A DNA stretch of 64,000 nucleotides, taken from assembly GCF_029223285.1 (NCBI RefSeq), contig NZ_JARHUJ010000003.1, positions 124,001 to 188,000 on the forward strand. Reading direction: 5' to 3'. The DNA is from Paraflavitalea sp. CAU 1676. GTDB taxonomy: Bacteria; Bacteroidota; Bacteroidia; Chitinophagales; Chitinophagaceae. The stretch's first letter is position 1, and each line of letters begins with the position of its first letter. The notes below the pieces were generated by a model, which saw only the letters and a list, made by a program, of their open reading frames with translations, searched no databases and was not told the DNA's origin. Shown here in pieces: positions 1 to 64,000 of the stretch. The position numbers and the translations under genes were made by a program.

Positions 1-334
1 ATGCGTCGCCCCCCAAGCATCGAGGCAACGTAGGCCTTGATGGGTCTAGGTGCCGAGGCAATCCCGACATGTGTCGGGACACCCAGGCACCGAGAAACTC
101 CCGACATGCCTTGGGACAACTGAGGACCTCATCCTCCGGAAAGCCAATTCTACGCAATCGTTTTACCTTGATTTTCACTGTGTTTCGCATCAAATGACCG
201 GTAATTCTGCACGATTTGACCGGGTAGTTCCTGTGCCCGTAGGGCTATTTTTGGAGGGATAGCAATGGCAGGCCGTGACTTTCTCCTGTGGACTGCGCCT
301 GTCGTTGCCTTTTGTTTTACCAAACAACTGTACC
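1..334. other. Leading intergenic region with palindromic repeats
   Basis: No convincing gene. The first 130 bases are made of short related units (cgaggcaa, cccgacatg) and contain a perfect palindrome, TCCCGACA-tg-TGTCGGGA, at 62-79, with a degenerate copy near 102-117. Similar units recur at 12044-12090 and 14172-14190. A weak inverted repeat TTGTTT-tacc-AAACAA at 312-327 lies eight bases before the LacI start and could be an autoregulatory site, though it lacks the central CG typical of LacI-family operators. Confidence 0.5.
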
Positions 335-1375
335 ATGTCCCGCTCCGGAGTTACCACCATCAAAGACATCGCCCGCCAACTGAACGTGGCGACCTCGACC
401 GTGTCAAGGGCTTTGAGCGGTCATAAAAGCATCGGCCTGGGGATGCGCCTGAAGGTGCAGCAGCTGGCCCGGGAAATGAGCTATCACCCCAACCGGAATG
501 CCATCGCCTTCAAGCAACGCCGCACCGGCATCATCGGACTCATCGTTCCCAACCTGAGCGAACATTTCTTCTCCGAAGCCATCAGTGCGGTAGAAGACCT
601 GGCCATGCAGCACCAATACCACGTACTGATCGGTCAATCGCACGATGATGAAGAACGCGAGCAACGGATCGTGGAAGCCATGACCCAGCAACGGGTTGAC
701 GGCATTATCGTTTCGCTGGCCAAGCATACCGTTCAATACGACCATTTCGACAGACTCGAAAGCTATCATATTCCCGTTGTTTTCTTCGACCGGGTGCCAC
801 AGACTGCCGAAGTGCACAAGGTGCATTTCAACATGGAGAGCGGCACGCGGGAAGCCATCGAATTCCTGATCGACCGCGGCCACCGGCGCATTGCCTTGCT
901 GAATGGGCCGGAATGCATGCCTTCTACCCTGGAGCGTACCGATGTCTATAAAGAAGTGCTGGCGCAACGGCGCATCAAGATCGATATGGGTCTGGTGGCT
1001 TCGACCGACTTGATGCCCGACACTACCTACCACGCCATGGAACTGTTGCTGGCGCAAAAGCCCAGGCCTACTGCGGTATTGGCGATGAATGACTATGTAG
1101 CGCTGGATGTAATCGAATACATCAAGCAAGCGGGCCTGGAGCTGAACAAGGACCTCACCGTAATCAGCTATTCGAACCTGCCGATCAGCAATTATTTACA
1201 GTCGCCCCCGCTGGCGTCGGTGGAGCAATTTCCTTACCGGCAAGGGGAGGCTGCTGCCGACCTGTTGATGGACCTCATTTTAAACAAAAAAGATGGTGAA
1301 CAGCCTTTTCAGCAAGTGATCATTGAAGGAAAGCTGGTACTCCACAATGCTTTTAAAAGCAAGCCGGGCAAATAA
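335..1375 (+). CDS. LacI-family transcriptional regulator
   Basis: 346 residues. The N-terminus (about residues 7-55) is a classic LacI helix-turn-helix: TTIKDIARQLNVATSTVSRA, then a hinge region with YHPNRNAIAF. A periplasmic-binding-protein-like sugar domain follows (GIIGLIVPNLSEHFFSEAI onward, with the FFDRVP and GHRRIALLNGP motifs of this family). I start at ATG 335 because the DNA-binding domain begins just after it; an upstream ATG at 275 would add 20 residues that do not look like the family. It is the first gene before a SusC/SusD-GH2-GH29 locus on the same strand, so control of that locus by a sugar ligand is the natural inference. The ligand cannot be read from the sequence. Confidence 0.9.
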   Translation: MSRSGVTTIKDIARQLNVATSTVSRALSGHKSIGLGMRLKVQQLAREMSYHPNRNAIAFKQRRTGIIGLIVPNLSEHFFSEAISAVEDLAMQHQYHVLIGQSHDDEEREQRIVEAMTQQRVDGIIVSLAKHTVQYDHFDRLESYHIPVVFFDRVPQTAEVHKVHFNMESGTREAIEFLIDRGHRRIALLNGPECMPSTLERTDVYKEVLAQRRIKIDMGLVASTDLMPDTTYHAMELLLAQKPRPTAVLAMNDYVALDVIEYIKQAGLELNKDLTVISYSNLPISNYLQSPPLASVEQFPYRQGEAAADLLMDLILNKKDGEQPFQQVIIEGKLVLHNAFKSKPGK

Positions 1376-1617
1376 TACGGCTTCGCTGTTTTCGCTACTG
1401 CCTGCAAGGCGCCCCATTAAACCTCCTCCACGCATTCGTTTACCGCATCCTATCAAATGCCTGACTCCGGTCTATAACCGGGAACCTTATCACAGGCTTG
1501 TAACCGTCAACATTAAATAGTCAACCAAAAACGAAACTGTATGCACCATTACGAAAGCGACTCTCCGATGCGGGACCCGGGTGCCCGCTATTGTTCACTT
1601 CTGCAAATTGTAGCCAT

Positions 1618-2436
1618 ATGATAAAAACCCCTGTGCGGTGGATGCTGGGCGCGCTGTGTTGCCTGGTGTTGTTTTCCTGTCAGAAGGAAGACAAGGCGAT
1701 CGAGACCTCCTACCTGCGAAAGTACTGGAATGAAACTGCCAGTAGTAATTATGAAGTGCCGGTTTCGCGCACTGCTGAATTGAAAGCCAAGTTTTTTCTG
1801 AACCTGATGACGGACCATGTTTTCTATTACGACATCCTGGTGGATGCCGATGGGAAAGCAGAGACCATTACGGGAGCGGCCTTGTACAGTGGTACTGCAG
1901 CCAGCACCGGCACATTGCTGGCCGATCTGAAGCCCACGATCAACGGCCGCCATGTAAAAGGTAATCTTCAACTGACTGCCGAACAAGCGGCGCAGCTGAT
2001 GGACAAACCGGTGTTCCTGAATGTGACCTCTGCCAGCAGTCCGAAAGGCCTGGTAAGGCTGCAGCTCGACAAGAACATCGACTGGTATGCTGATGTTGCC
2101 CTCACCGGCGGTGCTGTGGTGCCTGCGGTGACCACCAGCGCATCGGGCAAACTGGTGCTGCGCATAACGACCGACAAGGTGTTGCACTACCAGTTCCTCA
2201 TCGATGGGGTAGAAGCGGGTGATGCCCTGACAGCTGCCCACTTACATACCGGTGCAACGGGGGCCAATGGCGCGCAGCAATTTGTTTTTGCCAGTGCTGC
2301 TGAAGACTACAACTCGGCCAAGTCAGCTTCGGGTGTAGCGGATGCCATTCTCAACATGATCAAAACCGGCGTTAGCTATGTCGATGTGCATTCCACCAAC
2401 AAGCCTGACGGGTTGCTGCGTGGTCAGCTCCGGTAG
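1618..2436 (+). CDS. CHRD-domain lipoprotein
   Basis: 272 residues. The start at 1618 gives a short lipoprotein signal ending LVLFSC|Q, so the protein is probably anchored in a membrane facing periplasm or surface. The rest reads as two repeats of the CHRD (chordin-type) beta domain: one around residues 40-150 and a second around 155-272 containing AAHLHTGATGANG and DVHSTNKPDGLLRGQL, the hallmark end of CHRD. CHRD domains occur in secreted bacterial proteins without a settled function. It ends 32 bases before the first SusC and may be the first gene of the sugar-uptake operon; a surface glycan-binding role would be a guess. Confidence 0.75.
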   Translation: MIKTPVRWMLGALCCLVLFSCQKEDKAIETSYLRKYWNETASSNYEVPVSRTAELKAKFFLNLMTDHVFYYDILVDADGKAETITGAALYSGTAASTGTLLADLKPTINGRHVKGNLQLTAEQAAQLMDKPVFLNVTSASSPKGLVRLQLDKNIDWYADVALTGGAVVPAVTTSASGKLVLRITTDKVLHYQFLIDGVEAGDALTAAHLHTGATGANGAQQFVFASAAEDYNSAKSASGVADAILNMIKTGVSYVDVHSTNKPDGLLRGQLR

Positions 2437-2468
2437 TTCAATCCTTTTCTTCATTATTAACTGCAATC

Positions 2469-5400
2469 ATGTTTACCAACAACTCAACTATATTCCGGCA
2501 GGCTGCCAGTTTGTTACTGGTGTGTGGCCTGATGACTGCCACGGGCAGTTATGCCGGTGTTAACGACTGGCAGGCGCCCCAGGCGGACACGGCCACCAAA
2601 AAGTTCAGCGGTAAGTTGCTCAATGCTACGGGCAGTCCGATCGCTGAAGCAGATGTTACCAATAAGAACAGCAACGAAACTGTTCAAACCAATAAATCGG
2701 GCGTTTTTTCGCTGTATGCCGTTGCCGGTGATGAGATCACGGTGCAACTGGAAGGTTACTCTACGGTGAACTATACCGTTACTGGTTCGGAAAAAGGGGC
2801 CGTTCAACTTACCATCCGCGAACAATCGCTGTCGTCTGTTAAAAGTGTGCATTTGCCATCGGGCATCCGGCCCGCCGAGCAGGTGACCGGGTCGTTCGAT
2901 GCCATTTATAACCGCGAGCTGATCAAGAGCCCCGTGGTGGATATTACCAATGCCTTATCGGGCAGGCTTACCGGCTTGTACACGTTGCAACAGGGTGCTA
3001 CGCCGGGTAATGAGCAGGCCGCTATGTATGTGCGCGGGTTAAGCAATCCCCTCATCGTGATCGATGGCATACCGCGTCCGTACACGCTGCTGAACCCTAA
3101 TGAAATTGAAAGCGTGACTGTATTGAAAGATGCGCTGGCGGCCAACCTGTATGGCATGCGGGCAGCGAATGGCGCTTTGCTGATCAATACCCGCAAGGGA
3201 GTTCCCGGCAAGCAGACCATTTCCTTTACGGCTCAATACGGCATTCAGCAGGCGACGAAAATGCCTTCGTTCCTCAATAGCTATGATTATGCAAGCCTCT
3301 TCAATGAAGCGCTGGTGAATGACGGCAAAGCGCCGCTCTACACCGATGCGGATCTAGAAGCCTACAAGACCGGCAGTGATCCTTATGGGCACCCTAATGT
3401 AGACTGGCAGAAGGCCTTGCTGCGCGATCAAACCCGTTTTATGCGTTACAGCGCCGACATTTCGGGTGGCGGCAAATTTGCCCAATACTACCTGGCGCTG
3501 GACCATGTGAACCAGCAGGGTATTTTTGTAACAGATGATAAGAATACCTACAATACCAATAACGACTACAAGCAATACAGCATCCGTTCGAATGTTACGA
3601 TGAACGTGAATGCGACACTGAAGGCGTACCTGAATGTGTTTGCCCTGATCAGGAACGGGACGCAGCCTGGTTATACGACCGCTGCTATCTTCCCGCAGAT
3701 ACAGTCGCTACCCAATAATGCTTACCCCGTTTTCAATCCAAATGGCTCCTATGCCGGCTCGAGCGAGCGCAACTTTAACCTGTATGCTGTAACGACCAAT
3801 ACGGGCTACCGCAATTCCTATAGCCGTAACCTGTATGCCGACGTTGGCCTGCAACAAAGCCTGGACGCACTTACCAAGGGTCTCTGGATCAGGGGCAAGG
3901 CCTCTTTCGGTACGGACCTCACGGAAGACATCAACCGTTCGAAGTCGTTCGCTTCGTACAAGATGAATATCGACGCGGTTACGGGCGATACGACCTATAC
4001 CAAATTCAATACCGACGGTACACAAAGCAATTCCGGCAGCATCAACACGCAAACGCGTAACAACTACTGGGAAATCACGCTTGGCTACGACCGTAGTTTC
4101 AAGGGTGGCCATGCTGTAGGCGGCCGCGCTATCATGAATGCACAGCAATATGGTTCGGATGCGAACCTGCCGCTTCAATACAACAGTTACTCCTTCAACG
4201 GAACCTACAATTTCAGGGAGCGATACGATGTAGAGATCGCGGTGACTGCCCAACAACAGAACCGTTATCCGAAAAAGAATGACCTGGGTGTTTTCCCCGC
4301 CGTGGGGCTGGGCTGGACGATCAGCCGCGAAAGCTGGTTTCCCCAATGGAAACCGATGAACAGCTTGCGCCTGAAGTCATCGTTTGGCCGTGTAGGCTTT
4401 GACGATGTGGGTTACTATGTGTACAGTCAGTTCTATGCCGGCGCTACCGGTTATAACCTCGGTGCTACTCCCACGGCCATTGGCGGTGTTTCGGAAGGTT
4501 CGCTGGCCAATCCCAATGTTACCTGGGAGAAAGCGGACAAGTTGAATATCGGTGCAGAGGCAGTGTTCTTCAACAATAAATTACGCGCAGGCCTTGAATA
4601 CTACCGCGACAAATACTTCGACCTGATGCAGGCCCGTGGGCGTTCACTCGCCTTCCTGGGCACCAGCTGGCCGGAAGAGAATATCGGCGAGAACCTGTAC
4701 AAGGGCTGGGATCTTTCTTTACAATATGAAGATGCCATCGGTCAGGTGAAGTACTATGCCGGTGTTAAGCTGAGCACCCGCCAATCGGAAGTGGTGTTTG
4801 CCGATGAGGTTGACCGCAAGTATGACTGGATGAAACGTACAGGGCAAAAGGTCGGCCAACTGTATGGCTATATCGCCGATGGTTTCTATACAGCCGGAGA
4901 TATTTCTGCGAAAGTGCCTACGCTGGAAGGTTATGTGCCCGTGCCCGGTGATATCAAATACAAAGACCTCAATGGTGACAATATCATCAACCGGTATGAT
5001 GTGGCGGCTATTGGCAACACCAGCCCTTTCATCAATGCAGGCCTGCAGGGTGGGGTAGAGTACAAAGGCGTTTCCTTCAGCTTCCTGCTGCAGGGTACGG
5101 CCAACCGTGACCTGATGCTCGGTTCTTCGGACTATGAATTTCAGCCGATCTCGGGCGGCGGTTATATGCAGGCCCAGGCGCATCATCTTGGCCGCTGGAC
5201 TCCTGCCACGGCAGCAACCGCTACTTATCCACGCCTGACAGTTGGTTCCAATGTCAACAACCAGACTGCTTCGACCTTCTGGCTGCACAAGGGTGACTAC
5301 CTGCGTTTGAAGAATGTGGAGCTGGCCTGGTATTTACCGCTTCGCTGGATCCAGACCATCAAACTGAGCGGGGCCCGGGTGTTCATCAACGGGTTCAATC

Positions 5401-5504
5401 TCTTAACGTTTACGGAAGTGGACCGCCTCGATCCGGAATATCCTGTTACGAACGGGTATCCTACGCAAAAGGTGTTCAACGCTGGTGTTAACCTCAAATT
5501 TTAA
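2469..5504 (+). CDS. SusC/RagA-type TonB-dependent outer-membrane transporter (1)
   Basis: 1011 residues, full length for the family. A signal peptide (about residues 1-30) precedes a carboxypeptidase-regulatory-like domain (about 43-125), a TonB plug domain (about 130-250, with AAMYVRGLSNPLIVIDGIP and the SusC signature ESVTVLKDALAANLYGMRAANG), and a 22-strand barrel ending VFNAGVNLKF. The last residue is Phe, as expected for barrel insertion. These proteins import oligosaccharides with a SusD lid lipoprotein, here encoded four bases downstream. The N-terminal domain is less regular than in the second SusC of this locus. High confidence for family, none for exact ligand. Confidence 0.95.
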   Translation: MFTNNSTIFRQAASLLLVCGLMTATGSYAGVNDWQAPQADTATKKFSGKLLNATGSPIAEADVTNKNSNETVQTNKSGVFSLYAVAGDEITVQLEGYSTVNYTVTGSEKGAVQLTIREQSLSSVKSVHLPSGIRPAEQVTGSFDAIYNRELIKSPVVDITNALSGRLTGLYTLQQGATPGNEQAAMYVRGLSNPLIVIDGIPRPYTLLNPNEIESVTVLKDALAANLYGMRAANGALLINTRKGVPGKQTISFTAQYGIQQATKMPSFLNSYDYASLFNEALVNDGKAPLYTDADLEAYKTGSDPYGHPNVDWQKALLRDQTRFMRYSADISGGGKFAQYYLALDHVNQQGIFVTDDKNTYNTNNDYKQYSIRSNVTMNVNATLKAYLNVFALIRNGTQPGYTTAAIFPQIQSLPNNAYPVFNPNGSYAGSSERNFNLYAVTTNTGYRNSYSRNLYADVGLQQSLDALTKGLWIRGKASFGTDLTEDINRSKSFASYKMNIDAVTGDTTYTKFNTDGTQSNSGSINTQTRNNYWEITLGYDRSFKGGHAVGGRAIMNAQQYGSDANLPLQYNSYSFNGTYNFRERYDVEIAVTAQQQNRYPKKNDLGVFPAVGLGWTISRESWFPQWKPMNSLRLKSSFGRVGFDDVGYYVYSQFYAGATGYNLGATPTAIGGVSEGSLANPNVTWEKADKLNIGAEAVFFNNKLRAGLEYYRDKYFDLMQARGRSLAFLGTSWPEENIGENLYKGWDLSLQYEDAIGQVKYYAGVKLSTRQSEVVFADEVDRKYDWMKRTGQKVGQLYGYIADGFYTAGDISAKVPTLEGYVPVPGDIKYKDLNGDNIINRYDVAAIGNTSPFINAGLQGGVEYKGVSFSFLLQGTANRDLMLGSSDYEFQPISGGGYMQAQAHHLGRWTPATAATATYPRLTVGSNVNNQTASTFWLHKGDYLRLKNVELAWYLPLRWIQTIKLSGARVFINGFNLLTFTEVDRLDPEYPVTNGYPTQKVFNAGVNLKF

Positions 5505-5508
5505 CGAC

Positions 5509-7137
5509 ATGCAATCTATTCATAAATACTTACTGCTGCTGGCGCTTACAGGTATCATTGCCAGTTGCAAGAAATCGATCGAGGATTATCCCCAGGAGCG
5601 CTGGGAAGAAGATGTGGTATTCGATCCGCGTGACAGCGTGGGCAACTATGCCCGCCAGTTCCTGATGAACGTATATTCTTACCTGCCGAATCATTATGCG
5701 GGTGTCAATGACAATGCGTTGATCGAAGCGGGTACAGATGACGCTGTGTACCGTTATCCGGGCAGCACTATCGAGTCATTCGTGAATGGCCGCTGGACGA
5801 GCTGGAACATGCCCGATAATGTATGGAGTAAATACTATACGGCGATCCGCCGCGCCAATACTTTCCTGGCGAAGATCGACATCGTTCCATTGAAGACTGC
5901 AGGCATGAAGGACCAATGGAAAGCTGAAGCCCGTTTCCTCCGCGCGATGTCTTACTTCGAATTGCTGAAACGCTGGGGTGGTGTGCCCTTATTGGGCGAT
6001 GCGTTTTTCGACCTCACCAGTAATGTTGACTTTGCGCGCAACAGCTATGACGAGTGCGTACAGTACATCGTTGCCGAGTGTGACGCGATCAAAGACAAGC
6101 TGCTGAAGGAGAATACCATTGCTGATGGAGATTTTGGCCGCATTACACGCAGTGCTGCGCTGGCCTTGAAAGCAAGAACCCTGTTGTATGCTGCCAGTGC
6201 GCTGAACAACACTTCTAACAATGCCACTAAATGGCAGGCTGCTGCACAGGCTTCGAAAGACATCATCGACCTGGGCTACCATGCTTTGAATTCCAACTTC
6301 ACGACGCTGTTCACTACCCGCCGCAGTACCGAAGTGATCCTCGGTTTTCAGGCGGGCACCAACAATACCCTGGAGACCAACCATGGCCCCATTGGCTACT
6401 CTGGTACGGGTGCCGGATCGGGCCTGATGAACCCCACGCAGAGCCTGGTGGATGCTTTCCCGATGAAGAATGGTAAGGCAATCACGGAAAGTGGCTCAGG
6501 CTACTCGGATCAAAATCCGTATGCCAACCGCGACCCCCGGCTGGCCGCTACGATCCTGTACAATACGGCCACCTGGCTTAACCGTCCTGTGGAATTGTAT
6601 ACCGGCGGACGTGATTATGATGGTTCGCAAACGGGTTATTATATGCGCAAGTTTCTGGGCGCTTTCACTACGAGCACCGGCTATTCGGCCACGAACCACA
6701 ACGCCATGATCTTCCGTTATGCAGAGGTGCTGCTCAACTATGCGGAGGCGCTGAATGAAGCCAATGCTACCGCTCCGGAAGAAGCGTACAAGGCCATCGA
6801 ATCGGTACGGCAGCGTGCGGGTCTTACGCCTTTTGCGATTGCCCGCGGCATGAGCCAGGCCGACCTGCGCAAGCTGATCCGCAACGAAAGAAGGATCGAG
6901 CTGGCTTTCGAGGACCACCGTTTCTGGGATATCCGCCGCTGGAACATCGGTGCGGAGACGATCAACAAAACCGTGCTTTCGGGTGTAGCAGTTACCAAAA
7001 ATGGCAGCACTTATACCTATGCCTATAACAGGCCCGTGCTGACGACTGCTGCCTGGGATGATAAGATGTATCGCTATCCCATCCCGGTTGCGGAGATCGA
7101 GAAAAGCAAGTTGCTGATCCAGAACAAAGGTTGGTAA
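5509..7137 (+). CDS. SusD/RagB-type nutrient-binding lipoprotein (1)
   Basis: 542 residues. I choose ATG 5509, four bases after the susC stop, because it gives a lipoprotein signal ending GIIASC|K; an in-frame codon at 5485 would overlap susC and spoil the signal. SusD features are the TPR-rich N-terminal half (YTAIRRANTFLAKI, EARFLRAMSYFELLKRWGGVPL) and the C-terminal RNERRIELAFEDHRFWDIRRW motif region. It forms the lid of the adjacent SusC barrel and binds the glycan at the cell surface. Tight spacing to susC indicates translational coupling in one operon. Confidence 0.95.
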   Translation: MQSIHKYLLLLALTGIIASCKKSIEDYPQERWEEDVVFDPRDSVGNYARQFLMNVYSYLPNHYAGVNDNALIEAGTDDAVYRYPGSTIESFVNGRWTSWNMPDNVWSKYYTAIRRANTFLAKIDIVPLKTAGMKDQWKAEARFLRAMSYFELLKRWGGVPLLGDAFFDLTSNVDFARNSYDECVQYIVAECDAIKDKLLKENTIADGDFGRITRSAALALKARTLLYAASALNNTSNNATKWQAAAQASKDIIDLGYHALNSNFTTLFTTRRSTEVILGFQAGTNNTLETNHGPIGYSGTGAGSGLMNPTQSLVDAFPMKNGKAITESGSGYSDQNPYANRDPRLAATILYNTATWLNRPVELYTGGRDYDGSQTGYYMRKFLGAFTTSTGYSATNHNAMIFRYAEVLLNYAEALNEANATAPEEAYKAIESVRQRAGLTPFAIARGMSQADLRKLIRNERRIELAFEDHRFWDIRRWNIGAETINKTVLSGVAVTKNGSTYTYAYNRPVLTTAAWDDKMYRYPIPVAEIEKSKLLIQNKGW

Positions 7138-7181
7138 TTATGGCCGCCTCTTCTTTTTCCATCATCAAAACAGATCCTTCT

Positions 7182-10100
7182 ATGTATAAAATATTCTCCT
7201 GGCTATTGGTACTGTTATGTGCCACCCAGGTAACCCTGGCGCAAAACCGGGTGATCAAAGGTACCGTGACCGACGGTACTTCACCGGTGGCCGGCGTTAC
7301 GGTATCGGACCAAAAAAATCTTTCGAACTCTGCAGTGACCGATGCTGACGGCAAGTTCTCCATTACCCTGAAAGATGCTTCTTCTCAGGTACTGGTGTTC
7401 AGCAGCGTGGGCTATTTATCTTATACCCTCGACCTCAAAGGCAAAACTACCGTAACGGTAGCCCTGCAAACTTCTGCCACCGACATGAACGAAGTGATGG
7501 TGGTAGGCTATGGCCGTAAGAAGAAGATCACGAACACCGGCGCCGTGAGCATGGTGACGGGTGTGGAGATCCGCCAAAGCCCTGCGGCGAGTTTGCAGAA
7601 CTCGCTGGTGGGCCGCCTGCCCGGCTTTTTTGCGCAGCAACGTTCGGGACAGCCCGGCCGAGATGGCTCTGACTTCTATATCCGTGGTATCAGCTCTTAT
7701 AACTCCAGCGCCAACCCGCTCATCATTGTAGACGATATCGAGGTTACTTATGACCAGGTAAAAGACATCGACCCCAATGAGATCGAAAGTCTGTCTATTT
7801 TGAAAGACGCCTCTACAACAGCCGTATATGGCGTTAAAGGCGCCAATGGCGTTTTGGTGATCACCACGCGCCGTGGCAAGGAAGGAAAGCCCAAAGTGAA
7901 TTTCCGTAGCGAAGTAGGTTTGCAGAAGCCGACCATCTATTTCAACTTCCTCCCGGCGCACCAGGACCTGTTGCTGATGCGTGAGAAATCGCTGGCCAGC
8001 AAGGAGAATCCCGTAGGCACATATCCCGACCTGTATTCGGACGAAGCCATCCAAAAGTATAAAGATCAAACCGATCCTTATAGCTATCCTAGCGTGAACT
8101 GGATCGATGAATTGAGCAAGAAGAGTACGTTGCAGCTGCGGGACAATATCGATATCAGCGGCGGTACGAAGAATGTGAAATACTTTATTTCGGGTGGTTA
8201 TGTGTACCAGGATGGTATCTTCAAGAACTTCAGCAAGTCGGAAGGATACAACAGCAATTACTACTACAAGCGGTACAATTTCCGCAGCAACCTCGATATC
8301 ACAGCTACTCCTTCTACCACCTTCCGTTTTGACCTTTCAGGACGGTTTGGTGAAACGAATGAGCCTTATATCGCGGATGCGAATATGAGTGGCGGCGCCT
8401 GGCCCATCTGGCGCCAGATCATGTCGGGTGTATTGCCTTCCTACGGTTACCCAGTGTACAACCCCGATGGTACTTATGGCGCCAAGGGTGGCCTGGCGAT
8501 CAACCCCGTGGGTGTGCTGGCGCTGAATGGGTATGAGCGTTCATTTGACAACGCCTTCAATATGAATTTTACCGGCAACCAGAAGCTGGATTTCCTGACG
8601 AAGGGACTGGCTTTGCATGGTACGGTTGCTTTCACCTCGACGGCCATCGATTACAAATCACTTTACCGGAACAATTTCCCTGCCTACGATTACAACAGTG
8701 CCACCGGTGAATACACGCTCTATAACAACAATAAAGAGTTGTACCGTCTTCCACCATTGACGGCTGTCAACACAACCGTGGGTGGTACGGCCCCTTCCAC
8801 CACGAAGCGGGTGAACATGCAGGCTTCACTGACCTGGAATCGCGATTTCGGTGATCACAACTTCGCTGTGCTGGCCTTGTACAACCAGTATTCCTATACC
8901 AACCCCGGTAACACACCTGCCTTTACGCCGGAGAACTTCAAGGGCTATACAGGACGGGTTACTTACAATTTCCGTGAGAAATACCTGCTGGAAGTTGTTG
9001 CCGGTTACAATGGTACCGACCGTTTCAAAGCGAGCAGCCGTTATGGATTCTTCCCGGCGGTTTCGGCTGGTTGGAACGTGAGTAAGGAAAAATTCTTCGA
9101 GAACATCAAGTGGGTGGACAATTTCAAGATCAGGGCTTCGTGGGGTAAAGTGGGCAGCGACCAGGTCGGCGGCTTCCAATACCTCTATGAAGAAGTATAT
9201 GGACGTACGAACAGTACTTCCTATGGCAACAACTATTCGTTTGGCGAAACGCACGTGACGATGCCTTATATCGTGCCTTCTTCCTTAGCTAATAACGATG
9301 TGCGCTGGGAAATGGAAGAGCAGAAGAACCTGGGTATCGACCTGCGCCTGATGAAAGGAAAGCTGGGTATTACAGCGGATGTGTTTGACCGCTATCGTTA
9401 CGACATCCTGGACAAACCCAAGAGCACGCCTTCATTTGCGGGTCTCGGCAGTACGTTACCGGCCATTAACCTTGGCCGTGTAAGCAATAAAGGCTTTGAA
9501 GTGGAGCTCAGTTATAGCGACAAGCTCGGCGCCCTCAATTATTTCGTGAAGGGCAACTATACGTTTGCCAAGAACAAGATCCTGTTCAGTGATGAGGTGG
9601 CGCCTACTTACCCCGCACAGGCGACTACGGGACGTTCTATCGGCCAGTTCTTTGGTTATGTATGGAGCGGTCAGTTCTACAATGACCTGCTCGACATCGA
9701 TACCAGTGCTGTAGTGGATGGTTACAGTATTTTACCAGGTGCTTTGAAAATGGTAGATGTGAATGGTGACAGGCACATCAACGATGCCGACAAAACAGCT
9801 ATCGGCAATCCGAATCGTCCTAATACGTATTATGGCTTCAGCCTTGGTGTTTCGTACAAAGGCTTCGATGTATCGGCCATGTTCCAGGGTACCGGCGGTA
9901 GCAGCTTCTATACAGAACTGTTCAGTTTGGGTGTGAACGTGAAAACGATGAATATTCACCAGCAACGCTGGACTCCGGCTACGGCCAGCAGCGCGCAATT
10001 TGCCCGTTTGGGTGAAGGTGGCGGTTTGGGTGGCGTAGTTTCTACCTACTGGCTGCGTTCTGCCAACTACCTGCGGTTGAAGAATGTGGAGTTGGGTTAC

Positions 10101-10295
10101 AAACTGCCCGCTGCGATCAGCCGGCGACTGCATGTGGAGAGCGTCCGCTTTTATGCGAATGGCCTCAACCTCTACACCTGGTTCAACCTGAAGATCTACA
10201 ATATCGACCCGGAAAATACCAGCAATGGCACTTCTGCACTCAACAGCTATCCCCAGCAGAAGGTGTTCAATGCAGGTCTTAGTGTAACCTTTTAA
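7182..10295 (+). CDS. SusC/RagA-type TonB-dependent outer-membrane transporter (2)
   Basis: 1037 residues from ATG 7182, which gives a clean signal peptide ending VTLAQ; an earlier in-frame ATG at 7131 overlaps the susD stop and adds a hydrophilic stretch before the signal. A carboxypeptidase-like domain (GTVTDGTSPVAGVTV, about residues 25-105) is followed by the linker MVVGYGRKKK, the plug (DFYIRGISSYNSSANPLIIV, SLSILKDASTTAVYGVKGANG) and a barrel ending VFNAGLSVTF. It is paired with the SusD gene 11 bases downstream. Two complete SusC/SusD pairs in one locus suggest two related ligands or two sizes of the same glycan. Confidence 0.95.
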   Translation: MYKIFSWLLVLLCATQVTLAQNRVIKGTVTDGTSPVAGVTVSDQKNLSNSAVTDADGKFSITLKDASSQVLVFSSVGYLSYTLDLKGKTTVTVALQTSATDMNEVMVVGYGRKKKITNTGAVSMVTGVEIRQSPAASLQNSLVGRLPGFFAQQRSGQPGRDGSDFYIRGISSYNSSANPLIIVDDIEVTYDQVKDIDPNEIESLSILKDASTTAVYGVKGANGVLVITTRRGKEGKPKVNFRSEVGLQKPTIYFNFLPAHQDLLLMREKSLASKENPVGTYPDLYSDEAIQKYKDQTDPYSYPSVNWIDELSKKSTLQLRDNIDISGGTKNVKYFISGGYVYQDGIFKNFSKSEGYNSNYYYKRYNFRSNLDITATPSTTFRFDLSGRFGETNEPYIADANMSGGAWPIWRQIMSGVLPSYGYPVYNPDGTYGAKGGLAINPVGVLALNGYERSFDNAFNMNFTGNQKLDFLTKGLALHGTVAFTSTAIDYKSLYRNNFPAYDYNSATGEYTLYNNNKELYRLPPLTAVNTTVGGTAPSTTKRVNMQASLTWNRDFGDHNFAVLALYNQYSYTNPGNTPAFTPENFKGYTGRVTYNFREKYLLEVVAGYNGTDRFKASSRYGFFPAVSAGWNVSKEKFFENIKWVDNFKIRASWGKVGSDQVGGFQYLYEEVYGRTNSTSYGNNYSFGETHVTMPYIVPSSLANNDVRWEMEEQKNLGIDLRLMKGKLGITADVFDRYRYDILDKPKSTPSFAGLGSTLPAINLGRVSNKGFEVELSYSDKLGALNYFVKGNYTFAKNKILFSDEVAPTYPAQATTGRSIGQFFGYVWSGQFYNDLLDIDTSAVVDGYSILPGALKMVDVNGDRHINDADKTAIGNPNRPNTYYGFSLGVSYKGFDVSAMFQGTGGSSFYTELFSLGVNVKTMNIHQQRWTPATASSAQFARLGEGGGLGGVVSTYWLRSANYLRLKNVELGYKLPAAISRRLHVESVRFYANGLNLYTWFNLKIYNIDPENTSNGTSALNSYPQQKVFNAGLSVTF

Positions 10296-10306
10296 TTCCA
10301 GCAAAC

Positions 10307-12043
10307 ATGAAACTATCAATATTCGGTTTTTCGGCCGCCGTGGTGATCCTGTTCTTTGCAGTACCATCCTGCTCTAAAAAGGGCGCCGATTTCCTCGACA
10401 AAACGGAGTCGGGCACCATCAATGAGCCCATCACTTTTGCGGACAGTATCCGCACCATGGAGTTCCTCAATGGCATTTACCAGGGTGTGCAGAACAATTA
10501 CAAGCAAACTTTCCTCACGAACTATGGCAGTATGGCCGATTGTACGGATGAAGGTGAGGTGATGTGGACCGGCAGCGCCAACTATCCCGTGCCTATCAAC
10601 CAGGGTAACCTGAGTGCTACCTATGCGTGGGTATCGAACTGCTGGTCGCACTGGTTTTCGCGTATCCGCAACAGCAATATCTATTTGAAGAATGTAAAGA
10701 AATCGCCTTTGTCGGCTGCGATGCAGTCGCGCACAACGGGCGAGGTGCGATTCCTGCGCGCCTGGTATTACCACCAGCTGGTACGTTTCTATGGTGGCGT
10801 TCCGCTGGTAGGCGATACTACCTATTCGCCGGATGAACTGATCAGCGAGGGACGTAATTCGCTGGAAGAATGTATCAACTACATTGTGTCGGAGCTGGAC
10901 GCTGCGGCACAACTGTTGCCCGATGATATGCCGGGGGCAGATTATGGCCGCGTTACCCGCGGCGCGGCGCTGGCGCTGAAAGCCCGCACTCTTCTGTATG
11001 CTGCGAGTCCGCTTTTCAATGGGGGCTATGATGGCAACGGTGGCTTCGCTGCTGCACCGGAGCAGAAAGTGCTGGTGAGCTATCCTTCGTATGATGCCAA
11101 TCGCTGGAAGGTAGCGGCCGACGCTTTCAAGGCTGTGATGGACATGAATAAATACAGCTTGTATGAAGACAACACCACCGCGGCTGGTTATGGCTTCTAT
11201 AAAGTGTTCCACCTGCGCGTGAACAATGAAGCCATCTTCTCGATGATGGATCCTCCCAATACACGCCTGGAAGGCATGTGGCTGCCGCCTACACGCGGTG
11301 GGCAGGGTGCTTCTTATCCCGGTCAGCAATTGGTGGATGCCTTCCCGATGAAGGATGGCAAGGCCATCACCGATCTTACCAGTGGCTATAACCCGGTGAA
11401 CCCTTATGTAAACCGCGATCCCCGTTTCTACTATACGGTGCTTTACAATGGTGCTATGTTCCGGGGCACCAGCACAACAACCCAATCGCCGGTGTATACT
11501 TATTTCGGTGCTCCTACCGATGGTATGGGTGTTTCCAGTTATACCACCCGCACAGGCTACTATTGCCGCAAGATGCTGAACAATGAAGGAACCGGTAACA
11601 CCAATCGCAGCATTCCCGAGATCCGTTATGCGGAGATCTTGCTGAGCTATGCTGAAGCTACAAACGAGTTCAGCGGACCTACGCAGGAAGTGTATGACGC
11701 GGTACAGGCGATCCGTCGCCGGGCGGGACTTTCTCCTTTCGAACTGCCTGCAGGCCTTACGAAAGAAGACATGCGCCAGGCGATCCGCAATGAGCGCCGC
11801 ATCGAGCTGGCATATGAGAACCAGCGTTATTTCGATATACGCCGCTGGAAGGTCGCGCACGATCCCGAGATCGTGATACTGCGCGGCATCAAGTGGACGA
11901 AGGATGGCAGTACCTATAAGAGAGAAGACATTGTGGCTGATCCCAGGGCTTTCAGTCATCCGGCGATGTACCTGTTCCCGATCCCTTCGACGGAGATGGG
12001 CAGACAGAAGAAGTTTGTGCAGAACCCGGGGTATATGCAGTAA
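10307..12043 (+). CDS. SusD/RagB-type nutrient-binding lipoprotein (2)
   Basis: 578 residues with a lipoprotein signal ending AVPSC|S. Family features are WYYHQLVRFYGGVPLVGD in the TPR half, QLVDAFPMKDGKAI in the middle, and RNERRIELAYENQRYFDIRRW near the C-terminus. It pairs with the SusC 11 bases upstream and shares layout with the first SusD of the locus. A 97-base gap holding a GTCCCGAC-ATAC-GTCGGGAC palindrome (12066-12085) separates it from the glycosidases. A long antisense open frame opposite this gene is a GC/codon-bias shadow. Confidence 0.95.
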   Translation: MKLSIFGFSAAVVILFFAVPSCSKKGADFLDKTESGTINEPITFADSIRTMEFLNGIYQGVQNNYKQTFLTNYGSMADCTDEGEVMWTGSANYPVPINQGNLSATYAWVSNCWSHWFSRIRNSNIYLKNVKKSPLSAAMQSRTTGEVRFLRAWYYHQLVRFYGGVPLVGDTTYSPDELISEGRNSLEECINYIVSELDAAAQLLPDDMPGADYGRVTRGAALALKARTLLYAASPLFNGGYDGNGGFAAAPEQKVLVSYPSYDANRWKVAADAFKAVMDMNKYSLYEDNTTAAGYGFYKVFHLRVNNEAIFSMMDPPNTRLEGMWLPPTRGGQGASYPGQQLVDAFPMKDGKAITDLTSGYNPVNPYVNRDPRFYYTVLYNGAMFRGTSTTTQSPVYTYFGAPTDGMGVSSYTTRTGYYCRKMLNNEGTGNTNRSIPEIRYAEILLSYAEATNEFSGPTQEVYDAVQAIRRRAGLSPFELPAGLTKEDMRQAIRNERRIELAYENQRYFDIRRWKVAHDPEIVILRGIKWTKDGSTYKREDIVADPRAFSHPAMYLFPIPSTEMGRQKKFVQNPGYMQ

Positions 12044-12065
12044 GAAGAGGCAATCCCGCCATGCG

Positions 12066-12085
12066 GTCCCGACATACGTCGGGAC
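12066..12085. repeat. Palindrome between susD and the beta-galactosidase gene
   Basis: Perfect inverted repeat GTCCCGAC-ATAC-GTCGGGAC with no T-run after it, so probably not an intrinsic terminator. It matches the palindrome core at 62-79 and sits in the same gaggcaatcccg context, which suggests a dispersed palindromic intergenic repeat family. It could also act as an mRNA processing or stability hairpin between the transporter and enzyme genes. Confidence 0.5.
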
Positions 12086-12140
12086 ATCGGGGGAAATGCA
12101 ATCATTAATACTTAAATAGTTTCAAAACAAGCAGGTTTTC

Positions 12141-14171
12141 ATGAAGAGACGTTATTGGTTAGTGCTGGGTGGATGTTTTATGTTTATCCAATCCCTTTCG
12201 CAAACTGTCCGTACCCGACAGGAAACTCCTTTCACAGATCAATGGCAGTTCAGCAAACCTGGTATGGAATGGACGTCGGTGAGCGTGCCCCATACCTGGA
12301 ACAATGTGGACATGCAAACCACGAAGGATTTTTACCAGGGTGTTGCGCAATACAAAAAAGAGTGGACACCCGATACGGCGCTTCGCAGCAAACGGGTTTT
12401 CCTGCGCTTTGAAGGCGTGGGCGCAGTAGCCGACCTCTTTGTCAACGACAAGTTCATCGGTCAGCATAAGGGCGGCTATGGGGCTTTTGCCTTCGATATT
12501 GCCCCGGTGCTGAAGTGGGGTGAGGTGAATACACTGGTGGTGAAAGCCTCCAACGAATCGCGGGAAGATGTGATCCCCATCAATCATCGCCTTTTTGGCG
12601 TATACGGGGGCATTTATCGTCCCGTTAAACTGATCGTTACGGACAAGGTGCATATCGCTGTTACAGACAATGCCTCGTCGGGGGTTTTCATCAGGCAGCG
12701 AAATGTTTCACCGACACAAGCCACTATCGATGTAACAACCAAGCTGGAGAATAAAAGAGGCCGGACCGAAAATGCGGTGATCGAAACTACCGTATACGAT
12801 GCAAAGGGCAAATTGGTGAAGACCGTGAGCAATACGGTGGCCGTGAAACCCCAGGGCCTTCAGCATTTTCCCCAATCGCTTAGTTTGCTTAAGCCGCATT
12901 TGTGGCAGGGACTGGATGATCCTTATTTGTATCGCCTTACTGTTCGTGTTAAGCAAAACGGTGTGGTGATCGATGAGGTGAGTCAGCCCCTGGGTGTTCG
13001 CAAATTTGAAGTAGTAGCCCGCAAGGGTTTTTACCTCAATGGCAAGCCTTATCCGTTGCTGGGTGTTTGCCGCCACCAGGACTGGTGGGGTAGTGGCAGC
13101 GCGCTGACGAACGAGCAACATGCGGCCGACCTGGCCACGATCCGCGAGATGGGTGCTACCAGTATACGGTTGGCGCACTACCAGCAATCGGAGTATTTCT
13201 ATTCGAAGGCCGACAGCATGGGTATGATCATTTGGGCGGAGATACCGTTTGTGAACCAGGTAAGCGGTAAAGAAGGCGATAATGCCAAGCAGCAGCTGGT
13301 GGAACTGATACGTCAGAACTTCAATCACCCCTCCATTTATGTATGGGGACTGCACAATGAAGTGTATGGCAAATCGGCCGCTGATTATACAACCGTGCTC
13401 ACTTCTTCTTTGCACGAGATCGCCAAGACGGAAGACCCTGACCGGTACACCATCAGCGTAAATGGTTATGGCTCGATGGAGCGGTACGAAAACCAGGTGG
13501 CCGACCTGCAGGGGATGAACCGCTACTACGGCTGGTATGAAGGCAAGACGCCCGATCTCGAAAAATGGGTGAATGGCTTAGCGGATAAATACCCCGATCA
13601 CAAAGTGATCTTATCGGAGTACGGCGCCGAGGGCAATGTTTACCAGCAGGATGAACAGCCGCCGATGAAGTTTGACCCGGTGAACGGTCAGTATTTCCCG
13701 GAACAAATGGAAACGCGCTTTCATGAGATCCAGTGGGGTATTATTGCCAAACAGCATTACCTGGCAGGATCTTATCTCTGGAATATGTTTGACTTTGCCG
13801 TGCCTTTGTGGAACCGCGGCGGCATTGCTTCGCGCAACCTGAAGGGCCTGGTCACTTTCGACCGTACCATGAAGAAAGATGCTTTTTATTGGTACAAGGC
13901 CAATTGGAGCAAGGAACCTGTGCTGTATATTGCCGATCGCCGGCTGGTGCATCGTAAGCAGGCTACCACGGCTATTACTGTTTACTCGAACAAGGGCACT
14001 CCTTCGCTGACGGTGAATGGTAAAGTAATTCCGTCCTTCAAGCAGGGTACCACCGGCGTTCATTATATTTTTGACAGTGTGGCGCTGGAGAAAGGAGTTA
14101 ACAAGATCAGTGTGCGGACCGGTGCGGCTGGCAATACACTGAGTGATGAAGTAGAGTGGACGTTGGAGTAG
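12141..14171 (+). CDS. GH2 beta-galactosidase-like glycoside hydrolase
   Basis: 676 residues with a signal peptide ending SLSQ, so periplasmic or surface exposed. Domain order follows GH2: sugar-binding jelly roll (about 25-180, with VPHTWNN and GGYGAFAFDI), immunoglobulin-like domain (about 185-300), then the TIM barrel (about 300-590). The acid/base Glu407 lies in WGLHNEVYG and the nucleophile Glu493 in VILSEYGAEG. It is shorter than E. coli LacZ (about 1020) because the C-terminal domains are missing, as in many Bacteroidota GH2 enzymes. Release of beta-galactose fits best; beta-glucuronidase or mannosidase activity cannot be excluded. It is followed by an alpha-fucosidase gene. Confidence 0.85.
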   Translation: MKRRYWLVLGGCFMFIQSLSQTVRTRQETPFTDQWQFSKPGMEWTSVSVPHTWNNVDMQTTKDFYQGVAQYKKEWTPDTALRSKRVFLRFEGVGAVADLFVNDKFIGQHKGGYGAFAFDIAPVLKWGEVNTLVVKASNESREDVIPINHRLFGVYGGIYRPVKLIVTDKVHIAVTDNASSGVFIRQRNVSPTQATIDVTTKLENKRGRTENAVIETTVYDAKGKLVKTVSNTVAVKPQGLQHFPQSLSLLKPHLWQGLDDPYLYRLTVRVKQNGVVIDEVSQPLGVRKFEVVARKGFYLNGKPYPLLGVCRHQDWWGSGSALTNEQHAADLATIREMGATSIRLAHYQQSEYFYSKADSMGMIIWAEIPFVNQVSGKEGDNAKQQLVELIRQNFNHPSIYVWGLHNEVYGKSAADYTTVLTSSLHEIAKTEDPDRYTISVNGYGSMERYENQVADLQGMNRYYGWYEGKTPDLEKWVNGLADKYPDHKVILSEYGAEGNVYQQDEQPPMKFDPVNGQYFPEQMETRFHEIQWGIIAKQHYLAGSYLWNMFDFAVPLWNRGGIASRNLKGLVTFDRTMKKDAFYWYKANWSKEPVLYIADRRLVHRKQATTAITVYSNKGTPSLTVNGKVIPSFKQGTTGVHYIFDSVALEKGVNKISVRTGAAGNTLSDEVEWTLE

Positions 14172-14231
14172 GAAGAGGCATCGAGGCAACGAAAAAACCT
14201 GAAATAAAAACATTTAGGAGCTAAATTCAGC

Positions 14232-15674
14232 ATGAAACAATTTAAGAGATACTTGACGATCGTAGTGGCCTGCACAAGTATGATGCAGGCGGGGTGGGCG
14301 CAACAGCAGGCGCCGCGAAAGGCCCTGTCGTATGGCGCTCAATACACGGGCAAACGTAAGGACAGCGCCATGGCGAAGTTCCGTACCAATCGTTTTGGGC
14401 AATTCATTCACTGGGGTCTGTATTCTATTCCCGGCGGCATTTGGGAGGGCAAAACCTATTCGTATGCAGCGGAGTTCCTGAAGTCGAGTGCGCATTTATC
14501 TTCGGCTACCTGGGATTCGCTGATGTACCGGTTCAACCCCACCAAGTTCGATGCACATGCCTGGGCAAAGATGGCGAAGCAGATGGGCGTGAAGTACATG
14601 ACGATCACCACCAAACACCATGAAGGGTTTTGTATGTGGCCGAGTCAATACACCGACTTCCATGTAGGCAATTCGCCTTTCAAACGCGATATCCTGAAAG
14701 AGCTGGTAGAAGCGTATAACGCCGAGGGCATCGATGTTAACTTTTATTATTCGGTGCTGGACTGGCATCATCCCGACTGGAAATATGATATCAAAACAGC
14801 GGAGGATCAAACACAGTTCCTGCGCTACCTTGACTTTGCGTATAACCAGTTGAAGGAACTGGCTACCAGGTATCCGACGGTTAAATGCTTTTGGTTTGAC
14901 GGCACCTGGGATAACAGCATCAAAAAGAATGGCTGGTGGACGCTGGAGGTAGAAAAGATGCTGAAGAAGGCGATTCCCGGGGTGATCGTGAACAGCAGAC
15001 TGCGGGCCGACGACTATGGTGCACGCCACCGCGATTCGAACGGTGAGCTGATGGGCGATTACGAATCGGGCTATGAGCGCCGGCTGCCGGACCCGGTGAA
15101 AGACCTTTCCGTTACGCAGATCGATTGGGAGGCCTGTATGACCATTCCCGAGAACCAATGGGGTTTTCACAAAGATTGGAGCTTGTCGTACGTTAAAACA
15201 CCGCAAGAGTTAGTGGAGATGCTTACGCTCACTACTTCTTTGGGTGGTAACTTTTTGCTCAATTTCGGTCCGCAGGGCGATGGCGCCATCCGCACTGAAG
15301 AAAAGCAGATTGCGGCTACGATTGCCGATTGGATGAAAGTAAACGGTGAGGCGATCTATGGCGGCGATTATGCCGGCTGGAAGAAGCAGGATTGGGGTTA
15401 CTTTATTCAAAAGGCAGGCACCAACAAAGTGTATATGGTGGTGTTCAATCAGCCATTCTCGAATATTGCCCGTTTGCAGGTGCCGGACAAGGTAAAGATC
15501 ACGAAAAGCTATTTACTGGAGGCGCCTGCGCAGTCCTTGCTGTTGAAAGAAACACAGAAAAATCAATTCAACCTGTACCTGCCTGCGGTTAAGAAAGCCG
15601 GCGCTTTTGTGATCGTGCTGGAGACCGAGCAGGGTGGTGGGGCTGGTAAGCAATACCAGGATGCCAAGACCTAA
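14232..15674 (+). CDS. GH29 alpha-L-fucosidase
   Basis: 480 residues with a signal peptide ending AGWAQ. GH29 motifs are RFGQFIHWGLYSIPGG (about residues 53-68), KYMTITTKHHEGFCMWPS, the long FYYSVLDWHHPDW segment, and the nucleophile Asp223 in FWFDGTWD. A C-terminal beta-sandwich follows from about residue 380. It removes terminal alpha-L-fucose. Position 60 bases after the GH2 gene and before a strong terminator makes it the last gene of the locus; together the two enzymes would strip fucose and then galactose from a fucosylated galactoside. Confidence 0.92.
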   Translation: MKQFKRYLTIVVACTSMMQAGWAQQQAPRKALSYGAQYTGKRKDSAMAKFRTNRFGQFIHWGLYSIPGGIWEGKTYSYAAEFLKSSAHLSSATWDSLMYRFNPTKFDAHAWAKMAKQMGVKYMTITTKHHEGFCMWPSQYTDFHVGNSPFKRDILKELVEAYNAEGIDVNFYYSVLDWHHPDWKYDIKTAEDQTQFLRYLDFAYNQLKELATRYPTVKCFWFDGTWDNSIKKNGWWTLEVEKMLKKAIPGVIVNSRLRADDYGARHRDSNGELMGDYESGYERRLPDPVKDLSVTQIDWEACMTIPENQWGFHKDWSLSYVKTPQELVEMLTLTTSLGGNFLLNFGPQGDGAIRTEEKQIAATIADWMKVNGEAIYGGDYAGWKKQDWGYFIQKAGTNKVYMVVFNQPFSNIARLQVPDKVKITKSYLLEAPAQSLLLKETQKNQFNLYLPAVKKAGAFVIVLETEQGGGAGKQYQDAKT

Positions 15675-15706
15675 GGAGGAACCTTTTGTTCTCTGACAAT
15701 TATGCG

Positions 15707-15738
15707 ATCCCTCCGGTTTATGACCGGAGGGATTTTTT
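15707..15738 (+). terminator. Rho-independent terminator of the polysaccharide locus
   Basis: Perfect 11-base-pair stem ATCCCTCCGGT / ACCGGAGGGAT with a five-base loop, followed by six T. It starts 32 bases after the fucosidase stop and marks the end of the SusC-SusD-SusC-SusD-GH2-GH29 operon. Confidence 0.92.
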
Positions 15739-15877
15739 GTTGTTGGCAACCTGGGCCATGCGTATTATTGGCTGCGGCCCGATTTAGTATTATTTGGTTA
15801 CCTTACCGTCCTGATGGAGGTATAGGCCTGATCGTTACTTCCTGGCTTTGTGATCTTATCTATTAATTATTTGGAAC

Positions 15878-17419
15878 ATGGCTTTCGGTTTTACCCCTAC
15901 ATATGTGGAGCAGTTCCCACTGGAAAGTATTTCCCGGGAGGATTTTTTTGTGCTGGCCGTTGAAGCCATTGACCGGTTGAAATGGAATCTGTTTCATGGC
16001 AGTGCGGCCGGTTTAATCGCCAATACCAGGATCAGCTGGTCGTCGTGGGGCGCCGATGTGAAGATACTGATAGGGGATACCACTGTTACCTTAAGCAGTT
16101 CTTCTACCGGTTCGGAGATCTATGATTGGGGGAAGAACAAGAAGAATATCCGGCAATTTGTTGAGCTGGTACAGGAGCTGGAAAGGACGATATCCAAGAA
16201 GGAGTTGAAAGAAAAATATGAGGCGCTGGAATCGAACTTCATACCACCCGATCAGGATGAACTGGTGTTGCCTCCTTCCACCTTCAGCCAACAGGTAACA
16301 CAATTCTTTCAGGTATTTATTCCTTCCCCCGGCTACCGTGTTACGCCATACCTGCTAAACCTGAATATGTTGCTCTTCTTGTTGATGTGTATTGGCAGCA
16401 TGGCGTTTTTCAAGATGGACAACAGAACTTTGCTGCTGTGGGGAGCCAACTACAGGCCGTGGACGCTTGATGGTCAATGGTGGCGCTTATTGAGCAGCTG
16501 CTTTATTCACAACGGCATTGCCCACCTTATCTTCAATATGATCGCGCTGATCGTTGTCGGCATCTTCCTGGAGCCGATCATCGGCAGTATACGATACCTG
16601 ATCGTTTACCTGGTTTGCGGTCTTGTTGCCAGTGCCACGAGTCTTTGGTGGCACGACAACGCGATCAGCGTCGGAGCATCGGGCGCTATATTTGGCCTCT
16701 ACGGCGTATTTATCGCCTTGCTGTCGAGTAACCTGTTTGCCAAAAAACAACGGATGGCTTTGCTGATAAGTATGTCGGTCTTCATTGTGTACAACCTGCT
16801 GTTGGGACTAAAGCGGGACATCGATAATGCCGCCCATTTAGGTGGGCTGGTGAGCGGCATTGTGATTGGCTTTGCGTTGTTGCCCTGGCTGAAGGCTCCT
16901 TCGAATAAAGGGTTTAAGTTCGTGCTCCCTGGCGTAATAGCATTGGGACTGGTTGCCGGCGTGTTTGCCGTATGCCAATACATGGCAAGCCATCATTCCC
17001 AATATGAAGAATGGAAATCTGTCAAGGACGACCAGCAAGCTTATTCCATGATCATAGAGCATTACCGGAAAACGGAGGAGAAGGCGCTGGCCGTTTATAA
17101 GCTGCCTAAAAATACGCCAGACCGTGTGCGGGTGGCCGAGATCAGGTTAAAGGGTATTCCCTATTGGGACCGGTGCCTGCGCCTGCTGACGGAGACCGAA
17201 TCGCTCGAGCTGACCGGGACACAGCGGGAGAAGATCCGTCTGTTTAAGAAATATGTGACCTTGCGCATGCGCAGTTATGAACTCTATGCCAGGACCTATG
17301 AAGAAAAGACTGATCAATACAAACCAGAATATGGCAGACTGGATCAGGAAATAGAGCTGCTCATCGATTCCTTGTCGACTTTCCACATGGGACCACCACG
17401 GGAGGATCTGTTAAAGTGA
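15878..17419 (+). CDS. Rhomboid-family intramembrane serine protease
   Basis: 513 residues. A soluble N-terminal domain (about 1-150) precedes a six-helix rhomboid core. Catalytic Ser268 lies in GASGAIFGLYG and His320 in NAAHLGG; the CFIHNGIAHLIFN stretch supplies the HxxxxHxxxN signature. A hydrophilic C-terminal domain (about 370-513) follows a last membrane segment. The soluble domains on both sides make it longer than minimal rhomboids (about 200-280). It likely cleaves membrane-protein helices; its substrate is unknown. It stands alone after the terminator of the sugar locus. Confidence 0.9.
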   Translation: MAFGFTPTYVEQFPLESISREDFFVLAVEAIDRLKWNLFHGSAAGLIANTRISWSSWGADVKILIGDTTVTLSSSSTGSEIYDWGKNKKNIRQFVELVQELERTISKKELKEKYEALESNFIPPDQDELVLPPSTFSQQVTQFFQVFIPSPGYRVTPYLLNLNMLLFLLMCIGSMAFFKMDNRTLLLWGANYRPWTLDGQWWRLLSSCFIHNGIAHLIFNMIALIVVGIFLEPIIGSIRYLIVYLVCGLVASATSLWWHDNAISVGASGAIFGLYGVFIALLSSNLFAKKQRMALLISMSVFIVYNLLLGLKRDIDNAAHLGGLVSGIVIGFALLPWLKAPSNKGFKFVLPGVIALGLVAGVFAVCQYMASHHSQYEEWKSVKDDQQAYSMIIEHYRKTEEKALAVYKLPKNTPDRVRVAEIRLKGIPYWDRCLRLLTETESLELTGTQREKIRLFKKYVTLRMRSYELYARTYEEKTDQYKPEYGRLDQEIELLIDSLSTFHMGPPREDLLK

Positions 17420-17505
17420 GTTAACAGCTATTGGTATTGATGCCCCTGGATACTATCTTTAATGAACAGTCGTTTGTATTTTCCCAGACTTTAACCCTAT
17501 AACAC

Positions 17506-18498
17506 ATGAGTACACCCGACCGGGAAGACATTCACCTCATAAGCCGGCATGCTCAATGGCCTGCTTCGAGTGCACGCAAGGCGCTGGAAGAACATGTACA
17601 TCCGGGCAGAAAGGACTGGAAACAATTCCTCGAGTTGTTCCTGATCGGCACCGGCGTTGCTTTTACCCTTGCCGGCATTATATTCTTCTTTGCCTATAAC
17701 TGGGATTCCCTGCACAAGTTTGTCAAGATCGGGCTCATTGAAGGGCTGATCGTGGCGTGTACACTGGTGATCGTTTTCTCCCAATTAAACAAGACGCTTA
17801 AGAACATCTTACTGACTGCCGCGGCTGTGCTGGTAGGTGTGCTGCTTGCTGTTTTTGGCCAGGTCTATCAATCGGGCGCCGATGCGTATGATCTTTTTCT
17901 GATGTGGACGATCGCCATTATCATATGGGTGCTGATCGCTCATTTTGCCCCTTTGTGGCTGGTGTTTATTACGCTGATCAATACAACGGTTTTCCTATAT
18001 GCGGATCAGGTAGCCAATAACTGGCCGAAGATGTCGCCTTTCATGATCTCGTTCTTCATAAACAGTGGCTTTGTTTTGGCGGGGGTAATACTGGGGCGGT
18101 TGCGGCCATCGGCGAAGCCACCTGAATGGTTGATGATCGTTGTGGCGCTAGGAGCCATCGTGATGGCCTCTACCGGGTTGATCGCCGGCAAACTCATGAG
18201 CAGGTTCAACTTCGATAGCCTCCTGGGGATCGGTGATCCGAATTTCGTGGCCCTCCTCATTGGCTCCCTCGTATTGTATGCAGCTGGCTTGTGGTATGGT
18301 TTTAAACAACGGAAGTTGTTTTACCTGGGCGCTGTGCCCTTCAGCGCCATTGTGGTGGTATCGGCCTTTATTTTAATCGATGCCGACAACGACATTGTAT
18401 TTCTGTTGATCACACTATTCGTGATCATTGCAACCACTTTATTGATCAGGTGGCTGATCAATATTCAAAAAAACATAACCCATGAAAAAGCCGCATGA
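17506..18498 (+). CDS. DUF2157 multi-pass membrane protein
   Basis: 330 residues. A cytoplasmic N-terminal head (about 1-42) precedes about eight to ten hydrophobic segments; the FFFAYNWDSLHKFVKIGLIEG stretch is the recognisable DUF2157 core. It overlaps the next gene by 17 bases, and these two plus the third gene (GDYXXLXY family) form a combination found together in many bacteria. The biochemical role is unknown; membrane or envelope stress functions have been suggested only by context. Confidence 0.85.
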   Translation: MSTPDREDIHLISRHAQWPASSARKALEEHVHPGRKDWKQFLELFLIGTGVAFTLAGIIFFFAYNWDSLHKFVKIGLIEGLIVACTLVIVFSQLNKTLKNILLTAAAVLVGVLLAVFGQVYQSGADAYDLFLMWTIAIIIWVLIAHFAPLWLVFITLINTTVFLYADQVANNWPKMSPFMISFFINSGFVLAGVILGRLRPSAKPPEWLMIVVALGAIVMASTGLIAGKLMSRFNFDSLLGIGDPNFVALLIGSLVLYAAGLWYGFKQRKLFYLGAVPFSAIVVVSAFILIDADNDIVFLLITLFVIIATTLLIRWLINIQKNITHEKAA

Positions 18499-19555
18499 AG
18501 TAACTGATCTGCTGCGGCAGCTCTCAGACGCCCATGATATTTCCTTTGATACGGAGGTAGAGAATGCCATACGGGAAGGATTTGAAAAGGCCCATTCCAA
18601 TCGTAGCGCCATCGCTATCAAGGTGCTCACGATCCTGGGTGGCGTATTGGCTACCTTGCTTTTCATAGGGTTTCTGTATGTGATCGACATTTTTAACTCC
18701 ACCTGGGGTATGTTGTCGCTGGGCATTGGCTTCATTGTGGGTTCCATCGTTCTCTCGAGGCGCGTTGACCTGTTGATCCTGGATACTATTGCTGTTACTT
18801 TGTATGCATCGGGTTTGCTTATGTTTGGCATGGGTTTGTCGGCCGGTGGCATGCATTCGGATATGGTTTCTTTGTTTATCATCATCATGGCCCTTATTAC
18901 GCTGGTACTGATCGAAAATTATATGCTGGCCTTTGTAGCTGCCATAGCTGTTTCGGCATGTAGTCTGCAATTGGCTTTCGATCTGCGTGGGGCATTTTGG
19001 ATCTCCCTGTATTTGTCTTTGGCGGTAGCAGGACTCACCGCCTGGATCAAACAGGAAGCAGTATTAATCACCGCGAATCCCAAACTGGCTATATTACACA
19101 GCCCGATCAGGCTGGCGTTGGTATGTACCGTGTTGCTTTCCGCTTCATTTTTGCCGGTCGGCTATCATGCTCCTTACTGGTACGTTGCCCTATTTCCTTC
19201 TTTATTATCTATAGGCGCAATTCTCTATTTGTTACCTTCCATACTGCCATCGATTGGCGTTCAGCCCAAAGACGAGTATGTTGCTTACGTTGCGGTGACA
19301 CTGGTGTTGGTACCAATCCTTTTCGCACCAGCCATTGCCTGTGTACTATTGGTGATGATCCTGTGCTTTTCGATCAAGGACCGGACAGGGTTCGTAATGG
19401 GCATCATCGGGTTGATCTATTATATCGGAGTGTTCTATTATAACCTCGACCTTTCCCTGCTGGTAAAATCGTTGCTGCTCATGGGCTCGGGCATTTTGCT
19501 CATAGTTCTATATTTTCTCCTTCACCAATATTTTCAACGCCATGAAAAAATATAA
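18482..19555 (+). CDS. DUF4401 multi-pass membrane protein
   Basis: 357 residues. A short cytoplasmic N-terminus is followed by about ten transmembrane segments from about residue 45. It resembles the DUF4401 family usually encoded next to DUF2157. The start at 18482 overlaps the upstream gene by 17 bases and the end overlaps the next gene by 14 bases, so the three are translationally coupled. Function unknown. Confidence 0.8.
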   Translation: MKKPHEVTDLLRQLSDAHDISFDTEVENAIREGFEKAHSNRSAIAIKVLTILGGVLATLLFIGFLYVIDIFNSTWGMLSLGIGFIVGSIVLSRRVDLLILDTIAVTLYASGLLMFGMGLSAGGMHSDMVSLFIIIMALITLVLIENYMLAFVAAIAVSACSLQLAFDLRGAFWISLYLSLAVAGLTAWIKQEAVLITANPKLAILHSPIRLALVCTVLLSASFLPVGYHAPYWYVALFPSLLSIGAILYLLPSILPSIGVQPKDEYVAYVAVTLVLVPILFAPAIACVLLVMILCFSIKDRTGFVMGIIGLIYYIGVFYYNLDLSLLVKSLLLMGSGILLIVLYFLLHQYFQRHEKI

Positions 19556-20063
19556 GATTATCCTCATCGTGGTGAACCTGGTGATCGTACTGGGCTTTTT
19601 TCACTTCACCATTCTACAAAAAGAAAAGATCCTGGATAAGGGTAAGCTGGTGTTGCTTCGCCTGGAACCGGTAGATCCGCGCTCGCTGATGCAAGGTGAT
19701 TATATGGACCTGCGTTATGAGATCGCTACCGTAGGAGACAGGAGCGATTTTGGATGGAGGAAACATAGCCGCAATAGTCAGGTTCCTACCAGGGGATTTT
19801 GTGTGGTTACGCTGGATTCGGGTTTAATTGCGCGTTACGTGCGCGTGCAAAAAAAGCGCCAACCACTGAACGCGGGTGAATACCTGATCGAATACTCTAC
19901 CACTGATCATTACCGGATCGATATCGGCGCCGAATCTTATTTCTTTGAAGAAGGAAAGGCTGACAAATATGACAAAGCCAAATTTGGCGGACTGCGGGTA
20001 GACGATAAAGGCAACAGTGTGCTCGTAGGCCTGTATGATGAGCAAAAGCGATTGATCCAATAG
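19542..20063 (+). CDS. GDYXXLXY-domain protein
   Basis: 173 residues with one N-terminal membrane anchor (about 5-25) and a periplasmic domain carrying the family signature as GDYMDLRY at about residues 58-65. It is the third member of the DUF2157-DUF4401-GDYXXLXY trio and overlaps its predecessor by 14 bases. The conserved association implies one membrane complex, with this protein contributing the extracytoplasmic part. No enzymatic motif is visible. Confidence 0.88.
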   Translation: MKKYKIILIVVNLVIVLGFFHFTILQKEKILDKGKLVLLRLEPVDPRSLMQGDYMDLRYEIATVGDRSDFGWRKHSRNSQVPTRGFCVVTLDSGLIARYVRVQKKRQPLNAGEYLIEYSTTDHYRIDIGAESYFFEEGKADKYDKAKFGGLRVDDKGNSVLVGLYDEQKRLIQ

Positions 20064-20126
20064 GCTGCTTGCTGTTACTGCCCAGGCTGACCCAACCTTT
20101 TTTCCCGGGCGCTTCGTCGTTGTAAT

Positions 20127-21428
20127 ATGACAATGCGATTCATGCTTTGCGGCCTCTTACTGGCCCTATTTCCCGGTAATTCCCTGCTGGCCCAGAAGAT
20201 TACAGATTACCATGTATTGAAGCAAACGGTAATCGCCCAGCCGTATTGGGGCAAAAAGATCAAGCTGCAGGCAGCTGTGCGCCTGGTGACGAAAGACACC
20301 GCCACCAAAGCCGGCCTTTGGCTTCGGGTTGACAAGCCCGACCATACTGCGGGTTTCTTCCGCAATACCTGGGATGAGCCCAAACATTCCTCCACCTGGC
20401 GTACGGTGACGATCGAGGGTTTTGTAGTGGAGGATGCCACCAATATTGTATTCGGCGGTGTTTTTGCCGGGAAAGCCCAGTTTTACCTCGACGATTTCAA
20501 CCTGAGCGTAGATGATAATGGTACCTGGGTACCGATTCCCATTGCCAATCCTTCGTTTGAAGACACCACACCCGCGGCCAATGCCAACTGGCTGGTGTTT
20601 CACAATTCGGTAAAACAGCCTATAGCATTCAGCCAGCAGCAACCTGTTAACGGCCACTCCACTATCCTGATCGCCTCCAGCCAAGGAGCTACCGGCTATG
20701 CGTATGGCTCCAACCCCGATGCAGGCAAATATGCGGACATCAATGGCATCCGCCTATACTATGAAATCTATGGTAAAGGGGAGCCGTTGTTACTGCTGCA
20801 TGGTAACGGTCAAAATATTCAGGAACTGGCTCAACAGATCGAATTCTTCAAGGATAAATTCCAGGTGATCGCGGTAGATACCCGCGGCCAGGGTAAATCA
20901 TCGGCCGACTCGACCCGTTTTACGTATCATCTCTTCGCCAGTGATATGTACGAACTGTTGAAGCAGCTCCGTATTAAGAACGTAAATATTGTAGGCTGGA
21001 GTGATGGCGGCAATACGGGCCTCATCCTGGCCATGCAACACCCCGGGCTGGTGAAGAAGCTGGCGACCATGGGCGCCAATATTTTTATGAACCAGGAGGC
21101 CGTGATCCCCATCGTATTTACGGAGATCGATAATCAACTGAAAGAGTTTGCCAAAGACAGTTCGGCCAAAGGCCGGATGAACACCCGCCTCATGAACCTG
21201 TTATTGCAGGAGCCCCATATGCAGTTTACCGATCTACGGGCCATCCGCTGTCCGGTGCTGGTGATGGCTGGCGAAAATGACCTCATCCAGGAAGCGCATA
21301 CAAGAGGTATCGCTCAACATATCAAGGCGGCGGAACTGGTGATCTTTCCCAAGGCCAGTCATTATATTCCCCAGGAAAATGCCCCCCTGTACAACAAAAC
21401 CGTGTGGGAATTTCTCCAAAAACCCTGA
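20127..21428 (+). CDS. Secreted alpha/beta hydrolase with N-terminal beta-sandwich domain
   Basis: 433 residues with a signal peptide ending SLLAQ. Residues about 25-190 form a domain resembling a carbohydrate-binding-type beta-sandwich (repeated Trp/Phe, AQFYLDDFNLSVDDNG). Residues about 200-433 are an alpha/beta hydrolase: LLLLHGNGQNI oxyanion region, nucleophile Ser292 in VGWSDGGNTG, acid Asp in VMAGENDLI, and His in ASHYIP. Substrate unknown; an esterase acting on a decorated polymer is a reasonable guess. The stop codon overlaps the first of two direct repeats that look like an AraC-type operator for the next gene. Confidence 0.85.
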   Translation: MTMRFMLCGLLLALFPGNSLLAQKITDYHVLKQTVIAQPYWGKKIKLQAAVRLVTKDTATKAGLWLRVDKPDHTAGFFRNTWDEPKHSSTWRTVTIEGFVVEDATNIVFGGVFAGKAQFYLDDFNLSVDDNGTWVPIPIANPSFEDTTPAANANWLVFHNSVKQPIAFSQQQPVNGHSTILIASSQGATGYAYGSNPDAGKYADINGIRLYYEIYGKGEPLLLLHGNGQNIQELAQQIEFFKDKFQVIAVDTRGQGKSSADSTRFTYHLFASDMYELLKQLRIKNVNIVGWSDGGNTGLILAMQHPGLVKKLATMGANIFMNQEAVIPIVFTEIDNQLKEFAKDSSAKGRMNTRLMNLLLQEPHMQFTDLRAIRCPVLVMAGENDLIQEAHTRGIAQHIKAAELVIFPKASHYIPQENAPLYNKTVWEFLQKP

Positions 21429-21464
21429 GCTTTTCAACAAAGTAAGTTTGAGCTTTTGAACAAA
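21427..21464 (+). promoter_or_regulatory. Tandem direct repeats, candidate AraC-regulator binding sites
   Basis: Two 15-base repeats, gagcttttcaacaaa (21427-21441) and gagcttttgaacaaa (21450-21464), differ at one base and start 23 bases apart, about two helical turns. This is the usual geometry of AraC-family activator sites. They lie just upstream of a near-consensus -7 box, GACCTTTG (21487-21494; consensus TAnnTTTG), before the SDR gene. An AraC-type regulator is encoded immediately downstream of that gene. Confidence 0.6.
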
Positions 21465-21514
21465 CCTGCCGGGGCCTGTTGTGACCGACCTTTGAGTCAT
21501 TAAATCAAAAAACA

Positions 21515-22402
21515 ATGACTAAAGTTTGGTTCATAACAGGAAGTGCCCGTGGATTGGGAAGGAATTTAACGGAAGCCGTTTTGGCTAAAGGTTACCAGGT
21601 TGCTGCTACTGCCCGCAAACCCGAACAATTGAAAGAGCTGGCGGCGCAGTATCCCGGCCAGCTATTGCCCATCACTTTAGATGTAACGAAGAAAGATCAG
21701 ATCCGGGCGGCCGTGGCACAAACCATTGCTCATTTTGGCCGCATCGATGTGCTGGTGAACAATGCCGGCTTCGGCATTACCGGCGCCGCAGAAGCCTTTA
21801 CCGATGAGCAGGTGAGCAGCCAGCTGGAGGCCAACCTCTATGGCCCCATCGAAGTGACCCGTGCCGTTATTCCTCACATGCGTAAGCAAGGAAGCGGTCG
21901 TATCCTCCAGATCAGTTCTATTGGTGGCCGGGTAGGCACGCCGGGTGTCAGCATTTACCAGGCGGCTAAATTTGGCCTGACGGGCTTTAGTGAAGCGATT
22001 GCCCGGGAGCTCGCGCCGCTGGGTATTTTGGTGACCTCTGTGGAGCCTGGTGGCTTCCGTACGGATTGGGCCGGTGATTCGATGAGCTATGCGCCTGATG
22101 TGGAAGGTTACGATGCTACGGTGGTGCAGATCAAGGCCATGCTACAGGGTGGTGGATTTGTGCCGGTGGGTGATCCGCGCAAGGCTGCGCGTGTGATCGC
22201 AGAACTTGCCGAAAATCCCGAACCGCCGATCCACCTGGTATTGGGCAGTGAAGCGGTAGCGATCCTCGAACAGATCGACGCCAGAAGAGCGGCCGAACTG
22301 GCAAAATGGAAACCGGTGAGCATTTCCACCGACCACGAAGATTCGGCGAGCTATTTTAATAGTCCGGCCAATGCGCTGATCAGTCGCCTCAAGGGCAACT
22401 AA
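21515..22402 (+). CDS. Short-chain dehydrogenase/reductase (SDR)
   Basis: 295 residues, classical SDR. The cofactor motif is TGSARGLG (residues 8-15), followed by NNAG, the active-site Ser in ISSIGG, and Tyr148/Lys152 in YQAAK. An Arg in TARKPEQL after the second strand favours NADP(H). The C-terminal extension (VEPGGFRTDW, PEPPIHLVLGSEA) matches the large group of Bacteroidota SDRs found beside AraC regulators. Substrate unknown. The upstream direct repeats and the downstream regulator gene suggest induction by that AraC protein. Confidence 0.9.
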   Translation: MTKVWFITGSARGLGRNLTEAVLAKGYQVAATARKPEQLKELAAQYPGQLLPITLDVTKKDQIRAAVAQTIAHFGRIDVLVNNAGFGITGAAEAFTDEQVSSQLEANLYGPIEVTRAVIPHMRKQGSGRILQISSIGGRVGTPGVSIYQAAKFGLTGFSEAIARELAPLGILVTSVEPGGFRTDWAGDSMSYAPDVEGYDATVVQIKAMLQGGGFVPVGDPRKAARVIAELAENPEPPIHLVLGSEAVAILEQIDARRAAELAKWKPVSISTDHEDSASYFNSPANALISRLKGN

Positions 22403-22450
22403 GCAGCGTTGCAGAGATATCTCTCTTTGAATTAATCAAGATGCTTACCG

Positions 22451-22480
22451 ATAAACACCAGTCAGCCGACTGGTGTTTAT
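22451..22480. promoter_or_regulatory. Perfect 13-bp palindrome upstream of the AraC-type gene
   Basis: ATAAACACCAGTC-AGCC-GACTGGTGTTTAT: two perfect 13-base arms with a four-base spacer. It ends five bases before a consensus -7 box (TACATTTG, 22485-22492), so it covers the -33 region and would block RNA polymerase if bound. An alternative reading is a hairpin ending the upstream SDR transcript, but no real T-run follows. Confidence 0.65.
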
Positions 22481-22484
22481 CCCT

Positions 22485-22492
22485 TACATTTG
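22485..22492 (+). promoter_or_regulatory. -7 promoter box (TACATTTG) of the AraC-type gene
   Basis: Exact match to the Bacteroidota TAnnTTTG element. It ends five bases before ATG 22498, so transcription would begin at or next to the start codon, giving a leaderless mRNA. This decides the start: an earlier ATG at 22441 would place both the promoter and the palindrome inside the coding region. Confidence 0.65.
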
Positions 22493-22497
22493 AACCC

Positions 22498-23304
22498 ATG
22501 GCAGCTCCAGCTATCAGATCCGACAATTCACCCATTCAATTCTCGTGTTACCTGAACAAGAACCGTGAAGGCGAGCAGTTCGTGGCGCAACATGTGTTTG
22601 GATTTCAGCAGGAGGGTATTCTCACGCTGGATGACGGCACGAAGAAATACATCAGCAAGCCGGGCGACTTCAGGTTGGTACGCAAGAACCACCTGGTGAA
22701 GTTTATCAAGCAACCGGCCGAACAGGGTGCTTTCAGGTCCATCTCCATGTACTTCGATGAAAATACGCTGCGGCAGTTCAGCCAGGAATTTGGCTATGAG
22801 GAGGTGCACAACCGCGATAGCCATGCCGTGGTGGCAATACCCACGCATCCGTTGTACAAAAGCTTTGTGGATTCTTTGCTGGCCTATGAAGGATTGCAAT
22901 CGGGTGCGCACCAGGAGCTGATCGCATTAAAACTGAAAGAAGCCTTGTTGTTGTTGCTGAAAGTGAATCCGGCGCTCAAAGATGTTTTGTTCGATTTTTC
23001 GGAACCCCGCAAAATAGATCTCGAGGCGTTTATGCAGAAGAACTTTCATTTCAATGTAGACCTGAAGCGTTTTGCTTATTTAACAGGACGCAGTCTGGCC
23101 ACCTTTAAGCGGGATTTTGAAAAGGTATTTGCTGAATCGCCCAGCCGGTGGCTATTGCATAAACGGTTACAGGAAGCTTATTACCGCATCAAGGAAAAAG
23201 GGATCGCTCCTTCGGATGTATACCTCGATGTAGGGTTTGAAGACCTTTCGCATTTCTCCTTTGCGTTCAAAAAGATGTATGGAGTGTCACCATCGCGGGT
23301 GTAA
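22498..23304 (+). CDS. AraC-family transcriptional regulator
   Basis: 268 residues from ATG 22498. The N-terminal half (about 1-150) is a cupin-like ligand/oligomerisation domain. The C-terminal hundred residues hold the two helix-turn-helix units: DLKRFAYLTGRSLATFKRDF and VYLDVGFEDLSHFSFAFKKM, ending YGVSPSRV as in AraC/XylS proteins. The start is set by a consensus -7 box and a perfect palindrome just upstream. It lies directly after the SDR gene it probably controls through direct repeats at 21427-21464. Confidence 0.9.
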   Translation: MAAPAIRSDNSPIQFSCYLNKNREGEQFVAQHVFGFQQEGILTLDDGTKKYISKPGDFRLVRKNHLVKFIKQPAEQGAFRSISMYFDENTLRQFSQEFGYEEVHNRDSHAVVAIPTHPLYKSFVDSLLAYEGLQSGAHQELIALKLKEALLLLLKVNPALKDVLFDFSEPRKIDLEAFMQKNFHFNVDLKRFAYLTGRSLATFKRDFEKVFAESPSRWLLHKRLQEAYYRIKEKGIAPSDVYLDVGFEDLSHFSFAFKKMYGVSPSRV

Positions 23305-23325
23305 TTCATTATCTTTCCATCCAGT

Positions 23326-24165
23326 ATGATCATCGTTATTCAATGTATTGACCAGGTAGGTCTGGTGGCTGCTATTTCGGGTGTGTTGGCTCAGCAACAG
23401 CTCAACATTATCTCTTTGCGCGAACATGTGGACAAAGCGGAGAACCGTTTCTTTTTGCGGGTGCAGGTGGAGGCGCCGGCCAATGCGGATGCAGTGCAGG
23501 ATATGCTGCAGGCTGAACTGACAACCGTGTTGCCCGTGGATGCGGTAGTGATGGTGAACCCGTTACCGGAGAAACGGATCGTATTGCTGGTGACCAAGGA
23601 ATACCATTGCCTGGGAGATATACTGATACGCAATTATTTTAAATCGTTGAAGGCTTCGGTACTGGCAGTGATCGGCAATTATGATCAGCTGCAGGATATC
23701 TGCCATCGTTTTGACCTGCCTTTTCACCATGTATCTCATGAGGGCAAATCGAAAGATGTCTTTGAATCGGAGATCAGGAACATTGTTGACCGTTATGCGC
23801 CGGATTACCTGGTACTGGCCAAGTTCATGCGTATTTTATCCCCTGCCTTTGTAGCCAACTGGCCGGGCAGGATCATCAATATTCACCATTCCTTTCTTCC
23901 GGCCTTTGCGGGCGCCAATCCCTATCGGCAAGCTTTTGAACGGGGCGTTAAACTGATCGGGGCTACGGCACATTTCGTAACGAACGACCTCGATGAAGGG
24001 CCCATCATTGCCCAGCAGATCATTCCGGTTACGCACTCCCTCACTGCTGCCGACATGATGCGTGCAGGTAAAGAGATCGAGACTTCGGTACTGGCCAAGG
24101 CACTCCGCCTGGTGTTTGACGACCGGGTGTTTGTATACAACAATAAGACGGTGGTATTTGAATAA
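23326..24165 (+). CDS. purU: Formyltetrahydrofolate deformylase
   Basis: 279 residues, normal length. An N-terminal ACT domain (about 1-80, IQCIDQVGLVAAISGVLAQ) is followed by a formyl-transferase domain with the PurU signature NIHHSFLPAFAGANPYRQAF and LIGATAHFVTNDLDEGPII, which carries the catalytic His and Asp. The enzyme hydrolyses 10-formyl-THF to formate and THF in the cytoplasm, balancing one-carbon pools and supplying formate for purine synthesis. It is convergent with the PAP2 gene; an 8-bp inverted repeat ATCGCCAA/TTGGCGAT (24167-24208, long loop) between them might be a weak bidirectional terminator. Confidence 0.93.
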   Translation: MIIVIQCIDQVGLVAAISGVLAQQQLNIISLREHVDKAENRFFLRVQVEAPANADAVQDMLQAELTTVLPVDAVVMVNPLPEKRIVLLVTKEYHCLGDILIRNYFKSLKASVLAVIGNYDQLQDICHRFDLPFHHVSHEGKSKDVFESEIRNIVDRYAPDYLVLAKFMRILSPAFVANWPGRIINIHHSFLPAFAGANPYRQAFERGVKLIGATAHFVTNDLDEGPIIAQQIIPVTHSLTAADMMRAGKEIETSVLAKALRLVFDDRVFVYNNKTVVFE

Positions 24166-24233
24166 GATCGCCAACCGGATAACAGTGGTACTGCAAACGA
24201 TTGGCGATGACTATGACAGGCCGACAAAATGAC

Positions 24234-25040
24234 CTAAAACTTATGTATCAGTCCAAGCCCAACCGCTCCATCCTGGTAGGTAGGCATCACGACTGTATTG
24301 AGGTTCTTATTCTTCGATAATCCGCGCTTTAACATGGGGTATAACCAATAGGCAAGGCGAGTGGAAGCAATGCCGACACCGGCGCCTGCCACGACATCGC
24401 TAAACCAATGCTTGTTGTTGTACATACGCAGGTAACCCGTAGTAGCAGCCACCGCATAACCCGCTACGCCGTACCAGGGGGATACATCCTTGTACTCCTG
24501 CCGCATGAACTCGGCCGCCACGAATGCATTGGCTGTGTGTCCGGAAGGAAATGAATTGAAGTCGGACTCATCGGGCCGCATTTCACCGCTGAACTTCTTG
24601 ATAGAAAATACGGCTGAGTTGGAGATCAGCATCGACATTCCGTATAAGAGGGTACGGTCTTTAAAATTGTGTTTGCCTTTGATGCCGGCGGCATTCAATC
24701 CATATACGGCAAGTGCCGGTGCATATTGCAGGTAGTCATCGACCCTGATACTATGGTGAGGATGTTCGATGGCTATTTCTTCTTTGATGTTATTGTTGAG
24801 GTCTTTGAGACTATGATATCCCAGGGAGGTAACTCCATAAGAGATCAGGGCAGCCGGGATAATAAATGACTTCAGCGGAAAAGCATTGTTAGGCACAGGC
24901 GTACTCCAATTGATCGCTCTGTGTACCGTGTCGGTAGCGGGTACCGGTTTGCCGGTAGTATCCGTAAACTGGGCCGAAACAGGGTTCAGGGCCAGGCAAG
25001 CTGCGACTGCCAGGACCAATGTCTTTGTCCGATTCTGCAT
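24234..25040 (-). CDS. PAP2-family phosphatase
   Basis: 268 residues with a signal peptide ending PVSAQ. The three PAP2 phosphatase motifs are present in order: KKFSGEMRP (KX6RP type), FPSGHTANAF, and GYLRMYNNKHWFSDVVAG (R...H...D). Members of this family remove phosphate from lipid phosphates such as undecaprenyl pyrophosphate or phosphatidic acid at the outer face of the inner membrane. With few strong membrane helices, this one may act in the periplasm. It is transcribed alone and converges on purU. Confidence 0.9.
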   Translation of the reverse strand: MQNRTKTLVLAVAACLALNPVSAQFTDTTGKPVPATDTVHRAINWSTPVPNNAFPLKSFIIPAALISYGVTSLGYHSLKDLNNNIKEEIAIEHPHHSIRVDDYLQYAPALAVYGLNAAGIKGKHNFKDRTLLYGMSMLISNSAVFSIKKFSGEMRPDESDFNSFPSGHTANAFVAAEFMRQEYKDVSPWYGVAGYAVAATTGYLRMYNNKHWFSDVVAGAGVGIASTRLAYWLYPMLKRGLSKNKNLNTVVMPTYQDGAVGLGLIHKF

Positions 25041-25386
25041 GTATTCAGGTGGGCTTTTATTGTTGCAATCTAAACGTAAATTCTAAAGAAAAATTGAAGT
25101 GTGGAAGGTGCTGCCAGGTTGGAATATATGGCAGATAAGGTAATTCCTGTATATATCATCTGCAAGCAACCAGCGCGTTACCGCCCTTGTCGCATACAGA
25201 CCGATGAAATTCAGCCAGTTAAGCTTATCCTGAAGGGGTAGGGGGACCGGCCCGCCGGGCGGCTGAGGGCCTGTCACCACACGCAGTTAAAATAATCCTA
25301 ATGTTGCCAAATGGCATTGGCGCCGGCCCGATGTTGCCGCAATGACAGTATTGTGGGCGGGGCATTCTTTTTGCTGCCTGGTGGTT
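25041..25386. other. Intergenic region between PAP2 and the 72-residue gene
   Basis: No gene seen. On the minus strand TACGTTTA, one base from the TAnnTTTG consensus, lies about 35 bases before the PAP2 start and may be its promoter. A GC-rich stretch around 25240-25270 (ggaccggcccgccgggcggc) can fold locally but has no T-run. Nothing else is recognised. Confidence 0.4.
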
Positions 25387-25605
25387 ATGAGTCAGGCATT
25401 TGTAAAAGAAAGTGATGAGCAATGGCTGCATGAGATCGCTCCAACCTTGCAGGCGTTAATTGTTTACCTCACGCGCGAAAACAACGGGATCAGGGTTTAT
25501 GAAAAGGGAGTAAGGGCCGATCCTTCTAACGGTAATACGATCCACGTTATGAGCAATGGCTTACACTACACTATTGGCCACGAGGGCCATTGGATCATCG
25601 TATAA
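25387..25605 (+). CDS. Small conserved hypothetical protein
   Basis: 72 residues from ATG 25387; an in-frame ATG at 25342 would add a Cys-rich segment that looks non-coding. The sequence is polar and well balanced, with LTRENNGIRVYEKG in the middle and a Trp-rich end (EGHWIIV), and it resembles short uncharacterised proteins I associate with Bacteroidota. No domain or membrane segment is visible. It stands between the PAP2 gene and the ECF sigma factor and has no clear partner. Confidence 0.6.
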   Translation: MSQAFVKESDEQWLHEIAPTLQALIVYLTRENNGIRVYEKGVRADPSNGNTIHVMSNGLHYTIGHEGHWIIV

Positions 25606-25885
25606 CAGTCCCGGGTTTGAGTCGGGGAACAAAGTTCCGCGGGGCATCAATCGATTTTTTTCCTACTTTTATCATGATATTCTTTTCGTTTAGCCAATAA
25701 GTAAAAATAACGGGTTATTTACTGGTTTGTTCAGTAACGAAAAGAGTTGATCGTGTAGATTTTCTATTGGCTTCGTTACATCCTTTTCTAGTGATCCTCC
25801 TCACAATTGGTTTAGGTTTTTTGTAGCACAGCACAGAGAGTCTGATCAACTCTTCTTTGATCTGGTAACTTGTAAAGACCTGTTC

Positions 25886-26488
25886 ATGAAAACAGCGGGA
25901 GACGCATTTATCTACCAATTCCAACAGGGCGAAGAGACTGCCTTTGCCACTGTGTACAATCAATTCTTCACTTCCATTTACTATTATGCGCGGCACTTTG
26001 TGCCGGATGCCCAGGAGGCGAGGGATATTACTGCGGAAACATTTGTGAAGTTATGGCGGTTGCGCAGCAATTTCGACCATATCCACAAGGTGAAAACGTT
26101 TCTGCATGTAACTGCCCGTAATGCCTGTATTGACGCATTGCGGCATCAGAAATGGAAGGCCGGCAAGCTGCAGCAACTGATCCAATTACTGATGGACGAT
26201 GCCGAATCCATGATCACGCGCAATCATTCGCCGATGGCGGCCGCGCCCCGTTTTGTGAACGGGCTGATGGAGGCCGACCTGCTGAACCGGGTTTACCGGC
26301 AGATCGAAGAACTGCCGCCGCAGCGCAAAATCATCTTCAAGCTGTTCTACCTGGAGGGGATGAAGAATGCAGACATTGCCGCTAAACTGTGCATCAGCGT
26401 ACAAACAGTGCAGAACCAGAAAACCATTGCGTTAAAATTTCTGCGCGCCACGGCGTTGCCAGCCAGGCTTTCTACGCAGGCATCCTGA
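25886..26488 (+). CDS. ECF RNA polymerase sigma factor (FecI/RpoE-like)
   Basis: 200 residues. Region 2 is around residues 25-95 (YYARHFVPDAQEARDITAET, FVKLW) and region 4 around 135-190 (LPPQRKIIFKLFYLEGMKNA and the helix-turn-helix with SVQTVQNQ). No region 1 or 3, as expected for ECF factors. The Bacteroidota FecI-like group normally works with a FecR anti-sigma factor, and one is encoded next on the same strand. A terminator and a 335-base gap separate the two genes, so they may be transcribed separately. Confidence 0.92.
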   Translation: MKTAGDAFIYQFQQGEETAFATVYNQFFTSIYYYARHFVPDAQEARDITAETFVKLWRLRSNFDHIHKVKTFLHVTARNACIDALRHQKWKAGKLQQLIQLLMDDAESMITRNHSPMAAAPRFVNGLMEADLLNRVYRQIEELPPQRKIIFKLFYLEGMKNADIAAKLCISVQTVQNQKTIALKFLRATALPARLSTQAS

Positions 26489-26823
26489 GCAGTTTGTTGA
26501 AGTTTTTTTCTCTTTTTTGTATTACGGATGGTTCACCAACCTTCCTCATTCGTTATTAATCGATACTACGCGGCCTGCTTGACAAAGTAAGCTGATGTAA
26601 TGTGTAATGCTTTTAATAAAGTTTGGTCGTCTTATCCCGGTCTTCCCCGTTTAGGCCGGGATTTTTGTTTGCCGCGCAAGGCCCGATGTTACCGAACGCA
26701 TTACCAACAAATAAGTAACCGGGTAGTAGGAAGGGTTTGCTTTTTCGTTGTTATTTCCTGGAGGGCTGTTTGCTTTCCGGCAACTGAACTGCGTATGCCT
26801 GAATGCGCGCAAAACCTGTTCCC
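26489..26823. other. Intergenic region between sigma factor and FecR
   Basis: No gene seen. It contains an intrinsic terminator (26634-26666) about 150 bases after the sigma-factor stop. Downstream of it, about 155 bases remain before FecR, enough for a separate promoter, but no clear TAnnTTTG box was found there. Confidence 0.5.
26634..26666 (+). terminator. Rho-independent terminator downstream of the ECF sigma gene
   Basis: Stem ATCCCGG / CCGGGAT (7 bp, extended by a G-T and a C-G pair) with a loop of about 11 bases, followed by TTTTTG. It implies that FecR is not simply read through from the sigma gene. Confidence 0.8.
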
Positions 26824-28074
26824 ATGGATCAACAACAAAGTATAAAAGTGGAGCTCATTTCCGGTTACCTGAAGGGCACCCTGACTGCGGCACAAGAACG
26901 CGAACTGAATGAATGGCTCCATGCTTCTGCGGAAAACCGGAATATTTTCGATTCTCTCACCAATCCAGAAACGCTTCACGTGGCACTTACCCGGCACCAG
27001 GAGAAAAAGTATAGAATACTGCGAAAGCTGGATGCAGCAGCTCTTTACCATGAAGAGCACAAAGACAAATGGTGGTATCCCTGGCGACGCAGAATGCGTG
27101 TCGTTGCCGGCATCCTCGTCGTGCTCATTTCCGCTTCTTTCATCCTATTCAGCCATGCCGGCTTTTCTGTCGCCGCTTCTTTACCGGGCAGGTTCAAAAA
27201 CGATGTGTTGCCTGGCGAAGAGCAGGCAAAAATGATCCTTGATGATAATGCGGTGCTGATATTGGTAGATACCGTCAATGGCGATCTTGCGCGGCAGGCT
27301 ACCGGAGAGGCACGTATACTTAAGGAAAATGGCTGGGTATTTTACCACAGTTCTCACTGCGGCGATACGATTTTCAAGAATACCATGAATGTGCCACTCA
27401 AAGGCATTCACCGCGTCATATTGCCCGATGGAAGCCGTGTATGGCTCAATGCCGGTTCCAGTTTGAAATACCCCATTATGTTTGGCAGGCAGGAGCGCAG
27501 GGTAGAGCTATCCGGCGAGGCGTATTTTGAAGTAACAACGATGCCGCTTACCTGCCATACGCCGTCTGTTTACGAAGAGCGGCTGGCCTCCTCTACGGCC
27601 ATACCCTTTGTGGTGTCGATTCGCAACGCCTCCAGTCCAACCAAGATCACGCTTACAGGGGGGCGGCTCGACATAAAGGCATATCCCGATGAAGAGCAGC
27701 TGGAAACCTTGTCACTGGAAGGAAGTTTTGTACTTCTCAAAGACAATAACCATTTAATGATCAAGGCCGGGCAACTGGCCCGGCTGGATAGTAAGGGGCA
27801 GGTGTATGTCGACAACAATACGCCCTTATTACCACGGATAGCCTGGAAGGACGGCCTTATAAAATTCCAGGATGCCTCCCTGCAGGAGGTTCTATCACAG
27901 CTTACCAAGTGGTACGATATCGACATCGAGTATACTCATGCGGGCAAGGCCCGGAACCGGCTATCGGGCTCCATCGATCGTTATGCGCCGTTATCGGCCG
28001 TGCTACTTTACCTGGAGACTTTGTGTCCTGTGCGCTTTTACATGAAAGACCGCAAGGTGATCGCTACGTTATAA
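26824..28074 (+). CDS. FecR-family anti-sigma factor
   Basis: 416 residues from ATG 26824. The cytoplasmic N-terminal sigma-binding part (about 1-85, SGYLKGTLTAAQERELNEWL) precedes a single membrane helix (about 96-118). A periplasmic FecR domain follows (IHRVILPDGSRVWLNAGSSL, VELSGEAYFEVT), then a C-terminal DUF4974/STN-like domain (FQDASLQEVLSQLTKWYDI). In known systems it relays occupancy of a TonB-dependent receptor to the ECF sigma factor. Here no SusC follows; the next gene is an acetyltransferase, so the cognate receptor is not identified. Confidence 0.93.
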   Translation: MDQQQSIKVELISGYLKGTLTAAQERELNEWLHASAENRNIFDSLTNPETLHVALTRHQEKKYRILRKLDAAALYHEEHKDKWWYPWRRRMRVVAGILVVLISASFILFSHAGFSVAASLPGRFKNDVLPGEEQAKMILDDNAVLILVDTVNGDLARQATGEARILKENGWVFYHSSHCGDTIFKNTMNVPLKGIHRVILPDGSRVWLNAGSSLKYPIMFGRQERRVELSGEAYFEVTTMPLTCHTPSVYEERLASSTAIPFVVSIRNASSPTKITLTGGRLDIKAYPDEEQLETLSLEGSFVLLKDNNHLMIKAGQLARLDSKGQVYVDNNTPLLPRIAWKDGLIKFQDASLQEVLSQLTKWYDIDIEYTHAGKARNRLSGSIDRYAPLSAVLLYLETLCPVRFYMKDRKVIATL

Positions 28075-28317
28075 CACCTGCCTGCAGCACTTTCTAAGAG
28101 TTTTCCCGTATAAGAATTTAAACATTATCGACTAAACCCCTAAAATAGGCCTGCCCCTTCTCTGCTTTACTCTTTGCTACAACGTACATAGAGAGTAGAT
28201 TTGGAGACTCTCCAGCTAAAGGAATGAATCAATAGAAGATTTCCGATCAACAACTCCCAACTTTTGATTTTATCGTGCCTTTGAATTGTTTTTTGCCGAA
28301 ACGTGAACCTTATTGCT

Positions 28318-28929
28318 ATGCGTCCATTCACAGAAAAACAACTGTGCAGCTCTATCGATCCCTGCATCCGGTACACGCCATTTTTTTATGGCTTGCTGCC
28401 GGGCGACCAACGGGTGTTTTCGCTAAGGCCTTTTTGTATCCCACTCGATCTTCCGGTGGTGTATTCCTGGCTGCATTGCTTTTGCCATGAGCCCGAAAAA
28501 AATGCATTTTCGCCGGTAGAGCAATTGCTCGAAACTTATCAGGCGCTGCTGACGTCGGATTTCAGTCAATCATTGCTGGCAGAAGTAAACGGTTGCCCGC
28601 TGCTGCAGATAGACATTATCCGCGCGGATCAGGATGAGATCAGCTTGAAGGAATCGATTGAGCCGGGTGACTATTGTATTCACTTCCTGCTTTCGCCCCG
28701 CTTTCCGGAACCGGTGGGGTATTTTGCGCATGCGCTGAACAGGTGCCTGTATAGTTTTTTCTCCTTTCCCGGCGTTCGCCGGATCTATTGTAAAGCGCCG
28801 GCCAGCGACCAGCGATCCAATTACCTGCTACAGGAAGCAGGATTTGTATTGAATAAGTCTGTACATGATTATACCGGCAGGATGAATATTTACCGTCACG
28901 ATTATGTACCCACTTTAACGGGTATTTAA
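28318..28929 (+). CDS. GNAT acetyltransferase of the siderophore-biosynthesis type
   Basis: 203 residues from ATG 28318. The order of motifs resembles the Acetyltransf_8 group (IucB/RhbD-like): an acceptor-side strand (LAEVNGCPLLQIDII), the turn IEPGDYCIHFLLSPRFPEPV, a helix with ALNRCLYSFFSFPGVRRIYC, and the acetyl-CoA part SDQRSNYLLQEAGFVLNKSV. Those enzymes acylate N-hydroxylysine or related amines during hydroxamate siderophore assembly. No hydroxylase or synthetase lies nearby, so a siderophore role is inference. The stop is nine bases from the end of the convergent membrane regulator. Confidence 0.6.
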   Translation: MRPFTEKQLCSSIDPCIRYTPFFYGLLPGDQRVFSLRPFCIPLDLPVVYSWLHCFCHEPEKNAFSPVEQLLETYQALLTSDFSQSLLAEVNGCPLLQIDIIRADQDEISLKESIEPGDYCIHFLLSPRFPEPVGYFAHALNRCLYSFFSFPGVRRIYCKAPASDQRSNYLLQEAGFVLNKSVHDYTGRMNIYRHDYVPTLTGI

Positions 28930-28938
28930 ATCAGCCCT

Positions 28939-29898
28939 TCAGCCTACACTTTCCACCACCAGTTTATATCCCTTGCCGTGTACATTGAGGATGGACACGT
29001 GCGGATCCTGTTGCAGTTTTTTCCGGAGTTTGGATACGAACATATCCAGGCTGCGGCCCACAATCACTCCTTCATCTTCCCACACTTCCTTCATTAGCCG
29101 GTCTCTGTCGACCATTTCATTCTGGGCTACTGCAAATATCAGCAGCACGCTGGCCTCTTTTGCCGTGAGCGGTATCTTCTCTTCGCCCCATACCAGTAGC
29201 TGGCTGTCCTTATAAAACAGGAAGCTACCGATCGCAATAGCGTTTAACGGTACGGTAGCAGTAACTGGTTGCGCTGTTTGCGGTTCGACTGGTTGTGGCG
29301 ATGGCAGGGCGGACAGTCCGGCTGAATCAGCCACGAAAGGAGTAGATGCCTGCCTGCGCTGACGTGTGTACCAGAATCTTACCAGCAGGGAAAGCGCGAT
29401 GGCGATGGAACTGCCCATCAGGAGGCCTTGCGACAAAGGGGTGGCGGAGGCTTCTTCATGAAATGTAAGCCGGATACGGTAGCAGGCCTTTTCCTGTAAG
29501 CGGCCCCGGCAGGGCACTATGTTGCGCGTGGTATCGGGATCGATGGAAAAGCCGAAGATCACCTGGTCGAGCCGGCAGTTGACCACTTCTACCACGTAGG
29601 AAGGCGGGAGGGGGCTGTTCTTAACGACCCGGTCGATGACGGCTACGAGTGAATCGGGGATGAAGGTGAACGGTGCGTCGAAGCTGAGGAGGTAGCTATG
29701 GTGTCCTGTTTCCTGAACGGGGAGCACCCGTGAGGAGGAGTCGCCCGTATGCCTCAGTACCTGATCGCCGATCTTCCGCATGAGCAGGGCCTCGTGCGAG
29801 GGGCTCAATTCGGACAGGGAACTCGATCCGCTGGTGGCGGACCAGGACAAGATGATTACCAGGGCTACGCCCATTGCCAGCAATGCTTTCCAACTCAT
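28939..29898 (-). CDS. Membrane-anchored winged-helix regulator (ToxR-like)
   Basis: 319 residues. An N-terminal hydrophobic anchor (about 1-22), an extracytoplasmic sensor part (about 23-155), a second membrane helix (about 157-175), a linker rich in Pro/Gln/Ala, and a C-terminal OmpR-type winged helix (about 220-319: LTAKEASVLLIFAV, GRSLDMFVSKLRKKL, NVHGKGYKLV). This arrangement puts the sensor outside and the DNA-binding domain inside, the reverse order of ToxR/CadC. It is divergent from the YceI gene (173-base gap), the most likely target. The signal is unknown. Confidence 0.85.
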   Translation of the reverse strand: MSWKALLAMGVALVIILSWSATSGSSSLSELSPSHEALLMRKIGDQVLRHTGDSSSRVLPVQETGHHSYLLSFDAPFTFIPDSLVAVIDRVVKNSPLPPSYVVEVVNCRLDQVIFGFSIDPDTTRNIVPCRGRLQEKACYRIRLTFHEEASATPLSQGLLMGSSIAIALSLLVRFWYTRQRRQASTPFVADSAGLSALPSPQPVEPQTAQPVTATVPLNAIAIGSFLFYKDSQLLVWGEEKIPLTAKEASVLLIFAVAQNEMVDRDRLMKEVWEDEGVIVGRSLDMFVSKLRKKLQQDPHVSILNVHGKGYKLVVESVG

Positions 29899-30071
29899 AT
29901 CATAAAATTACGGCAATCGGGCAGCGTAAAGGGCGCCTTTCTCCAGATTTTACATTCGTTTACACAGTTTTTACGACGCTTTTACTACTGCCGGCGGCTC
30001 CGCACGTTAGGTTTGCTGCAAGAACCCGGGCTTCTCTTCACCGAACCTTTCATCTCAAAAAATCACAACTC

Positions 30072-30755
30072 ATGGACCGATCTTTTATGTTAGCGGCAAC
30101 TATTTTCATTTACGGGGTTTTGGGCCAGGCCTGCCAGGATGGGAACCAGGTAGCGGTCACACCGACCAGCCCGACCCTCACCGTGGCCGCTGCCAATCCC
30201 ACGGAAGCTCCGGCAGGTGCAATCGGATACCAACTGCTGGTGCCGGAAAGTTTTGTGTACTGGAAGGGGCGACCCGTGGCCGGGAAAGGCCACGAGGGGA
30301 CAATCAAGCCCTTATCGGGCGACCTGGCTATAGAAGACAAGGGCCAGATCGTAGGGGGCTATTTTGAGCTGGATATGCAATCGATCCACAGCACCGATAT
30401 CCAGGACAAAGGCGGTCGTGAATCGCTGGAAAGCCACCTGAAGGACGGCGATTTCTTCGATGTGGGTAAGTTCCCCAAGGCATCTTTTATGCTGCTGAAG
30501 GCGGTACGGGGGGCCAATGACAGTTCGTATTCGATCACCGGTCAGCTTACGCTCAAGAGCATTACCCGGGAGATCAATTTTCCGGCCACTATTGCCCATA
30601 AAGGAGATTCCATCAACGCCCGGGCTTCGCTGCTGATCGATCGCACCCTGTGGGGCGTCACGTACCAGTCGGGCAAACTGCTGAGCACGGTTAAAGAGAA
30701 CCTGCTCGAGGACCTGGTGCCGGTTTCGCTGAATCTCGTATTTAAAAAGAAATAG
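30072..30755 (+). CDS. YceI-family lipoprotein
   Basis: 227 residues from ATG 30072. The signal ends VLGQAC|Q, so it is a lipoprotein. The YceI lipocalin-like beta barrel runs from about residue 55: KGHEGTIKPLSG, GYFELDMQSI, LKDGDFFDVGKFP, GQLTLKSITREINFPA and LIDRTLWGVTY are all family motifs. YceI proteins bind long-chain isoprenoid or amide lipids and are often induced under stress. The upstream sequence to 29899 is shared with a divergent membrane regulator, which may control it. Confidence 0.92.
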   Translation: MDRSFMLAATIFIYGVLGQACQDGNQVAVTPTSPTLTVAAANPTEAPAGAIGYQLLVPESFVYWKGRPVAGKGHEGTIKPLSGDLAIEDKGQIVGGYFELDMQSIHSTDIQDKGGRESLESHLKDGDFFDVGKFPKASFMLLKAVRGANDSSYSITGQLTLKSITREINFPATIAHKGDSINARASLLIDRTLWGVTYQSGKLLSTVKENLLEDLVPVSLNLVFKKK

Positions 30756-30757
30756 CT

Positions 30758-30785
30758 AAAGGCCCGCATCGACATGCGGGCCTTT
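30758..30785. terminator. Bidirectional terminator between YceI and SusD-like genes
   Basis: Perfect 12-base-pair stem AAAGGCCCGCAT / ATGCGGGCCTTT with a CGAC loop. It lies between convergent genes, three bases after the YceI stop region and about 60 bases before the end of the minus-strand SusD-like gene. The A- and T-rich stem ends serve both directions. Confidence 0.88.
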
Positions 30786-30845
30786 CTTAACGCAGCTATT
30801 GTCACATGAGAATCGCGTAAGACTATTGGTGTTCTTTAATGTGTT

Positions 30846-32330
30846 TTATTTATCCCACCACATGCGGGTTGATAGTTCGTCGGGGCCCTGTGCCGTTAAT
30901 ACTTCTGCATAGTGGGTGCTATTGAGGTCTTTTTCAGTGACGGGATAACACTGACGACGAGGGATCTGTCCGCCTGCATTCATAGGATCCAGGGCTGGTT
31001 GCAATACCGGATACCCGGTCCTTCTCCATTCGGACCAGGCCTCATAACTGTTGTTGAGGTAGAAGTTGAGCCATTTCTGGGTTTGGATCCTGTTGAGCTT
31101 CTGCTCAAAGGAAAGTGTATTGACTGCCGGTATATTGATGCTCGCCTGTGTGCGGTAATCATTCTTTTGTTGAGTGGTTACGCTCACGACCGGGTTGGTG
31201 GAAACGGCCGACCACTGATCCATCGACGCATTGATCCCTTTTTCATACCAGGCAGCTACGGTGACATCGCCTCCGGCCACCCAACCACGCAGGGCAGCTT
31301 CGGCCATGGTGAAACACATTTGGGCATAGGTTGTCAACTGGAGCGGAGCGTTCTGCGCATAGATGGCCCGGCCCAGTAAGCTAAAATCCTCCGTGTCGTA
31401 GTAGGCGTCTTCACCGTAAGGTAATCCTACATAAGCTCCGCCATTCAGGGAGGTGCGTGCAAAGATCGGGAGGCGCGGATCGGCGTTCGCTTTCAGGTTA
31501 TTGATCACCGTAGCGGAGGTTCCGTAATCAAAACGACTCTGTGTTACATAATTTGCATAGAAGGGATTCTGGAAATTGGCATTACTAAGGAACTTGAAGA
31601 TCGCGTTATCTGCATTACTGCTCATGATGCCGGCAGCCACCGCTTCAGTAAAAGCAGATTTGGCGGCCTCAGCATCCTCGGTCCGGCTCATGCGCAATGC
31701 CAGGATGGCCCTCAGCGAATTAGCCCAGGTTTTCCACGCGTTGCCGTTGTTATCGAACAACGGGTCATTGACCAAACCACCCGTGATCTGTGCAGGCGCT
31801 TCTTTGAGTTCTTTCAACAGGTCATTGTAAATGGATCTCTGTTTATCGAATTTCGGTTTGTTGTTGGTTGGTCCATTGAGGGCTTCCGAATAAGGGATAT
31901 CGCCCCAGCGGTCGGTGATCTGCTGCATGTAAAACGCTTTGAGAATGCGGGCATGTCCCAACTGGTTGTTATTGGTACCATTGTCCAATACGGCCTTTGT
32001 TCCTTTGGTTGCCGCCCCGGTATTGAGGTTGATGATCGTTTGCAGATCCATCAATGGACCGAAATACATTCCATCATAACTGAAAATCCTGTTGAAATAC
32101 CGCGATTCATTGGTGTAAATAAACTCTGCCATATGCTGTGCATAGAGCGCACCAGCGGGATTGCGCAGGTTTCTTACACCCAGCACAGCACTACCAAACA
32201 GGAATTTGGTGCTGGGTACAGCGGGTGCGTTGGGACTGATATTCAGGTCGCCGAAATCTTTTTTACAGCTGCTCACTATTACCATCAGAAGCAATACAGG
32301 GATGAGCCATTTTTTATTGGGTGATTGCAT
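30846..32330 (-). CDS. SusD/RagB-like outer-membrane lipoprotein (SusD-like_2)
   Basis: 494 residues with a lipoprotein signal ending VIVSSC|K and then DFGDLNISPNAP, the typical start of the SusD-like_2 subfamily. Further markers are AHMAEFIYTNESRYF, ITDRWGDIPYSEAL, KSTWANS-type TPR segments and SYEAWSEWRRTGYPVL near the C-terminus. It pairs with the SusC-like gene 18 bases upstream on the same strand. Such pairs bind and import oligomers (sugars or peptides). No enzyme gene accompanies this pair, so the substrate is open. Confidence 0.93.
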   Translation of the reverse strand: MQSPNKKWLIPVLLLMVIVSSCKKDFGDLNISPNAPAVPSTKFLFGSAVLGVRNLRNPAGALYAQHMAEFIYTNESRYFNRIFSYDGMYFGPLMDLQTIINLNTGAATKGTKAVLDNGTNNNQLGHARILKAFYMQQITDRWGDIPYSEALNGPTNNKPKFDKQRSIYNDLLKELKEAPAQITGGLVNDPLFDNNGNAWKTWANSLRAILALRMSRTEDAEAAKSAFTEAVAAGIMSSNADNAIFKFLSNANFQNPFYANYVTQSRFDYGTSATVINNLKANADPRLPIFARTSLNGGAYVGLPYGEDAYYDTEDFSLLGRAIYAQNAPLQLTTYAQMCFTMAEAALRGWVAGGDVTVAAWYEKGINASMDQWSAVSTNPVVSVTTQQKNDYRTQASINIPAVNTLSFEQKLNRIQTQKWLNFYLNNSYEAWSEWRRTGYPVLQPALDPMNAGGQIPRRQCYPVTEKDLNSTHYAEVLTAQGPDELSTRMWWDK

Positions 32331-32348
32331 AATTTGTCATTTTAGGGG

Positions 32349-35300
32349 TTAGAAATTCACTTTGAGGTTTACGCCTACTGAACGGGTGCCGGGCAACTGA
32401 CCACCTTCCATCCAGGACTGCTCCAATTCAGAGGGATCGAGTCCCTTCGTTTTGCTGTAGATCAGCCAAAGATTTTGTCCTACCAGTGAGATCGAAGCAC
32501 CCTGGATACCTGATTTCCCGAAGATCGATCTGGGCAACTGGTAGCCAATGGAGAATTCACGCAGTTTTACATAAGTGCCATCATATATCCAATTCTCCCA
32601 TACAGAGCCGAGGGCACCTTCATACAGGTCCTGCGCATCAACATACACATCGTTTTCCTTTTTGGTATTCTCATTAACACCATTCAGCAATATGCCACCA
32701 CCATTGGCCACCGGGTCGCGCTTAGGTTTGCCTCTATCATTTAACCCAACGGTTTCAGCAGACAGTCCGGAGCCTGCGTTATTCATTTTGGTGATGGAGA
32801 TGAAGCGGCCGCCTTTCTGGAAATCCAAGGTGAAGGTGAGGAAGAAGTTTTTGTAGTTGATCATGTTGGAAAATCCACCGGTAAAGTCGGGTAGCACGGT
32901 ACCTAGCTCCAGGTTGTCTTCCGTAACATAGAAGCCATCGTCGTTGATGAGCCTGCGACCTGTGGCGGGATCCTTTTTGATCCCATGGCCAATGATCATA
33001 CCATAGGGACTATTGACCTTAGCATTGAGCGATACTGCCGGAGAACCTACAAAGCCAAACGTCACATTGGACCCATCGAGGCCTGTTTGGATATTGTCGA
33101 TACCATCTGCCAGTTCGATCACCTTATTGCGGTTGAAGCCAAGGTTGAAATCCATATCCCAGGTAAAACCGGCCCGTTTTACCGGTGTACCACCCACGGT
33201 AAGTTCGAAGCCATAGTTGCGGATATTACCCGCATTGATGAGCTGCGAGGCATAACCGGTGGAGCCGGGCACGTTAACCGGTACGATCTGTCCTTTCGCT
33301 TCCCGGAAATAATAGTTGAGGTCCATGCGCACCCTGTTTTTGAGGAAGCGCAGGTCGAACCCAGTTTCGTAGCTGGTGGAAAGAGTAGGCTCCAGTTGAT
33401 CATTGGGCCGCCTGTCGGGGATCGACTGCGTGGAATAGGTAACGGTGGTTGCTCCCACTGGTTTTACGTAGTTGTTTCCAAGTGCATAGGTGGCCTGTGT
33501 ATTGTAGGGCCCCACATCCGTACCTACACGCGCTACCGAAGCGCGCAGTTTACCGAAAGAAAGCCAATTGTTGGCCCCAATCACTTCAGAGAAAACAAAA
33601 GAGCCGGATGCGCTGCCGTATACGTAGGAATTATTGTTTCTGGCAAGGGTGGAGGAAATGTCATTACGCAGACTTAACTCCAGGAACAGCAAATTCCGGT
33701 AGCCAATATTGGCAAAACCATACAGGCTATTTACCTTTTTAATGCTGTAGGAATTGGTGGCGGTTTTTTCGTTTTTAGAGTTGCTCAGGTTATACACATT
33801 GGGCACTATGAACCCACCACTAGTCGAATTGCTGACCGATTCATTTTGTTGTGTCATGAGTTCCCCAAACAGTCCGGCATTCAACGTAAAGTCGTTGATG
33901 TTCTTTTCATATTCCAGGGTTCCGAGGAAATTGGTTTCCCTGAATTTTGACTGCGAAGCACCGAATCGCTCCACCTGTATGGTGTAAGAGGCGAGTCGTG
34001 CTTCTGTATTCGAATTACTGAAATTGCCCCGTACGATGGCTGAGAGTTTTAAGCCAGGTAGTATCTTATAACTGGCATAGGCATTACCGAATAATCGCTG
34101 GGAATAGGTGCGGGCTATGTTCTCATTGACTTCGGTGTACGGATTGTCCCAATACTTGGGTGCCAGGTTGGAGGGAGAGGTGATATTCCAGGAAGTATAG
34201 GTGCCATCGGGCCTTTTATAGCGTTTCAATTTCGCTGTTTCAACATTACGTTGAAACCACTGATTAAAGGAACCGGTTGTTTGTGAACCGAACCCCTCGT
34301 CAGGCACATTGAAGAGATTCTCGTACACGTAATTGAGGTTGACGCCTACTGTCATTTTGTTGTTAAGGTCGAGGCTGTTTAACAGGGTGAAAAAGTTCTT
34401 TTGCTGACGTGAATTGGGCATCACACCTGTTCTGGACAGATTGGTAAACGATAGACGTGTATTGGAAGCGTCGCCCGCTTTGGAGAAAGCCACTGTTGTA
34501 TTGTTGGCCAAGCCAGTACGGAAAAAGTCGCGCACGTTATCCGGCTGTGGGCTGAAAGGTTTCAGTTGGCCAAACTCCGGATCGGTAGGATCGAAGGCGT
34601 ACCAGGGCGCATGCAAGGTACCATCCATGCGCGGCCCCCAGCTTTCATCAACATCGTAGCGATAGGTTTTGGCACCATTGAGCGGAGCGAGGTAAGCAGG
34701 GTGGGTGGCAGGGTTGTAGGTAAAAGTGCCCCAGGTTTGGGAGGAACCGCCGCCGTATTCATTCTGGTAATCCGGCAAGATGTACACGCGTTCGAAAGTA
34801 GTCGTGTGATTGAACTCTACCCCGATACCTTTTTTCGTGCCTTTCTTGATAGAGATCACGACAGCGCCTTCGGAGCCACGCTGCCCATACAGGGCCGTAG
34901 CGGCGGGGCCTTTCAACACGTTGAGCGATTCCACGTCATCGGGATTGATGCCATCGGGATTCACGATGACACCATCCACCACATAGATCGGATTACCGCC
35001 ACCGAGCGTATTGATGCCCCGAAGCCGGATACTGGATGTACCGAATTTAGCGCCCGATCCGCTACGCACTTGTATACCGGACACTTTGCCGGCGAGGGCG
35101 GTATTGATATCGGCCAGTTTGGTCGTGGTGAGTTTTTCGGCAGAGATCTTTTGGTTGGCATAACCGGTAGAACGTTGGGTACGAACAACGCCCAACGCCG
35201 TCGTAACAACCACTTCTGCCAATTGGTTACCACCTGGTTTCAATACGACGATCCAGGATGGAGTACCCTCCACCGGTAGTTCAATTGGAAGGTAACCTTG

Positions 35301-35519
35301 GGAACTGAAGATGAGGCTTGCCTGTGATGGTACATTGCGGACGGAAAACTTTCCGGAAGCGTCGGCCGTGGTGCCTTTTGTTTGTCCTTTCAGGATAATG
35401 GATGCGTAAGGGACTGGTTTTCCTTCTTCGTCCCTCACCTGGCCCTGGATGTTTTTTTGAGCCTGGAGTGCAGCAGCGCATAGCAATCCCATCAAGAGCA
35501 GGGATACAATTTTTCTCAT
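32349..35519 (-). CDS. SusC/RagA-type TonB-dependent outer-membrane transporter (3)
   Basis: 1056 residues. A signal peptide ending AALQAQ is followed by a carboxypeptidase-like domain (GQVRDEEGKPVPYASIILKG, about 22-100), the linker AEVVVTTALGV, a TonB plug (SIRLRGINTLGGGNPIYVVD, ESLNVLKGPAATALYGQRG), and a barrel ending SVGVNLKVNF. Length and motifs are intact. It forms a two-gene unit with the downstream SusD-like_2 gene. It is not visibly linked to the first polysaccharide locus. Confidence 0.95.
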   Translation of the reverse strand: MRKIVSLLLMGLLCAAALQAQKNIQGQVRDEEGKPVPYASIILKGQTKGTTADASGKFSVRNVPSQASLIFSSQGYLPIELPVEGTPSWIVVLKPGGNQLAEVVVTTALGVVRTQRSTGYANQKISAEKLTTTKLADINTALAGKVSGIQVRSGSGAKFGTSSIRLRGINTLGGGNPIYVVDGVIVNPDGINPDDVESLNVLKGPAATALYGQRGSEGAVVISIKKGTKKGIGVEFNHTTTFERVYILPDYQNEYGGGSSQTWGTFTYNPATHPAYLAPLNGAKTYRYDVDESWGPRMDGTLHAPWYAFDPTDPEFGQLKPFSPQPDNVRDFFRTGLANNTTVAFSKAGDASNTRLSFTNLSRTGVMPNSRQQKNFFTLLNSLDLNNKMTVGVNLNYVYENLFNVPDEGFGSQTTGSFNQWFQRNVETAKLKRYKRPDGTYTSWNITSPSNLAPKYWDNPYTEVNENIARTYSQRLFGNAYASYKILPGLKLSAIVRGNFSNSNTEARLASYTIQVERFGASQSKFRETNFLGTLEYEKNINDFTLNAGLFGELMTQQNESVSNSTSGGFIVPNVYNLSNSKNEKTATNSYSIKKVNSLYGFANIGYRNLLFLELSLRNDISSTLARNNNSYVYGSASGSFVFSEVIGANNWLSFGKLRASVARVGTDVGPYNTQATYALGNNYVKPVGATTVTYSTQSIPDRRPNDQLEPTLSTSYETGFDLRFLKNRVRMDLNYYFREAKGQIVPVNVPGSTGYASQLINAGNIRNYGFELTVGGTPVKRAGFTWDMDFNLGFNRNKVIELADGIDNIQTGLDGSNVTFGFVGSPAVSLNAKVNSPYGMIIGHGIKKDPATGRRLINDDGFYVTEDNLELGTVLPDFTGGFSNMINYKNFFLTFTLDFQKGGRFISITKMNNAGSGLSAETVGLNDRGKPKRDPVANGGGILLNGVNENTKKENDVYVDAQDLYEGALGSVWENWIYDGTYVKLREFSIGYQLPRSIFGKSGIQGASISLVGQNLWLIYSKTKGLDPSELEQSWMEGGQLPGTRSVGVNLKVNF

Positions 35520-35857
35520 GGTAATTAGTTTTGATGAATAAACCCGTTTGGGCTTATTGGATCATCGAAACTAATTTGCCGCTGCACTGTCATTTCGGCT
35601 AATCAACGGGTGAAGGGTACGGCTGCATCAACGGAGGTGAACGATAGCTTTAATTCGTTGGTTGACGAATGCGTGGCGTTGATCGATCAGAAACTGCGTA
35701 TTAAGAGCATCGGGCCGGGCCACATTGTATGTAGGAATTGCGGAGCCCACGCTATGACTGAACTTCACCCAGACGATGTCGCTTTTTTCCTATTTTAATC
35801 ACTGCACCCTGGCGAGTTTTGTGCATGTATTCTATCAATAAGCTAAAACTATGCAAT
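35520..35857. other. Intergenic region between susC (3) and the NTF2-like gene
   Basis: Holds the promoter regions of two divergent genes. An imperfect hairpin (AATAA-a-CCC-gttt-GGG-c-TTATT, 35537-35558) falls in the leader of the minus-strand susC. A 62-codon open frame at 35610-35798 has no recognisable features and I do not call it a gene. No exact TAnnTTTG box was found in either direction. Confidence 0.4.
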
Positions 35858-36232
35858 ATGGAAAGCGAAAAGCAATTATTAGCCGCCGCGTTAAAGTGGG
35901 ATGAGGCTATCGCCCATAACGATCTGCCGGAAATGGAAAGATATATGGCCAATGATTGGGTCATTGTAGGAAGCGGCGACGGCATCACATCGCGTGCAGA
36001 CTTCCTGGCCTCGGTTAGTTCCGGCGACCTGGTGCATTCGAAGATGACGACCGAGGAGAGCAGGATCAGGATCTATGGAGATACGGGATTGGTGACAGCG
36101 AAAGGAATCAGCGAAGGCACCTATAAAGGCCAGTTCTTTAGCCTCTATGAATGGTCAACAAGCGTATTCAGGCGGGAAGGCGATCAATGGCTGTGTGTAT
36201 TGACGATGCTTACGCCTGTACAGCCTAAGTAA
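35858..36232 (+). CDS. NTF2-like / DUF4440-type protein
   Basis: 124 residues from ATG 35858; an ATG 39 bases upstream would add residues outside the domain. The whole protein fits the NTF2-like alpha+beta cone fold: a helical start (LLAAALKWDEAIAHNDLPEM), MANDWVIVGSGDGITSRADF, then strands with RIRIYGDTGLVTAKG and VFRREGDQWLCVL. Such small domains bind or turn over small hydrophobic ligands, but catalytic residues are not conserved enough to assign a reaction. It is convergent with the pseudouridine synthase gene, 30 bases apart. Confidence 0.82.
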   Translation: MESEKQLLAAALKWDEAIAHNDLPEMERYMANDWVIVGSGDGITSRADFLASVSSGDLVHSKMTTEESRIRIYGDTGLVTAKGISEGTYKGQFFSLYEWSTSVFRREGDQWLCVLTMLTPVQPK

Positions 36233-36262
36233 GGGACCAACATTCGAACATTTTGCAGAGCT

Positions 36263-37345
36263 CTAGCGGCCTTTGCTTCTATAATTCTTAAAAGAACCCT
36301 TTGCCCCTGTTCGCTTTTCGTTTTTACTAGTGTCGTTTTTCTTTCCTTTATTCTTTTCCGGACGGAAGTCCTTTCCCTGCCGGGATGGAGTAGATTTTTG
36401 TGCAGCAGTCTCCCGTCTCCAGGGCTTCTCTGAAGCTTTGCTGGTTTGTTGTTTACCTTCTTTGGATCCGGTTTTTGCTGCTTTATCGTAACGGACCGGC
36501 TTTGGGCCTTTTGGCGTATCGCCGGACTTTGGATGAACCGGTTCTTTCGGGTGTGAAGCAGCTTTCTTACCCCGTGCGGCTGGTTTGCTTTCGCTATGCT
36601 CCTTGTTCGAGTCGGCTACATTTTCCATCAACAACGATAATTCTGCGTCACTGAGATAGCGCCATTTGCCCAGGGCCAGTTTGTCGAGGCGGATATTCAT
36701 GATGCGAACACGTTGCAGTCCTACTACATTAAAGCCCAGGTATTCGCACATACGCCTGATCTGGCGGTTAAGACCCTGTGTAAGCGTGATGCGGAAGGTT
36801 TGGCGGCCCATCATTTGCACTTTACAGGGTAATGTGCGGGTATCGAGAATAGGTACCCCTTGCGACATCTGTTGCACGAATGCATGATCGATAGGCTTGT
36901 TAACCCTTACGATGTATTCTTTCTCGTGGTTATTGGTAGCCCGCAGTATCTTATTGATAATGTCGCCGTCGTTGGTGAGGATGATCAGGCCTTCGGAGTC
37001 TTTGTCGAGCCGGCCAACGGGGAATATCCTTTTGGGATATCCCATGAAACTGATGATATTGTCCTTGATGTGTGTTTCGGTGGTGGTGGTGATGCCTGTC
37101 GGCTTGTTGAGTACCAGGTATACGCGTTTGTCTTTTTTGGCGGCAGTCATGATGCTGCCATCCACTTCAACGGTGTCGCCCGGTTTATACCGGTTGCCTG
37201 GAACAGCGGGTCGATTGTTTAACAATACCCGACCAGCGGTGATCAGGTTGTCTGCTTCCCGGCGACTACAATAGCCGGTATCACTAATAAACTTGTTTAA
37301 ACTGATCGAGTTGTCCAATGTGCGTCTTTTTTGCGTATTCGGCAT
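36263..37345 (-). CDS. rluF: RluF-type 23S rRNA pseudouridine synthase
   Basis: 360 residues from ATG 37345; an in-frame ATG at 37378 would run into the tRNA terminator. An S4 domain (about 1-65, SLNKFISDTGYCSRREADNL) precedes the RsuA/RluB/E/F catalytic domain with VGRLDKDSEGLIILTNDGD, which holds the catalytic Asp, and the QGLNRQIRRMCEYLGF motif. RluF modifies U2604 of 23S rRNA in E. coli; RluB-like function is possible. The last hundred residues are a Lys/Ser/Gly-rich, probably disordered basic tail, common in Bacteroidota homologues. It is the last chromosomal gene before the integrated element. Confidence 0.88.
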   Translation of the reverse strand: MPNTQKRRTLDNSISLNKFISDTGYCSRREADNLITAGRVLLNNRPAVPGNRYKPGDTVEVDGSIMTAAKKDKRVYLVLNKPTGITTTTETHIKDNIISFMGYPKRIFPVGRLDKDSEGLIILTNDGDIINKILRATNNHEKEYIVRVNKPIDHAFVQQMSQGVPILDTRTLPCKVQMMGRQTFRITLTQGLNRQIRRMCEYLGFNVVGLQRVRIMNIRLDKLALGKWRYLSDAELSLLMENVADSNKEHSESKPAARGKKAASHPKEPVHPKSGDTPKGPKPVRYDKAAKTGSKEGKQQTSKASEKPWRRETAAQKSTPSRQGKDFRPEKNKGKKNDTSKNEKRTGAKGSFKNYRSKGR

Positions 37346-37362
37346 TGCCAGTACCCATAAAT

Positions 37363-37395
37363 AAAAAAAGCCTCGCAATCTACGATTACAAGGCT
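37363..37395 (-). terminator. Terminator of the disrupted tRNA gene
   Basis: On the minus strand, a 12-bp stem AGCCTTGTAATC / GATTGCGAGGCT (two G-T pairs) with a GTA loop is followed by seven T. It comes directly after a tRNA 3' end, so it is the original tRNA terminator left on the chromosome side of the insertion. Confidence 0.88.
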
Positions 37396-37416
37396 CTTGG
37401 TGCCCAGAACAGGAAC
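37396..37416 (-). other. Left attachment site: 3' end of a tRNA (probably tRNA-Leu)
   Basis: Minus strand reads CCTGTTCTGGGCACCAAG: a T-stem 3' strand, the 7-base acceptor 3' strand TCTGGGC, discriminator A and CCA-like bases. The expected T loop and the rest of the tRNA are absent upstream, where element DNA begins. An acceptor of this sequence requires a 5' end GCCCAGA, which fits tRNA-Leu of Bacteroidota. This is how a tRNA-targeting integrative element leaves the core site at the end away from the intact tRNA. Confidence 0.7.
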
Positions 37417-37516
37417 TGGCCGATTCTGAGTTTTAATAACTTATGATAAATTTGAGTCATTTATGAGTCACACTTCCCACCAGTTCCATAAGTGTGCAAA
37501 AAGCTCAATTTTTTAT

Positions 37517-37536
37517 CTTGTGCCCGGAACAGGAAC
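37517..37536 (-). repeat. Second attachment-site-like copy
   Basis: cttgtgcccggaacaggaac repeats the core at 37396-37416 (one base missing and one changed), exactly 120 bases downstream, and similarity continues into the next 30 bases (..ctgag..gttaat..). It looks like a second element end or a remnant of an earlier insertion at the same tRNA. Confidence 0.6.
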
Positions 37537-37846
37537 ATTTTGGTCCTGAGCGTTAATTATTTGAAACCCCTATGAGGCAATCATGCGTCGTCTTTCCAAT
37601 AAAATCCCAATAGCAAGAACTTTCGCCAAAATTAGATAAAAAAATCGAAAAAATGCAATAGGAGAAAAGCACTTGTTCTATGCTACCGATTAAATGTTGA
37701 GTAAAGTTAATGCTCTGCCTGTCAGTCCCTGCGTATAAAGCATCTAAAAATGTACCGACCGGTCATTATGGGGCTGTAACCATACTATTTAACACCTTTA
37801 TCTGTGATAAACACAAATAAAGGTGTTAAGTAGTGTATCAGGTAAA
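37537..37846. other. Element end region without genes
   Basis: AT-rich, no gene recognised on either strand. It contains the hairpin at 37791-37827. Two GAGTCA direct repeats 11 bases apart lie just before it, at 37454 and 37465. No integrase fragment was found. Confidence 0.45.
37791..37827 (-). terminator. Hairpin after the HMA-CDF gene
   Basis: AACACCTTTAT / ATAAAGGTGTT, an 11-bp perfect outer stem, with an inner TGTG/CACA pair and an ATAAA loop. It lies 20 bases beyond the stop of the minus-strand efflux gene and is a likely terminator, although the following T-run is weak. Confidence 0.6.
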
Positions 37847-38641
37847 TTATTTGGCCAATTTCAGGATTCTGAAAGCTCCCCTGAGTACGATGGCGAAAAC
37901 TATTGTCCCTACAATCAAATCCGGATAGCGGGAATTGGTAAAATAAACGAGCGCACCAGCAATCATTACACCAATATTTATGATAACATCATTGGATGTA
38001 AATATCTGACTGGCTTTAATATGGGCATCATCGCTTTGGGTTTTCCGTAAAATAACCAGGGAAGCAGCATTTCCAAGCAACGCCAGTAATGAAACAATGA
38101 TCATGGTTGAGAAAACAGGTGTTTCCCCATATCCGAGAAAACGACGAATGACTTCCGAGAAGCCCAGTAAAGCCAGGAACAATTGAAAATAGCCGCTCAC
38201 TTTGGCTACTTTTTTCTTGCGCAAGATGGTTCCTCCTACTGCATATAAGCTGAGGCCATACACCAGCGCATCTGCTAACATATCCAGACTATCGGCTACC
38301 AAACCCATAGAATGCGAAATAAACCCCGTTATCATTTCTACTACAAAGAAGAAAGCATTGATCAGCAAAACGTAGATCAGCAATTTCCTTTCGTTACTTT
38401 CTGTCTCCCGGTACGAAATCCCATCGGTGTTTTCAGAAGAAACAAAGTGATCATCCAGTTTCAGCTCGTGTATGGCGCCGGCAATAGGCTCAACCTCGCC
38501 AATATGTATAACCTCTAATTTCCTGTTAGCCAGATCGAATGATAATTGCTGAATGCCTTCCACTTCCTGCAATTTCATGCGGACGAGCTGTTCCTCCGCA
38601 GCGCAATCCATTTTCTTTATCAGAAATGTTGATTTTTGCAT
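37847..38641 (-). CDS. HMA-CDF fusion: cation diffusion facilitator with metal-binding N-terminus
   Basis: 264 residues. Residues 1-70 form an HMA-like ferredoxin fold (FLIKKMDCAAEEQLVRMKLQ) with a single Cys rather than CxxC. From about residue 88 a five- to six-helix cation-efflux domain follows, with GLVADSLDMLADALVYGLSL and SQIFTSNDVIINIGVM carrying the Asp residues of the transport sites. CDF proteins exchange Zn, Co, Fe or Cd for protons at the inner membrane. This fused type occurs on metal-resistance elements. It is the last gene of the minus-strand group divergent from arsR. Confidence 0.85.
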   Translation of the reverse strand: MQKSTFLIKKMDCAAEEQLVRMKLQEVEGIQQLSFDLANRKLEVIHIGEVEPIAGAIHELKLDDHFVSSENTDGISYRETESNERKLLIYVLLINAFFFVVEMITGFISHSMGLVADSLDMLADALVYGLSLYAVGGTILRKKKVAKVSGYFQLFLALLGFSEVIRRFLGYGETPVFSTMIIVSLLALLGNAASLVILRKTQSDDAHIKASQIFTSNDVIINIGVMIAGALVYFTNSRYPDLIVGTIVFAIVLRGAFRILKLAK

Positions 38642-38643
38642 AA

Positions 38644-39303
38644 CTAAGATTTAATTGCCTGGTAGATGGAAATACTTCCCAATAGCGTTGGGTATCGTTT
38701 CAGCTCATTTACATGGCTAAAGCGATTTTCTTTAAGGTATTCGGGTATCAATCCCTTCACGTTATCCCTTGTTGTCTTAAAGCCATCTAAAAATTGTACA
38801 ATGTAAAACAGCAATCGTACTATCCTGGAATCCGGTTTTCCCCAATCGGCAATGTTAAACTCTCCACCCGGTTTTAGTACCCGGAATACTTCCTGAATGG
38901 TTCGATGCTTGTCTTCCTGTGACAAATGATGCAACATAAGACTGGAGGAAACTACATCAAAATGGTTATCCGGATAGGGCAACTTGTAGGAGTATCCTTT
39001 TACCAATTCGATTTTTAAATTATTCTCCCGGATCTTTCTTGCCGCAATGTTGAGGATATGCTCATCGCCGTCAATGCCCGTTACAAGAGCTTGCGGGTAT
39101 TGCTGTTTTATCAAAATTGAAAGCGTTGCAGTTCCACATCCTACATCTAAAATATTGTGAGGTGATTTGTTCATGAATGATTGAACAAAGAAAGATTTCC
39201 ACTTCCTTTCCTGAAGAAAATTAGCGACTAAAAAATCATAGTACCGTGTCAGGAAATTGAAGCGTAATGCAGGGATGTATTTCTCTTCAATTCTACTGTC
39301 CAT
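38644..39303 (-). CDS. Class I SAM-dependent methyltransferase
   Basis: 219 residues. The SAM-binding motif is ILDVGCGTATLSIL (about residues 55-68), followed by VTGIDGDEHIL, FDVVSSSLMLHHL and VLKPGGEFNIADWG, all typical of the UbiE/Methyltransf_11 group. The N-terminal FLTRYYDFLVANFLQERKWK resembles small-molecule methyltransferases found on metal-resistance islands. Its target is unknown. It begins four bases after a barrel-protein stop fragment and is two bases upstream of the CDF gene, so it is co-transcribed with it. Confidence 0.88.
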   Translation of the reverse strand: MDSRIEEKYIPALRFNFLTRYYDFLVANFLQERKWKSFFVQSFMNKSPHNILDVGCGTATLSILIKQQYPQALVTGIDGDEHILNIAARKIRENNLKIELVKGYSYKLPYPDNHFDVVSSSLMLHHLSQEDKHRTIQEVFRVLKPGGEFNIADWGKPDSRIVRLLFYIVQFLDGFKTTRDNVKGLIPEYLKENRFSHVNELKRYPTLLGSISIYQAIKS

Positions 39304-39640
39304 AGTTTAAAGTTTCAATTTTATTCCTCCATTTATTACAACACCATCCAGCGGTGCAAAAATATCCCGGAAAACCGGATTGGTAGCTTTCCAATCCCTG
39401 TTCGGAAATATCCAAAATAGTAATATTCTGAAAGCCTTGCATCAATAAGAAGTCTATCAGCTTACTGTCGCCACCACCTATATCTATAATACTTGCATTA
39501 CGGGGAAGATTAAAACCTCGAATAAAGTCAAGAGAGGCAGCCGGTATATCTTGCGTCCAGCTAACCTCATGAGGCTGTTTATCAGTATAGACCTTTTCCC
39601 TGTACTGTTTATTGCCTGTCATCAAACTTAACTTGTTCAA
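39304..39640 (-). pseudogene. Truncated methyltransferase fused to an outer-membrane-barrel C-terminus (deletion scar)
   Basis: The first 75-80 codons encode the start of a second SAM methyltransferase (QPHEVSWTQDIP, ASIIDIGGGDSKLIDFL, NITILDIS). After the LDISE motif the frame loses similarity. In another frame, 39396-39307 encodes a different ending, NPVFRDIFAPLDG followed by NGGIKLKL and a stop, which reads like the C-terminus of a TonB-type outer-membrane receptor. A deletion has probably joined the 5' part of one gene to the 3' end of another. The start is TTG 39640 or ATG 39622. Confidence 0.6.
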
Positions 39641-39647
39641 TGTAAAT

Positions 39648-39657
39648 TACTTAAATA
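39648..39657 (-). promoter_or_regulatory. Half-site matching the ArsR operator, divergent side
   Basis: The minus strand reads TATTTAAGTA, identical to the left arm of the operator at 39761-39782, and is followed by ATTTAC. It lies just before the minus-strand methyltransferase fragment, suggesting that ArsR also controls (or controlled) the divergent genes. Confidence 0.4.
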
Positions 39658-39760
39658 AAAACAGGATTCCCGATCTTCTACGCCCAGGTACTGATTTTTG
39701 GAGCACGATCTTTATTCAATCCATAGCGGAAATATACCCTCCGTTTCTTGTACAACCATA

Positions 39761-39782
39761 TATTTAAGTATTTGCTTAAATA
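39761..39782. promoter_or_regulatory. ArsR/SmtB-type operator
   Basis: TATTTAAG-N6-CTTAAATA, a perfect 8-base palindrome that extends imperfectly to the 12-2-12 pattern typical of ArsR/SmtB operators. It contains the -33 TTTG of the arsR promoter (39771-39774), so binding would exclude RNA polymerase. Confidence 0.8.
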
Positions 39783-39802
39783 CTATATCCTTCCTATATT
39801 TG
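39771..39802 (+). promoter_or_regulatory. arsR promoter (TTTG-N20-TATATTTG)
   Basis: The -33 box TTTG (39771-39774) and the -7 box TATATTTG (39795-39802) are both exact to the Bacteroidota consensus, 20 bases apart. The -7 box ends four bases before the ATG at 39807, so the transcript is predicted to be leaderless or nearly so. Confidence 0.8.
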
Positions 39803-39806
39803 GTCA

Positions 39807-40184
39807 ATGGAAAAAAATACCTGTATTCGCCTTTATGCTGATCAGGTCCAGATTGAGGCATGTAAGGGCAAGCTCAAAACAGCACAAAAAACATTTACCA
39901 AGCTATCTAATGTGCTTGCATTAGCTGGTAGTGAAGCCCGTCTGAAAATCCTCTATTTACTGGAGGAAGAAAATGAGTTGTGCCCTTGTGATCTGTCAGA
40001 TATTTTAGGCATGACCATTCCTGCTATATCTCAGCATTTAAGGAAACTCAAAGACGGCGGGATTGTACATACCAGGAAGGAGGGACAGACCATCTATTAC
40101 TCACTTACCCAGGAAAACCTGAAGATAGTCAAGCCCTTCTTTAAGCATATCAATAAGGAAACAGAAAAAATGGAAATGCCATGA
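39807..40184 (+). CDS. ArsR/SmtB-family metal-responsive repressor
   Basis: 125 residues. The winged helix contains ALAGSEARLKILYLLEEENE, the metal-box motif ELCPCDL (57-63) in helix 3, and the recognition helix TIPAISQHLRKLKDGG. The ELCxCDL box is the thiol site used for Cd/Pb/As-type sensing; extra Cys6 and Cys19 could complete a site. It represses until metal binds. The operator and promoter are directly upstream, and the ATGA overlap with the MerTP gene shows coupled translation. Sensing of Hg, Cd or Pb fits the downstream MerT-P. Confidence 0.92.
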   Translation: MEKNTCIRLYADQVQIEACKGKLKTAQKTFTKLSNVLALAGSEARLKILYLLEEENELCPCDLSDILGMTIPAISQHLRKLKDGGIVHTRKEGQTIYYSLTQENLKIVKPFFKHINKETEKMEMP

Positions 40185-40873
40185 ATAAAGCAAGACCATC
40201 CGGTGCATTTATAGGAACCAGCCTGATTTCAGCTATTGCCGCTTCACTTTGCTGCATTACCCCGGTGATCGCCATGCTTGCCGGCAGCAGTAGCCTTGCA
40301 GCCAACTTCTCATGGCTGGAACCGGCAAGACCTTACCTGATCGGCTTGTCAATTATCGTGCTTGCCTTTGCCTGGTTTCAGCAATTAAAACCTGTCAAAA
40401 CCTCCCCTGTGGATTGCAATTGTGAACCGACGAAAAAGGCTTCTTTTTTACAATCCAAAGGATTTTTAGGTATCATCACCCTTTTTGCAATCCTCATGAT
40501 GACTTTCCCCCTGTATGCTAAAGTATTTTATCCGGACCCGAAAGGACCAGAAAAAGCCATTGCAGCGGTAGACAACAAGCAACAGGCCAAATTCACAATT
40601 CAGGGCATGACCTGTAAAAGTTGCGAAGATCATGTAAATAATGAACTGTCCAAAGTGCCAGGTATACTAACTTATACTACTTCGTATGCTGCTAAAAACA
40701 GCTTGGTTACTTTTGATCCGTCAAAGGTGGATCTTAAGGTGATTTCGGAAGCTATTGGTAAAACTGGCTATAAAGTGAGAAACTATGAGCTTATAGACGG
40801 TACCAGTGCGGGTTCTTGCGAAAAAGACAGCTCTTGCTCTGAAGACGGTAAAGCATGTTGTGAAAAAAATTAA
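40181..40873 (+). CDS. merTP: Fused mercuric transport protein MerT-MerP
   Basis: 230 residues. Three membrane helices of the MerT type come first, with the vicinal Cys pair in helix 1 (ASLCCITPVIAMLAG). A periplasmic HMA domain of MerP type follows (about 138-205) with GMTCKSCEDHV. The tail carries extra Cys (SCEKDSSCSEDGKACC). MerT-P fusions move Hg(II) to the cytoplasm for reduction by MerA. No merA is visible in this window, so the cassette could serve another thiophilic metal, or merA has been lost. It overlaps arsR by four bases. Confidence 0.85.
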   Translation: MNKARPSGAFIGTSLISAIAASLCCITPVIAMLAGSSSLAANFSWLEPARPYLIGLSIIVLAFAWFQQLKPVKTSPVDCNCEPTKKASFLQSKGFLGIITLFAILMMTFPLYAKVFYPDPKGPEKAIAAVDNKQQAKFTIQGMTCKSCEDHVNNELSKVPGILTYTTSYAAKNSLVTFDPSKVDLKVISEAIGKTGYKVRNYELIDGTSAGSCEKDSSCSEDGKACCEKN

Positions 40874-40883
40874 ACCTTCCAAT

Positions 40884-41249
40884 ATGAACACGAAAGTAAT
40901 ACCCGTTTTACGCATCTTCGATTACGACAAAACAGTCGAATTCTATGTTGATTGGCTTGGCTTCAACATTGATTGGAAGCATCGTTTTAGCGATGATGCA
41001 CCACTTTATATGCAGGTGTCGAAGGGACCGATCCTGTTTCACCTTACGGAACATCATGGTGACTGCTGCCCAGGCGCTAAGGTGTATATTGAAACTACTG
41101 GTGTACTCGATTATCACAAAGAACTACTGGGGAAAAAATATAAATACAACCGGCCAGGCATCGAGCAGGCACCCTGGAATGCTCCCTGTATGACCGTTAA
41201 TGACCCGTTCGGAAACACCATTCTGTTCACTGAAGAAGGGAAAAATTAA
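40884..41249 (+). CDS. VOC/glyoxalase-superfamily protein
   Basis: 121 residues from ATG 40884, eleven bases after merTP; an upstream in-frame ATG would overlap it. The paired beta-alpha-beta-beta-beta fold is visible: VIPVLRIFDYDKTVEFYVDW in the first half and MTVNDPFGNTILFTE at the end, close to bleomycin-resistance/glyoxalase proteins. His54-like (LFHLTEHHGD) and Glu residues may bind metal. It probably acts in the cytoplasm; whether it binds a drug or an organometal is unknown. Same operon as arsR and merTP. Confidence 0.8.
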   Translation: MNTKVIPVLRIFDYDKTVEFYVDWLGFNIDWKHRFSDDAPLYMQVSKGPILFHLTEHHGDCCPGAKVYIETTGVLDYHKELLGKKYKYNRPGIEQAPWNAPCMTVNDPFGNTILFTEEGKN

Positions 41250-41257
41250 ATAGAATA

Positions 41258-41473
41258 ATGCAAACCACATTCGTACTTGAATCAACGATCACCTGTCCGC
41301 ACTGCGGCTTTCAGAAAGTAGAAACCATGCCGGTAGATGCTTGCCAGTATTTTTATACCTGCACCAATTGCCAAACCCTGATAAAGCCCAAACAAGGGGA
41401 TTGTTGTGTATTTTGTAGCTATGGTACTGTTAAATGTCCACCGATACAGATGAATAGATCTTGTTGTGTATAG
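41258..41473 (+). CDS. GDCCVxC-domain protein
   Basis: 71 residues. Two CxxC pairs (CPHC, CTNC) precede the defining GDCC-VFC segment (residues 47-53) and CPPIQ (60-64), ending RSCCV. This family includes selenoproteins in some bacteria; here the key positions are ordinary Cys codons with no in-frame TGA. Members are commonly associated with mercury/arsenic regions. A thiol-rich cytoplasmic metal chaperone or redox role is inferred. It follows the VOC gene by eight bases in the ArsR operon. Confidence 0.82.
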   Translation: MQTTFVLESTITCPHCGFQKVETMPVDACQYFYTCTNCQTLIKPKQGDCCVFCSYGTVKCPPIQMNRSCCV

Positions 41474-41507
41474 TCTCATCTCCTAACCGTCATTAAACCA
41501 TAAGTGT

Positions 41508-41921
41508 ATGAAGATGAAAAAAACAATTCCTGCTCTTCCGGTACAGGATATTAACCAGTCAATGGAATTTTACACCGCCAAGCAGGGTTTTACTGTTCGT
41601 CACCATGATGATGGGTTTTGTATAGTAGTCCGTGATGATATTGAAATACATTTATGGAAGTCCGGAGATGAAAGCTGGAAAAATAAGGGTGCCAAATTAG
41701 TAACAGAGCCAATATGTAGTGGTGCGGAAAGTTTCTTAGCTGGTACCGCCAGTTGTAGAATAGAAGTACAGGGGATTGATGAACTGTTTGAAGAATATAA
41801 AAAGCAAGGCGTCATTTATAATTCAAATACGGTTGTAGAAAAAATGCCCTGGGGTGATAGAGAGTTTCCTGCGCTGGATCTTTATCGTAACCTGCTTACA
41901 TTTTATGAAATAATCCTTTGA
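41508..41921 (+). CDS. Bleomycin-resistance-like VOC protein
   Basis: 137 residues. Reads as a full VOC domain: IPALPVQDINQSMEFYTAKQ at the start, EIHLWKSGDESWKNKGAKL in the centre and FPALDLYRNLLTFYEIIL at the end, the pattern of bleomycin-binding proteins. It likely sequesters or modifies a small molecule in the cytoplasm. It is the last gene of the ArsR cassette, 34 bases after the GDCCVxC gene. It is distinct from the first VOC gene in this cassette. Confidence 0.82.
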   Translation: MKMKKTIPALPVQDINQSMEFYTAKQGFTVRHHDDGFCIVVRDDIEIHLWKSGDESWKNKGAKLVTEPICSGAESFLAGTASCRIEVQGIDELFEEYKKQGVIYNSNTVVEKMPWGDREFPALDLYRNLLTFYEIIL

Positions 41922-41937
41922 AGGGAATGTAGTAAAT

Positions 41938-42168
41938 CTAATCATACTCCCCATCTCGAAAAAAGTCGTTTTCAGCATTTAGCTTGATCCCAACCCGCTT
42001 GACTTTAACACGGACTTCACGGGGTAAAGCATTATACCAATCAGCAATGGTAGGTCCTATCGTTTTTTTAAGTCTGTCCATTTCTGAAAGCTCCATCTGG
42101 TATGTAATACCATTTTCGATGGTTCCACAATAACCTGCTACATGGCTGTATTGGATACGTATATTCAT
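41938..42168 (-). CDS. Small hypothetical protein
   Basis: 76 residues from ATG 42168. No known domain recognised. The sequence is polar, with SHVAGYCGTIENGITYQMEL and a mixed helix ending RVGIKLNAENDFF. The start is supported by a consensus -7 box (TATTTTTG on the minus strand, 42176-42183) seven bases upstream. It lies antiparallel to the end of the second VOC gene, between the ArsR cassette and a deletion scar. Confidence 0.6.
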   Translation of the reverse strand: MNIRIQYSHVAGYCGTIENGITYQMELSEMDRLKKTIGPTIADWYNALPREVRVKVKRVGIKLNAENDFFRDGEYD

Positions 42169-42175
42169 TATCCTG

Positions 42176-42183
42176 CAAAAATA
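42176..42183 (-). promoter_or_regulatory. -7 promoter box of the 76-residue gene
   Basis: TATTTTTG on the minus strand, an exact TAnnTTTG match, seven bases before ATG 42168. It implies a very short or absent leader. Confidence 0.5.
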
Positions 42184-42327
42184 CAGCATGAAAGGAAGTG
42201 CCGTTGCTATGTTCCATTTTTGCTTTGAATACACGAAAAAATACCGGCAATCGACAGGTGCATGGCTATACTATCCAAAAAGACACAAAATTACTGCCAG
42301 TAAATATTCTATTTTTTTGTAAGCCAT

Positions 42328-42477
42328 TCAATACGGGCTTTTTTTTAATGTCTCATGTTGTTTTATTTTCAAGAAATTGGCATTAATGGCAACGATTACA
42401 GTACTCAGGCTCATTAATACTGCCCCCGCAGCAGGGCTTAGCAGAATGCCGGTTTTGTAAAGAACGCCTGCTGCTAA
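42328..42477 (-). pseudogene. C-terminal fragment of a copper P-type ATPase
   Basis: The frame reads [15 protein letters not shown], then [20 protein letters not shown], which matches the last 40 residues of the CopB-type ATPase encoded at 58182-60260 (LAAGILYPTFMLSP...). Only this C-terminus remains; upstream sequence belongs to another gene on the opposite strand. A second copper ATPase was therefore once present here and lost to a deletion. Confidence 0.75.
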
Positions 42478-43127
42478 CCACCCACCTTACCATCATATAT
42501 GCCAACAGATCAACAGAGCATATCATATTTGATGAAACGATCGAAAAGTGGATAGATACCTTTAAAAACAGGGCAACTATTATACAAGCATTATCACAGC
42601 AGGCACAGCATTTGAAACTGCCTGCCGGTGAACCTGTTTTGAGCCGGTTAAATAAAATTATTCTCAAAAAGCTAATAAAAGAGCATGTAACTGGTCAGCT
42701 TCCGGAAGCCCATTATTTTATTTGTGGTCCATCCTCGCTTATCAAAATACAGGAGGAATCTTTGGCAGCCCTTGCCGTACCCTCGGAAAATATATTCGTG
42801 GAAAGATTCAGACCGGATGAAAACCCCAACCCTGTTGAATTGCCACAAGACATGCACGAAGTGATGTTGCATTTTTATGAGCAATCAAACCTTTTGGAAG
42901 TACAGCCTGGTGCCAGCATTTTAAAAACAGCGTTGCAAGATCGAATCCCTCTGCCTTATTCCTGCAGCAGTGGAACCTGCGGAAAATGTACTGCCCGGCT
43001 TACAGCAGGAGCAGTCACATGGCTTCCAATTATGTTTTAAGGAAAGAGGAACTGGATGCCGGTATGATCCTGCTTTGCCAAAGCTACCCCCCTTAATGAT
43101 GAGATAACTATAGAAATCGGCGTGTAG
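42456..43127 (+). pseudogene. Truncated and frameshifted ferredoxin-type reductase
   Basis: The plus-strand frame encodes the NAD-binding half of a PaaE-like oxidoreductase ([31 protein letters not shown]) and a 2Fe-2S ferredoxin domain with PYSCSSGTCGKCTARL. The FAD-binding N-terminus is missing. After GAVT the reading frame shifts (ASNYVLRKEELDAGMILLCQ in another frame), and a second shift at a C6 run (43087-43092) leads to NDEITIEIGV and a stop at 43127. Decayed gene, adjacent to the ATPase fragment. Confidence 0.75.
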
Positions 43128-43230
43128 AAAATTATATAAAACTCTTTTGTTATTGTGTAGCACAAAAGCTGGAAGCGGGCGTAATTTTACAGCAGTAAAC
43201 AATATTACATTCAATTATAAAAAGTGAACT

Positions 43231-43446
43231 ATGGAAACAATACAATTTAAAACAAATATTAAATGTTCAGGTTGTATAGCCACAGTAACCCCTTTCTTAA
43301 ATGAAGTGGCTGGTGAAGATAACTGGGAAGTAGATGTACAAAATCCGGATAAAGTCCTGACAGTATCCACAGAAAAAGTCAACAGTACAGATATTAAAAA
43401 GGCAGTACAAAAGGCAGGCTATCAGGCAGAAGAATTGGTGAAATAA
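43231..43446 (+). CDS. HMA-domain copper chaperone-like protein
   Basis: 71 residues, a single heavy-metal-associated domain with the ligand motif KCSGCIATV (Cys12 and Cys15) and the compact ferredoxin fold used by CopZ-type chaperones. No signal peptide, so cytoplasmic; it likely carries Cu(I) to the CopB-type ATPase or other partners on the element. An inverted repeat CTTTTGT-N11-ACAAAAG (43144-43168) lies upstream and could be an operator. A clear terminator follows the gene. Confidence 0.85.
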   Translation: METIQFKTNIKCSGCIATVTPFLNEVAGEDNWEVDVQNPDKVLTVSTEKVNSTDIKKAVQKAGYQAEELVK

Positions 43447-43449
43447 ATA

Positions 43450-43472
43450 AACGGGCGATTACCGCCCGTTTT
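43450..43472 (+). terminator. Rho-independent terminator after the HMA chaperone
   Basis: Stem AACGGGCG / CGCCCGTT (8 bp) with a five-base loop, followed by TT, then A. It starts four bases after the stop codon. Confidence 0.82.
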
Positions 43473-43499
43473 AGTTACAGACTTTATTACTTTTACACA

Positions 43500-43577
43500 A
43501 TGATCCAGTCTATTCAAAAAGTTTTTATCACAATCTTAAAAGCCATCTTTTTGAGAAAAAAAGACTGCTGCAAATAA
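43500..43577 (+). CDS. Possible 25-residue Cys-tailed peptide
   Basis: A 25-codon frame: a hydrophobic, amphipathic N-terminal stretch (IQKVFITILKAIFL) followed by a basic Cys tail RKKDCCK. A near-consensus -7 box (TACTTTTA, 43488-43495) ends four bases before the ATG, the spacing seen at other leaderless genes here. It sits alone between the HMA chaperone terminator and the first HYC_CC_PP gene. It could be a small membrane peptide with a vicinal-Cys metal site, or chance. Confidence 0.35.
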   Translation: MIQSIQKVFITILKAIFLRKKDCCK

Positions 43578-43737
43578 GGATTATGTAGAAATCCCTTGCT
43601 TCAACTGTAGAACATACTTCCCCAGCCGCTACCATCCCGACCGGTTTTCTTACCCTCAGCCCTACCTTTTGGTAGGTTTTTGTCTAATTCGCCTCCAATA
43701 GGGCCTTTTTACGTCCGTGGTATAGTTTTTATGATCA

Positions 43738-44154
43738 ATGTCACAGAAGCCTGTATATGTGAAGAAAATCAGTTGTATCATATTGACCCTATTTTACCTG
43801 ACTTATGTAACAGGCGTTACCATTCATCATCATTATTGCATGGGGGAATGGGTGAGTTTTTCATTATACCATAAAGCCGATAAGGAATGCAGCAAGTGTG
43901 GGATGAAAAAACATACAGAAGAAAGTAAAAATTGTTGCAAAGATATTTCTGTTGTTGCCAAATCAGATAACACCCATCCATTTTCCCAGGTTAGCTACGA
44001 TCTTACTTCTCCGGTGTTGATACTGCCGCCCCTAACCGGTCAGCTTAATTTTTCCCCTTTCATTTATAATATTGTATCTACATTATATAGGGACCATAGT
44101 CCGCCATTGCATCCAACCCCGCTCTTCATTCAATTTCAGAATTTCCGCATTTGA
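43738..44154 (+). CDS. HYC_CC_PP-family protein (1)
   Basis: 138 residues with an N-terminal hydrophobic segment ending near TGVTIHHHYC. Family landmarks in order: HYCMGEW, CSKCGMKK, NCCKD, and the PP of the C-terminal half (SPPLHPTPLF), ending FQNFRI. These secreted or membrane-anchored Cys/His-rich proteins occur in Bacteroidota beside copper and mercury genes. Metal binding in the periplasm is likely but the exact role is not established. Another copy is encoded at 46783. Confidence 0.75.
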   Translation: MSQKPVYVKKISCIILTLFYLTYVTGVTIHHHYCMGEWVSFSLYHKADKECSKCGMKKHTEESKNCCKDISVVAKSDNTHPFSQVSYDLTSPVLILPPLTGQLNFSPFIYNIVSTLYRDHSPPLHPTPLFIQFQNFRI

Positions 44155-44226
44155 TTGTCTTTCTACGGCAATCAGGAGTGCCGTACATATCCACTTGCTA
44201 TTACTGCCTCATTGTAACAGTCGATA

Positions 44227-45690
44227 ATGTTTAAAAGGTACATTATGTTTAAAATTATCATCCTATTGATGGTGCTGTGTGGCATATACAAAAGCGCGGT
44301 TTCACAACATGAACACCATAAACCTCCTACGAAGCAGGATTCTCCCGCCAAAGAAAAAAAGAAAACACCGAAGTCCAAAGAAGTTAAGGCGCCCAAAAAA
44401 GACACCATGAATATGCAGCAAATGCACAATGATCATGGTATGAATATAGATACCGGTATGCATTCGATGGTTGTTCCTATGTCTCACGCTTTTTCTCTCA
44501 ATCTGCCAATGACAAGAAATGGTTCAGGAACTGGCTGGTTACCGGATGCCTCACCTATGTATGGCTATATGATCCACTCCAAAAAATGGATGTATATGGT
44601 ACATGGAAGTGTTTTTCTCAGATACAACAACCAGGATTTTACCAGTGAAGGCACGAGAGGCGATGATCGTTTCGATGCACCAACCTGGTTTATGCTAATG
44701 GGTCAAAGAAAAGTTGGCAATAACGGACTTTTCCATTTTAGTTCCATGTTCTCATTAGATCCGGTTATTGAAGGAGGCAAAGGCTATCCGCTGTTGTTTC
44801 AAAGCGGGGAAAGTTATCAAGGGAAATCTCTCGTTGACCGGCAACATCCACATGACCTGATCTCTGAATTATCTGTTAGTTATGCACATGCCATTTCTAA
44901 AAATGTAGACGCATTCATATATGTAGGTTATCCGGGTGAGCCTGCATTGGGGCCTGTAACTTTTATGCACCGGCCTTCTTCTCTCGACAATCCTAATTCT
45001 CCTATTTCCCATCACTGGGTAGATGCCACGCATATCACATTTGGAGTTGTTACCCTTGGCTTTCGCTTTGGAAAATTTAAGATTGAAGGATCATCCTTTA
45101 CCGGTAGGGAACCTAATGAAGACCGGTATAATTTTGATAAGGCGCGATTTGATTCCTGGAGCGGAAGGCTTTCCTTTAATCCATCGGCTAACTGGGCATT
45201 ACAAGTTTCTCATGGGTATCTTAAAAGCCCCGAAGAATTGCATCCGGATGAAAACCAAAATAAAACAACGGCCTCTGCCATTTACAGTGCCAATATAGGT
45301 GGTGCGGACTGGATAAATGCCACCATTTTATGGGGCATGAACAAGGAGAAGGAGAATCGGGGAGAAAATGCATTCCTGTTGGAAGGAGCTTTCAGAAAAA
45401 GAAAAACTTCTGTCTATGCGAGGTATGAGTTTACAGAGAAGTCCGCAGAAGAACTGGTGTTGGAATCATCTTTCAAACCGCACGATATATTTTCTGTGCA
45501 TGCACTTACCCTTGGAGCGAATTATGACCTGTTAGAATTTAGGAAAACCAAGATTGCAGCCGGTGGGCAATGGAGTATTTACACTGCCCCTGAATCGTTG
45601 AATACTATTTATGGCAAAAAACCTATGGCAGTTCAGGTATACCTTAGAATATATCCAACATTAATGAGAATGAACATGAAGCAACCTTAG
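44227..45690 (+). CDS. Putative outer-membrane barrel protein with His/Met-rich N-terminus
   Basis: 487 residues with a signal peptide (about 1-26, ending KSAVSQ). A Lys-rich linker and a His/Met-rich stretch (MNMQQMHNDHGMNIDTGMHS, about 61-80) precede about 370 residues of alternating hydrophobic strands rich in Gly and aromatic residues, consistent with an outer-membrane beta-barrel. HPHD and HHW motifs add possible metal ligands. I know no characterised homologue. Its place in the copper cluster suggests binding or passage of Cu/Ag at the outer membrane. ATG 44245 is an alternative start. Confidence 0.6.
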   Translation: MFKRYIMFKIIILLMVLCGIYKSAVSQHEHHKPPTKQDSPAKEKKKTPKSKEVKAPKKDTMNMQQMHNDHGMNIDTGMHSMVVPMSHAFSLNLPMTRNGSGTGWLPDASPMYGYMIHSKKWMYMVHGSVFLRYNNQDFTSEGTRGDDRFDAPTWFMLMGQRKVGNNGLFHFSSMFSLDPVIEGGKGYPLLFQSGESYQGKSLVDRQHPHDLISELSVSYAHAISKNVDAFIYVGYPGEPALGPVTFMHRPSSLDNPNSPISHHWVDATHITFGVVTLGFRFGKFKIEGSSFTGREPNEDRYNFDKARFDSWSGRLSFNPSANWALQVSHGYLKSPEELHPDENQNKTTASAIYSANIGGADWINATILWGMNKEKENRGENAFLLEGAFRKRKTSVYARYEFTEKSAEELVLESSFKPHDIFSVHALTLGANYDLLEFRKTKIAAGGQWSIYTAPESLNTIYGKKPMAVQVYLRIYPTLMRMNMKQP

Positions 45691-45718
45691 CGTTATTATT
45701 GTTAAATAAAACACTTTT

Positions 45719-46000
45719 ATGAAAAAACATGAAACGGCAACGCATCATCATGGAGAAAACAGCATGATGGGTATTATGCAGGATATGAGCAATAAAATGG
45801 GATCAATGCAGATGAAAGGCGATGTGGATCATGATTTTGCTGATATGATGATCGTGCACCACCAGGCGGCAATAGACATGGCACAACAGCAAATAAATTC
45901 AGGACACAACGATACACTCAAAAAGTTTGCAAGAAAAATAATCGAGGATCAGAGTAGGGAAATAAGAGAGTTGGAGCAATGGTTGAAGCAGTCGCATTAA
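45719..46000 (+). CDS. DUF305-domain protein
   Basis: 93 residues, no signal peptide. DUF305 signature: DVDHDFADMMIVHHQAAIDM (about 37-56) with paired His and acidic residues, then a helix AQQQINSGHNDTLKKFARKI and a C-terminal helix QSREIRELEQWL. The fold is a four-helix bundle related to ferritin-like proteins; members are found in copper islands and a Cu-binding role is suspected. The N-terminus is His/Met-rich (HHHGENSMMG), 28 bases after the barrel protein gene. Confidence 0.82.
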   Translation: MKKHETATHHHGENSMMGIMQDMSNKMGSMQMKGDVDHDFADMMIVHHQAAIDMAQQQINSGHNDTLKKFARKIIEDQSREIRELEQWLKQSH

Positions 46001-46034
46001 ACCTATTGATTTAGTTATTTTAAAAAGATATGTT

Positions 46035-46184
46035 ATGGCGCACCCAAATAGTCAGAAGCATAAGAAATATACTTGTCCTATGCACCCTGAAGTGCAGAGT
46101 GATCAACCAGGTAATTGCCCGAAATGTGGAATGAAGTTGGTTGAAAAAGATAAAAAGACAAAACTCAAAAGAAATCACAGGTAA
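46035..46184 (+). CDS. Small heavy-metal-binding-domain protein
   Basis: 49 residues. The complete heavy-metal-binding domain is present as YTCPMHPEV followed by QPGNCPKCGMKLVE, and a basic tail. The same module sits at the N-terminus of the two CusB-like adaptors at 54388 and 55723. As a free-standing protein without a signal peptide it may be a cytoplasmic metal carrier or buffer. It lies between DUF305 and the four-helix copper protein genes in a run on one strand. Confidence 0.75.
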   Translation: MAHPNSQKHKKYTCPMHPEVQSDQPGNCPKCGMKLVEKDKKTKLKRNHR

Positions 46185-46207
46185 TTATTCACCTAAAAAG
46201 TACAATC

Positions 46208-46543
46208 ATGGCACACGAACAAAACAGGGAATTACTCAATGCGCTGAGTGAATGCGCAGCAGAATGTAATCATTGTGCAACAGCCTGCCTTGAAGAGCAG
46301 GATGTCAAAATGCTGGCCAAGTGCATCAAACTGGATCTTGATTGTGCCGGTATTTGTCAGTTGGCCGCCTCGTATGTAGCCAGAGGATCAGATCATGCCC
46401 ATCACTTACTGAAAGAGTGCGCAGAAATATGCGAAGCCTGTGCCCAGGAATGTGAAAAACATGTAGCGCATGGTATGGAACATTGCCGGACCTGCGCAGA
46501 GGCTTGCCGCAGGTGCGCGGAAGCATGCTTGCAAACGGCCTAA
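46208..46543 (+). CDS. Four-helix-bundle copper-storage protein (Csp/DUF326-like)
   Basis: 111 residues with 16 Cys spaced on one face of predicted helices (C16, 20, 23, 27; 39, 46, 50; 71, 75, 78, 82; 93, 96, 100, 103, 107). This matches Csp proteins, which hold many Cu(I) ions inside the bundle through Cys thiolates. No Tat or Sec signal, so it resembles the cytosolic Csp3 type. It would buffer cytoplasmic copper before export by CopB. It is followed by a long hairpin. Confidence 0.9.
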   Translation: MAHEQNRELLNALSECAAECNHCATACLEEQDVKMLAKCIKLDLDCAGICQLAASYVARGSDHAHHLLKECAEICEACAQECEKHVAHGMEHCRTCAEACRRCAEACLQTA

Positions 46544-46564
46544 ATATCGGATGGAGAAATATTA

Positions 46565-46596
46565 AGCCTGGCGGACAGTACCCTGTTCGCCAGGCT
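46565..46596. terminator. Long hairpin after the four-helix copper gene
   Basis: AGCCTGGCG-g-ACAG / CTGT-t-CGCCAGGCT: a 14-pair stem including one G-T pair, TACC loop. No T-run follows, so it may end transcription with help, or protect the 3' end of the mRNA. Beyond it, about 180 bases to the next gene carry no recognised gene. Confidence 0.6.
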
Positions 46597-46768
46597 CAGG
46601 GTTGTCTTTATTTTCACCTTTATTATCTCTGGTGCACTCGGCGGGACAGACTTGCAGGGGGAAGGAGGACCAGCCCACGAGCATTGATTTTGAGTTAAAA
46701 GAGGGGTAAAAGCCTTAAAATATAAAACAAAGCGAAAATTTTATAACATAATTAATAAAAATTACCTC

Positions 46769-46776
46769 TACATTTG
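46769..46776 (+). promoter_or_regulatory. -7 promoter box of the second HYC_CC_PP gene
   Basis: TACATTTG, an exact TAnnTTTG match, ends six bases before ATG 46783. No good TTTG at -33. It indicates an independent, nearly leaderless transcription start after the hairpin. Confidence 0.55.
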
Positions 46777-46782
46777 TCTTGA

Positions 46783-47181
46783 ATGAAAAAGTTCATTGTC
46801 TGCATATTAGCTTTTCTGTACATCGGCTCTTCAACCGGGGCAACTGTGCACATGCATTACTGCATGGGCAAGCTGGTTGAACAGGGGCTTTGGCATGGGA
46901 AAGCAAAAAAGTGCGGCAAATGTGGCGCAAAAGAAAATAGTTCATGCAAGAAAAAGTGCTGCAAAGATGAACATAAGCTGGTAAAGCTGGATAATGACCA
47001 TAAAAATACTGAATCAGCTTTTAAACTCATGGTGTTTGCATCGCTTGTGACACCAGTCAATTTTACTGAACTCCCACAGGTGCAAATTACTTCCATCACT
47101 CAGGAGTTTCCTGTAAACAATGCACCGCCCCGAAGTCGTAAGGTTCTACCATATATTTTCCTTTGTACATTCCGCATTTGA
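46783..47181 (+). CDS. HYC_CC_PP-family protein (2)
   Basis: 132 residues with an N-terminal signal-like helix (KKFIVCILAFLYIGSSTG). Landmarks are HMHYCMGKL, KKCGKCGAKE, SCKKKCCKDE and PP (NNAPPRSRKV), ending FLCTFRI. It resembles the first copy at 43738 in layout but is diverged enough to suggest separate roles or an old duplication. Expected in the periplasm or membrane, binding soft metals. It has its own promoter box and starts a second run of copper genes. Confidence 0.75.
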   Translation: MKKFIVCILAFLYIGSSTGATVHMHYCMGKLVEQGLWHGKAKKCGKCGAKENSSCKKKCCKDEHKLVKLDNDHKNTESAFKLMVFASLVTPVNFTELPQVQITSITQEFPVNNAPPRSRKVLPYIFLCTFRI

Positions 47182-47293
47182 TCTCCTGCTGAGGGCGTGT
47201 AGCATAATTTATTTTTCCTTCAAACATTGCAAGTAACGCCCGCAATCACCTCACTTAGTTAGTATTGTTTTTCTAACACAAAAATGCCCATCT

Positions 47294-48379
47294 ATGTTAG
47301 TGGCAAAACGCACTGCATTGGCAGTGGCCTTTTCAGCAATCCTGTTGATTGTACTCATTATTTCCTGCAGAAAGCAAAAAATACCAGGTATGTCAATGGA
47401 AGATAAACAAATTGATTACCCGGCAGCCTATGTCGTCAATGGGGAAAGCAGTACTATTTCTGTTATTGACCTCGATAAAAACACCGTCACAGAAACCCTG
47501 GAATTAATGGAGACGGACAATGAAATGGTCATGTGGCCGCATCACCTGTCTTTATACAGCATTTTTGATATGCACCGCCTCGCCATTGGCGTGCCGGGAA
47601 TGGATCTGAGCGCAGGCCATTCCGGTGGCATGAATGATATGAAAGGCAAGGTCCTGATAATGGACGCTGTTAAGGGGAAAATATTGAAAACGGTGAACTT
47701 GCCGGTATCTAATCACAATGCCATGTACTCTCCCAATGGCCGTGAAATATGGGTATCTCAAATGGAAATGAACGGCAAAGTGCTCGTTTATGATGGTCAA
47801 ACCTATGCTTTGAAAAATACCATAGCCGTAGGTATGGAACCTGCTGAAGTCAGCTTTTCCGCCGACGGCTCGAAAGCCTACGTAGCCAACGGAGGAGACA
47901 ACACTGTTTCTGTCATTGATCCTGTAAACAAAACCATTATAGCCACCATTCCTGTGGGCGCTGAACCTGTGGGCGCGTGGGTAGGCTATGACGGCAAAAT
48001 GTATGTGGACAATGAGGAAGGCAAAACGATCAGCGTTGTTGATGTGTCTACCAATGCGGTCCTCCAGACTCTTGATTTAGGATTTATGCCCGGCAGTGCT
48101 GCACATAACGCTGCCAAAAAAGAGCTGTGGGTAACAGACCCGGATAATGGCAAGGTACACTACTGGTCCTGGGATGGGTCCGGTAACCAGTGGACCCATG
48201 CTGGTAGCTTCAATACAGCCGCAGGAGCGCATGCCGTTGCCTTTACGGCTGATGGCAATAGGGCCTACGTCACTAATCAAATGGCCGCCTCTGTTTCTGT
48301 GATCAATGTAAATAACCATTCAAAAATAAAAGACATTTCGGTAGGGAAAAAGCCAAACGGAATTGTATTGAAACCATAA
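47294..48379 (+). CDS. YVTN/YncE-like beta-propeller lipoprotein
   Basis: 361 residues with a lipoprotein signal ending LIISC|R. The body is a seven-bladed propeller with repeats such as VVNGESSTISVIDLDKNTV, YVANGGDNTVSVIDPVNKTI and YVTNQMAASVSVINVNNHSK. His/Met-rich loops (NEMVMWPHHLSLYSIFDMHR, MDLSAGHSGGMNDM) are unusual for the family and could bind copper. No catalytic motif is visible. It is periplasmic or surface-located, in line with a run of copper genes. Confidence 0.8.
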   Translation: MLVAKRTALAVAFSAILLIVLIISCRKQKIPGMSMEDKQIDYPAAYVVNGESSTISVIDLDKNTVTETLELMETDNEMVMWPHHLSLYSIFDMHRLAIGVPGMDLSAGHSGGMNDMKGKVLIMDAVKGKILKTVNLPVSNHNAMYSPNGREIWVSQMEMNGKVLVYDGQTYALKNTIAVGMEPAEVSFSADGSKAYVANGGDNTVSVIDPVNKTIIATIPVGAEPVGAWVGYDGKMYVDNEEGKTISVVDVSTNAVLQTLDLGFMPGSAAHNAAKKELWVTDPDNGKVHYWSWDGSGNQWTHAGSFNTAAGAHAVAFTADGNRAYVTNQMAASVSVINVNNHSKIKDISVGKKPNGIVLKP

Positions 48380-48406
48380 TTTTTAATTACTTAAAAGAAT
48401 TGAACA

Positions 48407-48781
48407 ATGAGAACCTTAGTATTTCTTTTTATGACCGTCATTACTTCGTTAACACATCAATCTGTTCTGGCGCAGGATTCCAAAACAGAAACCTTTAAAG
48501 TGTATGGCAACTGTGGGATGTGTAAAAAAAGGATTGAAAAGGCTGCCGTCGGTGAGGGCATAGCAAAAGCAGACTGGAACGTGGAGACAAAAATAATGAC
48601 CATCACCTACGATCCTTCCAAAACCACCAATGCCGCCATCCAGAAAAAAATCGCTGCTGTTGGACATGATACAGAAAAAGAAAAAGCATCTGATTCCGTA
48701 TATAATAAATTACCTGGATGCTGCCTGTATGACAGAAGCAAGGCTGATAAACAAGCTGATCATTCTGGCCATCAGCATTAA
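48407..48781 (+). CDS. Secreted HMA-domain copper-binding protein
   Basis: 124 residues with a signal peptide ending SVLAQ. The HMA domain (about 25-95) has the ligand motif YGNCGMCKKRIE. A second Cys pair (PGCCLYD) and a His-rich tail (ADHSGHQH) follow. It therefore likely binds Cu(I) in the periplasm and may deliver it to the Cus system encoded next. It is encoded 27 bases after the propeller gene and 21 before the DUF3347 gene. Confidence 0.85.
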   Translation: MRTLVFLFMTVITSLTHQSVLAQDSKTETFKVYGNCGMCKKRIEKAAVGEGIAKADWNVETKIMTITYDPSKTTNAAIQKKIAAVGHDTEKEKASDSVYNKLPGCCLYDRSKADKQADHSGHQH

Positions 48782-48802
48782 TTAACAACTTAAAAGATTA
48801 TT

Positions 48803-49429
48803 ATGAAAAAGTTATTTTTTGTTTCAATAGCTATAGCATCACTCGTGTTTGTTGCTTGCAACAATAGCGACAATAATAAACAGGCAGAGAACCATGATAT
48901 GGATTCAATGAAAAAAGATTCAGCCGGTCAAACCTCATCGGTGGAAGACAAAGATATTAAGACAGTAGCCGTGGCTTATACCAATGTTGATCCTAAAATA
49001 GCGGCATCAATAAAGGAAATAGTTGACCATTATCTGCATATCAAAAACGCTTTGGTAAGTGACAACAGCGAAGAAGCCGCCAGAGGAAGTGAAGCCATGT
49101 CTTCTGCTTTAGCCAAGATAGACAAATCGGCGTTCACCCCGGAACAGAAAAAAATATATGAGGAAAACGAAGCGGATCTGAAGGAGCACGCCGAACACAT
49201 CAGTAAAAGCAAGATAGATCATCAACGCGAACACTTTTCCATGATGAGCGAGGATGTGTATGCTTTAACTAAGGCTTTCGGCGGTGGGAAAACACTTTAC
49301 CATGATCACTGTCCGATGTATGACGATAACAAAGGGGCCTTGTGGTTAAGCGAAACCGTGGAGATCAAAAACCCTTATTACGGCAGTAAAATGCCGAAAT
49401 GCGGCAAGGTGGAAGAAAAAATCCAGTAA
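48803..49429 (+). CDS. DUF3347 lipoprotein (1)
   Basis: 208 residues with a lipoprotein signal ending VFVAC|N. A Met/His-containing linker (NHDMDSMKKDS) is followed by the DUF3347 domain (about 60-208): IKEIVDHYLHIKNALVSDNS, HREH/HFSMMSED, then the signature YHDHCPMYDDNKGALWLS and NPYYGSKMPKCGKVEE. The same domain is found at the end of some CusB proteins and contributes Met/Cys/His ligands. Periplasmic copper handling is inferred. A second copy is encoded at 56974. Confidence 0.85.
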   Translation: MKKLFFVSIAIASLVFVACNNSDNNKQAENHDMDSMKKDSAGQTSSVEDKDIKTVAVAYTNVDPKIAASIKEIVDHYLHIKNALVSDNSEEAARGSEAMSSALAKIDKSAFTPEQKKIYEENEADLKEHAEHISKSKIDHQREHFSMMSEDVYALTKAFGGGKTLYHDHCPMYDDNKGALWLSETVEIKNPYYGSKMPKCGKVEEKIQ

Positions 49430-49445
49430 ATGACCAGTCTTCTCA

Positions 49446-49922
49446 ATGATAAACATGCGTGCCCTTAAAAAAATAGCGTGGGGTTTATTGATCGTTCTTG
49501 TTTTATTACAGTTTATTCCACGAAGTGTAAACAAGAGTGAGAAAACAACACCTGCGGATATAGCAAACAATTACCAGGTTCCGGTTCAGGTACAGTTGCT
49601 ATTAAAAAAAGCGTGCTATGATTGCCACAGTAATAATACCCGCTACCCGTGGTATGCCGATCTACAGCCATTTCGGTTGTTATTAGACCAACACGTAAGG
49701 GATGGAAAGGAGGAATTAAATTTTAGCGAGTATGGAAGTTATTCAAAAAAAAGACAGTTCAATAAACTCAGGTCAATCGGTGAATCATTGGAGAAAGGAA
49801 CTATGCCGCTCAAATCGTACCGCATCATGCATGCAGATGCGCGGCTAACTGAAGCAGAGAAAGCCGTAGTACTCAAATGGGTTGAAGATACACGCAGGCT
49901 GATCAAAGAAGGTAAAGAATAA
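49446..49922 (+). CDS. Haem-binding-domain protein
   Basis: 158 residues with one N-terminal membrane anchor (about 8-25). The domain contains ACYDCHSNNTRYPWYADLQP, a CxxCH motif that can hold covalent haem, and YRIMHADARLTEAEKAVVLK near the C-terminus, which supplies the distal part. It matches the Haem_bd family common in Bacteroidota. It faces the periplasm and may take part in redox control of copper. It lies 16 bases after DUF3347 and 21 before cusA. Confidence 0.85.
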   Translation: MINMRALKKIAWGLLIVLVLLQFIPRSVNKSEKTTPADIANNYQVPVQVQLLLKKACYDCHSNNTRYPWYADLQPFRLLLDQHVRDGKEELNFSEYGSYSKKRQFNKLRSIGESLEKGTMPLKSYRIMHADARLTEAEKAVVLKWVEDTRRLIKEGKE

Positions 49923-49943
49923 AACCATCTTATAAAATTAATT

Positions 49944-51236
49944 ATGGTTCATAAAATAATAGAATGGTCACTTAAAAACCGATTCATTGTACTGGTGCTG
50001 TCCGGCGGGCTATTTGTATGGGGTTTCTTTTCGGTAAAGAAAAATCCGATTGATGCAATCCCTGATTTATCCGAGAACCAGGTGATCGTATTTACAGAAT
50101 GGATGGGCAGAGGGCCGCAACTAATAGAAGACCAGGTAACTTATCCGCTGGTCACGAATCTGCAGGGGCTTCCGCGTATTAAATACGTACGGGGAACTTC
50201 CATGTTCGGTATGAGCTTTATTTATGTCATTTTTAATGATGATGTGGATATTTACTGGGCCAGAGAAAGGGTATTGGAAAGGTTGAGTACCATTACAAGA
50301 ACTTTACCCACCGGCGTCACACCACAATTAGGTCCTGATGGAACCGGCGTAGGTCATGTTCTTTGGTATACACTCGATGCCCCCAACATGGATTTGGGAG
50401 AACAAAGAGCCTTGCAGGACTGGTATATCAAATTTGCTTTACAGAATGTGGAAGGTGTCAGCGAGATTGCTTCATTTGGTGGATTTCAAAAGCAATACCA
50501 GGTTACTGTTGATCCAAATAAATTACTGTATTATAAATTGTCAGTTCCCGAAGTTATTAACGCAATCCGGTCAAACAATAATGAATCGGGCGGAAGAAAA
50601 TTCGAGTTAAGCGATATAGGATATATTATTAAAACATCCGGTTACCTTAAATCACTGCAGGAGATTGAAAATATACCAGTCAAAAACCAAAGCAGCATTC
50701 CTATTCGGGTAGCAGATGTGGCAACCGTACAAATGACCGGTGAAACGAGGCTGGGTATATTCGATCAGGATGGTCAGGGTGAACGTGTTGGCGGGATCGT
50801 GGTCATGCGTTATGGCCAAAATGCAGCGGCCGTCATTGATAAAGTAAAAGCCAAAATGCAGGAGGTGGCAAAAGGGTTCCCTGAAAAAGTAAAATTCGAT
50901 ATTGTCTATGATCGCGGCGAGTTAATTACAGAATCCATTGATTCTATAAAAAGAACGCTTATTGAAGAAATGATTGTTGTTTCTTTAGTCGTGATCATCT
51001 TTCTTTTTCATTGGCGCAGTGCTTTAAGCATTATTATACAAATCCCCATTACACTGGCTGCCAGTTTTATACTGTTAAATGCCTTCGGCATTTCCTCCAA
51101 TATCATGTCACTTACCGGTATTGCACTGGCCATAGGTGTAATCGTCGACAACGGCATTATCATGAGTGAAAACGCTTATAAACACTTGTCAGTACGATAT
51201 GAAGCCTGGTTAAAACAAAATAAACAATCGGAGTAG
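49944..51236 (+). CDS. cusA: CusA-type Cu/Ag RND pump, N-terminal half
   Basis: 430 residues covering roughly E. coli CusA residues 1-430: an N-terminal membrane helix, the first porter subdomains (WMGRGPQLIEDQVTYPL, GPDGTGVGHVLWYTL), and helices 2-4 including the proton-relay Asp402 in IGVIVDNGIIMSENA. It then stops at TAG 51234 in the cytoplasmic loop before helix 5. The second half begins three bases later in another frame. Each half is otherwise intact, so two polypeptides could assemble; alternatively this is a recent frameshift in one gene. Confidence 0.85.
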   Translation: MVHKIIEWSLKNRFIVLVLSGGLFVWGFFSVKKNPIDAIPDLSENQVIVFTEWMGRGPQLIEDQVTYPLVTNLQGLPRIKYVRGTSMFGMSFIYVIFNDDVDIYWARERVLERLSTITRTLPTGVTPQLGPDGTGVGHVLWYTLDAPNMDLGEQRALQDWYIKFALQNVEGVSEIASFGGFQKQYQVTVDPNKLLYYKLSVPEVINAIRSNNNESGGRKFELSDIGYIIKTSGYLKSLQEIENIPVKNQSSIPIRVADVATVQMTGETRLGIFDQDGQGERVGGIVVMRYGQNAAAVIDKVKAKMQEVAKGFPEKVKFDIVYDRGELITESIDSIKRTLIEEMIVVSLVVIIFLFHWRSALSIIIQIPITLAASFILLNAFGISSNIMSLTGIALAIGVIVDNGIIMSENAYKHLSVRYEAWLKQNKQSE

Positions 51237-51238
51237 TT

Positions 51239-53173
51239 ATGAATTGGTTCAAAAAGAAAAATAAAAAAACAGCAACCTGGATTTCCGAAGAAGAACGGTT
51301 AAAAATAATCGAACAATCCAGTAAGCAGGTATCACGGGGTGTTTTTTTCGCCACAGTGATTATTATTACCTCCTTTCTGCCCGTATTCATGTTGACAGGA
51401 CAGGAAGGTAAACTATTCCACCCGTTGGCCTATACCAAGACATTCATAATGATTGTGGATGCTTTGTTGGTAATCACACTCGCGCCTGTACTGATCTCCT
51501 TTTTCATGAAAGGCAAATTCAGGCCGGACCATGCCAACCCGGTTAACAGGATTTTGGAAAGGATCTATGAACCCATCATAAGAACTGTTTTGAAATGGCG
51601 AAAAACAACTTTGGCCATCAATATCATAGCATTGGTAATCACTATTCCTTTGCTGAAAAGCCTGGGAACTGAGTTTATGCCACCACTCGATGAACAGAGC
51701 ATTTTGTTTATGCCTGTTACTTTACCTGATGTGTCCAACGCAGAGGCAAAGCGCATTTTGCAGGTTCAGGATAAAATTATCAAATCGGTTCCCGAGGTAG
51801 ATAAAGTTCTGGGAAAAGCTGGCCGGGCCAGTACTGCCACCGACAATTCCCCCATCAGCATGATTGAGACGATTATCATGCTGAAACCGAAATCTGCCTG
51901 GCGGCCTGGTCTCACCAAAAAAGATATTGTTAACGAACTGGACGCCAAATTACAGATACCTGGTGTCGTCAATGGCTGGACACAACCCATCATCAACCGC
52001 ATTAACATGCTGGCTACGGGCATCCGTACTGATGTAGGCGTAAAAGTATATGGGCAGAACCTGGATAGCATCGCATCTGTATCAGAACGGGTAAAAAAAG
52101 TACTGGAAGGAACAAAAGGTATTGCTGATCTCTATGTAGAACCGGTGACCGGGGGAAAGTATCTTACCATAAACGTTCGCCGGGCAGATTTAAGCCGTTA
52201 CGGTTTAAATGTTGATGATGTTAACCAAACCGTTGAAACTTCGTTGGGAGGATCAACGATAGGAAATACCATCGAAGGAAGGCAACGTTTTTCTATAGCA
52301 GTTCGCCTGGCGCAGGAATATCGAAACAGCGTGGAACGTATTAAACGCATTCCGCTGGTAAGCCCGGCATTTGGAGAAATCCCCCTATCTGCCGTGGCAG
52401 ACGTAGCTTTTGAAGATGGCCCGCCGATGATCAATTCAGAAAATGCTATGTTAAGAGGCGCAGTTTTATTTAACGTCCGTGACCGGGACCTGGGTAGTAC
52501 GGTAACAGAAGCCATTCAAAAAATGAGCCAGGCCAAAGGCGTATTGCCACAGGGATACTACCTGGAATGGAGCGGGCAATATGAGAACCTGATACGTGGC
52601 CAGCAGACCCTGCTGTGGATAGCGCCCATTGTATTGGTGATCATTTTCTTTTCTCTCTATTTCGCCTTTCATTCAATACGCGAAGCCTTTTTAAGCCTGA
52701 TCACTGTGCCATTCGCCTTAATTGGTGGAGCTTATATGATCTGGATATGGGGCGCCAATCTTTCCGTTGCAGTAGCCGTGGGGTTTATCGCTTTATTCGG
52801 TATAGCCGTGGAAACAGGTATTGTGATGGTTATTTACCTCAACGATGCCATGAAACAATTGGTTACAGAAAAAGGTAATTCCAGCGGGACTATTACCAGG
52901 GAAGATCTTCGCCAGTATGTTATCCATGGCGCTGCCAAACGGCTACGTCCCAAACTAATGACGGTATGTGTATCCTTATTCGGGCTGGTACCTGTTCTAT
53001 GGGCCAGTGGTGTTGGTACAGATGTTATGAAACCTATTGTATTACCCATGATAGGCGGTGTACTTACTTCTTCCACCCATATATTACTGGTAACGCCGCT
53101 GATATTTTTAATGACAAAGGAATATGAATTACGGAAGTATGGAAAACTTGAAATCCATGAGACAGGGCATTAA
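51239..53173 (+). CDS. cusA: CusA-type Cu/Ag RND pump, C-terminal half
   Basis: 644 residues beginning in the cytoplasmic loop (MNWFKKKNKK, then ISEEERLKIIEQ) and continuing through helix 5 (TSFLPVFMLTGQEG) to the end of the pump. The Cu(I)/Ag(I) methionine triad is present: Met158 (LFMPVT), Met208 (SPISMIET) and Met257 (INMLATG), matching E. coli Met573, 623 and 672. Relay residues Glu525 and Lys572 correspond to Glu939 and Lys984. So the copper/silver specificity is retained. The start ATG follows the TAG of the first half by two bases, in frame +2. The last 17 bases overlap the TolC-like gene. Confidence 0.88.
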   Translation: MNWFKKKNKKTATWISEEERLKIIEQSSKQVSRGVFFATVIIITSFLPVFMLTGQEGKLFHPLAYTKTFIMIVDALLVITLAPVLISFFMKGKFRPDHANPVNRILERIYEPIIRTVLKWRKTTLAINIIALVITIPLLKSLGTEFMPPLDEQSILFMPVTLPDVSNAEAKRILQVQDKIIKSVPEVDKVLGKAGRASTATDNSPISMIETIIMLKPKSAWRPGLTKKDIVNELDAKLQIPGVVNGWTQPIINRINMLATGIRTDVGVKVYGQNLDSIASVSERVKKVLEGTKGIADLYVEPVTGGKYLTINVRRADLSRYGLNVDDVNQTVETSLGGSTIGNTIEGRQRFSIAVRLAQEYRNSVERIKRIPLVSPAFGEIPLSAVADVAFEDGPPMINSENAMLRGAVLFNVRDRDLGSTVTEAIQKMSQAKGVLPQGYYLEWSGQYENLIRGQQTLLWIAPIVLVIIFFSLYFAFHSIREAFLSLITVPFALIGGAYMIWIWGANLSVAVAVGFIALFGIAVETGIVMVIYLNDAMKQLVTEKGNSSGTITREDLRQYVIHGAAKRLRPKLMTVCVSLFGLVPVLWASGVGTDVMKPIVLPMIGGVLTSSTHILLVTPLIFLMTKEYELRKYGKLEIHETGH

Positions 53174-54410
53174 ATATATTCTCTTAGTAATCCTGCTGGC
53201 TCCTTTGCAATTATTGGCGCAGCAGCCGACCATTTTACCGCTGGATACTATTCTGCAAAGAATAGACAGAAATAATGTATTGCTACAGTCTTATGGCCTG
53301 AAAGCAGAAAGTTATAAATACAGTGCTGAAGCAGCAACCGGCTGGATGGCTCCCATGGTGGGCGTAGGAACTTTCATGACGCCTTATCCCAATCAAATCA
53401 TTATGGATGGCAGGGACAGAGGAAACCTTATGCTGGCCATCGAACAGGACATACCCAATACGGCAAAGTTAAATGCCAAAAAGAAATACATCGCCTCCCA
53501 GGCAAACGTGGAAAGAGCCAACCGGGATATAACCCTGAATGACTTCAAAGCCCAAGCCAAACGACTTTACTTCAACTGGCTGGTGGCAGCACAACGGGTA
53601 AAAGTGTTGCAGGAGAATGAACGGATCATGGTCATGATGAAAAAGATTGAAGAAGTACGTTATCCCTACAACCAGTCTCAGTTAGGCAGTGTATTTAAAG
53701 CCGATGCCCGCATAGAGGAGAATCGCAACATGATCCGCATGCAGGAAGGTACTATTGCAAAGGCAAGGGCCTGGCTCAACAGCCTGATGAATATGCCGGG
53801 TAATGAAGTCTTTGAGATTGATTCCTTATACCAGCCCGTTTTCGCTCCTTTAGCGTCTTATGATACCACTATGTTAGCCTCTGTACGGAAAGATGTTTTT
53901 AAAATGAATGAAAGCATCCGATCCATGCAATTAAACATTGTGAGCATGCAGAAAGAAAAGAAACCGGACTTCCGTATCCGATTTGACCATATGTATCCCC
54001 TCGATGCAGCCATGCCCACTGCATTCAGCGTGATGGGCATGGTATCTATACCCATTGCTCCCTGGGCTTCCAAAATGTACAAAAATGAAGTTAAAGCCAT
54101 GCAGTATAATATACAGGGCATGGAAAAAGAACGGGCGGCTATGCTCCAGGAAACGCAGGGCATGCTGTATGGAATGCAGTACGAAATCCAATCTATGCAA
54201 AAACGCATTACTGCCATGGAGGAAAAGATTATTCCCGCCCTTAAAAAAACATTCGATGCCAATTTCCTGGTATACCAGGAAAATAAAATACAGTTGCCTG
54301 CTGTCATTGACGCATGGGAAGCGCAAACGATGATGCAAATGAATGTGCTGGATGAAAAATTGAAACTATACGAAATGATTGTGGATTATGAGAAAGAATT
54401 ATATCGTTAA
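53157..54410 (+). CDS. TolC-family outer-membrane channel (CusC-like)
   Basis: 417 residues. I use ATG 53157, which gives a signal peptide ending LQLLAQ; earlier codons at 53124 lie deeper in cusA. The remainder is mainly long alpha helices with coiled-coil heptads ([33 protein letters not shown]) and two repeats as in TolC-type channels. It would form the outer-membrane exit of the Cus pump. Met content is high ([18 protein letters not shown]), consistent with copper export. It overlaps both neighbours, so translation is coupled. Confidence 0.85.
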
Positions 54411-55719
54411 AATACTGGCAGTATCACTGCTGGCATCATTAAGCCTGTTTTCCTGCAAAGACAAGGCAGGCGGTCAGTCTTCTCATGCCGGCCACAAGCA
54501 GGCCCAACAATATACCTGCCCCATGCACCCCCAGGTGATCAGGGATCAACCCGGAACCTGCCCCATCTGCGGAATGGAACTGGTATTGAAAGATTCCAAT
54601 AAGGAATTAGTCGTTGACAGCAGTGTAACCATGCTTACCAAACCTACCAATGAACAGGTGATCGCCAGCGTTCCTGCTATCAAAGCCGAAACCGGTACCC
54701 GCATCAGTTCAGTGGAAGTAAGTGGTAGGATCACCTATGATACCCGCAATCAAACCAGCCTGGCCAGCCGGGTAAGCGGGCGCATCGAAAAATTATTGGT
54801 TAAATACAATTATCAACCGGTAAGGAAAGGACAACTGATCATGGAGATTTATTCACCGGACCTGGCTGCCGTCCAGCGTGAATTGCTATTTGTGGCCAAC
54901 AGCAGCCCAGAAATGCTGGCAGGTGCCAAACAACGATTGATATTATTGGGCATGCCTGCTAATCAGGTTGAACGGGTGATCAAAACAGGTAAAATTTTGT
55001 ACCGCGTTCCGGTATATAGTAATGCGGATGGATATATACTGGACCAAGCAGCGCTCACTTCTTCGCCTGCGGCGGTAACCGGCCCAACAATGGGGCAGCC
55101 TGTTGCGGGAGGAAGTGGTATGGAGGGAATGGGTAGCGGCAGTTCTACCGGCAATACTTCGGTTACGCAGCCAGTAACTACTCCTACTGCTGTTATGATC
55201 CGCGAAGGTCAATACGTAAATGCCGGTCAGACAGTATTTACTATCTACCAGACCACTAACCTGGTCGCAGAATTTGCATTCCTGCCATCATTGTCCCCGC
55301 ACTTAAAAAAAGGACAAAAATTGTTGTTCTTCCCGGCAGGAAACAAAACCGCCATTCAACCCGCCCGTCTAGGTTTAATAGAACCTGTGTTTCGCAATGG
55401 GCAGAACTTCCTGATAGGAAGAGTTTATCTGGAAAAAAACAATTTACAGGTTGGGCAATTGCTTACGGGTATTATCCCGGTTGTTTACACCGGGAATTGG
55501 TGGCTACCTAAAAGGGCTGTCTGGCGGTTAGGCACGAAGTCAGTTGTGTTCAGGAAAAATAATGGTCTGTATACCCCTATGGACATACAAACCGGAATAG
55601 AATCGGAAGGTTTTATTCAAATTATTACTGATGTAGCAGGTTGGCAGATAGCTTCCAACGCAGCTTATCTCGTGGATAGCGAAAGTTTCATAAAAGTAAA
55701 TGGTAAAGCCAAACAGTAG
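54388..55719 (+). CDS. cusB: CusB-like periplasmic adaptor (1) with heavy-metal-binding domain
   Basis: 443 residues from ATG 54388, overlapping the TolC-like gene by 23 bases. A lipoprotein signal ends SLFSC|K. Residues about 33-65 form the heavy-metal-binding domain ([19 protein letters not shown]). The adaptor core follows: barrel-sandwich hybrid ([12 protein letters not shown]), helical hairpin ([13 protein letters not shown]), then beta-barrel. A Gly/Ser/Met insert ([16 protein letters not shown]) near residues 235-255 is unusual. It links the CusA pump to the TolC-like channel. Confidence 0.85.
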
Positions 55720-55722
55720 TAT

Positions 55723-56940
55723 ATGGAAAGAAAACGCTTTATAAAGACCTTGGCTATTTTTGCTATGGCACCACTGCTTGTTTTAGAAGCGTGCAAAGAG
55801 GGTAATAATAATGCGGTACAACAGGTGAAGGCGGATCAGACATACACCTGTCCCATGCATCCGCAGATCGTCCAAAACAAACCGGGAACTTGCCCCATTT
55901 GCGGGATGGACCTGGTGCCCTTCGATAAAAATAATAAAGATGCTTTCCTGACCCTCAGTGAAAGCCAGGTATCGCTGGCGAATGTAACTACTATGACCAT
56001 TGGTGCAGGTGCATTGTCTAATGTAAAACAGTTAAATGGCAGACTTGCTACAGATCCTCAAAAAACAGTAGTCATATCTACCCGGGTACCTGGCAGGATT
56101 GAAGCATTGTACGTAAGGGAAACGGGTGTCAAAGTAAACAAAGGCCAACCCTTGTATAAAATTTACTCTGAACAGCTCGCCACTTTACAACAGGAATACT
56201 TGCTGTCAGCCGCGCAAGCCCGGCAATTCCCGGAAGATGCCCGTTTTCAACAAATAGAGAAAGCTGCCAGGCAGAAACTGGGACTGTATGATCAATCAGA
56301 AGCACAAATCAATCAATTATTGCAGGCTCAAAAGATAAGTCCTTATGTAACCTATTATGCACCCAGCAGTGGTACCGTAGCAGAACTCACTATTGCGGAA
56401 GGACAATATGCCGCAGAAGGTAGTGCCCTTATGAAGCTCGAAGGCTATGGAGAATTATGGGTAGAAGCGGATATTTACCCATCCGAGGCAGGTAGCCTCC
56501 GTGTGAACCAGGCCGTTCAGGTCATTGTAGCCGGTTGGGAAAACAAACCCCAAACCATGACCATTCAATTTATCAATCCTTCTCTTCAAAGCGGTAGCCA
56601 GTTACTACAGGTTCGGGGGACTATTGCCAATCCCGGCAACCAGTGGCAACCAGGACAGCAGGTAAATATCCTGTTACCAGTTAAGGCCAAAACCGATGCG
56701 CTTACATTACCTGTAGATGCAGTGATCAGGGACGGAAAAGGAGCGCATGTCTGGATCGAAACAGCGAAAGGCAAATTTGAGCCCCGCAAAGTAGTTACCG
56801 GTATGGAAAATTTTGAATCAGTAGAAATTATTGAGGGATTAGAAGCAGGCGATACAGTAGTTATCACGGGGGCCTATTTGCTATATAGTGAATTTATACT
56901 AAAGAAAGGTGCTGATCCGATGGCAACACATCAACATTAA
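55723..56940 (+). CDS. cusB: CusB-like periplasmic adaptor (2) with heavy-metal-binding domain
   Basis: 405 residues with a signal ending VLEAC|K (lipoprotein). A heavy-metal-binding domain at about 38-68 ([19 protein letters not shown]) precedes a standard adaptor: STRVPGRIEALYV, hairpin EQLATLQQEYLLSAA, SSGTVAELTIAEGQY, WVEADIYPSEAG and GAHVWIETAKG. The C-terminus is short and ends HQH. It begins three bases after the first adaptor. Two adaptors behind one pump suggest a mixed or alternating adaptor ring. Confidence 0.87.
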   Translation: MERKRFIKTLAIFAMAPLLVLEACKEGNNNAVQQVKADQTYTCPMHPQIVQNKPGTCPICGMDLVPFDKNNKDAFLTLSESQVSLANVTTMTIGAGALSNVKQLNGRLATDPQKTVVISTRVPGRIEALYVRETGVKVNKGQPLYKIYSEQLATLQQEYLLSAAQARQFPEDARFQQIEKAARQKLGLYDQSEAQINQLLQAQKISPYVTYYAPSSGTVAELTIAEGQYAAEGSALMKLEGYGELWVEADIYPSEAGSLRVNQAVQVIVAGWENKPQTMTIQFINPSLQSGSQLLQVRGTIANPGNQWQPGQQVNILLPVKAKTDALTLPVDAVIRDGKGAHVWIETAKGKFEPRKVVTGMENFESVEIIEGLEAGDTVVITGAYLLYSEFILKKGADPMATHQH

Positions 56941-56973
56941 AAACAACCTGAATATTTACCTAAAAATTAAAAC

Positions 56974-57540
56974 ATGAAACAGTTTCTTAAAGTGGTTATT
57001 CCTGCATTTTCCGTACTATTTATTGCCGCCTGCGGTGATGGAAATTCCAATGGCAATACCGATAACAAGGATAGCGCAAGCCACACCGGCCATGATGAAA
57101 TGAAAATGGAAGAAGGCAAAACGTCCTCACCAGCAGTAAAGTTGAAAGACGATAAACTCAATGCTGTTTATCAGCATTATGTACACCTGACAACTGCCCT
57201 GACCAATGGGGATATGGCCGAAGCCAAAGTTGCCAGCAATGCCATCGAAGCAGGAGCAAAAGAGATTCCAGGAGCAGAAACAGTTGTCTCCAATGCTACA
57301 AAAATTACTGCAGCAACAGACATTGAAGTGCAGCGAACTGCTTACTCTACTTTGAGTAATGATTTTATCGCCCTTGTAAAGAAGTCAGGTCTTAATTCCG
57401 GTGAACTGTATGTGGATTACTGCCCAATGGCTTTGAATGATAAAGGAGCTTCCTGGATCAGCCCCAACAAAGAAATCAGAAACCCTTACTTCGGTGAAAA
57501 AATGATGACGTGCGGAGAGGTAAAAGAAACTATTAAATAA
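56974..57540 (+). CDS. DUF3347 lipoprotein (2)
   Basis: 188 residues with a lipoprotein signal ending FIAAC|G, then a linker with HTGHDEMKMEEG. The DUF3347 domain (about 50-188) has LNAVYQHYVHLTTALTNGDM and the C-terminal signature YVDYCPMALNDKGASWIS, NPYFGEKMMTCGEV. It is a paralogue of the protein at 48803; both copies flank the efflux genes. Periplasmic copper delivery to the adaptor is a plausible role because some CusB proteins carry this domain in cis. Confidence 0.85.
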   Translation: MKQFLKVVIPAFSVLFIAACGDGNSNGNTDNKDSASHTGHDEMKMEEGKTSSPAVKLKDDKLNAVYQHYVHLTTALTNGDMAEAKVASNAIEAGAKEIPGAETVVSNATKITAATDIEVQRTAYSTLSNDFIALVKKSGLNSGELYVDYCPMALNDKGASWISPNKEIRNPYFGEKMMTCGEVKETIK

Positions 57541-57567
57541 ACGTCTTACCGCTAAACAACATTCAAT

Positions 57568-58143
57568 ATGTTTCAATCAATTTCTGTATCCAGGCTCTGG
57601 CTGGTAATTATTTTGCTGAGCGGAACTTTGGAATTACAGGCACAAAAAGAGGCGGTTTGTTACAACCCCAACCTAATGAAAGACACGAGTAAACGGAGCA
57701 TTAAATCCGCCGCTGTTGGGGTAATTAGTCTTGATTCTGTTAAGATCAATTATCACTCGCCGGGTGTCAGAGGCAGGATAATTTGGGGTGGGTTGGTGCC
57801 TTATGACGAGGTCTGGGTAACGGGTGCCCATGATGCAACCACCCTTGAAGTAGCCCATCCCTTTATTGTAGGCGGAAAAGAGATCCCTGCCGGCAAGTAT
57901 GCTTTATTCACCATTCCTGGTAAAAAAGAATGGACGGTGATCATCAACTCAAAATGGCAGCAACACCTTGCCACAGAATATGATCAGAAAGAAGATCTGA
58001 TAAGAATTAAGGTCAAACCAATAAAACATGCACTGACGGAACGATTACAGTATTTTATAGTACCGGGTAAAGGCAATACAGGTAGGATTGCTGTGGCCTG
58101 GGAAAAATTACGTATTGAATTTCCCATCACAGTTAAAGGTTAA
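57568..58143 (+). CDS. DUF2911 protein
   Basis: 191 residues with a signal peptide ending LELQAQ. The DUF2911 domain fills the rest: VKINYHSPGVRGRIIWGGLV (about 50-69), PYDEVWVTGAHDATTLEV, IPAGKYALFTIPGKKEWTVI and the end IAVAWEKLRIEFPI. This is a secreted beta-sandwich family widespread in Bacteroidota with no known function. Its inclusion in the copper cluster, between DUF3347 and the ATPase, is probably meaningful but not explained. Confidence 0.85.
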   Translation: MFQSISVSRLWLVIILLSGTLELQAQKEAVCYNPNLMKDTSKRSIKSAAVGVISLDSVKINYHSPGVRGRIIWGGLVPYDEVWVTGAHDATTLEVAHPFIVGGKEIPAGKYALFTIPGKKEWTVIINSKWQQHLATEYDQKEDLIRIKVKPIKHALTERLQYFIVPGKGNTGRIAVAWEKLRIEFPITVKG

Positions 58144-58181
58144 AGTACTGGTTCCCAATTATCCACCATAAATAGCCGATT

Positions 58182-60260
58182 ATGAACCATGAACACCATC
58201 ATCATCGTGGCGAACCGAAATCAAAACAAGCGCATGACCATCATGTCCATGCAGAAATGCAGCAATCCAGCAAGCAACAGCACAACCAAGCCGACCATCA
58301 GATGCACGATGAACATGCAGGTCATCATACGGAAGGTTTTCTGAAACGGTTCTGGATTTGCCTGGTTGTTACCATTCCTGTTTTACTGTTATCCCACATG
58401 ATCCAGCAATGGCTGGGCTTTACATTCACCTTTACGGGAGATAAATATGTCCTGTTAGGTTTAAGCAGTTTTATCTTTTTCTACGGAGGCTGGCCCTTCC
58501 TGGTTGGCTTGGTTCGGGAACTAAGATGGGGCAATCCAGGCATGATGACACTGGTGGCCGTTGCTATAACTACCGCTTATGTGTACAGCGTAGCAGTTGT
58601 TTTTGGTTTACCCGGCATGGACTTCTTTTGGGAACTGGCGACCTTGATTGATATCATGTTATTAGGCCATTGGTTGGAAATGAAATCGCAGATGGCCGCT
58701 TCCCAGGCTTTAGAATCGCTGGTTGCCTTGTTACCCGCAGTAGTTCATGTGGAACGGGACGGAGCAGTCTTAGATATTCCATTAAAAGAATTGGAGAATA
58801 AGCAGGTTGTTATGGTGAAACCTGGCGAAAAAGTTCCAGCCGATGGCCATATATTGGAAGGAACATCTTATGTAAATGAAAGTATGTTGACCGGGGAAAG
58901 TGTACCGGTAAAGAAAGAAAAAGACGATAAAGTAATCGGAGGAGCTATCAACGGTGATGGCGTACTAAAGATTGAAATAACCGGCGCTGGAAGCGATAGT
59001 TATCTCAACAAGGTGATTAATATGGTTCAGTCGGCACAGGGCACAAAATCTAAGACCCAAAACCTAGCCAACAAGGTCGCCAAATGGTTAACAATTGTGT
59101 CGATCAGTATAGGAATCATTACATTTATTGTCTGGCTCTCTGCTGGCAGGGAGTTATCTTTTGCGCTGGAACGGATGGTAACTGTAATGGTGACGTCCTG
59201 CCCCCATGCACTTGGGGTGGCGATCCCTTTGGTAGTAGCTATTTCAACTACCTTATCCGCTGTTCACGGCTTATTGATCCGTAACCGTACTGCGTTTGAA
59301 AATGCAAGAAAACTAACGACCATCATTTTTGATAAGACGGGAACACTGACTAAAGGCACTCACGAGGTTCAGCAAATCATCCCCCTTAATGGGCAATACA
59401 CACCTGAGCAGTTGTTGCAATATGTGGCGGCTATCCAACAAAACTCTGAACACCATATTGCTCATGGGATCATCCGCCGGTTGAAACAGCAAAACCTCGA
59501 ACTCTGGAAATCCAATGACTTTCAGTACATGCAGGGCATAGGCGTTTCCGGCATTGTAAACGGAAAAAAAGTGGTAGCTGCGGGTCCCAATTACTTTACC
59601 CAGCAAAAAACAAATGTTCCTGCGATCCCTGAAGGAATAGATCAAACTACAGATACTGTTATCTTCGTATTGATTGATGATACCCCGGTTGGCGTCATCA
59701 CCCTTGCAGACAGCATACGTGAAACTGCCGCAGAAGCCATTGCAACGCTTAAGCAAATGAACATAAAGTCCTTCCTGTTAACCGGCGACAATGAGAAAAT
59801 AGCTGCTGCGGTAGCACAAAAGTTGCAAATGGATGGTTATCTAGCCAATGTTCTACCACACGAAAAACAAAGCAAAGTCAAAGAGTTCCAGGACAAAGGA
59901 GAGATCGTAGCGATGACAGGTGACGGAGTAAACGATGCACCCGCATTGGCCCAGGCTGATGTCGGGATTGCCGTAGGCTCAGGAACGGATGTAGCCGCAG
60001 AAACTGCAGATATTATTTTAGTGAATAGTGATCCGAAAGACGTTGTACAGATGATCGCTTTTGGCAGGGCTACTTACAGAAAAATGATTCAAAATCTGTT
60101 TTGGGCAGTCGGATACAACGTGATAGCGATCCCTCTGGCAGCGGGCATATTGTATCCAACATTTATGCTTAGCCCTGCCATGGGAGCTGTTTTGATGAGT
60201 TTAAGCACCGTGGTTGTTGCCATTAATGCTAGCTTTCTGAAAATAAAGAATAAATCATAG
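58182..60260 (+). CDS. copB: CopB-type copper-translocating P-type ATPase
   Basis: 692 residues. The N-terminus (1-45) is His-rich (MNHEHHHHRGEP, HHVHAEMQQ, HDEHAGHHTEG) and has no HMA domain. Eight membrane helices, the actuator loop (TGESVPV), the CPH motif at Cys340 (TSCPHALGVA), the phosphorylation site Asp384 in FDKTGTLTKG, and MTGDGVNDAPAL are all present. CPH instead of CPC together with the His-rich tail is typical of CopB-type pumps, which export Cu (and Ag) from cytoplasm to periplasm, feeding the Cus complex. A C-terminal fragment of a related ATPase is at 42328. Confidence 0.92.
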   Translation: MNHEHHHHRGEPKSKQAHDHHVHAEMQQSSKQQHNQADHQMHDEHAGHHTEGFLKRFWICLVVTIPVLLLSHMIQQWLGFTFTFTGDKYVLLGLSSFIFFYGGWPFLVGLVRELRWGNPGMMTLVAVAITTAYVYSVAVVFGLPGMDFFWELATLIDIMLLGHWLEMKSQMAASQALESLVALLPAVVHVERDGAVLDIPLKELENKQVVMVKPGEKVPADGHILEGTSYVNESMLTGESVPVKKEKDDKVIGGAINGDGVLKIEITGAGSDSYLNKVINMVQSAQGTKSKTQNLANKVAKWLTIVSISIGIITFIVWLSAGRELSFALERMVTVMVTSCPHALGVAIPLVVAISTTLSAVHGLLIRNRTAFENARKLTTIIFDKTGTLTKGTHEVQQIIPLNGQYTPEQLLQYVAAIQQNSEHHIAHGIIRRLKQQNLELWKSNDFQYMQGIGVSGIVNGKKVVAAGPNYFTQQKTNVPAIPEGIDQTTDTVIFVLIDDTPVGVITLADSIRETAAEAIATLKQMNIKSFLLTGDNEKIAAAVAQKLQMDGYLANVLPHEKQSKVKEFQDKGEIVAMTGDGVNDAPALAQADVGIAVGSGTDVAAETADIILVNSDPKDVVQMIAFGRATYRKMIQNLFWAVGYNVIAIPLAAGILYPTFMLSPAMGAVLMSLSTVVVAINASFLKIKNKS

Positions 60261-60268
60261 AATGAAGT

Positions 60269-60763
60269 ATGCGTAATATAGTCTTGATGCTTTTAATCGT
60301 GGCAGGAAGTTGTAAGGAGCCGGTTAAAGAAAAACAAATAATCCCACAGGACAAGAAGGCGACCATCAAAGTGAGATTAACTGACCTCAATGATACCCCC
60401 ATAAACCTTGATGAGTTTAAAGGCAAGACGGTTTTCCTCAATTTCTGGGCTACCTGGTGTAAACCTTGTATTCAGGAAATGCCCTCTATCGCAAAGGCGC
60501 AACAGTTACTCGGCAAAAAGGATGTTATATTTTTACTGGCCTCCAACGAAACGTCCGACCAGATCAACGAATTCACAAAAGAACATAAATATGATTTAAA
60601 ATACGTTCGATTAATTAACCTTGAGGAATTGAATATGGAAGGTTTGCCAACAACTTACATATTTAATTCAAAAGGAGAACTGGCCTTTTCTGAAACGGGC
60701 TACCGCAAATGGGATGACACAAGTAACATCGAGATGATCTTAAAAATAAACAACCAAAAATGA
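60269..60763 (+). CDS. TlpA-like thioredoxin-fold lipoprotein
   Basis: 164 residues with a lipoprotein signal ending IVAGSC|K. The thioredoxin domain contains FLNFWATWCKPCIQEMP (active site WCKPC) and GLPTTYIFNSKGELA with the cis-Pro. Such periplasmic TlpA-type proteins reduce disulfides or handle metal-loaded Cys sites, for example in haem or copper-centre maturation. It overlaps the next gene by four bases (ATGA), so the two are translated together and probably work on the same target. Confidence 0.88.
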   Translation: MRNIVLMLLIVAGSCKEPVKEKQIIPQDKKATIKVRLTDLNDTPINLDEFKGKTVFLNFWATWCKPCIQEMPSIAKAQQLLGKKDVIFLLASNETSDQINEFTKEHKYDLKYVRLINLEELNMEGLPTTYIFNSKGELAFSETGYRKWDDTSNIEMILKINNQK

Positions 60764-61974
60764 GAAAATTACTCCCAATAATCTTACTTACTACGCTACT
60801 CACATCCTGTGCATCGGAAGCCGATAAGAAAAAAACAGAAGATTCCTTGCAACTTGAGAAAATGCAATCCCCAGCAGATTCCGCAAGTGCTGAGCCCTAT
60901 CTTTTTACTGATAAAAATGGGGTGGCTTATCTTTCCTGGATTGCCAAGGAGGCTGAGAAAAGTACGTTAAAATATTCCGTACTAAAAGGTGGAACATGGA
61001 GCGAACCTTCGATAATTGCTTCCGGAATTGATTGGTTTGTAAATTGGGCTGATTATCCACTATTAGCCGCTGATGGAAATAGCAGTCTGATATCACATTT
61101 TTTAGAAAAAAGCGAAAAAGGAACCTACAACTATGATGTAAAGATTACCACCTCTTCGGACCAGGGAAAATCGTGGAGCCAGCCGGTGGTCATCCATGAT
61201 GATAAGAAAAAAGCGGAGCATGGATTTGTTTCTATTGTTCCATATGGAGAAAATTATTTTATATCCTGGTTAGATGGAAGAAATGCGACAACAGCCGCAC
61301 CTCAAGAGCATCACAGTGGGCATCAGGGGACGATGACTATCCGCGCTGCAATTGTTGACAAGAGCGGAAAAAAGTTAAACGAATGGGAACTGGACAGTCG
61401 TGTATGCGATTGTTGTCAGACAAGTGCAGCCATCACCGCCACCGGCCCCGTTGTTGTTTATCGCGACAGATCTGATAACGAAATCAGGGATATGTCAATT
61501 GTTCGACTGGTAAATGGACAATGGACAGCCCCCAACACCATCTTTGCCGACAATTGGAAAATTGAAGGCTGCCCGGTGAATGGTCCACGTATTGCCGCAA
61601 TAGGAAATAACCTCGCCGTAGCATGGTTTACTTCACCCGAAAAGAATGCACAGGTAAAGGTTGCTTTTTCCAAAGATGGAGGTGCTACGTTTTCTACCCC
61701 GGTAAAAATAGACGACGGCCAGGCCATAGGCCGCGTGGATATTGAACTCCTGGATGAAAAAACGGCAATGGTGAGTTGGATGGAAGGTGCTGCGATAAAA
61801 GCGGCCAAAGTTTATAGTGATGGTAAAAAAGATTCTTCTTTAATCATTGCCTCTTCATCAGAATCACGCTCAAGCGGATTTCCACAGATGACTAAATGGG
61901 ACAATAAGGTAATTTTTGCGTGGACGGACGACAAAGAGAAGAAGATTAAGGTTGGTACCCTTATTCTAAAATGA
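60760..61974 (+). CDS. Sialidase-fold lipoprotein with a CDCC motif
   Basis: 404 residues with a lipoprotein signal ending LLTSC|A. A beta-propeller fold with Asp-box-like turns (TSSDQGKSWSQPVV, SKDGGATFSTPVKI) resembles sialidase/BNR proteins, but a catalytic set is not evident. A conserved-looking RVCDCCQTSAAI segment (about residues 209-220) and a His-rich loop (EHHSGHQGTM) could bind copper or be reduced by the coupled TlpA protein, whose gene overlaps by four bases. Sialidase activity is unlikely. Confidence 0.7.
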   Translation: MRKLLPIILLTTLLTSCASEADKKKTEDSLQLEKMQSPADSASAEPYLFTDKNGVAYLSWIAKEAEKSTLKYSVLKGGTWSEPSIIASGIDWFVNWADYPLLAADGNSSLISHFLEKSEKGTYNYDVKITTSSDQGKSWSQPVVIHDDKKKAEHGFVSIVPYGENYFISWLDGRNATTAAPQEHHSGHQGTMTIRAAIVDKSGKKLNEWELDSRVCDCCQTSAAITATGPVVVYRDRSDNEIRDMSIVRLVNGQWTAPNTIFADNWKIEGCPVNGPRIAAIGNNLAVAWFTSPEKNAQVKVAFSKDGGATFSTPVKIDDGQAIGRVDIELLDEKTAMVSWMEGAAIKAAKVYSDGKKDSSLIIASSSESRSSGFPQMTKWDNKVIFAWTDDKEKKIKVGTLILK

Positions 61975-62043
61975 ATTGAATTAAACTACCGTGAATTAAT
62001 TTCAATAGACATCACTAATTACTAATACTAAAACTTAATTACA

Positions 62044-64000
62044 TCAATCATTTCCCTTTTGGATAACACAAGAACCTGGATTGTTTAAAACCTCTTCTAA
62101 CACGGCATCAATGATATCGAGGGCATCCTGTTTTATAGCCATAAAATCCTTGTAAATATCTTCCTTGCTTTTCTTGCGAAGCTGTTCCAAGGGCTTATAA
62201 TTTTCCTTCTCTTTTTTTATCCCCGCATGATCATTGATGATCCGGTTATGAAACGCTTTGTACTTAATGGGCTGATCGGGATTATCCGCCATGACGCCGA
62301 TAAATTCGCCGGAAGACAAACTCGATATGGTACTGGGCGGTACGGATTGCTCCAGTTGTTTGGACCGGGAAATTGAGGTGTCGCCGCTGTTGATGGATAT
62401 GCTTTCGCGGTCCTGAAAAGATTTGGCAAAACGCTCACTGAGCAACCTCGCGGATTCGCCGCTGACCTGGCCGCTGATGATATTGCCAGCAATGTTGAAG
62501 ATCGTCTCTGCTTCTTCTTTGGAATAGATCGTCTTCAGCATGCTGTAATCCTGTACAGCAATCACGGTGGTGATGTTATTGGATCTGCCGGTAAGGATGG
62601 TTGATAATACACTGGTGGCCCTGACCATCCCGAATTCATCGATCACCTGCCCCAGGTCATATTGCCCTGGCTGGTTGACGATCTTATTGATGCGATCAAT
62701 GTACAGGGACATGATTGGTGCCAGTGCTTCATGGATCTGCGGATTGTTACCGAGGCATAACACCGTGGGATGATCCGGATGATTCAGGTGCAATGAAAAA
62801 TCATCCCCTGACAGAATATAATACAGCTCCGGTGAAGCGATACGCCCCAGCGGTATTTTAACGGAAGCCATCTGTGAATTCAGCGTTTCCAGTTCGCCAT
62901 CTGCATATGCCTGGGCAAAAGGATTGATCAGGGTGGCAATCTCGCTATCGGATTGCAGCACCGTAAACAACTTATCGTAGGGTTGATGAATTAGCTCGAT
63001 GGCATGGGGAATGGTGCAATATGTCCCCCGCTCATACCGGCGCAAAAAACCGATCACCGCAGCCAGTAGGTTAATTGGTGAATCGACAAAAAATTCCCCC
63101 TGCCGGTTGCTCCACGTCTTGTTCATAGAAAGCAGTAATGACTTGGCGGCATCGATAGCACTGGAAAGATTAGTTAGCGTTGCCGGATTGATCGGATTAC
63201 ACCGGCAGGACTGCTCGACGTTAGTGAAGTTAATGCAGCGGAAAGTAGTGCCGGGCGGATAATCTTTTTGATGGCGAAGGAAATGATTATAGGTAAGCAG
63301 CGTCAGCTCCGGAAACTTCTGGTCGAACACAAAGAGCGCCTGCTTTTTGGCAAGCAGTTGCCGGATCAGGTTTTCGACGACAAAATAGCTTTTGCCACTA
63401 CCGGCTGAGCCCAATACCAGTATGGAGCGCCGGGCATTGAGAAACGATATCCAAGACCTGCGCTCCTGTCCTTTATAGCGATAGATGGCTGGCAGGTTCA
63501 GCGAATACCGGTCTGTCAGCAATCTTTCTTCCTGCGGAAAGCCTTCATCCGGAAATGCCTGGTTGCGTAGCCGCTGCTTCAGGCTGCGGGAAACAATACT
63601 ACCGCCGGTGATCACAAAAAGCAGTCCGGTGATGGACACACACATATAGCCAATGGCAAGGCCATCAGGCGGCAGCTCCGGCCACCAGAACAGGAAGCCA
63701 CTGCAGTAGTAAACCACCAGTCCGGTGATCAGGTAAGCAATGCCTGTCCGGTAGTTCGCTTTTTCATCCTTGCGGCCACGAACACCCAGCAACGATAGCA
63801 GCAAACATAGTAGTGCGATGGTCTTGGAAAAATTGAACCCTTTCAGCAGTCCGGTCTTGGCCACTTTAGCCAGTAGTTGATCTCCGAAAGTTGAGGTGTA
63901 CCCCCACTCGCGAAACGCCCCGTAGCAATAGTAGTAAAAATGAATAAAGAGGATCACCAGTGCGATCCATCGGGTGAGGTCTGTCACTTTCTTCAGCCCC
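62044..64000 (-). CDS. Conjugation coupling protein (VirD4/TraG-type), 5' end outside the window
   Basis: At least 652 codons; partial. The frame stays open through the window edge: the first candidate start is GTG 63987, but the preceding codons (LKK) fit the family, so the true start is probably beyond 64000. N-terminal helices with HFYYYCYGAF are the signature of Bacteroidota MobC/TraG proteins. Walker A is GSAGSGKS (193-200 counted from that GTG) and Walker B is LGQVIDEFGM. It pumps DNA with its relaxase into the type IV channel. It is convergent with the metal cluster, and the relaxase genes should lie further right. Confidence 0.88.
   Translation of the reverse strand, partial: GLKKVTDLTRWIALVILFIHFYYYCYGAFREWGYTSTFGDQLLAKVAKTGLLKGFNFSKTIALLCLLLSLLGVRGRKDEKANYRTGIAYLITGLVVYYCSGFLFWWPELPPDGLAIGYMCVSITGLLFVITGGSIVSRSLKQRLRNQAFPDEGFPQEERLLTDRYSLNLPAIYRYKGQERRSWISFLNARRSILVLGSAGSGKSYFVVENLIRQLLAKKQALFVFDQKFPELTLLTYNHFLRHQKDYPPGTTFRCINFTNVEQSCRCNPINPATLTNLSSAIDAAKSLLLSMNKTWSNRQGEFFVDSPINLLAAVIGFLRRYERGTYCTIPHAIELIHQPYDKLFTVLQSDSEIATLINPFAQAYADGELETLNSQMASVKIPLGRIASPELYYILSGDDFSLHLNHPDHPTVLCLGNNPQIHEALAPIMSLYIDRINKIVNQPGQYDLGQVIDEFGMVRATSVLSTILTGRSNNITTVIAVQDYSMLKTIYSKEEAETIFNIAGNIISGQVSGESARLLSERFAKSFQDRESISINSGDTSISRSKQLEQSVPPSTISSLSSGEFIGVMADNPDQPIKYKAFHNRIINDHAGIKKEKENYKPLEQLRKKSKEDIYKDFMAIKQDALDIIDAVLEEVLNNPGSCVIQKGND

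Follow-up and report, generated by a model that had tools for sequence, protein, structure and literature searches.

The usual description of an RND exporter is a trimer of a chain with 12 helices, in which the loop between the fourth and fifth transmembrane helices (TM4 and TM5) is cytoplasmic. E. coli has one CusB adaptor, and in its CusBA complex six adaptors are arranged on three permeases. Each of the relay residues Asp, Glu and Lys is essential in CusA, and the transmembrane methionine pairs of CusA are named, in an excerpt of PMC8092243. Divided or multi-gene RND systems have also been described. SecD and SecF make up an RND-type unit encoded by two genes in E. coli and by one chain in many bacteria (PMC5963308, in excerpt). 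MdtBC is an RND pump made from two gene products, and TriABC-OpmH has two adaptor genes in one RND operon, according to an excerpt of PMC8277102. Among the matches listed, no description of a divided CusA was found in the titles and abstract openings of open-licence PMC papers.

We analyzed a 64,000-nucleotide stretch of the Paraflavitalea sp. CAU 1676 genome (the window), in which a CusA-type gene is present as two halves. A stable two-polypeptide RND pump, considered in an earlier sequence-only reading, is the best reading of this locus, and a large clade shares the arrangement. The gene is not broken; the split is genuine and conserved. Very probably, the locus encodes an RND permease of the heavy-metal (Cu/Ag) type, normally synthesized as two separate polypeptides that then re-associate. 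In an entire branch of related bacteria the pump appears to be built from two proteins, which a few members appear to have rejoined later.

The divided permease and its gene cluster

The permease halves and their neighbors in the window are as follows.

48407..48781, + strand, heavy-metal-associated (HMA) domain protein, same cluster
48803..49429, + strand, DUF3347 protein, same cluster
49446..49922, + strand, haem-binding-domain protein directly upstream of the N half
49944..51236, + strand, CusA N half, 430 aa: TM1-TM4, first periplasmic region, relay Asp402
51234..51241, + strand, junction TAG-TT-ATG: N-half stop and C-half start 2 bases apart; the spacing varies in relatives
51239..53173, + strand, CusA C half, 644 aa: TM5-TM12, second periplasmic region, Met triad, relay Glu525/Lys572
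53124..54410, + strand, outer membrane efflux protein, CusC/TolC type (Pfam OEP)
54379..55719, + strand, first CusB-type adaptor (M1) with a heavy-metal-binding domain (Pfam HlyD_D23, HMBD)
55723..56940, + strand, second CusB-type adaptor (M2) with a heavy-metal-binding domain (Pfam HlyD_D23, HMBD)
56974..57540, + strand, second DUF3347 protein, downstream of the adaptors

The outer membrane protein frame as listed runs into the end of the C half, and its true start may be further downstream. A beta-propeller protein of the YNCE/lactonase type precedes the copper cluster at 47294-48379.

The N half ends with the TAG at 51234-51236, and the ATG of the C half follows two bases past it in frame +2. 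The cut lies between TM4 and TM5 of a CusA-like pump, as the sequence-only reading had placed it. That reading also described the halves as having overlapping frames. The frames do differ, but the two coding regions do not overlap: upstream of its ATG the C-half frame is open for only five codons (649 aa in total). An A-rich segment had been noted on both sides of the break and taken to point to a small duplication that separated the halves. The segments, at 51207 and 51245, are present but agree at only 13 of 19 positions, and of 200 dinucleotide shuffles made of the 120-nt region, 109 had a best pair that equalled or surpassed this one. The pair is thus at chance level and is no evidence for a duplication. 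A local duplication as the cause of the split was rejected, since the split is also old and shared and its junctions are variable.

Both halves align to the NCBIfam CusA/CzcA model TIGR00914, the N half over model positions 1-424 (439.5 bits) and the C half over 424-1037 (621.6 bits). Each alone is below the cut-off of 701.45 bits, which is set for one whole protein. Pfam ACR_tran, the AcrB/AcrD/AcrF family, covers 1-422 in the N half and 417-1019 in the C half, and neither half has another Pfam match at E <= 0.001. HME-RND members such as CusA and CzcA are one polypeptide of about 1040 aa. Here there are two genes, of 430 and 644 aa, and we therefore class the protein as a two-subunit variant and not as an ordinary HME-RND member. 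Outer-membrane channel and adaptor genes adjoin the permease halves, as in tripartite RND exporters.

The nearest solved structure for either half is E. coli CusA. As the sequence-only reading had stated, both halves look intact, and all relay and Met triad residues are present in alignments to CusA. D405 of CusA corresponds to D402 in the N half, and E939 and K984 to E525 and K572 in the C half. The Met triad M573/M623/M672 corresponds to M158/M208/M257 in the C half. By hand counting on the alignments, the CusA transmembrane pair M391-M1009 is found across the break as M388 (N half) and M597 (C half); in each of the other two pairs one partner is not Met here.

The split in the same genome and in relatives

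The same genome contains two further split copies, with protein identities of 97% and 87-88%. The nearer copy (L009) matches positions 49880-60255 of the window, a stretch with the copper cluster, over 10.4 kb at 87% DNA identity. In 59 genomes (this one and relatives), every listed C-half match of at least 54% identity that covers most of the query is a half-size open frame. In a sample of the class, 56 of 395 genomes contain a match at E <= 1e-130, with 67 matches in all. The sequence-only reading had proposed looking for the split in related genomes and had named uniformly single-frame homologues as evidence against it. The opposite was found, and most relatives at or above 50% identity carry the split: among 64 class matches at that level, the halves are separate genes in 59 (N half first in 53, C half first in 6) and fused in four (G069, G435, G149 and G063), and the C half is interrupted in one (G198). 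These junctions were settled from fetched DNA, except in G033 and G285, which were called split from neighboring N-half frames of 459 and 450 aa. Matches at E <= 1e-150 occur in 2 of 5 genomes of the genus and 107 of 294 of the family; these counts refer to matches and not to checked junctions.

Among named public genomes, the split is seen, for example, in Chitinophaga eiseniae, Pedobacter caeni, Niastella populi, Flavobacterium cauense, Runella limosa, Cytophaga aurantiaca and Mucilaginibacter lappiensis. Twelve plasmid records match at 60-80% identity, all Bacteroidota by name. In both plasmids examined (Runella and Mucilaginibacter), RefSeq has the halves as separate CDS, each named ‘efflux RND transporter permease subunit’; half genes are thus already in databases. 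Many other RND permeases of these relatives (e.g. L053-L065, L067) have open frames of about 1440-1530 aa, a length that suggests an extra fused domain, perhaps an outer-membrane channel.

For junction analysis, 187 C-half matches in fetched loci were reduced to 174 distinct ones, and to 155 after near-copies (98.5% identity or more) were taken out. This set leaves out tblastn matches below 38% identity or 450 residues (hence G198/L134), loci of other RND pumps (L001-L008, L011-L037, L053-L067) and loci refetched with wider flanks (L084, L086, L088, L090, L092-L094). Of the 155 rows, 120 are split with the N half first, 22 are fused, and a further 5 are fused rows truncated at the end of the locus; 5 are reordered, 2 lack an N half and 1 is at an edge. 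As to the 2 that lack it, the N half of L096 is downstream on the adjoining locus L139, and L177 begins near a contig end. In the 120 N-first splits the C half is in frame +2 in 66, +1 in 42 and 0 in 12. The start offsets seen most often are -4 (28 rows, an ATGA overlap), +2 (16) and -1 (8). The C half starts within 30 nt of the N-half stop in 105 of the 120, where the start was taken as the candidate nearest that stop, a choice biased towards coupling.

Several loci contain genes between the halves, encoding heavy-metal-binding-domain proteins (L101, L104), a methyltransferase (L100) or an unidentified protein (L103). The N half is behind the C half in eight loci (L097, L098, L099, L105, L107, L096 with L139, L251 and L252), the last two from the same phylum but a different class. 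In them the C half is followed in turn by the outer membrane protein gene, two adaptor genes and the N half, with one to three additional genes before the N half in some; the middle genes of L251 and L252 were named from ORF order and length only. In L128 and L256 the halves are parted solely by an in-frame TGA, and the genome search gave open frames of 1067 and 1092 aa, respectively. An open frame above 1000 aa alone was therefore not taken as proof of fusion. Of four family rows with such frames, three are single ORFs, and L256 is two ORFs with the TGA between them. A read-through product may be made at L128 and L256. In L203 (5968-11292) the split pump has no outer-membrane or adaptor gene within the fetched flanks, and is followed by an 873-aa ORF that by eye is P-type ATPase-like.

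Both halves are under strong purifying selection. In three pairs with unsaturated dS, dN/dS is 0.011-0.029 for the N half and 0.024-0.032 for the C half; dS was saturated in five other pairs for each half. The relay Asp is present in 152 of 152 rows with data, and the Met triad is invariant in 69 of 69 aligned C halves. The relay Glu or Lys has changed to another residue in 20 of the 119 split rows that have data, compared to 0 of 23 fused rows with data. Eight of these are Glu to Gln at the equivalent of CusA E939 (L048, L085, L089, L095, L101, L102, L104, L106), and twelve are Lys to Ile, Leu or Val. The count was made before near-copy removal, with 20 split and 4 cut fused rows lacking data. 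These replacements suggest that some members may be uncoupled or work differently, and that the clade may contain pumps with altered proton coupling.

Sequencing and assembly errors are common in A-rich stretches, and the halves could in principle be the remains of a cusA broken by such an indel or by recent pseudogene formation. NolGHI, named as three genes, is treated as a single gene in an excerpt of PMC8277102. However, three copies in one genome and most relatives with at least 50% identity share the split, dN/dS is 0.01-0.03 in both halves, and some genomes have the gene order reversed or genes inserted. The variation in junction spacing and frame, interposed genes and reversed order exclude an assembly indel, and with the conserved split and low dN/dS we consider the probability of an error or pseudogene vanishingly small. 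Programmed frameshifting or stop read-through could instead yield a full-length protein from the two frames. The C-half frame in the window is open a few codons into the N half, and the in-frame TGA in L128 and L256 would suit read-through. By eye, no slippery heptamer was seen in the short open-frame overlap of the window. The same variation among junctions excludes frameshifting as a general mechanism, which cannot serve the reordered loci, and we regard this explanation as extremely improbable. It is also very improbable that the halves no longer cooperate and one has taken a separate role. The relay changes in the 20 split rows would fit such a role, but the N half is close by in 126 of 128 split-lineage rows of the 155-row set (the other two, L177 and L190, start at a contig end), constraint on the two halves is similar, and the relay Asp and Met triad do not vary.

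Probable fission and re-fusion, and adaptor number

Two trees were made from hand-chosen sets of 52 and 60 rows, and the split clade has 100/100 support in both. The 52-row tree flagged a long branch, L131; the 60-row tree leaves out L131-L133. In the latter, all split and reordered rows are in the one clade, joined by eight fused rows. Six fused rows are outside it: L136 (titled Pelobacter), L207, L213 and L214 (Ignavibacteria, Chlorobiaceae and Geobacter), L219 (Bacteroidetes) and L245 (a phylum locus). The minimum number of changes between fused and split is eight, and well-supported branches force at least seven for the fused label. The same split clade, here with 82 rows and support 100, was recovered in a FastTree of 93 rows, which required five changes; five was the count in the earlier trees, which held fewer nested fused rows. 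With eight changes and fused outgroups, the tree is most simply explained by one old fission followed by about seven re-fusions.

Adaptor number was counted with wide flanks for 77 of the 155 rows. At least two CusB-type adaptor genes are found in 65 of 66 split, reordered or N-less rows, L203 being the exception, compared to one in 10 of 10 outgroup fused rows. The nested fused loci have two in eight of eight cases (L188, L110, L118, L140, L141 and L253-L255); L188 is among the 77 wide-flank rows, and L110, L118, L140 and L141 have shorter flanks. Retention of two adaptors in the nested fused loci provides independent support for re-fusion.

Alternatively, fused ancestors could have been split repeatedly and independently. 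In favor of this, the tree intermingles fused and split forms, and the loop in those nested fused forms in which it was measured (36-40 aa) is similar in length to that in outgroup fused forms (33-41 aa). On the other side are the parsimony count with its fused outgroup and the nested fused loci, which match split loci in adaptor number where outgroup fused loci do not. In addition, a loop stretch of the fused L253, 82-83% identical to the window, resembles the free N tail of the window by eye. Repeated independent splitting is therefore unlikely, and a single fission with later re-fusions is preferred.

A proposed two-chain pump and its relation to known systems

The proton relay spans the break, suggesting that the halves assemble into one CusA-like unit, with copper as the putative substrate. 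In the mechanism we propose, a single ancestral cusA would have been divided in the cytoplasmic TM4-TM5 loop. A cut at this position leaves 4-TM and 8-TM chains with cytosolic ends, each of which should be able to insert into the membrane alone. The close spacing in most genomes may allow translational coupling to balance the two halves. The halves would then re-associate into a CusA-like protomer, and three protomers (N3C3) would form the pump, coupled to an outer-membrane channel and to two distinct adaptors of the CusB type. Proton coupling would cross the chain boundary between Asp402 in the N half and Glu525/Lys572 in the C half. Because the two chains share out relay residues that are essential in CusA, pumping by one half without the other is not expected.

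Models of the halves alone are of moderate confidence (pLDDT 77 for N, 74 for C) and superpose loosely on CusA, with TM 0.55 and rmsd 12.5 for the N half and TM 0.67 and rmsd 6.9 for the C half. They are little informative about how the halves assemble. The N-half model ends with a helix at 387-429, and the C-half model has a low-confidence head (1-13) before its first helix. Low-confidence stretches in the C half at 149-165, 191-211 and 244-262 are those with the Met triad. The metal site may need the N half to form, or the alignment there may merely be shallow.

With six adaptors per three permeases in CusBA, a mixed adaptor ring of three plus three is possible. We put forward, as a tentative and rather doubtful extension, an obligate hetero-oligomeric exporter made up of three N chains, three C chains and a mixed adaptor ring with three copies of each of two adaptors. 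Permease fission and adaptor duplication would have been simultaneous, each chain type would have its own adaptor, and re-fused members would keep the mixed ring.

A clade with the active site divided between two chains would offer a natural setting in which halves can be split, swapped and mixed to test the coupling between proton relay and metal pathway. It is, in addition, a clear-cut example of one gene fission with repeated later re-fusions. Annotation that expects one chain of about 1040 aa may overlook such pumps or flag them as broken.

Among divided RND-superfamily proteins, SecD/SecF is similar to the window pump in being a pair. SecD and SecF have six TM helices each, whereas the 4+8 cut here passes through the first repeat, and SecDF helps in protein secretion and does not belong to the tripartite exporters. 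SecDF membership was considered for the window pair and rejected on the 4+8 cut and on ACR_tran being the sole Pfam match in both halves. MdtBC is similar in that two gene products form one RND pump; MdtB and MdtC, however, are two full-length homologues, not halves. The cluster resembles TriABC-OpmH in its two adaptor genes, with TriC being a single-chain drug RND pump. NolGHI is comparable as one RND protein named as three genes, and its early split was a sequencing error. The closest system is E. coli CusCBA (PDB 3k07, 3ne5). The window pump is homologous to CusA over nearly the whole length, with relay and Met triad conserved, and its neighbors are CusC- and CusB-type genes. Unlike CusA, which is one chain, it consists of two chains cut at TM4-TM5 and is accompanied by two adaptor genes.
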